The notes under the pieces are model-generated. The model saw only the letters and a program-made list of their open reading frames with translations, was not told the origin of the DNA and did no database searches. Shown in pieces: positions 1-36,354 of a stretch of DNA of 36,354 nt (position 1 is the stretch's first letter; the number at the start of each line of letters is the position of its first letter). The DNA is taken from positions 1 to 36,354 of the forward strand of contig NZ_JALLGL010000029.1 in NCBI RefSeq assembly GCF_023072675.1. Reading direction: 5' to 3'. Both the position numbers and the translations under genes were made by a program. This stretch comes from Streptomyces sp. XM83C (lineage in GTDB: Bacteria > Actinomycetota > Actinomycetes > Streptomycetales > Streptomycetaceae).

Positions 1-150
1 GTGTAGTTGTCGAACAGCCGCGGCACATACAGCCCCGACCCCGCGGCGATCTCCGTCACCGCGTCCTCCGCCGCCGATCCCAAGCTGGCCGGGGCCGTCA
101 CGGTGATGGTGGACGACGTGGCGCAGCTGGACCTGATCGACGCGGCGCGC
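1..150. other. Chimeric contig end built from pieces of the first gene
   Basis: Bases 1-76 are an exact inverted copy of 1189-1264, and bases 70-150 are an exact direct copy of 738-818. The two pieces share 7 bases (gccgccg) at their junction, and the match ends abruptly at 150/151. Both sources lie inside the amino-acid aldolase gene at 423-1625. An inverted piece joined to a direct piece through microhomology at a sequence terminus is what chimeric reads or assembly fold-backs produce. A real local rearrangement is possible but less likely. Open reading frames across this stretch should not be treated as genes. Confidence 0.85.
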
Positions 151-422
151 TTCCGTGCTCATGCACCCCCCGTTTCCTGGTCCCCGGGCCGTCGTTCTCG
201 TGCACGGTGCCGCCCGGCGCGTACCCGAGAAGGCATACCCGCGCCTGCGGTACGGCATCCCGGCGCGGACACGGCCCGGCCGTGCCGGAGCGGTGAATCT
301 CCGTGCGTGCGCGTCACTCTACGGGTTGCCGCCGACAGAACGGGAACGCAGTCCGCAGCCCGGGGGCATCTGCCCGGAACGTCCCCCTACCCTGCGGTAA
401 TCCGGCGTGGCAGGCTTCGTCC
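151..422. other. Non-coding leader region upstream of the first gene
   Basis: No convincing gene lies here. On the minus strand an ATG at 162-160 is preceded by a purine-rich GGAAACGGGGGG stretch and opens a frame reading Met-Ser-Thr-Glu before it hits the chimeric junction at 151. That is compatible with the first codons of a divergent gene whose body has been lost from this contig. The rest (163-422) would then be the divergent promoter region for that gene and for the aldolase at 423. I see no clear -10/-35 pair. Confidence 0.4.
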
Positions 423-1625
423 ATGACTGTGCGTGCCGCCGACCGGGCCCGGTACGACCGGGCCACCGCCCATCTGGACGCCCCTGTCGCGATCGTGGAC
501 CTGGACGCCTTCGACGCGAACGCCGACGATCTCGTCCGGCGGGCGGGAGGCAAGCCGATCAGGGTGGCGAGCAAGTCCGTGCGCTGCCGGGCGCTGCTGG
601 AACGGGTCCTGGCGAGGGACGGGTTCCGCGGGATCATGTCGTTCACGCTCGCGGAGTCGCTGTGGCTCGCCCGGTCCGGCTTCGACGACGTTCTGCTCGC
701 CTACCCGTCCGCCGATCGCGCCGGTTTCGCGGAGCTGGCCGCCGATCCCAAGCTGGCCGGGGCCGTCACGGTGATGGTGGACGACGTGGCGCAGCTGGAC
801 CTGATCGACGCGGCGCGCGGCGACGGCCGCGAAGTGGTGCGGGTGTGCCTGGAGTTGGACACCTCGCTGAGGCTGCTGGGCGGCCGGGTGCGGGTCGGTG
901 CCCGGCGTTCCCCGCTGCACTCTCCCGCCGAGGTGGCCGAGCTGGCGCGGGCGGTGGCGCGGCGGCCCGGGTTCCGGGTGGTGGGGATCATGGCGTACGA
1001 GGGGCACATCGCCGGTGTCGGGGACGCGATCGCGGGGCGCCCGCTGCGGTCGCGGGCGGTGCGGCTGATGCAGGCCGCGGCCCGGCGTGAGCTGGCCGAG
1101 CGGCGCGCGGCGGTGGTGCGGGCGGTGCGGGCGGTCGTACCGGAGCTGGAGTTCGTCAACGGCGGCGGCACCGGCAGTGTGCAGTACACGGCGGCGGAGG
1201 ACGCGGTGACGGAGATCGCCGCGGGGTCGGGGCTGTATGTGCCGCGGCTGTTCGACAACTACACGTCGTTCAGGGGCCGTCCGGCGGCGCTGTTCGCCCA
1301 GCCCGTCGTACGGCGGCCCGGGGTCGGGGTGGTGACGGTGCTGGGCGGCGGCTATCCGGCGTCGGGTGCGGCCGGGCGTGACCGGCTGCCGGTGCCGTAT
1401 CTGCCGGAGGGTCTGCGGTACGACCCCCAGGAGGGGCCCGGCGAGGTGCAGACGCCGCTGCTGGGGTCGGCGGCGGACGATCTGCTGATCGGCGACAAGG
1501 TGTGGTTCCGGCATGCGAAGGCCGGTGAGCTGTGCGAGCGGTTCGACGAGCTGCACCTGGTGGCGGGGGACGCGGTGACGGACACCGTGCCGACGTACCG
1601 GGGCGAGGGTCGCACGTTCCTGTGA
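423..1625 (+). CDS. PLP-dependent amino acid deaminase/aldolase (DSD/D-threonine aldolase family)
   Basis: The 400-residue product belongs to the fold-type III PLP family (alanine racemase N-terminal barrel followed by a D-serine dehydratase-like C-terminal domain). The PLP lysine is in the RVASKS motif near residue 51, after the barrel-opening AIVDLDAFDAN segment. The C-terminal segment RHAKAGELCERF (His about 364, Cys about 371) matches the His/Cys zinc ligands of eukaryotic-type D-serine dehydratases. Relatives cleave or deaminate D-beta-hydroxy amino acids such as D-threonine or D-serine; the exact substrate cannot be read here. ATG 423 is preferred over in-frame upstream starts because the conserved domain begins about 20 residues later. 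The ribosome site is weak. It ends 7 bases from a convergent gene. Parts of it are duplicated at the contig end (1-150). Confidence 0.85.
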   Translation: MTVRAADRARYDRATAHLDAPVAIVDLDAFDANADDLVRRAGGKPIRVASKSVRCRALLERVLARDGFRGIMSFTLAESLWLARSGFDDVLLAYPSADRAGFAELAADPKLAGAVTVMVDDVAQLDLIDAARGDGREVVRVCLELDTSLRLLGGRVRVGARRSPLHSPAEVAELARAVARRPGFRVVGIMAYEGHIAGVGDAIAGRPLRSRAVRLMQAAARRELAERRAAVVRAVRAVVPELEFVNGGGTGSVQYTAAEDAVTEIAAGSGLYVPRLFDNYTSFRGRPAALFAQPVVRRPGVGVVTVLGGGYPASGAAGRDRLPVPYLPEGLRYDPQEGPGEVQTPLLGSAADDLLIGDKVWFRHAKAGELCERFDELHLVAGDAVTDTVPTYRGEGRTFL

Positions 1626-1632
1626 GCGGCCG

Positions 1633-2676
1633 TCAGCTGCTCGGGCCGATGCTGCTGCCGACGCCGCCCGAGGTGGCGGCGTCGCCGACGGGGCGTATGC
1701 CGCGGGTGATGGTGTCCATGAGGGCGAGCGGCGGCCCGTCGGGGCCGGCGTCGAAGACGAACCGGACGAGGACCGGTGCGCCGGTGCCGAAGCTGGAGGG
1801 GAACGCCAGCGACTGGACGTAGCCGCCGGGGCCCTTCTTGGTCGTCACCCGCCAGCGCACGTACCAGCCGGCCCGGCCGGCGACGGCGATCTGGCCGGAG
1901 CCGACGACCTGGTGGGAGACGAGGCCGCCGAAGGGGCGGTTGCCGAGCCTGTTCTCGTCGTACGCCTCGTCGGCCAGGGCCGCGATGTCCTGCTCGGCCA
2001 GCGCCCTGGGCGAGGTGACGTCGGTCGCGGTGGCGGTGCGGGAGAAGACCTGCCCGTGGCGGCACAGGCCGGGGTCGCCGGGGCAGTCGTAGATGCCGTC
2101 GGTGCTCATGCGGAGGTCGGGGTCGGCGGCCTGCTGCGGGCGGATCCAGCCGTCGGGCAGCGGCAGGGTGATGCCGTTGAGCTGGTCGACGACGACGGCC
2201 GGGTCGTCGGCCGAGGGCTCGGTGGTGCGGGGGGCCGCGCCGGTGGGTGAGGTGGAGGGCGGACCCGGCGTGGTCGCGGGGGCGGTGGCGGCCCGGGTGC
2301 CGCCGGTGGCCCCGCCGTCGTCGCCGTCGTCGCCGTCGCCGCCGAGGACGAACCCGCCGGTGACGATCGCGGCGACCAGCACGGCGGCGGCGACGGTGAG
2401 TGCGACGACCTTGGCCCGGCCGGAGGCACCGGCGGCGGGCGCGGGCCGTGCGGGCGTGTACGGGCCGTACGGGGTGGGCGGCGTCGGCGGGGTGTACGGT
2501 CCCGGGGCCGGTGGCGATGCCTGCGGTGCGTACGGCCCCGGGGCCGGTGTGGGTGCGGACGGCGCCGGCGCCTCGGGGGTGCGCCGGTGCTCGGTCCAGG
2601 CAGTGCCGTCCCACCAGCGCTCCTGGTGCGGGGCCTGCGGGTCGCTGTACCAGCCGGGCGGGGGCGTCATGCTCAT
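1633..2676 (-). CDS. DUF2510 single-pass membrane protein
   Basis: The 347-residue product starts with a DUF2510 module (PPGWYSDPQAPHQERWWDG, about residues 6-30), a short Trp-rich domain common at the N-terminus of actinobacterial membrane proteins. A Pro/Ala/Gly-rich linker follows (about 35-85), with repeats of the type APGPYAPQ and APGPYTPP. One transmembrane helix (about 90-112) leads to an Asp/Gly-rich stretch and an extracytoplasmic domain of about 200 residues with no family I recognise. That domain includes a CPGDPGLCRH segment that could hold a disulfide. The topology predicts the DUF2510 part in the cytoplasm and the C-terminal domain outside. The start is uncertain between 2676 and the Met two codons on, and no good ribosome site is visible. 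Function unknown. Confidence 0.85.
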   Translation of the reverse strand: MSMTPPPGWYSDPQAPHQERWWDGTAWTEHRRTPEAPAPSAPTPAPGPYAPQASPPAPGPYTPPTPPTPYGPYTPARPAPAAGASGRAKVVALTVAAAVLVAAIVTGGFVLGGDGDDGDDGGATGGTRAATAPATTPGPPSTSPTGAAPRTTEPSADDPAVVVDQLNGITLPLPDGWIRPQQAADPDLRMSTDGIYDCPGDPGLCRHGQVFSRTATATDVTSPRALAEQDIAALADEAYDENRLGNRPFGGLVSHQVVGSGQIAVAGRAGWYVRWRVTTKKGPGGYVQSLAFPSSFGTGAPVLVRFVFDAGPDGPPLALMDTITRGIRPVGDAATSGGVGSSIGPSS

Positions 2677-2709
2677 CCCGGCAACTCTAGGACGTACCCG
2701 GTGCCGGTC

Positions 2710-3501
2710 CTACAGCGGTGTGACGTACGCCCCCGTGATGCCGCCGTCGACGAGGAAGTCGGTGGCGTTGACGAAGGAGGAGTCGTCGCTGGCGAGGAAG
2801 GCGACGGCGGCGGCGATCTCCTCGGCCTCGGCGAACCGGCCGAGCGGGATGTGGACGAGGCGGCGGGCGGCCCGCTCCGGGTCCTTGGCGAACAGCTCCC
2901 GCAGCAGCGGGGTGTTGACCGGGCCCGGGCACAGCGCGTTGACGCGGATGCCCTCGCGGGCGAACTGCACGCCGAGTTCGCGGGACAGGGCGAGGACGCC
3001 GCCCTTGGACGCGGTGTAGGAGATCTGGCTGGTGGCGGCACCCATACGGGCCACGAAGGAGGCGGTGTTGATGATGGAGCCGCGGCGCCGGCGGCGCATG
3101 TAGGGCAGCGCGGCCTTGCAGCACAGGTAGACGGAGGTGAGGTTGACCTCCTGGACGCGCTTCCAGGCCTCGAGGCCGGTCTCCAGGATGGAGTCGTCGT
3201 CGGGCGGGGAGATACCGGCGTTGTTGAACGCGACGTCGACGCTGCCGTAGGTGTCGTACGCCGTCGCGAACAGCGCTTCGACCTGCTCGGGGTCGGTGAC
3301 GTCGACCCTGACGAACAGTCCGCCGGTCTCCTCGGCGGCGGCCTTGCCGCGGGCCTCGTCGATGTCGCCGCAGACGACGTGGGCGCCCTCGGAGGCGAGC
3401 CGCCGTGCGCTGGCGAGGCCGATGCCGCTGCCGGCTCCGGTGACGACGGCGGTCCGGCCGACGAGGCGGCGGCACACGCTCTGCTCGTTGTGAACGGTCA
3501 C
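2710..3501 (-). CDS. Short-chain dehydrogenase/reductase of the glnA4 operon
   Basis: The 263-residue product is a classical SDR. The Rossmann glycine motif TGAGSGIG is at about 21-28, the acidic D45/D47 region (CGDIDEA) suggests NAD rather than NADP, NNAG is at 93-96, and the catalytic Ser-Tyr-Lys set is NTAS at about 148 with YTASK (Tyr162, Lys166). The end GGITGAYVTPL is typical of the family. The GTG start at 3501 overlaps the aldehyde dehydrogenase stop as GTGA, so the two are translationally coupled and SDR is the last gene of the operon. In this context it probably oxidises a hydroxyl group on a gamma-glutamylated amine to an aldehyde. That substrate assignment is inference; the family covers many alcohols and ketones. 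Confidence 0.9.
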   Translation of the reverse strand: MTVHNEQSVCRRLVGRTAVVTGAGSGIGLASARRLASEGAHVVCGDIDEARGKAAAEETGGLFVRVDVTDPEQVEALFATAYDTYGSVDVAFNNAGISPPDDDSILETGLEAWKRVQEVNLTSVYLCCKAALPYMRRRRRGSIINTASFVARMGAATSQISYTASKGGVLALSRELGVQFAREGIRVNALCPGPVNTPLLRELFAKDPERAARRLVHIPLGRFAEAEEIAAAVAFLASDDSSFVNATDFLVDGGITGAYVTPL

Positions 3502-4895
3502 TGTGCGGGGCCCTCCGTGCTGATGAAGACGTTCTTGGTCTCGGTGAAGGCGGTCAGGGCGTCGGGGCCGAGTTCCCGGCCGAGGCCGGACTGTTTGAAG
3601 CCGCCGAACGGGGTCCAGTAGCGGACGCTGGAGTGGGAGTTGACGGACAGGTTCCCGGCGCGCACCGCCTGGGCGACGCGCAGGGCGCGGCCGACGTCGC
3701 GGGTCCACACCGAGCCGGACAGGCCGTGGTCGGTGGCGTTGGCGAGGCGGACCGCCTCGGCCTCGTCGTCGAAGGGCAGGACGACGGCGACGGGTCCGAA
3801 GACCTCCTCGACGGCCACGCGCGCGTGCGGGTCGACGTCGGTGAGGACGGTCGGCGGGAACCAGAAGCCGGGGCCTTCGGGGGCCTTGCCGCGGATGCCG
3901 GGCGCGCCGGGGTCGACGTAGGAGCGGACCCGGTCGAGCTGGAGGCGGGAGATGAGCGGGCCCATCTGCGTGGACTCGTCGGCGGGGTCGCCGACGGTGA
4001 CGGCCTCGATCGCGGGGGCGAGCAGGGCGAGGAAACGGTCGTACGCCGAGGACTGGACGAGGATGCGGGTGCGGGCGCAGCAGTCCTGCCCGGCGTTGTC
4101 GAGGAACGACATGGGGGCGCTTGCCGCGGCGGCCTCCAGGTCGGCGTCGGCGAAGACGATGTTGGGGCTCTTGCCGCCGAGTTCGAGGGTGACGCGTTTG
4201 ACGCGGTCGGCGCTCTTGGCGAGGACCTGCTTGCCGACGGCGGTCGACCCCGTGAAGACGATCTTGGCGACGCCGGGGTGTTCCACGAGGGCGTTCCCGG
4301 CGACGGGGCCGTGACCGGGCAGCACCTGGAAGAGGCCTTCGGGCAGGCCAGCGGCGAGGGCGAGTTCGGCGAGGCGCAGCGCGGTGAGCGGGGTGGTCTC
4401 GGCGGGTTTCAGGATCACCGCGTTGCCGGCGGCGAGTGCGGGCGCGGTGCCCCAGGCGGCGATCGGCATGGGGAAGTTCCACGGGGCGATGACGCCGACC
4501 ACGCCGAGCGGTTCGAGGATCGTCACGTCGAGGCCGCCGGGTACGGGGATCTGGCGGCCGGTCAGGCGTTCCACTCCCCCGGCGGCGTAGTCGAGCAGGT
4601 CGCGGACGTTGCCGGCCTCCCAGCGGGCGTTGCCGATGGTGTGCCCGGCCTCGCGGACCTCCAGCCGGGCCAGTTCCTCCAGGTGGCTGTCGACGGTGGT
4701 GGCGAACCGGCGCAGCAGCCGCGCCCGGTCGCCGGGCGGCAGCGCGGCCCAGCGGGTCTGGGCGCGGGCGGCGCGGGCGACGGCGGCGTCCACGTCGGCG
4801 GGGGTCGCGGCGGGGACGGTGGCGACGACGTCCTCGGTGGCGGGGTTCAGCACCCGCAGTTCGGACTGGGGGACCTGTTCGGGCTGGTCGGGCAA
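3498..4895 (-). CDS. NAD(P)-dependent aldehyde dehydrogenase of the glnA4 operon
   Basis: This is an aldehyde dehydrogenase of about 465 residues. The cofactor-site motif APWNFPM is at about 137-143, FTGSTAVGK at about 224-231, the general-base Glu is in LELGGK (about 238), and the nucleophile Cys is in GQDC (about 272). The start is uncertain. TTG 4895 has a GAGG six bases upstream; an in-frame GTG at 4907 would add four residues. Both lie in a 31-base copy of the glnA 3' end, so the start region appears to have come from a local duplication. Its stop overlaps the SDR start by 4 bases. The expected role is oxidation of an aldehyde, possibly gamma-glutamyl-aminoacetaldehyde, to the acid. Relatives include gamma-glutamyl-gamma-aminobutyraldehyde dehydrogenases. 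Confidence 0.88.
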   Translation of the reverse strand: MPDQPEQVPQSELRVLNPATEDVVATVPAATPADVDAAVARAARAQTRWAALPPGDRARLLRRFATTVDSHLEELARLEVREAGHTIGNARWEAGNVRDLLDYAAGGVERLTGRQIPVPGGLDVTILEPLGVVGVIAPWNFPMPIAAWGTAPALAAGNAVILKPAETTPLTALRLAELALAAGLPEGLFQVLPGHGPVAGNALVEHPGVAKIVFTGSTAVGKQVLAKSADRVKRVTLELGGKSPNIVFADADLEAAAASAPMSFLDNAGQDCCARTRILVQSSAYDRFLALLAPAIEAVTVGDPADESTQMGPLISRLQLDRVRSYVDPGAPGIRGKAPEGPGFWFPPTVLTDVDPHARVAVEEVFGPVAVVLPFDDEAEAVRLANATDHGLSGSVWTRDVGRALRVAQAVRAGNLSVNSHSSVRYWTPFGGFKQSGLGRELGPDALTAFTETKNVFISTEGPAQ

Positions 4896-4955
4896 GGGGG
4901 GCCTCACATGCGTTCGCGTGCGGACGGTCGGGCGAGGGGGCCTCACATGCGTTCG
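4886..4955. repeat. 30/31-base direct repeat at the glnA-aldehyde dehydrogenase junction
   Basis: Copy A (4886-4916) and copy B (4926-4955) are identical except for one a/g difference and one extra g, and are 9 bases apart. Copy B contains the last codons and stop of the glnA-like gene. Copy A contains the candidate start codons (GTG 4907, TTG 4895) of the downstream aldehyde dehydrogenase. The single substitution between copies is exactly what makes the TTG triplet in copy A. A short tandem duplication of the glnA end therefore seems to have supplied the start region of the next gene. Confidence 0.8.
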
Positions 4956-6304
4956 AAGGAGCGGCGCAGCTCCCAGTCGGTGACGGCGGCGTCGAACGCG
5001 TCGAGTTCGACGCGGGCCATGTTGCCGTAGTGGGCGACGACGTCGTCCCCGAAGGCGGCCTTGGCGAGGGTGCTGTTCTCCCACAGTTCGGCGGCCTCCC
5101 GCAGGGTGCCGGGGACGTGCGCGTGGTCGGCGGCGTAGGCGTTGCCGTGGCAGGGCTCGGGCAGCTCCAGCTCCTGTTCGACGCCGTACAGTCCGGCGGC
5201 GACCATGGCGGCGACGGCGAGGTGCGGGTTGACGTCGCCGCCGGGGACGCGGTTCTCGAAGCGCAGGGAGCGGCCGTGGCCGACGACGCGCAGGGCGCAG
5301 GTGCGGTTGTCGTGGCCCCACGCGACGGCGGTCGGGGCGAAGGAGCCGGGCCGGAACCGCTTGTAGGAGTTGATGTTCGGGGCGTACAGCAGGGTGAACT
5401 CGCGCAGGGCGGCGAGCTGCCCGGCGAGGAAGTGCCGCATGAGGGGGGACATGCCGCCGTCGGGGCCGGGCATCGCGTTGGTGCCGTCGGGGCGGGCGAG
5501 GGAGAGGTGGATGTGGCAGGAGTTGCCCTCGCGTTCGTTGTACTTGGCCATGAAGGTGAGCGAGTGGCCCTCCTGGGCGGCGATCTCCTTGGCGCCGGTC
5601 TTGTAGATCGCGTGCTGGTCGCAGGTGACGAGGGCCTCGTCGTAGCGGAAGGCGATCTCGTGCTGGCCGGGGTTGCATTCGCCCTTGGCGGACTCGACGG
5701 TGAGTCCGGCGCCGGCCATCTCGTTGCGGATGCGGCGCAGCAGGGGTTCGATGCGGCCGGTGCCGAGAACGGAGTAGTCGACGTTGTACTGGTTGACGGG
5801 GGTGAGCCCGCGGTATCCGGCGTCCCATGCCTGCTCGTAGGTGTCGCGGAAGACGATGAACTCCAGCTCGGTTCCGGCCTGCGCGGTCAGTCCGCGTTCG
5901 GCGAGCCGGTGGAGCTGGCGGCGCAGGATCTGGCGGGGCGCGGCGGTGACGGGTGAGCCGTCCTCCCAGGCGAGGTCGGCGATGACCAGGGCGGTGCCGG
6001 GGTTCCAGGGGACGCGGCGCAGGGTGGTCAGGTCGGGGTGCATGGCGAAGTCGCCGTAGCCCTTGTCCCAGGAGGACATGGCGTAGCCGTCGACGGTGTT
6101 CATGTCGGCGTCGACGGCGAGGAGGTAGTTGCAGCCCTCGGTGCCGTGGTGGAGGACCTCGTCGAGGAAGAAGCGGGCGGCGAACCGCTTGCCCTGGAGG
6201 CGGCCCTGCATGTCGGGGAAGGCCAGGACGACGGTGTCGATGTCTCCGGCGGCGACGAGGGCGTGCAGCTCCTCGACGCCGAGGGGGGCGGTGCGGTCTG
6301 CCAC
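4943..6304 (-). CDS. glnA4: Glutamine-synthetase-like gamma-glutamyl-amine ligase (GlnA4 type)
   Basis: The 453-residue product has the full glutamine synthetase fold: an N-terminal beta-Grasp domain, then the catalytic domain with GTELEF (144-149), NPGQHEI (211-217), NSCHIHLSL (261-269), the ammonium/ATP loop NINSYKRF, and RFENRVPGGDVNPHL. It lacks the C-terminal adenylylation-site tyrosine motif of housekeeping GlnA. In S. coelicolor the gene in this neighbourhood, glnA4, encodes gamma-glutamylethanolamide synthetase, which lets ethanolamine serve as a nitrogen source rather than making glutamine. The GTG start at 6304 is supported by AAGGAGG seven bases upstream. It is the first gene of a leftward operon with the aldehyde dehydrogenase and SDR, and is divergent from the FadR-type regulator. 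The exact amine substrate is inferred from synteny. Confidence 0.88.
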   Translation of the reverse strand: MADRTAPLGVEELHALVAAGDIDTVVLAFPDMQGRLQGKRFAARFFLDEVLHHGTEGCNYLLAVDADMNTVDGYAMSSWDKGYGDFAMHPDLTTLRRVPWNPGTALVIADLAWEDGSPVTAAPRQILRRQLHRLAERGLTAQAGTELEFIVFRDTYEQAWDAGYRGLTPVNQYNVDYSVLGTGRIEPLLRRIRNEMAGAGLTVESAKGECNPGQHEIAFRYDEALVTCDQHAIYKTGAKEIAAQEGHSLTFMAKYNEREGNSCHIHLSLARPDGTNAMPGPDGGMSPLMRHFLAGQLAALREFTLLYAPNINSYKRFRPGSFAPTAVAWGHDNRTCALRVVGHGRSLRFENRVPGGDVNPHLAVAAMVAAGLYGVEQELELPEPCHGNAYAADHAHVPGTLREAAELWENSTLAKAAFGDDVVAHYGNMARVELDAFDAAVTDWELRRSFERM

Positions 6305-6358
6305 GGGAGGGCCTCCTTGGGGGCGTCGGCGCGCTTCTTCGGCCGGACCGGCAGACTT

Positions 6359-6378
6359 AAGGTATTGCCGGAGACCTT
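6359..6378. promoter_or_regulatory. Inverted repeat AAGGT-N10-ACCTT, candidate FadR-type operator
   Basis: This perfect 5-base inverted repeat with a 10-base spacer sits in the 98-base divergent gap between the glnA-like gene (starts 6304) and the FadR-type regulator (starts 6403). Its position suits an operator that the regulator uses to control both directions. FadR-subfamily proteins bind short palindromes of about this size in divergent promoters. The sequence is visible; the binding is inferred. Confidence 0.5.
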
Positions 6379-6402
6379 TGGTTGGGAAGGGGGCGCGACG
6401 GT

Positions 6403-7137
6403 ATGCCGGAGGGTTCGGGGCGCGGCGCGGCGGACCGTCTCGCGCCCGTGCTGCGGCCGGTGCGGGCGGGCAACGGCTTCGAGGAGGCGCTGGAGCAGAT
6501 CCTCCAGGTGGTGCGCCTCGGCCTGGTGCCGGCGGGCGGGCGGCTGCCGGCGGAGCGGGAGCTGGCGGAGCGACTGGGGGTGAGCCGGGTGACGCTGCGG
6601 GAGGTGCTGAAGGTGCTCCAGGAGCAGGGGCTGGTGGAGTCCCGGCGGGGCCGTTACGGCGGTACGTTCGTACGGCCCCGCCCGGATGCGCCCGACGCGG
6701 CGGAGCTGCGCCGGCGGACCGCGGAGGTCGATCTGGAGGACGTGCTGCGGTTCCGGGAGGTGCTGGAGACGGGCGCGGCCGGCCTGTGCGCGGCCCACGG
6801 GCTGACCGGGGAGGGGGCGGAGCGGCTGCGCCGGGCGCTGGACGGCACGCGGGAGGCGCCGCTCGCGGACTACCGACGGCAGGACTCGCTGCTGCATCTG
6901 ACGCTGGCGGAGCTGAGCGGTTCGCCGTCGCTGACCGCGCAGTACGCGGCGGTCCGGGCGACGGTGAACGACCTGCTGGACTGCATCCCGCTGCTGGTGC
7001 GCAACCTGGAGCACTCGCAGCGCCAGCACACGGCGCTCGTGGAGGCGGTGCTGGACGGGGACGCGGACGCGGCGCGGGAGATCATGCGGGAGCACTGCGC
7101 GGGGACGGCGGCGCTGCTGCGGGGCTTCCTGTCCTGA
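6403..7137 (+). CDS. FadR-subfamily GntR transcription regulator
   Basis: The 244-residue product has an N-terminal winged helix-turn-helix of GntR type (about 24-85; LPAERELAERLGVSRVTLREVLKVLQEQGLVESRRGRYGGTFV) and a C-terminal FCD effector domain (about 110-240). The FCD part has the usual acidic/His pattern for a metal-assisted carboxylate site (RQDSLLHLTLAEL, then RQHTALVEAVLDGD and MREHC). Such regulators usually repress catabolic genes and are released by a carboxylate intermediate. Being divergent from the glnA-like operon and upstream of the amidotransferase-type hydrolase makes it the likely local regulator of amine utilisation. ATG 6403 follows a GGGAAGGGGG stretch and is preferred to the in-frame upstream GTG at 6382. 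A hairpin overlaps its stop codon. Confidence 0.9.
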   Translation: MPEGSGRGAADRLAPVLRPVRAGNGFEEALEQILQVVRLGLVPAGGRLPAERELAERLGVSRVTLREVLKVLQEQGLVESRRGRYGGTFVRPRPDAPDAAELRRRTAEVDLEDVLRFREVLETGAAGLCAAHGLTGEGAERLRRALDGTREAPLADYRRQDSLLHLTLAELSGSPSLTAQYAAVRATVNDLLDCIPLLVRNLEHSQRQHTALVEAVLDGDADAAREIMREHCAGTAALLRGFLS

Positions 7138-7161
7138 CGGGCGGGGCGCCCGGCCGTCAGG
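7133..7161 (+). terminator. Hairpin overlapping the FadR-type gene stop codon
   Basis: CCTGACGG (7133-7140) pairs perfectly with CCGTCAGG (7154-7161), and an inner CGGG/CCCG stem (7142-7145/7149-7152) closes a 3-base loop. The stop codon TGA (7135-7137) is inside the left arm. It may attenuate or separate transcription from the hydrolase gene that starts at 7234. There is no U-run, as is common in Streptomyces. Confidence 0.5.
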
Positions 7162-7233
7162 TCCCGTGAGGGCTCGTAAAGGTACACATCGACTCCATTG
7201 GCAGGCCGACCGGCCGGAGAGGGCGAGAAGCGG

Positions 7234-7950
7234 ATGACGTACGAGGAACAGCCCGGGCGGAGCGCGTCCCGGCCGCTGATCGGTGTGACCACGTACCTCG
7301 AACCGGAGGCCCGCTGGGGGGCGTGGGAGATGCCGGCGGCGCTGCTGCCCGCGCAGTATCCGAGGCTGGTGCAGCGGGCGGGCGGCCTGGCCGCGATGCT
7401 GCCGCCGGACGAGCCCGGGCACGCCGCGGCGACGGTGGCCCGCCTGGACGGCCTGGTGCTGGCGGGCGGCGGCGACGTGGACCCGGCCCGCTACGGCGCC
7501 GAGCGGCACCCCCGCACGGGGACACCGGTGCCGGAGCGGGACGCGTGGGAGCTGGCGCTGGCCGAGGCGGCACTCGAGGCGGGGGTGCCGCTGCTGGGGG
7601 TGTGCCGGGGCATGCAGGTGCTGAACGTCGCCCTCGGCGGCACGCTGACCCAGCACATCGACGGCCATGTGGGCACGCCCGGCGTCTTCGGCAGCCACCC
7701 GGTCAAGCCGGTGCCGGGGACGATGTACGCGGCGCTGGTGCCGAAGGAGACGCCGGTCCCGACCTACCACCACCAGTGCGTGGAGAGGCTCGGCGCGGGC
7801 GTGATCGCGTCGGCACACGCGGAGGACGGGACGGTGGAGGCCGTGGAGGTGCCGGACGCGCGGGCGTGGACGCTGGCGGTGCAGTGGCATCCGGAGATGG
7901 GCGAGGACGACCGGGTGATGCGGGCGCTGGTGGAGGCGGCGCGGGGCTGA
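7234..7950 (+). CDS. Class I glutamine amidotransferase-like gamma-glutamyl hydrolase (peptidase C26)
   Basis: The 238-residue product is a PuuD-type gamma-glutamyl hydrolase. The nucleophile elbow GVCRGMQ has Cys124, the catalytic dyad/triad follows in VQWHPE (His219, Glu221), and GGGDVDPARYG (78-88) is the family's oxyanion-side loop. PuuD relatives hydrolyse gamma-glutamyl-gamma-aminobutyrate and similar conjugates. Here it would release glutamate from the oxidised gamma-glutamyl amine made by the glnA-like operon on the other side of the regulator. ATG 7234 is preceded by a purine-rich GGAGAGGGCGAGAAG; an in-frame TTG at 7198 is less likely. It follows the FadR-type gene by 96 bases and may be co-transcribed with it. 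Confidence 0.88.
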   Translation: MTYEEQPGRSASRPLIGVTTYLEPEARWGAWEMPAALLPAQYPRLVQRAGGLAAMLPPDEPGHAAATVARLDGLVLAGGGDVDPARYGAERHPRTGTPVPERDAWELALAEAALEAGVPLLGVCRGMQVLNVALGGTLTQHIDGHVGTPGVFGSHPVKPVPGTMYAALVPKETPVPTYHHQCVERLGAGVIASAHAEDGTVEAVEVPDARAWTLAVQWHPEMGEDDRVMRALVEAARG

Positions 7951-7993
7951 GGCCGGGGACTCGGGGCCCGGTCCGCCGTCACACCCCCGTCCG

Positions 7994-8099
7994 CCGCGTG
8001 GGGGCGGGCTTTGCGTCGTACGGGGACGGGCTTTCCCTCGTACGGGGACGCGCCTTCTCTCGTACGGGGACGCGCCTTTCCTCGTACGAGGGCGGGCCG
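7994..8099. repeat. 22-bp intergenic tandem repeat, about five units
   Basis: Units start at 7994 (diverged), 8016, 8038, 8060 and 8082 (partial), exactly 22 bases apart. The three central units share tcgtacggggacg followed by a pyrimidine-rich end with few changes, and each holds the palindrome cgtacg. The array lies between the ends of two convergent genes, so it is probably transcribed from both sides. There are no spacers, so it is not CRISPR. It may vary in copy number between strains. Confidence 0.85.
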
Positions 8100-8185
8100 G
8101 AGATGTGGTCTCCCGCCGACGGCACCGCTCCCCGTGACGGCGAACAACCGCCGGGTACGGCGCGCCGCGCCCGCGCCGGCACCCC

Positions 8186-9190
8186 TCAGCGACCCCCGCC
8201 GGCCCCCGGCGTGGGCTGCCGTGCCCCCGACCGGGTCAGTGACAGCAGGTCCCTCGCCGGGCCCGCCGGTCTCCGGCCCGTGGGCCAGACCGCCCGCAGC
8301 GCCCTGTGCAGGGTCACGCCGTCGACGGGGACGCCGACCAGGCGGCGCATGCCCAGCTCCTCCCCCACCGCCAGTTCGCTCAGCACCGCCGGCCCGGCCC
8401 CGCTCTCGGCGGCGGCTTTCACGGCGGTCGTCGAGGACAGCTCGATCAGCGGCCGGGCAGGGCCCGCCCCGATCGCGCCGAGGGCGGCGTCCAGCACCTG
8501 CCGGGTCCCGGAGCCCTTCTCCCGCAGGATCAGCGGCGTGGCCGCCAGCTCGGCGGCCGGTACCGGCCCGCGGCGCCGCGCCCAGGCGTGTCCGGGGGCG
8601 GCGACGACGATGAGCCGGTCCTGGGCGATGACCGCGGAGTCCAGCCCGGCGGGCACGGTCAGCCCCTCCACGAACCCGAGGTCCGCCTCGCCGGCCAGCA
8701 GCCGCTCGGCGACGGCGGCGGAGTTCCCGGCGAGCAGGGACACGGCGGTGTCGGGACGCTGGGCGCGCAGCGCGAGCAGCCAGCCCGGCAGCAGATACTC
8801 GGCGATGGTCATGCTGGCGGCGACCCTCAGCCGTGAGTCGCGCCGGTCGCGCAGCGCCTGCGCCCCGGCGTCGAACGCCTCGGCCGCCTCGACGATGCGC
8901 CGGGCCCAGTCGGTGACCAGGGCGCCGGCGTCGGTGAGGCGGGAGCCGCGCGGGGAGCGGTCGACGAGGGCGACGCCCAGCTGGCGTTCCATGGAGCGGA
9001 TACGGCTGCTCGCGGCGGGCTGGGTGATGCCGACGGCGCGGGCGGCGGCGCCGAGGCTGCCGAGCCGGGCGACGGCGAGGAGCAGTTCGAGCGCGCCGAG
9101 GTCGGGCACGCGGTGGGCCAGCGGCACGGCCGGCGGATCGTCGTCGCCGGGCGTCCGACCCGCCGTTCTGCCGTTGCCGCCCCTGCTCAT
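8186..9190 (-). CDS. LysR-family transcription regulator
   Basis: The 334-residue product has a LysR winged helix-turn-helix (about 30-90; LGALELLLAVARLGSLGAAARAVGITQPAASSRIRSMERQLG) and a two-lobe effector domain (about 118-315) starting at LRVAASMTIAEYLLPGW. The effector part resembles the CysB/CysL-like group that senses small anions or acids; the ligand is unknown. It is divergent from a TDT-family transporter by 71 bases, so that transporter is its most likely target. About 28 residues precede the domain, and a GTG nearer the domain is a possible alternative start. ATG 9190 is embedded in a LysR-type box and has no clear ribosome site, which may mean autoregulation. Confidence 0.88.
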   Translation of the reverse strand: MSRGGNGRTAGRTPGDDDPPAVPLAHRVPDLGALELLLAVARLGSLGAAARAVGITQPAASSRIRSMERQLGVALVDRSPRGSRLTDAGALVTDWARRIVEAAEAFDAGAQALRDRRDSRLRVAASMTIAEYLLPGWLLALRAQRPDTAVSLLAGNSAAVAERLLAGEADLGFVEGLTVPAGLDSAVIAQDRLIVVAAPGHAWARRRGPVPAAELAATPLILREKGSGTRQVLDAALGAIGAGPARPLIELSSTTAVKAAAESGAGPAVLSELAVGEELGMRRLVGVPVDGVTLHRALRAVWPTGRRPAGPARDLLSLTRSGARQPTPGAGGGR

Positions 9191-9204
9191 AAAGCCAGTT
9201 TATG
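9188..9204. promoter_or_regulatory. LysR-type box CATAAA-N5-TTTATG over the lysR start codon
   Basis: The perfect 6-base inverted repeat CATAAA/TTTATG with a 5-base spacer can also be read as ATAA-N7-TTAT, a classic LysR-family operator form, and contains the T-N11-A motif. It includes the start codon of the LysR gene (9190-9188) and lies 58 bases from the divergent transporter start. AT-rich palindromes like this are conspicuous in so GC-rich a region. Binding is inferred. Confidence 0.6.
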
Positions 9205-9261
9205 CCCTCATAGGAACGTACTCCCTGGCGGGGAGGTACGGCGCTCGGCGACGGTGGGGGC

Positions 9262-10398
9262 ATGGTCACCGCAGTCCGTCATCTGGGCCCCAACTGGTAC
9301 GCCACCGTCATGGGCACCGCCGTCGTCGCCACCGCGGGCGCCGGGCTCCCCGGCGGGACGCCGGGGCTGCGGACGGTGTGCGCGGCCGTGTGGGCGCTGT
9401 CGCTGCTGATGCTGACGGTGCTGGTCGCGGCCCGCGCGCTGCACTGGCGTCACCACGGCGACCGGGCCCGCGCGCAGCTGCTTGACCCGGCGGTGGCACC
9501 GTTCCACGGCTGTACGGCGATGGCGCCGCTGGCGGTGGGCGGGGCGACGCTCGCCGTCGGCCGGGACTGGATCGGTGCCGGCGCGGCCGTCCCCCTCGGC
9601 GCGGTGCTGTTCGCCGTGGGGACGGTGCTGGCACTGACGGCCGCGGTGGCGGTGCCGTATCTGATGGCGGTGCGCCCTCAGGCCGACCGGCGGCCGGCCG
9701 TCGGGCAGGCGTCGCCGGTGTGGCTGCTGCCGCTGGTCGCGCCGATGGTGTCGGCGGCGGTCGGCCCGCTGCTGGTGCCGCATGTCCCGGCGGGGCAGCC
9801 GCGCGAGACGCTGCTGCTGGCGTGCATGGCGCTGTTCGGGGTGAGTCTGCTGGCGGTGCTGCTGATGCTGCCGCTGGTGTTCGCCCGGCTGGTGACGGGC
9901 GGTCCGCTGCCGCTCGCGCTGACGCCGACGCTGTTCCTGGTGCTCGGCCCGCTCGGGCAGTCCACGACCGCCGTCGGCAACGTCGCGGACGCGGCTCCCG
10001 GAGCGGTCCCGGGCGCCACGGCGGAGGGGTTCTCCGCGCTCGCGGTGCTGTACGGGGTGCCGGTGACGGGGTTCGCGCTGCTGTGGCTGTGTCTGGCGAC
10101 CGCGCATGTGGTGCGGGCCAGGCGGGAGGGCATGCGGTTCACGATGACGTGGTGGGCGTTCACGTTCCCCGTCGGCACCTGCGTCACCGGCGCGGAGACC
10201 CTGTCCCGGCACACGGGGCTGGTGGTGTTCGGCGGGCTCGCGGTGCTGCTGTACGGGCTGCTGCTGGCGGGATGGGCCGCAGCGGCGGCCGGCACGCTGC
10301 GCGGACTGGTCAGCGGTGCGCTGCTCGCAGCGCCTCCCCCAGCACTCTCGGCGCCTCGGTCAGGGACGGCCCGTACCAGGTCAGGTGCCGTCCGCTGA
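9262..10398 (+). CDS. TDT-family (TehA/Ssu1-like) anion or dicarboxylate exporter
   Basis: The 378-residue integral membrane protein has roughly ten hydrophobic segments and opens with the family signature GPNWYATVMGTAVVA (about 9-23). The tellurite-resistance/dicarboxylate transporter (TDT) family includes TehA, the Ssu1 sulfite exporter and malate transporters, and is related in fold to the SLAC1 anion channel. The substrate here is unknown; sulfite or a dicarboxylate is plausible given a LysR-type regulator next door. ATG 9262 follows a GGTGGGGGC stretch. The last 30 or so residues are hydrophilic and overlap the convergent downstream gene by 89 bases. Confidence 0.85.
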   Translation: MVTAVRHLGPNWYATVMGTAVVATAGAGLPGGTPGLRTVCAAVWALSLLMLTVLVAARALHWRHHGDRARAQLLDPAVAPFHGCTAMAPLAVGGATLAVGRDWIGAGAAVPLGAVLFAVGTVLALTAAVAVPYLMAVRPQADRRPAVGQASPVWLLPLVAPMVSAAVGPLLVPHVPAGQPRETLLLACMALFGVSLLAVLLMLPLVFARLVTGGPLPLALTPTLFLVLGPLGQSTTAVGNVADAAPGAVPGATAEGFSALAVLYGVPVTGFALLWLCLATAHVVRARREGMRFTMTWWAFTFPVGTCVTGAETLSRHTGLVVFGGLAVLLYGLLLAGWAAAAAGTLRGLVSGALLAAPPPALSAPRSGTARTRSGAVR

Positions 10399-11029
10399 CG
10401 AGGGCGCAGGGCAGGCCGGGGAACGCCTCGGGGCCGTCGTCGGGGGTGAAGCGGTACGGCTCGTCGGGCAGGACGACCAGATCGGGGCCGGCGTCGAGCA
10501 GCTCGTCGAGGGGGATGCGCGGGTAGCGGTCGGGGTGCCCGCTGTGCAGGTGGTGGACGCCGAGGCGGGCGAGGACGTCACCGGCGAAGGTGTCCCTGCC
10601 GAGCACCATCCAGGGCCGGCGCCAGATCGGCACGACGGCGCTGATACGGCCCCCGGGTTCCGGCAGGGCCTGCCAGGCGCCCTCCGCCTCCTCCAGCCAG
10701 CGGGGCCGGGAGCGCGCCCCGCACGCCGTGACGACCCGGTCGAGTTCGCGGAAGGCCTGCGGCACCGTGCGGACCTCGGTGACCAGCACCTCCAGGCCGG
10801 CGCGGCGCAGCTCGGCGAGGTCGGGGGCGCGGTTCTCCTCCTCGTTGGCGAGGACGAGGTCGGGGGCGAGGCCGACGATGCGCTCCAGGTGGGGGTTCTT
10901 GGTGCCGCCGACACGGGTGACGTCGAGGCCGGCGGGGTGGCTGCACCAGTCGGTGGCGCCGACGAGGACGCCGGGCGCCGAGGCGGCGACCGCCTCGGTG
11001 AGCGACGGCACCAGGGAGACGATCCTCAC
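10310..11029 (-). CDS. Helical-backbone metal receptor (BtuF/cobalamin-binding-like), no signal peptide
   Basis: The 239-residue product is a class III periplasmic-binding-protein fold (BtuF/FhuD/TroA helical backbone). It opens directly with RIVSLVPSLTEAV, contains GGTKNPHLERIVGLAPDLVLANEEENR and GPDLVVLPDEPY, and ends with SGRHLTWYGPSL. These are typical of BtuF-like proteins annotated as cobalamin-binding. There is no signal peptide or lipobox, and no transporter gene beside it, so it probably works in the cytoplasm or in a non-transport role. GTG 11029 overlaps the stop of the upstream XRE-cupin gene as GTGA, indicating translational coupling. Its 3' end overlaps the convergent transporter gene by 89 bases. 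The ligand is unproven. Confidence 0.82.
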   Translation of the reverse strand: MRIVSLVPSLTEAVAASAPGVLVGATDWCSHPAGLDVTRVGGTKNPHLERIVGLAPDLVLANEEENRAPDLAELRRAGLEVLVTEVRTVPQAFRELDRVVTACGARSRPRWLEEAEGAWQALPEPGGRISAVVPIWRRPWMVLGRDTFAGDVLARLGVHHLHSGHPDRYPRIPLDELLDAGPDLVVLPDEPYRFTPDDGPEAFPGLPCALVSGRHLTWYGPSLTEAPRVLGEALRAAHR

Positions 11030-11595
11030 GGGCGGGGCCGGTCCCGTACCGCCTCGATGTGTTCGGCGACGGCGACGACGATCAGCCGGGTGTCGGAGAC
11101 GGTGGCCCGCCAGCGGTGCCGCACCCCACCGGTGAGGTAGAGGCTGTCGCCGCGGCCCAGGCGGTAGGCACGGCCCTCGGCCTCGATCTCGACGGCACCG
11201 TCGGCGACGTACATCAGCTGGTCGTTGCGGAACTGGAACTCGCGGCCCGCGTCGTGGTCGCCGGTGAACTCCTGAGCGTGCATCTGGTGGTGGCCGCGCA
11301 CCAGGGACCGTACGCGCGGTTCGGGTCCGGGCTCGCCGGGTTCGGCGCGGACCACGTCGACGCTGCACGCCGGGTCGGCGGCGGCGAGGAGTTCGACCGC
11401 GGTGGTGCGCAGCGCGTCGGCCACCTTCTCCAGGGAGCTGGGGCTGGGCCGGGCCCGGTCGTTCTCCACCTGGCTGAGGAAGGGCACGGACAGGCCGCTG
11501 CGCTCGGCGACCGCGGCGAGGGTGAGCTGAAGGGCGCGGCGCCGTCGCCGGACGGCCGCGCCTACGCGCAGAGGCTGTTCTTTGTGGTCGCCCAT
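11026..11595 (-). CDS. XRE-family regulator with C-terminal cupin domain
   Basis: The 189-residue product has a helix-turn-helix of XRE type (about 10-65; LQLTLAAVAERSGLSVPFLSQVENDRARPSPSSLEKVADAL) and a cupin barrel (about 105-180; DQLMYVADGAVEIEAEGRAYRLGRGDSLYLTGGVRHRW). This architecture (PuuR/SutR-like) binds DNA through the N-terminus and a small ligand or metal in the cupin. The ATG start at 11595 has AAGGAGGG upstream. It is the first gene of a two-gene operon with the BtuF-like protein through a 4-base overlap, so its ligand may be related to what that protein binds. Confidence 0.88.
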   Translation of the reverse strand: MGDHKEQPLRVGAAVRRRRRALQLTLAAVAERSGLSVPFLSQVENDRARPSPSSLEKVADALRTTAVELLAAADPACSVDVVRAEPGEPGPEPRVRSLVRGHHQMHAQEFTGDHDAGREFQFRNDQLMYVADGAVEIEAEGRAYRLGRGDSLYLTGGVRHRWRATVSDTRLIVVAVAEHIEAVRDRPRP

Positions 11596-12031
11596 CGCTC
11601 CGGCTCCCTCCTTCGCTCGTCGTCCGGTCGCTGCCTCAGCGGCTGTTCGATGGATGCTCGCGCACCGGTTGCGTGATGCACCTCTTCTGATGAGTTCTCT
11701 GCACCCTACGCACGTTCGGCAAACCGTTTCATGCGCCCGTCACATCGAGGACACGTGCCGGGCGCCACTACCTCACAGTTCGCGCCAGCGGTTCGCCGCG
11801 GGCATCGTCCTCCTCAGGGTCGGCGGTTTCCCCGTTGGGTTCAATGCGTTCCGCATCGCCCGTGTTCCCGCGCCTCACGGGCCCCGGCCGGTGCGGGGTC
11901 CGGCGAGGGCATCGCTTTGCGTGGTTGGCCGGATCCTTGCCGTGTGCCGGCGCCCGGCGGCGCGGCGCTTCAGCGGGACTTCAGCGCGGCTCTGCCCACG
12001 GTCCGAAGGGGCCGCCGGAACGGCCCGAGGG
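11596..12031. other. Intergenic region without a recognisable gene
   Basis: This stretch holds the upstream region of the leftward XRE-cupin operon and, from 12032, the terminator side of the betaine-transporter operon. I checked both strands and found no frame with a recognisable domain or a good start. Base composition around 11680-11760 is less GC-rich than its surroundings, as expected for a promoter, but I cannot name a -10/-35 pair with confidence. Confidence 0.5.
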
Positions 12032-12070
12032 GTGGGCCGGCCACGCGGTCAGGGGGCGTGGCCGGCCCAC
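12032..12070 (-). terminator. Strong GC hairpin terminator of the betaine-transporter operon
   Basis: The 15-base arms GTGGGCCGGCCACGC (12032-12046) and GCGTGGCCGGCCCAC (12056-12070) are perfectly complementary around a 9-base loop. They lie 58 bases beyond the stop of the permease/binding-protein gene. A second small hairpin (TCACCC/GGGTGA, 12099-12114) lies between. There is no U-tract, as usual for Streptomyces terminators. Confidence 0.75.
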
Positions 12071-12127
12071 TCCTCGGGGGTGTGCGGCGCGCGGCGGGTC
12101 ACCCGTCGGGGTGAGCGGCCCGGCGGG

Positions 12128-14740
12128 CTATCCCGCGGTCATCCGGCCGGGTACGTCGGGATGCTGCTCCAGCCACGCGGTGACGGCCTCGTCCTCGTGG
12201 CCCTGGCCGCGGCGCTGGATCTCGGCCTCCAGGCTGCCCAGCTCGTCCTCGCTCATCCGGAAGTTCTTGATCCACCGGGTGAGCTGCGGGTAGCGCTCGG
12301 GGAACTTCTCGTTGGCGATGGTGCGGATGGTGTTGCCCTCGCCGAAGAGCTTCTTGTCGTCGGTGAGCTTCGTCAGGTCGTACTTGCTGTACGCCCAGTG
12401 CGGTGACCACAGGACGACCGCGACGGGTTCCTTCTTGGCGTAGGCCCGCTTCAGCTCGGCCAGCATGGCCGGGGTCGAGCCGTCGACGACCTTGTACTCG
12501 CCGTCCAGGCCGTAGCCGGGGAGGACCTTCGTCTTGAGCAGGTTCATCTCGCCGGTGCCGGGCTCGATGCCGATGATCCGGCCGCCGAACAGGCCGGCCT
12601 TGCCCTTGAGGTCGGCGAGGGACTTCACGTCCTTGACGTAGGACGGGACGGCGATCTCCAGGGAGGTCGGCTGGTACCAGGTGCCGAGGTCGGCCAGCCG
12701 GTCCTTGGTCTTCTCCCAGTAGTTGGCCTGCGCGTACGGCAGCCAGGCGTCGAAGTTGACGTCGAGGTCACCGGAGGCGAGGCCGGTGTAGACGGGGCCG
12801 ACGTCCATCTGCTTGAGGTTCAGCCGGTAGCCGCGCCGCTCCAGGACGTGCTTCCACAGGCGGGTGACGGCCACGTCCTCGTCCCAGGGGAACCAGGCCA
12901 CGTTCACGGGCCGCTTCGTCTCGGCGGCGGCCTGTGTGTCCTGGACGGGGGCGAGCTTGTCGACGAGGCCGGGCTGCCCCTTCAGCCAGGTGCGCACGGC
13001 GTCCTGCTGCCGGCCCTTGCCCGCCTTGTTGATCTCGGCTTCGAGGCTGGTGAGCTGCTTCTCGTCCAGCCGGAAGTCCTTCAGCCAGCCCGCGAGGACG
13101 GGGGCGTCGGCGGCGAAGCCCTTGCGGGCGAGGGTGTGCACCCCGTCGCCCTTGCCCCAGGCGCCCTTGGGGTCCTTCAGCTTCTTCAGGTCGTAGTCGT
13201 TGTACGCCCAGTGCGGGGACCACAGCGGGACCACGATGGGTTCCTTCTTGCTGTAGGCCCGCTTCAGCTCGGCCAGCATGGCCGGGGTGGAGCTGTCGGC
13301 GACCTTGTACTCGCCGTCCAGGCCGTACGCCTTCAGGACGGTGCTCTTCAGCAGCGCGGTCTCGCCGGCGCTGGCCTCGATGCCGGTGATCTTCCCGCCG
13401 AACAGGCCGCCCCTGCCCTTGAGGTCGGCGAGGCTGTCGATGTCCTTCATGTACGCCGGGACGGCCAGCTCCAAGGAGGTGGGGCCGTACCAGCTGCCCA
13501 GGTCGTCGAGCCGGTCGCCGTACTTCTTCCAGTACTGCTCGTGGGTGGTGGGCAGCCAGGCGTCGGTCTGGAAGTCGACGTCGCCGGAGGCGAGGGAGGT
13601 GTAGAGGGGTCCGGCCTCGAACTGCTTGGCCTCCACGCGGTAGCCGCGCTGTTCGAGGATCTCCTTCCACAGGAAGGTGGAGGCGACGCCCTCGTCCCAC
13701 GGTATGTAGCCGATGGTGATCTTCTTGCCCCGGCCGACGTTCTTGCCGTCGGAGGCGGCCGGGGAGGTGTCGCCGCCGCCGAAGACGCCCATGCCGCCCG
13801 CGACGAGGGCGAGGACCACCACGCCGATCACGGCGATCTGCGGGCGGGGCCGCCACGACCAGATCCTCAGCCCGCCGGCGGCGGCACGCGCGCGTGCGGC
13901 GGCGCGGCGGCCCAGCGGGGACACCTGGGTGCCGAGGGCGCTGGTCATGCGGTCCAGGTAGATCGCCAGGATGACGATGGCGACACCGGCCTCGGAGCCG
14001 AGGCCGACGTCGAGCTGGCCGATGGCCTCGTTGACGTCGCCGCCGAGGCCTCCGGTGCCGACCATGCCGGCGATCGCGGCCATGGACAGGCCGAGCATGA
14101 TGACCTGGTTGACGCCGGCCATCACGGTGGGCAGGGCGAGCGGCAGCTGGACCCGCAGCAGCGTGTCGCGGGGGCGGGTGCCGAACGCCTCGGCGGCCTC
14201 CACCAGCTCCTTGTCGACCTGGCGGATGCCCAGCTCGGTCATGCGCACACCGGGGGCGAGCGCGAAGATCAGGGTGGCGACGATGCCGGCGGAGGCGCCG
14301 GTGCCGAAGAACAGGATCGCCGGGATGAGGTAGATCATCGCGGGCAGCGTCTGCATGAAGTCCAGCACGGGCCGCACCACGGCGCTGACCCGGTCGGAGC
14401 GGGCCGCCCAGATGCCGACGGGCACCGAGACCACCAGGGCGATCACGGTGGCGACGAGAACCAGCGCGAGGGTCACCATCGCGTCGTCCCACAGGTCGAG
14501 GGAGTCGATGAAGGCGAAGCCCGCGAAGGTGAGCAGCCCGGCGAGGGTGCCGCGCAGCCAGAACGCGAGGACGGCGAAGATGCCGGCGAGCAGCAGCGGC
14601 TCGGGCGCCTGGAGGACGGCGTCGATGGCGTCGTAGGTGCCGGTGAAGACGGTCTTGAGGAAGTCGAAGAGCCACGAGACATGGCCGAGCAGCCAGTCGA
14701 CGGAGTCGTTGACCCAGTCGCCGAGGGGGATCCTAGGCAT
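12128..14740 (-). CDS. Glycine-betaine-type ABC permease fused to two tandem substrate-binding domains
   Basis: The 870-residue product joins three modules. Residues about 45-290 are an OpuAB/ProW-type permease with several helices and the EAA-loop EAAEAFGTRPRDTLLRVQLPLALP near 181-204. A further helix (about 302-320) exports the rest. Two OpuAC-type binding domains follow, about 339-595 and 610-866, opening with ITIGYIPWDEG and VNVAWFPWDED and each carrying DAWLP and LWSPHWAY. By my count 41 of 52 residues match between the copies around residues 474-525, so the second domain is a duplication. Fused single-domain versions (OpuA) import glycine betaine or related osmolytes; a homodimer here would display four binding domains. 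ATG 14740 overlaps the ATPase stop by 8 bases. Confidence 0.92.
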   Translation of the reverse strand: MPRIPLGDWVNDSVDWLLGHVSWLFDFLKTVFTGTYDAIDAVLQAPEPLLLAGIFAVLAFWLRGTLAGLLTFAGFAFIDSLDLWDDAMVTLALVLVATVIALVVSVPVGIWAARSDRVSAVVRPVLDFMQTLPAMIYLIPAILFFGTGASAGIVATLIFALAPGVRMTELGIRQVDKELVEAAEAFGTRPRDTLLRVQLPLALPTVMAGVNQVIMLGLSMAAIAGMVGTGGLGGDVNEAIGQLDVGLGSEAGVAIVILAIYLDRMTSALGTQVSPLGRRAAARARAAAGGLRIWSWRPRPQIAVIGVVVLALVAGGMGVFGGGDTSPAASDGKNVGRGKKITIGYIPWDEGVASTFLWKEILEQRGYRVEAKQFEAGPLYTSLASGDVDFQTDAWLPTTHEQYWKKYGDRLDDLGSWYGPTSLELAVPAYMKDIDSLADLKGRGGLFGGKITGIEASAGETALLKSTVLKAYGLDGEYKVADSSTPAMLAELKRAYSKKEPIVVPLWSPHWAYNDYDLKKLKDPKGAWGKGDGVHTLARKGFAADAPVLAGWLKDFRLDEKQLTSLEAEINKAGKGRQQDAVRTWLKGQPGLVDKLAPVQDTQAAAETKRPVNVAWFPWDEDVAVTRLWKHVLERRGYRLNLKQMDVGPVYTGLASGDLDVNFDAWLPYAQANYWEKTKDRLADLGTWYQPTSLEIAVPSYVKDVKSLADLKGKAGLFGGRIIGIEPGTGEMNLLKTKVLPGYGLDGEYKVVDGSTPAMLAELKRAYAKKEPVAVVLWSPHWAYSKYDLTKLTDDKKLFGEGNTIRTIANEKFPERYPQLTRWIKNFRMSEDELGSLEAEIQRRGQGHEDEAVTAWLEQHPDVPGRMTAG

Positions 14741-15821
14741 GGACGGCCACCTTCTCCCCGCCCTTGTCCCGGCGGTTGTCGCAGGTGCCGGGGGTGCCCT
14801 GTTCGTCGCCGAGGAAGCCGACGAGCCGCTGCCGTGGGACGACACCGACGAGTTCCCGGTCCTCGTCGAGGACGGCGACGGCGTGCGGGACGCGGGCGCT
14901 GATCGCGCACAGCTCGGTGAACGGCGTGTCCGGGGCGGCGGTCTCGCAGTCGCAGTCGGCCTCGTCGCCGCGGACGTCGCGGTCCATGACGGAGGCGGCG
15001 GTCAGCACCCGGGAGCGGTCCACGTCCTGCGTGAAGGAGGCGACGTAGTCGTCGGCGGGCCGTACGAGGATGTCCTCGGCGGTGCCGGTCTGCACGATAC
15101 GGCCGTCGCGCATGACCGCGATGCGGTCGCCGAGCCGCATGGCCTCGTTGAGGTCGTGGGTGATGAACACGATGGTCTTCTTCAGCGTCTTCTGCAGTTC
15201 CAGCAGCTGGTCCTGCATGTCACGGCGGATCAGCGGGTCCAGCGCGCTGAAGGACTCGTCCATCAGCAGCAGATCCGCGTCGGTGGCGAGCGCGCGGGCG
15301 AGACCCACGCGCTGCTGCATGCCGCCGGACAGCTCGTCGGGCCAGGACTTCTCCCACCCGGCCAGGCCGCACAGAGCGAGCGCCTCGTCGGCGCGGCGTT
15401 CGCGCTCGGCGCGGGGCACGCCCTGCACTTCCAGGCCGTAGGCGGCGTTGTCCCGGACGCTGCGGTGCGGGAAGAGCGCGAAGTGCTGGAAGACCATGCT
15501 GATCTTCTTCGAGCGGACCTGGCGCAGTTCTCGCGCGGACAGCGCGGTCAGGTCCTGGCCGTCGAAACGGACCTGGCCGGCCGTCGGCTCCAGCAGCCCG
15601 TTCAGCATGCGCAGCAGGGTGGACTTGCCGGACCCGGACAGGCCCATGACGACGAAGATCTCGCCCGGGTCGACAGTGAAGGAGGCGTCGATGACGGCGG
15701 CGGTGGCGCCGTCCGCGCGCAGTTCCGCGCGGTCGGCTCCGTCGCGCAGCCGTGCGACTGCCTCCTGTGGTCGTCTGCCGAACACCTTGTACAGGTGGTC
15801 GGCCTCCAGCCTCGATGACAC
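14733..15821 (-). CDS. Glycine betaine/proline ABC transporter ATPase with CBS domain
   Basis: The 362-residue product is a ProV/OpuAA-type ATPase. Walker A is GLSGSGKS (60-67), the Q-loop VFQHFALFPH (110-119), the signature LSGGMQQR (164-171), Walker B LLLMDES (184-190), the D-loop SALDPLIR, and the switch His is in FITHDL (219-224). The C-terminus (about 270-345) resembles the CBS module that lets OpuA-type importers sense ionic strength, with an unusual acidic/Cys stretch DEADCDCE before the last part. Start GTG 15821 has GAGG five bases upstream. It is the first gene of a two-gene operon, and its stop overlaps the permease start. It powers import of compatible solutes under osmotic stress. 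Confidence 0.92.
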   Translation of the reverse strand: MSSRLEADHLYKVFGRRPQEAVARLRDGADRAELRADGATAAVIDASFTVDPGEIFVVMGLSGSGKSTLLRMLNGLLEPTAGQVRFDGQDLTALSARELRQVRSKKISMVFQHFALFPHRSVRDNAAYGLEVQGVPRAERERRADEALALCGLAGWEKSWPDELSGGMQQRVGLARALATDADLLLMDESFSALDPLIRRDMQDQLLELQKTLKKTIVFITHDLNEAMRLGDRIAVMRDGRIVQTGTAEDILVRPADDYVASFTQDVDRSRVLTAASVMDRDVRGDEADCDCETAAPDTPFTELCAISARVPHAVAVLDEDRELVGVVPRQRLVGFLGDEQGTPGTCDNRRDKGGEKVAVHA

Positions 15822-15974
15822 TGTTACCTCTTGGTCTCTACAACAACGGCAGGAGCGAGGCCGGTTTTCGTCCCTGACGGTTGACAGGTGCCACCGGCGT
15901 CGCTCCGGCCGCGCGCCTGCCCGTCCGCTCCCGGGGCAAACGCACAAGTGGGGCAGGTCACGGTGGTGCGCTGT

Positions 15975-15990
15975 GCGCAACGCGTTGCGC
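15975..15990. promoter_or_regulatory. Perfect 16-bp palindrome GCGCAACGCGTTGCGC
   Basis: The palindrome lies 42 bases upstream of the exonuclease start and 154 bases upstream of the divergent ABC ATPase start. A CG-centred palindrome of this form resembles LacI-family operators, but it could serve another dimeric regulator. It is the only long perfect palindrome in this divergent gap (15822-16031). Confidence 0.45.
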
Positions 15991-16031
15991 GATGGCGGTG
16001 CGCTGTCGGTGGTGTGCGGCATGATGCGGAC

Positions 16032-16952
16032 GTGACCGGACGACTGATGCTCCTCGATGCCGCCTCGCTCTACTTCCGTGCCTACTTCGGCGTCCCGGAG
16101 TCCGTGAAGGCCCCGGACGGCACGCCCGTGAACGCCGTGCGCGGACTGCTGGACTTCATCGACCGCCTGGTGAAGGACCACCGGCCGGCGCATCTGGTGG
16201 CATGCATGGACGCCGACTGGCGGCCGGCGTGGCGGGTGGAGCTGATCCCCTCGTACAAGGCGCACCGGGTGGCGGAGGAGCATGCTCAGGGCCCGGACGA
16301 GGAGGCGGTGCCGGACACTCTGTCGCCGCAGGTGCCGGTGATCGAGGCGGTGCTGGACGCGCTGGGCATCGCCCGGGTGGGTGTGGCGGGGTACGAGGCG
16401 GACGATGTGATCGGCACGTTCACCGCGCGGGCGAAGGGCCCGGTGGACATCGTCACCGGCGACCGCGATCTGTTCCAGCTGGTGGACGACGCGCGCGGGG
16501 TGCGGGTGCTGTACCCGATCAAGGGTGTGGGGACGCTTCAGACGACGGACGAGGCGGTGCTGCGCGAGAAGTACGGCGTGGACGGCCGGGGGTACGCGGA
16601 TCTGGCGCTGCTGCGGGGCGACCCGAGCGACGGGCTGCCGGGGGTGCCCGGCATCGGGGAGAAGACGGCGGCGAAGCTGCTGGCCCAGTTCGGTGATCTT
16701 GCGGGGATCATGGCGGCCGTGGACGACCCGAGGGCGAAGCTGACGCCGTCGCAGCGGACGCGGCTGCGGGAGGCGCGGCCGTACGTCGCGGTGGCGCCGA
16801 AGGTGGTCAAGGTCGCCGACGACGTCCCGCTGCCCGAGGTGGACACGGCGCTGCCGCGCGCTCCGCGTGATCCGGAGGCGCTGCGGGAGCTGGCGGCGCG
16901 CTGGAACCTGGGCGGGTCGCTGGAGCGGCTGCTGGTCACGCTGGGCGGTTAG
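16032..16952 (+). CDS. Stand-alone 5'-3' exonuclease (Pol I N-terminal/FEN type)
   Basis: The 306-residue product matches the 5'-nuclease domain of DNA polymerase I. LMLLDAASLYFRAYFG supplies the first metal-binding Asp, followed by DWRPAWRVELIPSYKAHR (arch region), YEADDVIGTF and TGDRDLFQLV (acidic metal ligands), and the helix-hairpin-helix LPGVPGIGEKTAAKLLAQFG (about 200-219). There is no polymerase domain, so it is a free-standing nuclease like those found beside PolA in actinobacteria. It probably removes RNA primers or flaps. Start GTG 16032 is chosen because homologues begin with a short residue run before LMLLD; ATG 16047 is the alternative. It is divergent from the betaine transporter with no obvious functional link. 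Confidence 0.9.
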   Translation: MTGRLMLLDAASLYFRAYFGVPESVKAPDGTPVNAVRGLLDFIDRLVKDHRPAHLVACMDADWRPAWRVELIPSYKAHRVAEEHAQGPDEEAVPDTLSPQVPVIEAVLDALGIARVGVAGYEADDVIGTFTARAKGPVDIVTGDRDLFQLVDDARGVRVLYPIKGVGTLQTTDEAVLREKYGVDGRGYADLALLRGDPSDGLPGVPGIGEKTAAKLLAQFGDLAGIMAAVDDPRAKLTPSQRTRLREARPYVAVAPKVVKVADDVPLPEVDTALPRAPRDPEALRELAARWNLGGSLERLLVTLGG

Positions 16953-17078
16953 GCAGGAGGCGGGCAGCGCCGGGGCGAGTGGTCCGCCGTGCCGTGGGAA
17001 GTCGGCTGTGAGGCAAAGGTTCGGGAAATCTCGTATGGGACCGCGGGGCTTGTGGGCGTCTACCGCGACGAGCCTGCT

Positions 17079-17100
17079 AACTTAGGTAAGCCTAAGTTTA
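17079..17100 (+). promoter_or_regulatory. Iron box (DmdR/IdeR-type operator)
   Basis: AACTTAGG (17079-17086) and CCTAAGTT (17091-17098) form a perfect inverted repeat around TAAG. The segment 17082-17100 agrees with the DtxR/IdeR/DmdR1 consensus TTAGGTTAGGCTAACCTAA at about 14 of 19 positions. It lies 20 bases before the siderophore-interacting protein start, overlapping a possible -10 (TAACTT, 17078-17083). Repression with iron present and expression in iron starvation is expected. Confidence 0.85.
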
Positions 17101-17119
17101 GAGGGCATGGGAGGCCGTC

Positions 17120-17968
17120 ATGGCAGAACGTCCGGCACGCGCACCGCGCAGGACCCACTCGGCGCGGGTCGTGCGCACGGAGCGGCTGACCCCGCACATG
17201 CAGCGCGTGGTCCTCGGCGGGGAGGGACTGTCCGCGTTCACCGCGGGCACCTGCACCGACCACTACGTCAAGCTGCTGTTCCCGCCCGCGGGCGTCACCT
17301 ACCCGGAGCCGTTCGACCTGGAGCGTGTCCGCGCCGAGCTGCCGCGCGAGCAGTGGCCGGTCACCCGCACGTACACCGTGCGCGCGTGGGACCCGGAGCA
17401 CCGCCAGCTCACGCTGGACTTCGTGCTGCACGGCGACGAGGGTCTGGCGGGCCCGTGGGCGGCGCACGCCCGGCCGGGCGACACGATCCGCTTCCTGGGC
17501 CCCGGCGGCGCCTACGCCCCCGACCCGGAGGCCGACTGGCATCTGCTCGCCGGTGACGAGAGCGCGCTGCCCGCGATCGCCGCCGCGCTGGAGGCACTGC
17601 CCGAGGGGGCCGTCGCCCGCGCGTTCGTCGAGGTGGCGGGGCCCGAGGAGGAGCAGAAGATCGACTCCGACGTGGACATCGTCTGGCTGCACCGCGGCGA
17701 CCGGCAGGTCGGCGAGCTTCTCGTGGAGGCCGTACGGGCCCTTGAGTTCCCGGCGGGCCGGGTGCACGCGTTCGTGCACGGCGAGGCGCATTTCGTCAAG
17801 GAGCTGCGCCGCCTGCTGCGCGTGGAGCGCGAGATGCCCCGCGAGGACCTGTCGGTCTCCGGCTACTGGCGCCTCGGCCACACCGAGGACCGGTGGCAGG
17901 CCTCCAAGCGCGAGTGGAACGCCCGCGTGGAGGCCGAACAGGAGGGCACGGCCACAGCGGCGGCCTGA
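17120..17968 (+). CDS. Siderophore-interacting protein (FAD-dependent ferric-siderophore reductase)
   Basis: The 282-residue product is of the ViuB/SIP family. The N-terminal FAD-binding barrel (about 14-125) carries RTYTVR (83-88) for FAD binding and GPGGAY at about 130-135. The C-terminal NAD(P)H-type domain (about 135-270) contains LLAGDESALPAIAAALEALP, and VHAFVHGEAHFVK, with the SGYWRLGHTEDRW ending typical of the family. It reduces Fe(III)-siderophore in the cytoplasm to release iron. ATG 17120 follows GGGAGG at a 6-base spacing. An iron box just upstream and a terminator just downstream make it a single-gene iron-regulated unit. No siderophore synthesis or uptake gene is nearby. Confidence 0.93.
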   Translation: MAERPARAPRRTHSARVVRTERLTPHMQRVVLGGEGLSAFTAGTCTDHYVKLLFPPAGVTYPEPFDLERVRAELPREQWPVTRTYTVRAWDPEHRQLTLDFVLHGDEGLAGPWAAHARPGDTIRFLGPGGAYAPDPEADWHLLAGDESALPAIAAALEALPEGAVARAFVEVAGPEEEQKIDSDVDIVWLHRGDRQVGELLVEAVRALEFPAGRVHAFVHGEAHFVKELRRLLRVEREMPREDLSVSGYWRLGHTEDRWQASKREWNARVEAEQEGTATAAA

Positions 17969-17979
17969 CCGGCGCGCGG

Positions 17980-18011
17980 AAGCGGCGGCATCCCGCGGGA
18001 TGCCGCCGCTT
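17980..18011 (+). terminator. 32-bp perfect palindrome terminator after the siderophore-interacting protein
   Basis: The arms AAGCGGCGGCATCCCG (17980-17995) and CGGGATGCCGCCGCTT (17996-18011) are perfectly complementary, 11 bases past the stop codon. The RNA would form a very stable stem ending in a short TT. It should isolate the iron-regulated gene from the pseudouridine synthase downstream. Confidence 0.85.
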
Positions 18012-18092
18012 GCGTGCGCCGGTCCCGGTCCGCGGGGCTCGCGGACGACGTGGCGCGCAGGGGGTTTCCTCGACGCCGTACCCTGGACCGCG

Positions 18093-19043
18093 ATGAGACG
18101 CCGTACGCCCGCTCCGCCCTCGCCGCTCCCCCAGCGGCACGGTGTCGATCCGGTGCGGGTGCGGCTGCCCGCCGCGGGCGGTTGGGCGACGGTGCGGGAG
18201 CATCTCGTGGAGCGGCTCAGCGGGGCCGGGCCGGGTGTCGTCGAGGCCATGTTCGCCGAGGGGCTGATCGTCGGTGCGGACGGGCAACCCGTGGCGCCGG
18301 ACGCGCCCTATGTGCCGGGCCTGTACGTGTGGTTCCACCGGGAGCTCGCACCGGAGGTGCCGGTGCCGTTCGAGGTCGGCGTGGTGTACCGGGACGAGCA
18401 CATCCTCGTCGCCGACAAGCCGCACTTCCTCGCCACGACCCCGCGCGGCAGCCATGTCACCGAGACCGCGCTGGCGCGGCTGCGCCGGGAGCTGGGGCTG
18501 CCGACGCTGACCGCCGCGCACCGGCTGGACCGCCTCACCGCGGGGCTGGTGCTGTTCACGGTCCGGCCGGAGGAACGCGGCGCCTACCAGACCCTGTTCC
18601 GCGACCGACGGGTGCGCAAGGCGTACGAGGCGGTCGCGCCGTACGATCCGGCGCTTGACCTGCCGGTGACCGTGCGCAGCCGCATCGTGAAGGAGCGCGG
18701 CGAGCTGACCGCGCGTGAGGTCCCCGGGGAGCCCAACGCGGTCACCCGGATCGAGCCGGCCGAGCATCGCGCCGACGGCCTGGCCCGGTACCGGCTGCTG
18801 CCGGCCACCGGTCAGACGCATCAACTGCGCGTGCACATGAACGCCCTGGGCGTGCCCCTGCTGGGCGATCCGCTCTACCCGAACGTCGCCGCCCCCGCCC
18901 CGCCCGGTGACTTCCGGCGCCCGCTGCAACTAATCGCGGCGGAACTGGAGTTCACCGATCCGGTGACGGGGGCGGAGCACCGTTTCCGCAGTACGCGCAC
19001 GCTCGCGGCATGGGAGTCGTACGCGGACTGGGCGGGCACCTGA
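18093..19043 (+). CDS. RluA-family pseudouridine synthase
   Basis: The 316-residue product contains the RluA-type catalytic core from about 95 to 300. The active-site loop AAHRLDRLTAGL holds the catalytic Asp146, DKPHFLATTP gives the family motif I, and TGQTHQLRVHMNALGVPLLGDPLYP is the motif III region. The first 90 residues are a shorter, S4-like N-terminus (VREHLVERLSGAGPGVVEAMFAEGLIVGADG). It isomerises specific uridines in rRNA or tRNA; which position is not readable. ATG 18093 has no strong ribosome site and lies 124 bases past the upstream stop, beyond a terminator, so it has its own promoter somewhere in 18012-18092. Confidence 0.9.
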   Translation: MRRRTPAPPSPLPQRHGVDPVRVRLPAAGGWATVREHLVERLSGAGPGVVEAMFAEGLIVGADGQPVAPDAPYVPGLYVWFHRELAPEVPVPFEVGVVYRDEHILVADKPHFLATTPRGSHVTETALARLRRELGLPTLTAAHRLDRLTAGLVLFTVRPEERGAYQTLFRDRRVRKAYEAVAPYDPALDLPVTVRSRIVKERGELTAREVPGEPNAVTRIEPAEHRADGLARYRLLPATGQTHQLRVHMNALGVPLLGDPLYPNVAAPAPPGDFRRPLQLIAAELEFTDPVTGAEHRFRSTRTLAAWESYADWAGT

Positions 19044-19090
19044 CACCGTCGTGCGTCTGACAGGCCGGGCGCCTGACACGCGCGCCCACC

Positions 19091-19138
19091 GGGCACGACG
19101 GGCACGACGGGCACAGCGAGCATGCCGGGTGCCCGGCA
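19091..19138. repeat. 9-bp repeats and a 16-bp palindrome between convergent genes
   Basis: Three 9-base units gggcacgac, gggcacgac, gggcacagc run from 19091 to 19117. They are followed by the palindrome TGCCGGGTGCCCGGCA (19123-19138). The 163-base gap separates the ends of the pseudouridine synthase and the P450 genes. The palindrome could act as a bidirectional terminator; the repeats have no evident function. Confidence 0.5.
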
Positions 19139-19206
19139 CCGCCGTGCACCGAGCGCGACACCGTCCCACTCCGAGCACGCCGGACGCCGGGACGCTCGTA
19201 GGGCCG

Positions 19207-20703
19207 TCAGTAGCCGCGCCACCAGCGCAGGAACCGCTGCCACGCGCCGAGCGGGCGCTGCGGTTCCGGTTCCGCCGGGGGGGCGGGGGGCGGAATCTCC
19301 TGCCGCGGCGGCTGCGGCTCCGGTACGGGGTCCGGGTCCGGCAGCGGCTCCGCGAGGATGTCTGCGACCTTCCACTGGGGCTGGGGCGGCGCGACCGAGC
19401 CGTGGCTGGGGGCCGCCATGACGTCCTGCTGCGGTTTGGGGTCGAACCGAACCGGCAGCTCGATCAGATGCCGTGACGAGATCGACTCGCGGTAGCGCAG
19501 TTCCTCCTCGTCGCAGTCGAGCTGGACGTCGGGCAGCCGCATCAGCAGCGCGTCGACGCCGACCTCGGCGATGGCGCGGCCGATGTCCTGCCCGGGGCAC
19601 TCGTGCGGGCCGCCGCCGAAGGCAAGGTGGGAGCGGTTGCCTTTCATGTTGGCGCTCAGGTCGGGCCGTACCCGTGGGTCGATGTTGCCGGCCACGGGCG
19701 CGAACAGCAGCCCGTCGCCCTTGCGGATGCGTTTGCCGCCCAGCTCGGTGTCCTGTTTGGCGTAGTAGGCGAAGACGGCGCTGAACGGCGGCTCGTCCCA
19801 CAGGGACTGCTCGACCGCCTCCATGACCGTCATCTGGCCGCCGTTGAGACGGGCGTAGAACCGGTCGTCGGTGAGGACCATGCGCAGCGCGTTGGCCAGC
19901 AGGTTGGCGGTGGCCTCGTAGGCCGCCATCAGCACCAGCCACAGATGCTTGGTGACCTCGTCGTCGGTGAGGCCGGCCGGATGGCTGATCAGTTCGCTGG
20001 CGAAGTCCTCCTCTTGTTCCTGGCGTCGCCGTGCCGTCAGCTCGCTCAGCTTCTCCATCACGTAGGCGTGGCTGGCGATGGCCGTCTCGGTGCCCTTGAG
20101 CATGTCGCGGGCAGCGTGCACCATGCGCTCGTTGTACTCCTCCGGCAGGCCGAGGATCTCGCACATGACGGCCATCGGGAGGTGGTCGGCGAACTGGCTG
20201 ACCAGGTCGGCGTGGCCCTTCTCGCAGAACCGGTTGACGAGCCGCTGGGTGTAGCGGTTGATGTACCGGCGCAGGGCGCGGTGGTTGATGGTGGACATGG
20301 CGGCCATGACCGCGCCGCGCAGCCGCTGGTGCTCCTCGCCCTCGGTGTGGGAGCAGATGGGCTCCCAGGTGATGTGCGGCATCAGCGGGTTGTCGGGGCT
20401 GACCCTGCCCTCCTTGAGCGGGGTCCAGATGCGGCTGTCCCGGCAGTACTCGGCGGGCGAGGTCACCATGTGCAGGTTCTCGGCGTGACCGAGGACGATC
20501 CACATCGGTACGTCGTCGTGGAGCAGGACGGGGGCCACGGCGCCGTGCTCCTCGCGCAGGTCCTCGTACAGGTCGCCGAGGTTCTCGGCGCCGGGGCCGT
20601 ACAGCCGGACCAGCCCGCCCGGGCCCCGGTCGTGCGCGGGGCAGCCGGGGGGCGGGACCCGGGCGGGATCGTGCGTGGTCGTGCCGGGGTGTTCAGGAGT
20701 CAC
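19207..20703 (-). CDS. rarE: Conservon cytochrome P450 with EQSLW in place of ExxR
   Basis: The 498-residue product has a clear haem loop FGGGPHECPG (362-371, Cys369). Two other landmarks are altered. The I-helix reads AAYEAT (260-265), with Ala where most P450s have the oxygen-activating Thr, and the K-helix ExxR is EQSLW (298-302). The latter is known from CYP157-type Streptomyces P450s and their relatives, so it is a family trait. About 75 residues beyond the P450 fold form a Pro/Glu-rich tail ending in LGAWQRFLRWWRGY, which may touch the membrane. It is last in the five-gene conservon, 36 bases after the GTPase. GTG 20703 is preceded by GGAG. In S. coelicolor, RarA-E form a membrane-associated complex that restrains aerial growth and antibiotic production; the P450 substrate is unknown. 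Confidence 0.9.
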   Translation of the reverse strand: MTPEHPGTTTHDPARVPPPGCPAHDRGPGGLVRLYGPGAENLGDLYEDLREEHGAVAPVLLHDDVPMWIVLGHAENLHMVTSPAEYCRDSRIWTPLKEGRVSPDNPLMPHITWEPICSHTEGEEHQRLRGAVMAAMSTINHRALRRYINRYTQRLVNRFCEKGHADLVSQFADHLPMAVMCEILGLPEEYNERMVHAARDMLKGTETAIASHAYVMEKLSELTARRRQEQEEDFASELISHPAGLTDDEVTKHLWLVLMAAYEATANLLANALRMVLTDDRFYARLNGGQMTVMEAVEQSLWDEPPFSAVFAYYAKQDTELGGKRIRKGDGLLFAPVAGNIDPRVRPDLSANMKGNRSHLAFGGGPHECPGQDIGRAIAEVGVDALLMRLPDVQLDCDEEELRYRESISSRHLIELPVRFDPKPQQDVMAAPSHGSVAPPQPQWKVADILAEPLPDPDPVPEPQPPRQEIPPPAPPAEPEPQRPLGAWQRFLRWWRGY

Positions 20704-20739
20704 GGGGGTCGCTCCGGGAACTGAGGTGGTGTCAGGGGG

Positions 20740-21357
20740 TCAGGTGAGGGTGCCGTTGGCGGCCATCAGCGCCTGAAGGAACCGCATGAGGGTCATCAGT
20801 ACGTCACGGCTGGAGGCGCGGCGGCGGGCGTCGCACTCGATGATCGGGATCTCGGGGGTCAGGTCGAGGGCCTGACGGAGATCCTCGATGGCGTAGCGGG
20901 GCGCGTCGGGGAAGGTGTTGACGGCGACCACGAAGGGCACACCGCGCTCCTCCAGCCGGCCCATGACCTCGAAGCTGACCTCCAGGCGGCGGGTGTCGAC
21001 GAGGACGACGGCGCCGAGCGCCCCCTCGAACAGGCCGTTCCACAGGAACCAGAAGCGTTCCTGGCCGGGGGTGCCGAAGAGGTACAGCACCACCTCGTCC
21101 GAGATGCGGATCCGGCCGAAGTCCATGGCCACGGTGGTGGCGGTCTTGGACGCGGAGCCGAAATTGTCGTCGACGCCGATGCCTGCCTGGGTCATGGTCT
21201 CCTCGGTGGTCAGCGGTTTGATCTCGCTGACCGAGCCGACCATGGTCGTCTTGCCGACGCCGAAGCCGCCCACGATGACGATCTTCGCGGCCGCCTGGGT
21301 GGAGTGGGGCAGCTGGTCCTCGGCCCGTGGTCCGGGGACGGTGTCAGAGGCTTTCAA
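20740..21357 (-). CDS. rarD: Conservon Ras-like GTPase (CvnD family)
   Basis: The 205-residue product is a small GTP-binding protein. G1/P-loop is GGFGVGKT (30-37), the G3 motif FGTPGQE (94-100), and the G4 position reads NTFP (147-150) rather than NKxD, as expected for MglA/CvnD-like prokaryotic GTPases. Its C-terminus has no lipidation Cys. Its role would be a switch controlled by the roadblock and kinase-like partners. Start is TTG 21357, supported by GAAAGG eight bases upstream and by an in-frame stop just above it. It lies 91 bases after the DUF742 gene, unlike the 4-base overlaps earlier in the operon. Confidence 0.92.
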   Translation of the reverse strand: MKASDTVPGPRAEDQLPHSTQAAAKIVIVGGFGVGKTTMVGSVSEIKPLTTEETMTQAGIGVDDNFGSASKTATTVAMDFGRIRISDEVVLYLFGTPGQERFWFLWNGLFEGALGAVVLVDTRRLEVSFEVMGRLEERGVPFVVAVNTFPDAPRYAIEDLRQALDLTPEIPIIECDARRRASSRDVLMTLMRFLQALMAANGTLT

Positions 21358-21448
21358 CTGCGGTGCCTTTCACATGCGGTGCCCGCCGGCCGCCCAGCCC
21401 TGCGCGGGCGGCGCGGTCCGGTGTGCCTGGTCGGTGTCGGTCACGTCG

Positions 21449-21877
21449 TCAGAGCCGTTCCAGTCCATGCATCACCGCTTCGAGGAGGGACCGGTCGGGC
21501 AGTTGCTGGCGCACGATCGGGGCGCGGGCGTGCACGGTGCCGGCCGCCAGCATGTCGGTGAGCAGCACGGTCATCGCGCTGAACGGCAGCCGTAAGTAGG
21601 CGGACAGTTCGGCGACGGACAGCGGGGACGCGCACAGCCGCAGCACTGCCGCCTCCTCCGGGGGGGCGGAGGCGGGCGGGTCGGCCCTCGCCACGATCAG
21701 GGTGACGAGGTCGAGCTGGGCGCGGTCGCCGTCCGGGCCGGTGATCGTGTAGAGCCGTTCCGGCTTCTTCGGCTCCTCGTCCTGCCCGGTCCCGCCCGGT
21801 GTGTGCCGCGGCGACGGCACGGGCGTGGAGGGCGGGTCGGAGGCCGGCCGGCGCCTGTGGCGTTGCGGAGGCGTCAT
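21449..21877 (-). CDS. rarC: Conservon DUF742 protein (CvnC family)
   Basis: The 142-residue product has a basic, Pro-rich N-terminus (about 1-45) and a DUF742 domain (about 48-140) including RLYTITGPDGDR, LDLVTLIVA, EAAVLRLCASPLSVAELSAYLRLPFSAMTVLLTDMLAAGTV and the end LLEAVMHGLERL. The central part looks like a winged-helix module. In conservons this protein is part of the membrane-associated complex with CvnA, B and D; its biochemical role is not settled. The ATG at 21877 overlaps the roadblock gene stop as ATGA, so the two are coupled. Confidence 0.92.
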   Translation of the reverse strand: MTPPQRHRRRPASDPPSTPVPSPRHTPGGTGQDEEPKKPERLYTITGPDGDRAQLDLVTLIVARADPPASAPPEEAAVLRLCASPLSVAELSAYLRLPFSAMTVLLTDMLAAGTVHARAPIVRQQLPDRSLLEAVMHGLERL

Positions 21878-22281
21878 ACGCTCTGCCCGTTGCGCCGGGG
21901 CGGAGTGGTCAGGTGCTGGCCGATGCGGACGACGAGGTCGCGCATGTAGTGGCTCATCAGGCCGGGCTCGCACACCATGTCCGACAGGACCGCGAGGTAG
22001 GCGTTGGCGCCGGCGGCCATGAGGTAGAAGTAGCCGCCGTTGAGTTCGACGAGGACGAGTTTCATCTCGCCGTCGGTGGCGGGGATCTCGTCGGCGACCG
22101 CGGTGACCAGGCTCTGCATGCCCGCGCAGGCGGCGGCGACACGGTCGGCGGCGTCGGGGTCGCCGCCGTACCGGGCGATGCGCAGGCCGTCGGCCGACAG
22201 CACCACGATCATCTCGATGCCGGGCGCGCTGTTGTACAGGTCCCTGAGCATCCAGTCGAAGTTCTGTCGTTGCTGGATCAC
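21874..22281 (-). CDS. rarB: Conservon roadblock/LC7 protein (CvnB family)
   Basis: The 135-residue product is a roadblock/LC7 fold (FDWMLRDLYNSAPGIEMIVVLSADGLRIARYGG through LVVRIGQHL). Such proteins act as regulators of, or docking partners for, MglA/CvnD-type GTPases, comparable to MglB. The GTG start at 22281 overlaps the rarA stop as GTGA, and its own stop overlaps the rarC start, so rarA, rarB and rarC are tightly coupled. It lacks any membrane segment and is expected to sit at the membrane only through its partners. Confidence 0.93.
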   Translation of the reverse strand: MIQQRQNFDWMLRDLYNSAPGIEMIVVLSADGLRIARYGGDPDAADRVAAACAGMQSLVTAVADEIPATDGEMKLVLVELNGGYFYLMAAGANAYLAVLSDMVCEPGLMSHYMRDLVVRIGQHLTTPPRRNGQSV

Positions 22282-23927
22282 GTGAGGTCCCCCTCGTCAT
22301 CGGCCCCGGGGCGGGCCTTGTCGTCGATCAGGTAGGTGAACTTCTCGGGGTGGCGCGTGAACTCGGTGGGGTCTGCGCCCTCGGGCAGGCCCTTGCGCAG
22401 GCCCTCCCAGAAGGACTCCACCCACAGGCCGGGCGGCCGGTCGTCCTTCTGGACCTCCTCGCCCCTGGCCCTGGCCTCCTCCCGCTGCCGCGCCTCGTGC
22501 TCCTCCCAGATGGTGGGGCGGCCTTCGCGCTTGGCCTCGGCCTCCTCGCGGAGCTGTTCGGCGATGCGCTCGCTGAGGGAGGTCTGGATCTTGCGGCGGC
22601 GCTGCGGGAGGCCCTTGTCGGTCCACTCGGTGACGATGGGCACCTCGTCGTCGAGGGAGAGGTCGGCCGGGATGCGCGGATTGGTGGGCCGGCGGCGCTT
22701 CGGCGGGCGCTTGGGGCCCTCGACGCCGTCGGTGTCGGCGATCGGCAGCGAGGTGGCGCCGATGCCGTGCGCGTAGCCGGGCGCGGGGTCGCTGGTGACC
22801 ATCTCGCGGGGGACTACCAGGACGGCCTTGGTGCCGCCGTACGCGGAGGGCCGCAGCGAGATCTGCATCTTGTACGTGGTGCACAGACGGCCGACGACGG
22901 CGAGGCCGAGCCGCGGGGCCTCGCTGATGGCCTGGAGGTCCTCGGCCCGCTTGGCCTGCTCGATGAGTTCCTCCAGGCGCAGCCGGGCCTCTTCGGTGAG
23001 GCTGACGCCGGAGTCCTCGATCTCGATGGCGATGCCGGTCTGCACCTCGGTGGCGGTCACATGGACCTTGGTGGTCGGCGGCGAGTAGCGGGTGGCGTTG
23101 TCGAGGAGTTCCGCGCAGGCGTGGATGACGGGCTCGACGGAGATGCCGCGGATGTTGACCTTGGCGATGTTGTCGAGGGAGATGCGCGGGTACTCCAGGA
23201 TGCGCGACATGGCGCCGCGCAGCACGCTGTACAGCGGCACGGGCAGCGGCCACTGGCGGCCGGGCCGGCCGCCGCCGAGGACGGCGACGGAGTCGGCGAG
23301 GCGGCCGATCATCGCGGTGCCGTGGTCGATGCGCAGCAGGTCGTCGAAGACCTCGGGGTTGCGTCCGTGGTCCTCCTCCATCTCGCGGAGTTCCTTGGCC
23401 TGCTGGTGGACGATGGCCTGGACGCGGCGGGCGACGCTGACGAAGGAGCGCTGCGAGGAATCCCGCAGGGCCTCCTCGAACTCGATGAGCCGCAGCGCGG
23501 ACTTGATGACTTCGAGCTGTGTCTTGGACAGCGCCCGGAAGTGTGGATTCTCCAGGGAGAGTTGACGCAGTACCTCTCGCGGGGAGTGTCCCTGGTGCAT
23601 CCGGTCGATGGCGGCGGGCAGATGCTCCTTGGCGAGGCGCCGGTTCTCCTCCTCGTGGCCGGCGACGCGCTGTTCGAGGTACGCCGTGCGCCGGACGTGC
23701 TCGGCGCGGGCCGACCGCAGCAGCCGGCCTCGCCGCACCGCCTCGCAGGCCGTCGCGAGCACGAGCAGCGTGGCGACGGCCCCGCACAGGCCGACGGCGG
23801 TCCGGGCCGGCTGCGCCACCAGGGCGACGGCGGCTCCGGTCGCCGCGGCCGTCGCTATGGCGGGCAGCAACAGCACGCTCGCGTCGGGGAGTTCGCGGCG
23901 ACCAGGAGGGGATTGGACTCTCACCAT
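22278..23927 (-). CDS. rarA: Conservon sensor histidine-kinase-like protein (CvnA family)
   Basis: The 549-residue product begins with two hydrophobic helices (about 16-38 and 42-63), then a charged helical stretch, a dimerisation-like region with RIDHGTAMIGRLAD (His202) and a HATPase-type domain with HACAELLDNATRY (N-box, Asn277), EDSGVS (weak G1) and RLGLAVVGRL (G2-like). It resembles nitrate/sulfonate-sensor kinases but has lost parts of the ATP-binding glycine motifs, so kinase activity is uncertain. The last 170 residues are charged and disordered-looking. ATG 23927 follows GAGGG at five bases. It is the first gene of the five-gene operon; in S. coelicolor the corresponding rarA mutants enhance aerial mycelium and pigment production. 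Confidence 0.92.
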   Translation of the reverse strand: MVRVQSPPGRRELPDASVLLLPAIATAAATGAAVALVAQPARTAVGLCGAVATLLVLATACEAVRRGRLLRSARAEHVRRTAYLEQRVAGHEEENRRLAKEHLPAAIDRMHQGHSPREVLRQLSLENPHFRALSKTQLEVIKSALRLIEFEEALRDSSQRSFVSVARRVQAIVHQQAKELREMEEDHGRNPEVFDDLLRIDHGTAMIGRLADSVAVLGGGRPGRQWPLPVPLYSVLRGAMSRILEYPRISLDNIAKVNIRGISVEPVIHACAELLDNATRYSPPTTKVHVTATEVQTGIAIEIEDSGVSLTEEARLRLEELIEQAKRAEDLQAISEAPRLGLAVVGRLCTTYKMQISLRPSAYGGTKAVLVVPREMVTSDPAPGYAHGIGATSLPIADTDGVEGPKRPPKRRRPTNPRIPADLSLDDEVPIVTEWTDKGLPQRRRKIQTSLSERIAEQLREEAEAKREGRPTIWEEHEARQREEARARGEEVQKDDRPPGLWVESFWEGLRKGLPEGADPTEFTRHPEKFTYLIDDKARPGADDEGDLT

Positions 23928-24139
23928 GTGAACCCTCTGGGATCTTCGGAAGATTTAGGGAACAAGTGCCCGAATACATCTCAACTCGGTGCGCTGCGGG
24001 CGAGCTTAGTCCGACCGGATCATCGCCGTGTCATATTCGGGAACCGCCTGAAACGGCCGCGACGCAGGAGTACGCTCGGCTCCATTTGCACGCTGCGACT
24101 CCGTTCGCACACGGTGCGTCACGACGTACGGGCATACGA
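23928..24139 (-). promoter_or_regulatory. Upstream region of the rar conservon operon
   Basis: This gap holds the promoter region of rarA and no gene. It is less GC-rich than its surroundings, especially 23940-24110. A perfect inverted repeat ATCTTC-G-GAAGAT (23942-23954) lies 15 bases upstream of the rarA start codon and could be an operator or an mRNA hairpin near the ribosome site. I cannot name a -10/-35 pair. Confidence 0.45.
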
Positions 24140-24169
24140 AAGCCGGTCACCGTGCGGGGTGACCGGCTT
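24140..24169 (-). terminator. Hairpin terminator after the Ski2-like helicase gene
   Basis: The 12-base arms AAGCCGGTCACC (24140-24151) and GGTGACCGGCTT (24158-24169) are perfectly complementary around a 6-base loop. Read leftward, the stem is followed by TTCG. It lies 101 bases past the helicase stop and protects the rarA promoter from read-through. Confidence 0.75.
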
Positions 24170-24270
24170 CGTGCGAGGTTGCCGCCGGGACGGTGAGCGG
24201 GCGCGGCCGGCTCCGCCGCCCTGTCGCCGGGCGGCGGGCTCGGTCCGCCCGCCGGCCGGGGCGGGCCGCG

Positions 24271-27078
24271 TCAGCCGACGGACGAGTAGGCGACCACGCC
24301 GCGCAGCAGTTCCTCGACGGCCTTGCGCGCGGCCTTCGGCACCGTGGAGCCCTCGGCGGGGGCCGCCGCCTGGATCTGCCCGAGCACGTCGATGACCTGC
24401 TTGCACCAGCGCACGAAGTCGCCGGCGGGCATCTCCGCCTCGCGCAGCACCTCGTCGAGGCCCTTGCCGGACGCCCACATGTACGCGGCCCAGGCGAAGC
24501 CCAGGTCGGGTTCGCGCTGGCCGACGCCCTCGGTCTGGTTGATACGGAACTCCTCCTCCAGGGCGTCGAGCCGGCCCCAGATCCGCACCATCTCGCCGAG
24601 CGCGGCCTTCGCCTTGCCGGAGGGCAGCTTCGGCGCCATGGCGTCGTCGCCGACGCGGGCCTCGTACACCAGCGCCGAGACGCACGCGGCGAGTTCGGCC
24701 GGGTTCAGGCCCTCCCACACGCCGGCTCTGAGGCATTCGCTGGCGAGCAGGTCGAGTTCGCCGTAGAGCCGGGCGAGCCGCCTGCCGTGCTCGGTGACCT
24801 CGTCGGCACGCAGATAGTCCAGCTCGGTCAGGAGCGCCACGATCCGGTCGAAGGTGCGCGCGATGGTGTTGGTGCGTCCTTCGATACGGCGCTCCAGCTG
24901 GCTGGTGTCGCGCAGCAGCCGGTAGTAGCGCTCGGCCCAGCGGGCGTGGTCCTCACGGTCGCTGCAACCGTGGCAGGGGTGGGCGCGCAGGGCCTTGCGC
25001 AGGCGGGCGATCTCCCGGTCGTCGGCCGCCTCGGCACGCCGTTTGCGGTGCCGCTCGGGCGGGATGTGCCCGGCCTTGGTGCGCAGCGCCGACGCGAGAT
25101 CGCGGCGGGACTGCGGGGAGCGCGGGTTGAAGGACTTCGGAATGCGCATCCGCTCCAGCGGTTCGACCGGCACGGGGAAGTCGACCGACGCGAGCCGCTT
25201 GACCTGCCGTTCGGCGGTGAGCACCAGCGGGCGGGGCCCGTCGTGGTGGTCGAAGCCGCGGTGGTTGTTGGAGCGGCCGGCGGGCAGACCGGGGTCGAGG
25301 ACCAGGGCGAGCCCCGCGTATTTGCCGGTGGGCACGTGGATGATGTCGCCCGGTTTGAGGCGTTCCAGCGCGACCGCGGCTTCCGCGCGCCGCTGGACGG
25401 CGCCGCGACGGGCCAGCTCGGTCTCGCGGTCCTTCAGTTCGCGGCGCAGCCGCGCGTACTCCTCGAAGTCGCCGAGGTGGCAGGTCATGGACGCCTTGTA
25501 GCCGGCGAGGCCCTCCTCGTTGCGCTGCACCTGCCGGGAGATGCCGACGACGGATCTGTCGGCCTGGAACTGCGCGAAGGACGTCTCCAGCAGCTCCCGC
25601 GAGCGGTGCCGGCCGAACTGCTCGACCAGGTTGACCGCCATGTTGTACGACGGCTTGAAGCTGGAGCGCAGCGGATAGGTGCGGGTGCCGGCGAGGCCCG
25701 CGAGGTGCTCGGGGCTCATGCCGCGCTGCCACAGCACCACGGCGTGGCCCTCGACGTCGATGCCGCGCCGGCCGGCGCGCCCGGTGAGCTGGGTGTACTC
25801 GCCGGGGGTGATGTCGGCGTGCTGCTCGCCGTTCCACTTGACGAGCTTCTCCAGCACCACGGAGCGGGCGGGCATGTTGATGCCGAGCGCGAGGGTCTCG
25901 GTGGCGAAGACAGCCTTCACCAGGCCGCGCACGAAGAGTTCCTCCACGACCTCCTTGAAGGTGGGCAACATGCCCGCGTGGTGGGCGGCGATGCCCCGCT
26001 CCAGGCCTTCCAGCCACTCGTAGTAGCCGAGGACGTGCAGGTCCTCGCGGGGGATGGCGGCGGTGCGCTCCTCGACGAGGGCGCGGACCTGTTCGCGGGC
26101 GGTGTCGTCGTTGAGTCTGAGGCCCGCGTACAGGCACTGCTGGACGGCGGCCTCGCAGCCGGCGCGGCTGAAGATGAACGTGATGGCGGGCAGCAGGCCT
26201 TCGGCGTCGAGGCGTTCGATGACCTCGGGGCGGCCGGGCGTCCAGGTCCGCGAGCGCTGGCGGCGCTCCCGCTCCCGGTCGGCCTCGCGCATGGCCCGGC
26301 CGCGCCTGCGGTCCTGGTAGGAGGGGCGGGTGGACTCCATGCGGGCCAGCCGGGTCAGGTCGGGGTTGACGGCCCTGCGGTGGCCCTCGCCCTCCTCGAA
26401 CAGGTCGTACATCCGCCGCCCGGCGAGCACGTGCTGGAACAGCGGGACCGGGCGGTGCTCGGAGACGATCACCTCGGTGTCGCCGCGGACGGTGTCCAGC
26501 CAGTCGCCGAACTCCTCGGCGTTGGAGACGGTCGCGGAGAGCGACACGAGCGTCACCGACTCGGGCAGGTGGATGATCACCTCCTCCCATACGGCGCCGC
26601 GGAAGCGGTCGGAGAGGTAGTGCACCTCGTCCATGACCACATAGCCGAGGCCGAGCAGCGTCTGGGACCCGGCGTACAGCATGTTCCGCAGGACCTCGGT
26701 GGTCATCACGACCACGGGGGCGTCGGAGTTGACGCTGTTGTCGCCGGTGAGGAGTCCGACCTTCTCCGTGCCGTAGCGGCGGCACAGGTCGGCGTACTTC
26801 TGGTTGGACAGCGCCTTGATGGGCGTCGTGTAGAAGCACTTCTTGCCCTGCCGCAGGGCGAGGTGGACGGCGAACTCGCCGACGATCGTCTTGCCGGAGC
26901 CGGTGGGCGCCGCGACCAGCACGCCCTTGCCCGCTTCGAGCGCCTGGCAGGCCTCGATCTGGAAGGGGTCGAGGCCGAAGTCGTACATCTCGCGGAAGGA
27001 CGCGAGCGCGGTGGCCTGCTCGGCAGCGCGCCTGCGGGCTGCCGCGTACCGCTCGGCCGGTGAGAGGTCCTCTGTCAT
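24271..27078 (-). CDS. Ski2/Mtr4-like (HelY) DExH RNA helicase
   Basis: The 935-residue product has the superfamily 2 helicase core. Motif I is APTGSGKT (57-64), motif Ia TTPIKALSNQK, motif II DEVH (150-153), motif III SLSAT with VSNAEEF, and motif VI QLTGRAGRRGID. Beyond the two RecA domains come winged-helix and arch-like regions and a long C-terminal helical domain with a CHGC motif. The GTG/ATG choice is settled by ATG 27078, just before the conserved N-terminus. This is the actinobacterial HelY type, thought to act in RNA processing or decay, perhaps with exonucleases such as PNPase. It lies downstream of tatC beyond a terminator, so it likely has its own promoter. Confidence 0.92.
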   Translation of the reverse strand: MTEDLSPAERYAAARRRAAEQATALASFREMYDFGLDPFQIEACQALEAGKGVLVAAPTGSGKTIVGEFAVHLALRQGKKCFYTTPIKALSNQKYADLCRRYGTEKVGLLTGDNSVNSDAPVVVMTTEVLRNMLYAGSQTLLGLGYVVMDEVHYLSDRFRGAVWEEVIIHLPESVTLVSLSATVSNAEEFGDWLDTVRGDTEVIVSEHRPVPLFQHVLAGRRMYDLFEEGEGHRRAVNPDLTRLARMESTRPSYQDRRRGRAMREADRERERRQRSRTWTPGRPEVIERLDAEGLLPAITFIFSRAGCEAAVQQCLYAGLRLNDDTAREQVRALVEERTAAIPREDLHVLGYYEWLEGLERGIAAHHAGMLPTFKEVVEELFVRGLVKAVFATETLALGINMPARSVVLEKLVKWNGEQHADITPGEYTQLTGRAGRRGIDVEGHAVVLWQRGMSPEHLAGLAGTRTYPLRSSFKPSYNMAVNLVEQFGRHRSRELLETSFAQFQADRSVVGISRQVQRNEEGLAGYKASMTCHLGDFEEYARLRRELKDRETELARRGAVQRRAEAAVALERLKPGDIIHVPTGKYAGLALVLDPGLPAGRSNNHRGFDHHDGPRPLVLTAERQVKRLASVDFPVPVEPLERMRIPKSFNPRSPQSRRDLASALRTKAGHIPPERHRKRRAEAADDREIARLRKALRAHPCHGCSDREDHARWAERYYRLLRDTSQLERRIEGRTNTIARTFDRIVALLTELDYLRADEVTEHGRRLARLYGELDLLASECLRAGVWEGLNPAELAACVSALVYEARVGDDAMAPKLPSGKAKAALGEMVRIWGRLDALEEEFRINQTEGVGQREPDLGFAWAAYMWASGKGLDEVLREAEMPAGDFVRWCKQVIDVLGQIQAAAPAEGSTVPKAARKAVEELLRGVVAYSSVG

Positions 27079-27134
27079 CGTGCTTTCGAGCGTACCGGGC
27101 CCCACTGACAACAGGACGATCATTATCCGGATCA

Positions 27135-27237
27135 CCCGCCCGGTGAACGGGCGGGGCAGTGGGGCCTCTCCCGCCCGGGCTCGCTCCGCCGGGGCCGGCC
27201 GGGCGCGCAGGCGCGTCGCTCGGCCGGCCCGAGCCCG
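27135..27237 (-). terminator. Two hairpins between tatC and the helicase gene
   Basis: A large stem pairs CGGGCTCG (27176-27183) with CGAGCCCG (27230-27237), and inside it GGCCGGCCG (27193-27201) with CGGCCGGCC (27221-27229). A second stem pairs CCCGCCCG (27135-27142) with CGGGCGGG (27148-27155). Read leftward these lie 117-219 bases past the tatC stop and 57 or more bases upstream of the helicase start, and probably end the tat transcript. Confidence 0.65.
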
Positions 27238-27353
27238 CACAGGCCCGCAGGGCGGGCCTCCGTCCCCGGACCGGTGCACGGGGCGGGCGCCCCGGGAAAG
27301 CAGCCGGGACGGGCAGCTCAGCGCCGCCCGCCCCGGTCGTCCCCAGCGGTGTC

Positions 27354-28298
27354 TCAGGTCGCGTCGTCGTAGCCGTTCACCCGGTCCCGGCTCGTCTGCT
27401 CCGGCAGGGCACGGTTCGCGGTCACGGGCTCGACCTCGCCGATGTCCTCGGGGGTCAGGTCCAGCTCGGAGGCCTCGTCGTCGGCGGGGCCGGCGGCCTC
27501 GCGGAGTCTGCGGCGCCGGTCGTTGAGGAGCGCGAAGACCACCGCGCCGAAGTACAGCACCCAGATCGGCGCCGCGAGGGCGATCATCGTCAGCGGGTCC
27601 GTGCTCGGGGTCGCGACCGCGGCGAACACCGTGATGCCCAGGATCATCCCGCGCCACCAGCCGAGCATCCGCCTGCCCGACAGCACCCCGGTGAGGTTGA
27701 GCATGACCAGCAACAGCGGCAGCTCGAACGAGAGGCCGAAGACGACGACCATGCGCGTGACGAGATCGAGCAGTTCGTCGAGCGGCAGCAGGTTGTCGGC
27801 GTTGTCCGGGGTGAACTCCAGCAGCACACGCGCAGCGGCGGGCAGCACCGCATAGGCGACGAACGCGCCGCCGAGGAAGAGGGGCACACCGCTGGCGACG
27901 AACGCGTACGCGTACCTCTTCTCGTGCCGGTGCAGGCCCGGGGCGACGAAGGCCCACAGCTGGTAGAGCCAGATCGGGCTGGCCAGCACCACGCCCGCCA
28001 TCAGCGAGACCTTCAGCGCCAGCGTGAACGGGGCCAGCAGACCGTTGACGGTGATCCGGGCACAGGTCTCGTCCTTGACCTTGGCCAGTTCCTCGAAGGA
28101 CTTCGCGCAGCCGACCGAGTCGAGGATCGGCTTGGTGAAGATGTTGATGATGTCCTGGTAGAAGAAGGCGGCCACGATCGTGACGACGATGATGGCCAGG
28201 ACCGCCTTGGCGAGCCGGTTGCGGAGCTCACGAAGGTGTTCCGCGAGCGGCATCCGCCCCTCGGGGTCCTTCTCCTTTTTGCGGGCAGGCTTCAGCAA
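27354..28298 (-). CDS. tatC: Sec-independent (Tat) translocase subunit TatC
   Basis: The 314-residue product is a six-helix TatC. The conserved N-terminus is MPLAEHLRELRNRL (about 16-29), which contains the glutamate implicated in twin-arginine signal recognition. After the helices, ATPSTDPLTMIALAAPIWVLYFGAVVFAL marks the family C-terminal part. A charged cytoplasmic tail of about 60 residues follows, longer than in E. coli but usual in actinobacteria. Start TTG 28298 gives the N-terminus seen in other streptomycetes; a Met 14 codons on is the alternative. It follows tatA by 47 bases as an operon. TatC binds folded, twin-arginine precursors for export; Streptomyces uses this route for many enzymes and lipoproteins. 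No tatB gene is in the window. Confidence 0.95.
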   Translation of the reverse strand: MLKPARKKEKDPEGRMPLAEHLRELRNRLAKAVLAIIVVTIVAAFFYQDIINIFTKPILDSVGCAKSFEELAKVKDETCARITVNGLLAPFTLALKVSLMAGVVLASPIWLYQLWAFVAPGLHRHEKRYAYAFVASGVPLFLGGAFVAYAVLPAAARVLLEFTPDNADNLLPLDELLDLVTRMVVVFGLSFELPLLLVMLNLTGVLSGRRMLGWWRGMILGITVFAAVATPSTDPLTMIALAAPIWVLYFGAVVFALLNDRRRRLREAAGPADDEASELDLTPEDIGEVEPVTANRALPEQTSRDRVNGYDDAT

Positions 28299-28345
28299 CC
28301 CACGTTCCCATCTCGTACGGCGGGCCGGAGGTCACCGGCCCCGCG

Positions 28346-28627
28346 TCAGCGCTTGGTCGTGTCCGTCGGCTCGGCGACCGGGCGCGAGCTGGTCACGTCG
28401 CCGGGGGCGGCCTGGATGGTGCGCTGCACCGGCGGCTGCTCGCCGGTGGTGGGGGTCTGGGCGGAGGTACTGTTGCCCTCCTCCTTCATCGCCTTGGCCT
28501 CGCTCTTGAGGATGCGCGCGGACTTGCCGAGAGAGCGGGCCATGTCCGGAAGCTTCTTCGCGCCGAACAGCAGCACGATGACGACGAGGATGAGAATGAT
28601 CTCGGGGGCTCCGAGCCTTCCGAACAT
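28346..28627 (-). CDS. tatA: Tat translocase pore subunit TatA
   Basis: The 93-residue product has one N-terminal membrane helix ([20 protein letters not shown], about 8-27) followed by the amphipathic helix [23 protein letters not shown] and a polar, Thr/Pro-rich tail. The FGAKKLP hinge motif is characteristic. TatA subunits assemble on the TatBC-precursor complex to let folded proteins through. The ATG at 28627 has AGAAGG nine bases upstream. It is the first gene of a tatA-tatC unit; the promoter must lie in 28628-28909. Confidence 0.95.
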
Positions 28628-28909
28628 AAGTCTTTACCTTCTCACCGAGGCGGCTGGGTGGGATGCTGTCCGACCGGCCGGACATATGTCCGATCAATCG
28701 TGCGTACAGCGATCGTAACGCCCGGGGGTGAACGCGAGGCAATCCCCGTGCGTCTTCCCGGTCAGCGGTACGGGCCTCGTTCTCCGCACCGCGATCAGCG
28801 TACCCGCCGCAAGCTGGCACGTGACAGGGCGAACCGGCCCAAAACGGCCGGTGCGCGGTGACTCACAGCGGCACCGAAGCCGGTTCGCCGCGCATTCACG
28901 CAACCCGGC
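28628..28909. other. Intergenic region upstream of tatA
   Basis: This 282-base stretch holds the leftward promoter region of tatA and the 3' flank of the small membrane protein gene. Composition falls near 28680-28720 (around tatgtccgatcaatcgtgcg), where a promoter is most likely. I see no gene and no strong hairpin. Confidence 0.4.
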
Positions 28910-29104
28910 TCACAGCGAGTCGACCGCCTTGGCCACGCTCACCGAGGCCCGCTCCAGGTCCTCCGCGGCCCGGTTGATACGGCGCGCGGAGTCGGCGACC
29001 TGACGGCCGAGGCGCTGCGCCTCCAGGAAGACCCGCACGGCGAGCACACCGAGAACGGCGAGACCCAGGAAACCCACAGCTACCGCGAACATCGGCCAGA
29101 ACAT
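28910..29104 (-). CDS. Small single-helix membrane protein, unknown function
   Basis: The 64-residue product has one membrane helix (about residues 5-27; MFAVAVGFLGLAVLGVLAVRVFLEA) followed by a hydrophilic amphipathic helix (QRLGRQVADSARRINRAAEDLERASVSVAKAVDSL) with a heptad-like pattern. It should be anchored in the membrane with the helix in the cytoplasm, the same topology as TatA/B, but without their hinge motif. I do not recognise a family. It lies between the zinc-ribbon gene and tatA, all leftward. Whether it belongs to the Tat system is unknown. Confidence 0.8.
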   Translation of the reverse strand: MFWPMFAVAVGFLGLAVLGVLAVRVFLEAQRLGRQVADSARRINRAAEDLERASVSVAKAVDSL

Positions 29105-29173
29105 GCCGCTGAGCCTAGACCCTCGGCGCCCGCGGTCCGCAGCCGCCTCGGCGCACCGCGGGCGCCGCCCGCC

Positions 29174-29467
29174 TCACAGCGTGGAGTGCAGCTTCAGTGT
29201 GCGCACGCCGCCGCCGGTGAGCAGTTCCACGATCCGCTCCCCCGCCGGCTTGCGGACGGCGGCCCCGCACTCGGGGCAGGTGAAGGAGTAGAAGGTGGTA
29301 CGGCTGCTGGCGCCGATGGCCAGCCGCAGCGCGCCGGCCGCCAGTTCGAAGCGGCCCCGGCAGTCGGGGCAGCCCGCCCTGAAGACCACCGGTGCCACGC
29401 TGCGCATGCCCGCGAACGCGGTCGCCACCGACATGCCCTGCACACCCGACGACGCCGACTCGCTCAC
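29174..29467 (-). CDS. Small zinc-ribbon-like protein, unknown function
   Basis: The 97-residue product has two Cys pairs, CPDC (33-36) and CPEC (64-67), which together suggest one zinc ribbon with an intervening 27-residue beta-rich segment (FELAAGALRLAIGASSRTTFYSFTC). The end VELLTGGGVRTLKLHSTL looks like an amphipathic tail. No catalytic motif is visible. The GTG at 29467 is preceded by GAGGGG; a Met at residue 12 is an alternative start. It follows pafC by 54 bases in the same direction and could be in that operon. Function unknown. Confidence 0.8.
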   Translation of the reverse strand: MSESASSGVQGMSVATAFAGMRSVAPVVFRAGCPDCRGRFELAAGALRLAIGASSRTTFYSFTCPECGAAVRKPAGERIVELLTGGGVRTLKLHSTL

Positions 29468-29521
29468 AGCCCTGCCCCTCTTTCCTCTGCTCGTCCGCCT
29501 CCGCGCCCCACGTCCGGGGCC

Positions 29522-30547
29522 TCACACCGCCGCCGTGCCCGCTCCGCCCGCGGCACGGGCCGCCGCCTCGTCCTCGTACGCCGCGAGCGCCTCGCGGGCC
29601 GCGCGGCGGGCGCTCTCGGCCAGCTCGGGCGGGGAGACGATACGGCCGTCCCGGCCCAGGCGCAGCGCCAGCCGCCGCAGGGAGGCCGGGTCGGGGGTGC
29701 GCAGGGTGATGCGCAGACCGCCGTCCTCCAGCTCCTCCGCGCTGTCGTGCGGGTAGTACTCGGCGACCCAGCGCCCGCCCGGGCCGACCTCGACGACGAC
29801 CTCCGGGTCCTCGGCCGCCGGCTGCACCAGCGCCTCGGACAGGTCGCGCAGCTCGATCTCGGGCGGCGCGGACGGCTCGTCGAGGATCTTGATCTCGGCG
29901 ACCCGGTCGAGCCGGAACGTGCGCCGCGCCTCGGAGCGCCGGCACCAGGCCTCGACATAGGTGTGGCCGACGCTGACCAGGCGGATCGGGTCGATCTCCC
30001 GCTCGGTGACCTCGTCGCGGGCCGGGGAGTAGTAGCGGATCCACAGTCGGCGCCGCTCGGAGATGGCCCGGTCGACGTCGGCGAAGACACCGCCCTCGGA
30101 CTCGAAGGTGACCGACAGCCGGGAGCTGGCGCCGGCGGCCTCCCCGGCCGCGGCCTCCACCTTGGCGGTGGCCCGCAGCAGGGCCTGCCGGTCGCTCTCC
30201 CGCAGCCCCGGCAGCGTGGCCACGGCCCGCGCGGCGACGAGCAGCGCGGTCGCCTCGTCGGCGGCGAGCCTGAGCGGCTCGGCGGCGTCGGCGCCGAGCG
30301 CGGCCGGGTTGTGCCACCAGATCCGCTCGCCGTCGGTGTCGATGTCGAGCAGATCGCCGCCGCGGAAGCTGGTGCCGCACATGGGCAGCACATCGAGGTC
30401 GGAGACCAGCTCGTCCTCGCTGATCCCGAACGCGCGCGCCACGTCCTCGATGCGTGCTCCGGGGCGCTCCCTGAGGTAGGTCACCAGGGAGAGCATCCGC
30501 CGGGTCTGGTCGATGGCGCTGGTGGGCCTGACCGGTCTGCCTGCCAC
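29522..30547 (-). CDS. pafC: WYL-domain transcription regulator PafC
   Basis: The 341-residue product has an N-terminal winged helix-turn-helix (about 10-65; TRRMLSLVTYLRERPGARIEDVARAFGISEDELVSDLDVL) and a WYL-type ligand-binding domain (about 155-245; ERRRLWIRYYSPARDEVTEREIDPIRLVSVGHTYVEAWCRRSEARRTFRLDRV) with the WCX extension after it. In mycobacteria PafB and PafC form a heterodimer that activates the LexA-independent DNA-damage response; they do not act in pupylation despite the name. The GTG at 30547 lies 19 bases after pafB, so they form one operon. Confidence 0.93.
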   Translation of the reverse strand: MAGRPVRPTSAIDQTRRMLSLVTYLRERPGARIEDVARAFGISEDELVSDLDVLPMCGTSFRGGDLLDIDTDGERIWWHNPAALGADAAEPLRLAADEATALLVAARAVATLPGLRESDRQALLRATAKVEAAAGEAAGASSRLSVTFESEGGVFADVDRAISERRRLWIRYYSPARDEVTEREIDPIRLVSVGHTYVEAWCRRSEARRTFRLDRVAEIKILDEPSAPPEIELRDLSEALVQPAAEDPEVVVEVGPGGRWVAEYYPHDSAEELEDGGLRITLRTPDPASLRRLALRLGRDGRIVSPPELAESARRAAREALAAYEDEAAARAAGGAGTAAV

Positions 30548-30566
30548 TGTGTCGCTCCGCTCCCCC

Positions 30567-31541
30567 TCAGCCCCGGGCCACGGCCCGCAGCCGGTCCACG
30601 ACGTCCGCCCGCAGCTCCGCGGGCTCCCGCACGATCACGTCCGGGCCGAACTCCACCAGCCAGGCGTCGAGGCCGTGCCCGTACGGAATCTCCAACTCGT
30701 CCCAGCCGTCCCCGAGTTCCCGGACCGCCGTGGCCCTCGCCCGAAGGGGGTACCCGGCGCCGGAACGCAGCCGGATCACGGCGGTGCGGTCGGCGGTCTC
30801 CCCCGCCCAGCTCGCCACGGTCTCCCGCACGGTCACCACATCCGGCACCGGCGCGGTGAACTTCCCGCCGCGGGAGCGGACCTTGCCGGTGATGCGCGAC
30901 AGCCGGAAGACGCGCTCGGCGCCCCGGTCGCGGTCGAATCCGGCGAGATACCAGTGGCCGCGCCAGCACTCCAGCGCCCATGGCTCGACATGCCGCTGCT
31001 CGGGCTGGGCGGCGTTGGCCTTGCGGTAGTCGAAGACGACGGGGCGGCGGTCCCGGCAGGCGAGCATCAGCGGCTCGAACGCGGCCTCGTGGACGGGGAT
31101 GCGCGGCTCCAGCGCGCTGTGCGCCTCGTACGGGTCGACGTCCTCGGGCAGGCCCGCGGCGCGCAGTTTCTGCAGGGCGCCGCTGGCGGCGCCGGCGAGG
31201 CGGGCCTGCTGCCACACCTTCGCGGCGAGGCCGAGCGCGGCGGCCTCCTCGGCGTCCAGGGTGATCGGGGGCAGCCGGTTGCTGTCGCGGCGGGCGAGGT
31301 AGCCGACCTCGCCGTCGAGGCTCTCCACGGTCTCGATGACCAGGCCCAGCTCGCGCAGATCGTCCTTGTCCCGCTCGAACATGCGGTTGAAGGAGTCGTC
31401 CGTGCCGGGCGATCCCTCCGGACCGAAGGCCTCGACATAGGCCTCGATGGATGCGCGCAGCTCACGCTTGCTCAGCGGCCGGCGTGTGCCGAGCAGACAC
31501 AGCGCCAGGTTCATCAGCCGCTCGGCCTTGGCAATGGCCAT
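30567..31541 (-). CDS. pafB: WYL-domain transcription regulator PafB
   Basis: The 324-residue product has the same plan as PafC. The N-terminal winged helix begins at AKAERLMNLALCLLGTRRPLSKRELRASIEAY, the middle contains DSFNRMFERDKDDLRELGLVIE, and the WYL domain (about 170-235) has VFDYRKANAAQPEQRHVEPWALECWRGHWYLAGFDRDRGAERVFRLSRI. As the PafC partner it should bind promoters of DNA-repair genes when a nucleic-acid-like ligand occupies the WYL pocket. ATG 31541 gives the usual N-terminus and has AGGGAGGCGAAGG upstream; an in-frame ATG at 31607 is unlikely. A terminator (31615-31640) separates it from the FKBP gene above. Confidence 0.93.
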   Translation of the reverse strand: MAIAKAERLMNLALCLLGTRRPLSKRELRASIEAYVEAFGPEGSPGTDDSFNRMFERDKDDLRELGLVIETVESLDGEVGYLARRDSNRLPPITLDAEEAAALGLAAKVWQQARLAGAASGALQKLRAAGLPEDVDPYEAHSALEPRIPVHEAAFEPLMLACRDRRPVVFDYRKANAAQPEQRHVEPWALECWRGHWYLAGFDRDRGAERVFRLSRITGKVRSRGGKFTAPVPDVVTVRETVASWAGETADRTAVIRLRSGAGYPLRARATAVRELGDGWDELEIPYGHGLDAWLVEFGPDVIVREPAELRADVVDRLRAVARG

Positions 31542-31614
31542 CGACGCCCTTCGCCTCCCTATGGTCCTTACGGACGATGACCGTACCGTCCCACGGGACC
31601 AGGGCAAAGCCGAA

Positions 31615-31640
31615 GGCCCATGCCCGGACAGGCATGGGCC
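31615..31640 (-). terminator. Hairpin terminator after the cytoplasmic FKBP gene
   Basis: The 10-base arms GGCCCATGCC (31615-31624) and GGCATGGGCC (31631-31640) are perfectly complementary around a 6-base loop, 28 bases past the FKBP stop. Transcription of pafB (starts 31541) probably restarts between the hairpin and that start, where a small palindrome GTCCCACGGGAC (31588-31599) also occurs. Confidence 0.7.
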
Positions 31641-31668
31641 CCAGGTGATCGGGTCCGGTCGGCGTCGG

Positions 31669-32040
31669 TCAGACGGCGAGCAGGTCCACGACGAAGATCA
31701 GCGTCTCGCCAGGCTTGATCGCCGGGCTCGGGCTGTGGTCGCCATAGGCGAAGCGGGAGGGGATGGTCAGCTGCCGACGGCCGCCGACCTTCATGCCCTC
31801 CAGGCCCAGTTCCCAGCCCTTGATGACCCGGCCGGCACCGAGCACGAAGCGGAACGGCGCGCTCCGGTGCCAGCTGGAGTCGAACTCCTCACCCGTGCTG
31901 AAGGCGACGCCCACGTAGTGCACGGTGACCGTCTGCCCGAGCTTCGCGTCCTCGCCGGTGCCCTCCCAGATGTCCTTGATCACGAGATCCGTCGGGGGCT
32001 CGCCGCCCGGGAAGTCGACCTCGGGCTTTTCGATGCTCAC
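31669..32040 (-). CDS. Cytoplasmic FKBP-type peptidyl-prolyl isomerase
   Basis: The 123-residue product is a single FKBP domain. VTVHYVGVAFSTGEEFDSSWHRSAPFRFVLGAGRVIKGWELGLEGMKVGGRRQLTIPSRFAYGDHSP covers the active-site residues (Tyr in HYVG, the FDSS and W in VIKGWE, the Y of FAYGD). It has no signal peptide or lipobox, so it is cytoplasmic. FKBPs catalyse cis-trans proline isomerisation and can act as chaperones; the domain also binds macrolides such as FK506. Start GTG 32040 has AGGAGAAAG seven bases upstream. It lies 129 bases after the lipoprotein FKBP, across a 24-bp tandem repeat. Confidence 0.93.
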   Translation of the reverse strand: MSIEKPEVDFPGGEPPTDLVIKDIWEGTGEDAKLGQTVTVHYVGVAFSTGEEFDSSWHRSAPFRFVLGAGRVIKGWELGLEGMKVGGRRQLTIPSRFAYGDHSPSPAIKPGETLIFVVDLLAV

Positions 32041-32086
32041 GTCTTTCTCCTGCTCGTCCGCGGAAAGGCAACGGGCACAGTCTCGC

Positions 32087-32171
32087 ATCCCGGGCGGTCG
32101 GAGTCCTGTATCCCCGGGCGGTCGGAGTCCTGTATCCCCGGGCGGTCGGAGTCCTGTATCCCCGGCCGGTC
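32087..32171. repeat. 24-bp tandem repeat between the two FKBP genes
   Basis: Units start at 32087 (23 bases, one c fewer), 32110, 32134 and 32158 (partial). The shared core is gggcggtcggagtcctgtatc. The array fills most of the gap and its last partial unit runs into the stop codon of the FKBP lipoprotein gene (32170-32172), where gtcggag becomes gtcagat. The array may have arisen from the 3' end of that gene. It has no spacers and is not CRISPR. Copy number is likely to vary between strains. Confidence 0.85.
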
Positions 32172-33162
32172 AGATGGCGGCCAGAATGTCCACCGTGAAC
32201 ACCATCGTGGAGTCCTTCTTGATGTCGCTGCCCTGCGGCGGGTTGTCCCCGTACCCCAGCGACGGCGGCACCACGATCAGCACCCGGCTGCCGACCTTCT
32301 TGCCGGTCAGACCCTGCCCCCAGCCCTTGACTACCTGCTGGAGGGAGAACGACGTCAGGGAGTTCCGGCTGTAGGAGGAGTCGAACTCCTTGCCGGTGTC
32401 CCACAGCACGCCCTTGTAGTGCACGAGGACCGTGCTGTCGGCCTTCAGCGGCTCCCCGTCGCCCTCGATGACGTAGTTGGCGACCAGGTCCTTCGGCGGG
32501 TCGGTCTTGGGCACCTCGATGGACGGCGCCTTGCCGTCGGTGTTCGTCCCGACCGTGGGCAGCGCCTTGTCCGTCTGCGGGACCTTCTTGCCCTGCGCGG
32601 AACTGTTGGCGCTGTACGCCTCCTTCAGGTCGATCACGAACACCAGCGAGTCGGTGCCCTTCACCCCGGCGTCCTGGCTGCCCTGCGGATAGCCCCAGGT
32701 GGGCGGCGTGGCGATCTGCACGCGGCTGCCGAGCTTCTTGCCCGGCAGCCCGTACCGCCAGGCCTCCCAGATCTGGCCCTGGGCGAGCGCCGCCACCAGC
32801 GGCTGCTTGCCGTCGTAGGAGTTGGCGAACACCTTGTCGGTGCCCCAGATCTGGCCGAGGAAGTCCGCCACGATGTAGTCACCCTCGGCGACCGGACGGC
32901 CGCTGCCGGTGATCAGCGTGCGCACCGCGATGCCGTCCTTCGGCAGCTCACCGCTGCCCTTGGCGAGGGTCGGCTTCTCCCCGAACTTGCTGCCCGCGGT
33001 GACGGCCGGAAGCGGACCGTCGACGATGTTCGGGGAGGCCGCCGCCGACGGGCTGGGCGACACGCTGTCACCGGCCGTCTTCGAGTCGGACTTCTCGTCG
33101 CCGCAGCCGGCGAGCACGGCCAGCCCGGCGGGAACGGCAATCATCAGGGAGCGTCGGCGCAC
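32170..33162 (-). CDS. Two-domain FKBP-type peptidyl-prolyl isomerase lipoprotein
   Basis: The 330-residue product starts with a lipoprotein signal MRRRSLMIAVPAGLAVLAGC, with the lipobox LAGC and Cys20 as the lipidated residue. The arginines MRRRS could serve a Tat signal, as for many Streptomyces lipoproteins, though the motif is incomplete. A Ser/Pro linker is followed by a degenerate FKBP-like domain (about 85-185) and a complete one (about 225-330; VLVHYKGVLWDTGKEFDSSYSRNSLTSFSLQQVVKGWGQGLTGKKVGSRVLIVVPPSLGYGD). It should assist folding of exported proteins at the outer face of the membrane. Start GTG 33162 has GAGG seven bases upstream. It lies between pafA and the second FKBP. Confidence 0.92.
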   Translation of the reverse strand: MRRRSLMIAVPAGLAVLAGCGDEKSDSKTAGDSVSPSPSAAASPNIVDGPLPAVTAGSKFGEKPTLAKGSGELPKDGIAVRTLITGSGRPVAEGDYIVADFLGQIWGTDKVFANSYDGKQPLVAALAQGQIWEAWRYGLPGKKLGSRVQIATPPTWGYPQGSQDAGVKGTDSLVFVIDLKEAYSANSSAQGKKVPQTDKALPTVGTNTDGKAPSIEVPKTDPPKDLVANYVIEGDGEPLKADSTVLVHYKGVLWDTGKEFDSSYSRNSLTSFSLQQVVKGWGQGLTGKKVGSRVLIVVPPSLGYGDNPPQGSDIKKDSTMVFTVDILAAI

Positions 33163-33223
33163 GATAGAGCCTCGTAATCATCGGGGGTGCGGTGGGCGTG
33201 CGCGCAACTCTACGGCGTGAGCA

Positions 33224-33252
33224 GGGCGCCGTACGGAGAACGTACGGCGCCC
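33224..33252 (-). terminator. Hairpin terminator after pafA
   Basis: The 12-base arms GGGCGCCGTACG (33224-33235) and CGTACGGCGCCC (33241-33252) are perfectly complementary around the 5-base loop gagaa, 43 bases past the pafA stop. It separates pafA from the FKBP lipoprotein gene, so the paf genes here are not one operon. Confidence 0.8.
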
Positions 33253-33295
33253 GTGTGGCGTTCCCGCGGCATCCGGGGACACAACCCTGCCCGGC

Positions 33296-34657
33296 TCACA
33301 TACCGGCGATCAGCTTCTCCACACGGTCGTCGACCGAGCGGAAGGGGTCCTTGCACAGCACCGTGCGCTGCGCCTGGTCGTTCAGTTTCAGATGCACCCA
33401 GTCGACGGTGAAGTCACGGCGCTGCTCCTGCGCCCGGCGGATGAAGTCGCCGCGCAGCCTGGCCCGGGTGGTCTGCGGGGGCACCGACTTGCCCTCGAAG
33501 ATCTTCAGATCGTTGCAGATCCGAGCGGCCTGGCCCTTCTTCTCCAGCAGGTAGTACAGGCCTCGCCGACGGTGGATGTCGTGGTAGGCGAGGTCTATCT
33601 GCGCCACCCGCGGATGCGACATCGTCATGTTGTGCTTGGCCCGGTACCGCTCGATGAGCTTGTACTTCATCACCCAGTCGATCTCGGTGCCGATGCGGTC
33701 GAGGTCCTCGGACTCGATCGCGTCGAGGGTACGGCCCCACAGCTCCAGCACCTGTTCGACGGTGCCGGTGCGGATGCCGCGCCGCTCGCAGAAGTCCACG
33801 GCCTTCTCGTAGTACTCCCGCTGAACCTCCAGCGCGGACGCCTCCCGGCCGCTCGCCAGGCGCACCTTGCGGCGGCCGGTGATGTCATGGCTGACCTCGC
33901 GGATCGCCCGGATCGGGTTCTCCAGGGTGAGGTCACGCATCACGGTGCCCGCCTCGATCATGCGCAGCACCAGATCGGTGGCGCCGACCTTCAGGAGCAT
34001 GGTCGTCTCGGACATGTTGGAGTCGCCGACGATCACATGCAGCCGGCGGTAGCGCTCGGCGTCGGCGTGCGGCTCGTCGCGGGTGTTGATGATGGGCCGC
34101 GAGCGGGTCGTCGCCGAGGAGACACCCTCCCAGATGTGCTCGGCCCGCTGGCTGACGCAGTAGACGGCGCCACGCGGGGTCTGCAGGACCTTGCCCGCGC
34201 CGCACAGCAGCTGCCGCGTCACCAGGAAGGGGATGAGGATGTCCGCGAGCCGCGAGAACTCCCCGTGCCGGGCCACCAGGTAGTTCTCGTGGCATCCATA
34301 GGAGTTGCCCGCCGAGTCGGTGTTGTTCTTGAAGAGGTAGACGTCGCCCGCGATTCCCTCCTCGTGCAGGCGTCGTTCCGCGTCCACCAGCAGGCCCTCG
34401 AGAATGCGCTCGCCGGCCTTGTCGTGGGTGACCAGTTCGATGACATTGTCACATTCGGGTGTCGCGTATTCCGGGTGGGAGCCCACATCGAGATACAGGC
34501 GGGCGCCGTTCCGCAGAAACACATTGCTGCTGCGGCCCCATGACACGACACGGCGGAAGAGGTACCGCGCCACCTCGTCAGGCGACAGACGGCGCTGTCC
34601 CCTGAACGTGCACGTGACGCCGTACTCGTTCTCCAGCCCGAAAATGCGGCGGTCCAT
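33296..34657 (-). CDS. pafA: Pup-protein ligase PafA
   Basis: The 453-residue product is the enzyme that attaches Pup to lysines of target proteins. [13 protein letters not shown] carries the Mg/ATP Glu9, and [15 protein letters not shown] the catalytic Asp57. [22 protein letters not shown] and the conserved C-terminal end [35 protein letters not shown] are also typical. Its fold is related to glutamine synthetase. In actinobacteria, pupylated proteins go to the Mpa/ARC-proteasome or serve as a nitrogen store; in S. coelicolor, prcBA, pup and arc lie further to the right. The ATG at 34657 is 9 bases after the MFS gene stop, so the two are probably co-transcribed. Ribosome-binding site is weak. 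Confidence 0.96.
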
Positions 34658-34666
34658 GACTGAACA

Positions 34667-35926
34667 TTACGCCCGATCCCCCGAACTGAAACGGGGTTCG
34701 GCAGCACGATTTGGATCATTTTCCGATGAAGCCGCAACAACCGCTCCCCGGAAGGGAACTGCGAGGATCTTCCGGAAGGCCAGCAGCACCAGCAGCGACA
34801 CACCGCCCGCCACCCCCGGCACGGCGAAACCCCAGCGGGCCCCGCCCGCCTGGACGACGGGCCCCGCAAGGCCCGTTCCCACCGAGGCACCCACGGTGAA
34901 CGTGGTCACCAGCCAGGAGAACGCCTCCGTGACCGTACCGCTCGGCGCATGCCGGTCCACGATGACGAACGCACAGGCGATGGCCGGCGCGAGGAAGACG
35001 CCGGCGAGCGCGGTGAGCGCCACCATGCCGACCGCGCCCGGCATCAGCGTGAGCGGCAGATAACACACCGCCAGAAACGCCACCAGGACCGTCAGTCGCC
35101 GCTCCGGTGCACCCGGCCACTGCCGCGCACCGTAGACCGTGCCGCCGGTCAGCGCGCCGAGCCCGAGAGCGGCCATCAGCCAGCCGTACACCGCGTCACC
35201 GCCGTGACCGTCGGCGTACGACACGGCGGCGACGGTGATCGAGCCCAGCGCGATGCCGACGAACAGGAACGCGGCGAGCAGCACGTTCAGGCCACGTGAG
35301 CGCAGGGCGCCCAGCCAGTGCGCCTCCCGGGGCGCGGAGCGCCAGGCGCGCGACGGCGGGGAGACGACCACCCAGAGCGCGCCGAGGACACCGACGACGT
35401 TGAGGAGGATCAGCGCGGCCTGCGCCGACCACAGCGCCACGCACAGGGTCACCAGCAGCGGGCCCACGGTGAACATGATCTCCTGGGCGACCGCGTCCAT
35501 GGCGTACGCGGTGTGCACCTGGTCCTCACGCCGCAGCACCGACGGCCACAGGGCACGCAGGCCGCCCTCCAGGGGCGGGGCGAACAGGCCGGCCACGGCG
35601 ACGGCGGCCCAGGCCAGGGGCAGCGGGTCGATCCCGGTGAGCGCGAACGCGGTCGCCGCGAGCGCGGCGAGCACCGCCGCGGGCAACTGGACGCGGGGCT
35701 GTCCGAACAGGTCCACGAGACGGCCGAGGACCGGCTGGCCGACGGCGTTGGCGACGCCGTACACGGCGGCGAGCGCCCCGGCGAGGCTGTAGCTGCCGCC
35801 CTCGGCGCGGACGAAGAGCACCACGGCGATCGCGGCCGTGGCGTTCGGCAGGCGCCCCACGAGGGTGCCGGTGAGCAGGCGGGCGGCATGCCTCGCCCTC
35901 AGGATCTCCAGGCATCCCGCGGCCAT
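34667..35926 (-). CDS. Major facilitator superfamily transporter
   Basis: The 419-residue product is a 12-helix-type MFS protein. The region GQPVLGRLVDLFGQPRVQ (about 62-79) matches the loop 2-3 motif A (GxLaDrxGrkxxl) in degraded form, and the two six-helix halves are linked by a basic loop (about 193-212; SPPSRAWRSAPREAHW). The substrate is unknown; drug- or metabolite-efflux subgroups fit best by general form. The ATG start at 35926 lies 97 bases from the divergent LacI gene, and its promoter overlaps the paired TACGTA motif. It precedes pafA by 9 bases, so LacI control might reach pafA. Confidence 0.88.
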   Translation of the reverse strand: MAAGCLEILRARHAARLLTGTLVGRLPNATAAIAVVLFVRAEGGSYSLAGALAAVYGVANAVGQPVLGRLVDLFGQPRVQLPAAVLAALAATAFALTGIDPLPLAWAAVAVAGLFAPPLEGGLRALWPSVLRREDQVHTAYAMDAVAQEIMFTVGPLLVTLCVALWSAQAALILLNVVGVLGALWVVVSPPSRAWRSAPREAHWLGALRSRGLNVLLAAFLFVGIALGSITVAAVSYADGHGGDAVYGWLMAALGLGALTGGTVYGARQWPGAPERRLTVLVAFLAVCYLPLTLMPGAVGMVALTALAGVFLAPAIACAFVIVDRHAPSGTVTEAFSWLVTTFTVGASVGTGLAGPVVQAGGARWGFAVPGVAGGVSLLVLLAFRKILAVPFRGAVVAASSENDPNRAAEPRFSSGDRA

Positions 35927-35950
35927 GATTCCGCCCTTCCGGCCAAGTTT

Positions 35951-35977
35951 TACGTATAACGTGCTTCGTCATACGTA
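35951..35977. promoter_or_regulatory. Paired TACGTA motif, candidate LacI operator
   Basis: TACGTAT (35951-35957) and ATACGTA (35971-35977) form a perfect 7-base inverted repeat with a 13-base spacer. Each half contains the palindrome TACGTA, 21 bases apart, about two helical turns. On the minus strand TTATAC (35959-35954) looks like a -10 for the MFS gene. Its position in the divergent promoter of an MFS/LacI pair makes it a candidate operator. Confidence 0.6.
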
Positions 35978-36023
35978 CCATGAGCCCTGATCGACCGTCC
36001 AGAAGAAAGAAACGGGGCACCCG

Positions 36024-36354
36024 GTGGCACACAGCAGCACCCGCCCCACCAGCCGCGACGTCGCACAGGCCGCAGGCGTCTCCCAAGCCGCCGTCTCCCT
36101 CGTCCTCGGCGACAAATGGCGCGGCCGCGTCTCCGAAGCCACCGCACAACGCGTCCGCGACGCCGCCCGCACCCTCGGCTACCGCCCCAACCTCGCCGCA
36201 CGCAACCTGCGCCTCGGCCGCACCCGCACCGTCCTCCTCGTCGTCCCCGCCCTCACCACCGAATTCTTCCCCGGCGTCTACACCGGCGCCGCCCGCGTCG
36301 CCGCCGCCCACGGCTTCGGCGTCGTCCTCTACCCCTCCCCCGAAGGCATCGGCC
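36024..36354 (+). CDS. LacI-family transcription regulator (5' part only)
   Basis: The first 110 codons are present; the gene continues beyond the right edge. The helix-turn-helix reads TSRDVAQAAGVSQAAVSLVLGDKWRGRVSEATAQRVRDAARTLGYRPNLAAR (about 8-60), the LacI DNA-binding domain including the hinge helix. The ligand-binding domain begins with RTRTVLLVVPALTTEFFPGVYTGAARVAAAHGFGVVLY. The ligand is unknown. GTG 36024 is the start that fits the domain; an upstream ATG at 35980 is in another frame. Third codon positions here are almost always C, more so than in neighbouring genes. It is divergent from the MFS gene and probably controls both through the TACGTA pair. Confidence 0.9.
   Translation, partial: MAHSSTRPTSRDVAQAAGVSQAAVSLVLGDKWRGRVSEATAQRVRDAARTLGYRPNLAARNLRLGRTRTVLLVVPALTTEFFPGVYTGAARVAAAHGFGVVLYPSPEGIG

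Follow-up and report, generated by a model that had tools for sequence, protein, structure and literature searches.

CvnE of Streptomyces sp. XM83C stands about an even chance of being a haem-thiolate subunit with a P450 fold on the input side of its conservon, tethered to the membrane and acting as a ligand-responsive modulator of CvnA. Of the mechanisms considered, this sensor role has the best support, and it is unproven. A CYP157 in a conservon is ordinary; what is unusual is a conserved tip at the C-terminus, a lineage-specific loss of the I-helix Thr with an invariant haem site, and a pairing with terpene synthases. The window, meaning the whole stretch of 36,354 nucleotides that was analysed, holds the features collected in Table 1.

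Table 1. Features of the cvnE locus, with positions in the window.
Feature	Positions	Strand	Remark
cvnE, CYP157-type P450	19207..20703	minus	498 aa, GTG start; P450 fold in model
P450 domain, residues 1-420	19444..20703	minus	alignment to solved P450s stops at residue 420; high pLDDT
I-helix AAYEAT, residues 260-265, Ala264 at Thr position	19909..19926	minus	alignment to solved P450s and relatives
K-helix VEQSLW, residues 297-302, ExxR replaced	19798..19815	minus	Trp302 invariant in 243/243
Haem loop FGGGPHECPG, residues 362-371, Cys369	19591..19620	minus	intact
Pro-rich linker, residues 421-484	19252..19443	minus	low model confidence
C-terminal tip LGAWQRFLRWWRGY, residues 485-498	19210..19251	minus	helix 487-495 in model
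cvnD, small GTPase	20740..21357	minus	
cvnC, DUF742	21449..21877	minus	
cvnB, Roadblock/LC7	21874..22281	minus	
cvnA, HATPase	22278..23927	minus	two TM helices close together
CvnA C-terminal motif GLWVESFWEGLR, residues 500-511	22395..22430	minus	candidate partner of CvnE tail

The conservon is complete: cvnA, cvnB, cvnC and cvnD are followed by the P450 gene cvnE as the fifth gene, and the next gene beyond it is a convergent pseudouridine synthase gene (18093-19043). The earlier note had placed an atypical P450 here, which is borne out; it gave no strand, and the minus strand is newly assigned. The CvnA of the window has predicted TM helices at residues 18-36 and 43-61 by hydropathy, leaving no room for an extracytoplasmic sensor domain, and a Pfam scan of this protein found no sensor domain. 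The gene order and the CvnA without an extracytoplasmic sensor domain are those of a CvnE-type conservon (actinobacterial G-protein system, AGPS). A simple hydropathy scan finds two TM helices in 167 of 180 CvnA proteins and fewer than two in the other 13; the gap is 60 residues or less in 165 of the 167 and long in two. Rfam and promoter scans of the window operon returned nothing useful. According to the available text of two studies, CvnE and CvnF accompany sensor-less CvnA proteins (PMC13343842, PMC8510531), and passages of the former propose CvnE as a sensor or modulator of CvnA and report that CvnF8 stimulates CvnA8. The AGPS CvnE proteins described in those passages resemble the window, with the P450 gene after cvnD and a CvnA without a sensor domain. 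The protein tested there was CvnF8 (GAF), not CvnE; for CvnE, an AlphaFold2 model of CvnE11 with CvnA11 is given.

CvnE passes PF00067 (33 bits, cut-off 22.8). Its AlphaFold2 model has a P450 fold with a mean pLDDT of 87.1, and Foldseek with this model returns CYP154C2 as the best match (TM 0.85 by target length), with CYP154C1 and P450eryF also among the first matches. An intact haem Cys loop, EQSLW in place of the K-helix ExxR, and Ala at the oxygen-activating Thr position had all been claimed for this protein. The first is confirmed, and so is the second: alignment sets VEQSLW against the VEETLR of solved P450s, with both the Glu and the Arg of ExxR replaced (Gln299, Trp302). The third is correct for the window, where AAYEAT aligns with AGHETT and Ala264 is found where Thr stands, but Ala is not fixed in the family. 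CvnE thus lacks both hallmarks of a canonical P450 monooxygenase, the ExxR and the I-helix Thr. Its assignment to CYP157 rests on the EQxLW K-helix, as the motif is printed in the available text of PMC3599690, and on conservon linkage. The same text reports the ExxR-less CYP157 and its conservon link, with E297QSLW in CYP157C1 of S. coelicolor (Rupasinghe 2006, as cited there). CYP157C1 is like the window CvnE in its K-helix EQSLW, its retained Cys and its linkage to a conservon. The P450-derived glycosyltransferase activators (TIGR04515) are a further case of a P450 fold put to a helper role; CvnE differs from them in keeping the haem Cys and scores 96.7 bits, below their cut-off of 343.

CYP157 relatives are found throughout the genus sample, where 150 of 150 genomes have a match at E <= 1e-40, and at E <= 1e-60 a match occurs in 91 of 394 genomes (17 of 137 genera) of the class sample; CYP157 is also present in all 48 Streptomyces studied, as reported in the accessible part of PMC6408508. 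The loci examined were the best 80 of 91 relatives, 120 fetched stretches and loci returned by searches, and 255 loci with a strong match gave 243 distinct sequences. The haem Cys and the Trp at the ExxR Arg position are present in all 243. The Thr position holds Ala in 131, Thr in 67, Ser in 22, Asn in 10, Pro in 7 and Gly in 6, and the residue after it is Thr in 239 of 243. The window clade (at least 63% identity, 128 rows) has Ala in 113, Ser in 7, Asn in 4 and Thr in 4. Loss of the Thr is lineage-specific: 124 of 128 close relatives have Ala, Ser or Asn there, and Thr stands in 53 of the 90 tailed, conservon-linked relatives below 63% identity. Thr loss as a defining trait of the family is ruled out by the 67 relatives that keep it.

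Retention of Thr in 67 relatives means that part of the CYP157 family may be catalytic. P450eryF (CYP107A1) shares with CvnE the P450 fold and an Ala at the I-helix Thr position, which is Ala245 of the wild type in the titles of its structure entries. P450eryF is a working hydroxylase despite this Ala, so Ala at the Thr position does not by itself abolish turnover. It differs from CvnE in having no comparable tail in the matched chain (403 residues). The earlier note had suggested that CvnE may have a sensor-type role instead of being an ordinary monooxygenase; the atypical P450, the family-wide loss of ExxR and the sensor-less CvnA agree with that role, but the Ala for Thr is, given P450eryF, not decisive for it.

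Terpene synthases were sought within 1.5 kb downstream of the P450 with a profile grown from two neighbours, and they bear on an alternative that we consider unlikely: that CvnE uses non-standard machinery to work as a monooxygenase on a terpenoid or similar compound, and that the conservon either simply lies beside it or responds to its product. A synthase lies immediately downstream in 45 of the 90 tailed, conservon-linked relatives at 47-63% identity (43 convergent, two co-directional; the frames are a median of 68 bases apart). Within this set, 39 of 45 synthase-linked rows retain Thr, versus 14 of 45 without a synthase, and several relatives lacking a detected conservon adjoin P450s resembling an albaflavenone monooxygenase or a pentalenene oxygenase. 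These observations, together with the activity of P450eryF, favour turnover, but an invariant Trp replaces the ExxR Arg in every relative, 121 of 128 rows in the window lineage lack a synthase within 1.5 kb, the Thr is mostly gone from that lineage, and the link between Thr and synthase is not significant on 12 independent tree pairs (median p 0.69). Synthase loss as the driver of Thr loss, suggested by the counts, was set aside on those pairs.

A downstream synthase is also found in 7 of the 128 close relatives, in 2 of the 13 tailless relatives, and in 2 of the 12 relatives without a detected conservon, two more of which have one elsewhere. In six of the seven close synthase-linked relatives, the pseudouridine synthase gene likewise lies within 1.5 kb and is separated from the P450 frame by 22-24 bases. 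The profile detects no terpene synthase at the window locus, and none was found upstream of conservon-linked relatives in a control covering the 74 of 90 rows with at least 1 kb beyond cvnA. Among 26 genus genomes with 122 synthase-domain matches, 7 of 27 listed CYP157 loci lie within 1 kb of one versus 0.05 expected, a figure that treats related loci as independent and leaves G002, G012 and G021, which have no CYP157 coordinates listed, uncounted.

The synthases are diverse: 51 frames of at least 300 aa form 12 groups at 50% identity. At E <= 1e-50 they match selina-4(15),7(11)-diene synthase (25), encapsulin-cargo terpene cyclase (10), eudesmol synthase (6), isoafricanol synthase (6), pentalenene synthase (5) and epi-cubebol synthase (1). 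A score above the model cut-off was seen only for L244. L244 and its relative L245 are tailless conservon CYP157s beside a 7-epi-alpha-eudesmol synthase gene (711 and 673 bits; cut-off 680), and their four sister loci, L246-L249, have no such gene. For the most part, synthase and CYP157 have been inherited together (Mantel r 0.85, reached by 0 of 2000 permutations), and the 45 cases therefore represent far fewer events. Two CYP157s, L204 and L207, are 82% and 81% identical to that of L062, and the synthases in the same place are 18% identical; synthases have therefore been exchanged there. A quickly built tree of 144 of the 243 rows, which came with long-branch warnings, requires at least 14 changes of synthase linkage.

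Beyond the P450 domain, CvnE has a tail of 78 residues (22 Pro, 8 Ala, 8 Gln, 5 Glu and 4 Trp). In the model it is a disordered Pro-rich linker followed by a short terminal helix, AWQRFLRWWRGY, at residues 487-495 (block pLDDT 83-86). A Pro/Glu-rich tail of 75 residues had been described; the tail is indeed Pro-rich and ends as had been stated, in LGAWQRFLRWWRGY, but it is not Glu-rich and is longer by three residues. The earlier note had named absence of the tail from all orthologues as grounds against its proposal, and the tail is in fact conserved in relatives. Tails span 32-141 residues (median 75) in 228 closed relatives and are absent in 13, which form two clades with a complete conservon; the other two of the 243 rows, L146 and L058, run off the contig end. 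The linker averages 25% Pro and 18% Ala across relatives. Over 1500 random pairs from 126 close relatives, identity is 71% in the last 12 residues, 76% in the core and 50% in the aligned columns of the linker.

The tip is rich in Trp. An end of the form WW.G occurs in 162 of 228 closed tailed relatives versus 0 of 1143 neighbouring proteins, and 197 of 228 have at least two Trp among their last 16 residues versus 105 of 1143, this background being made up of neighbours that are related and of crudely called genes. At least one Trp in that segment is common in the background too (217 of 228 versus 481 of 1143). The search that supplied 73 of the 243 rows used patterns including the tail peptide WQRFLRWW; without these rows, 156 closed tailed relatives remain: 90 have the WW.G end, and in the final 16 residues 125 have two or more Trp and 145 one or more. 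The tip was also considered as a tag common to other proteins and this was rejected: RWWRGx-stop occurs at six places in the own genome, and only for cvnE is it the end of a long frame. The median net charge is +4. The helical moment of the tip is modest, the median tail exceeding 92% of its own shuffles and 57% of tails exceeding 90%. Judged from these sequences, the signal of the tip is carried more by composition than by order. A loose aromatic-plus-basic test is failed by 7 of 228 tails, L022 among them. This close orthologue (G101:C1) has a stop codon within the linker and its product would end without the tip, making it a natural tip-less variant.

That CvnE is a degenerate P450 with a neutral, low-complexity tail is very improbable. 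The low complexity of the linker, the missing standard catalytic residues and the stop in L022 would suit such decay, but the core stays 76% identical pairwise, Cys and Trp are invariant, and conservation of the tip beyond a freely varying linker rules out a neutral tail.

Tips in other clades read SWWRRLLGRR, SWRARLRRFLRRR, RLWQAVSRWWNGY or GFWASLVGLFRRRR, in which the letters differ and the Trp/Arg chemistry is constant. Trp is also kept in the tip of 9 of the 12 tailed relatives with no conservon detected, that is, no BLAST match to cvnA-D within the fetched stretch; 10 of these 12 rows are well covered, L234 is cut by a contig end just upstream, and L068 has a flank of only 1.5 kb. Because the letters change at constant chemistry and Trp persists in these conservon-less tips, we infer that the tip is a membrane tether rather than a dock specific to the Rar proteins. 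In FtsA and other proteins with a C-terminal amphipathic membrane anchor, the anchor is a short basic and aromatic helix at the extreme C-terminus after a flexible linker. The CvnE tip resembles the FtsA type in layout, and its membrane binding is putative. Among CYP157s lacking a detected conservon, seven (L235, L238, L240, L241, L260, L262 and L068) adjoin the albaflavenone monooxygenase-like or pentalenene oxygenase-like P450s; these neighbours are at least 54% identical to the one in L241, and five of the seven have an NCBIfam match.

The earlier note had the tail docking CvnE on the RarA-D complex, which the varying tips and the conservon-less Trp make doubtful; a motif near the C-terminus of CvnA speaks the other way. 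A loose pattern of this motif (GLWVESFWEGL in the window) is found in 136 of 167 CvnA partners of tailed CvnE versus 0 of 13 partners of tailless CvnE, a co-occurrence that rests on about two tail losses in few tailless clades. Across five genomes, it is present in four of five CvnA partners of CYP157-type CvnE, the fifth being a variant, and in 0 of 32 other CvnA, a count covering the 37 of 52 matches that came as loci. The CvnA proteins of tailed CvnE have a C-terminal GxWxxAFxxG, and other CvnA proteins end AFQRG- or SLQRG-like. The motif points to direct docking as a lead and counts against a membrane tether. It is possible, though on balance we think it rather unlikely, that the tail docks on a protein, either CvnA through this motif or another partner, and is not a membrane anchor. 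Against this, the letters of the tip vary among clades, Trp persists where no conservon is detected, and in G055 (L331) the CvnA beside a Trp-tipped member of a second P450 family has IMGAFQRGTQSGR in place of the motif.

This second family was found through a paralogue in the own genome, on C137 at a contig edge, which belongs to a different P450 family; matches to cvnB, C or D lie nearby in 19 of 20 loci read. All 20 rows have Trp at the ExxR Arg position and Trp near the C-terminus, 19 have Pro at the Thr position and one has Ala, and 19 have the Cys. No terpene synthase was found beside the 20 loci. The own C137 copy (L276, minus strand, 2694-3725) lacks the haem Cys loop: from about residue 343 its frame continues directly with a tail that ends GGLWSQFLTWLTR. 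The Cys is kept in 19 of 19 relatives of this copy that were read, and its loss there may be a deletion, a pseudogene or an assembly fault.

In the sensor mechanism, the tip helix would sit in the membrane's inner face, holding the P450 beside CvnA. The P450 would be altered by binding a small hydrophobic molecule, or by a gas or a redox change at its haem, and would in turn alter CvnA; from CvnA the signal would pass through CvnB and CvnC to the GTPase CvnD. A terpene from the neighbouring synthase is a plausible ligand in relatives. The sensor and tether model is supported by the invariance of Trp and haem Cys while the Thr position drifts, and by the second conservon-linked family, with its Trp for Arg, changed Thr and Trp-containing tip. 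It gains further support from conservation of the tip past a variable linker (with its net charge and model helix), and from the two close TM helices of CvnA together with the stimulation of CvnA8 by CvnF8, as given in the available text of PMC13343842. It is weakened by the modest helical moment, the relatives that keep Thr, the 13 tailless rows with a complete conservon, the CvnA motif that tracks the tail, and a window locus without a terpene synthase.

CvnE in the conservon may sense or modify a terpene-like signal. A bolder form, which we regard as doubtful, would make the CYP157-type CvnE a membrane-tethered haem receptor for whatever terpene an adjacent, exchangeable synthase makes, switching a relay of histidine kinase and Ras-like GTPase; in the window lineage, with the synthase gone and the Thr decayed, it would act solely as a receptor, with its terpenoid coming from another site of synthesis.

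The ExxR-less CYP157 has been published, as has the proposal that CvnE modulates CvnA; the tail tip and the synthase pairing were not found in print. The accessible text of PMC3599690 describes no tail tip, lineage-wise Thr loss or synthase pairing for CYP157, and no report of the tip was found within the CYP157 literature, where it was sought. The text of PMC13343842 that was searched holds no terpene link to CvnE. CYP157 does occur in gene clusters, and terpene is the commonest cluster type with P450s, according to the available text of PMC7369989. No report of a conservon-synthase pairing was found in the accessible literature on conservons, CYP157 and Streptomyces terpene clusters, nor in passages of PMC6428758, PMC7369989, PMC13343842, PMC6604706, PMC8510531, PMC3123327, PMC13367870 and PMC8062868.

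For what conservons sense, the pairing of CvnE with terpene synthases offers a concrete candidate ligand class, the terpenoids. The 14-residue tip is a defined C-terminal peptide and gives a concrete target for deletion. If true, the terpene receptor reading would explain the presence of some Streptomyces terpene synthases by a role in signalling.
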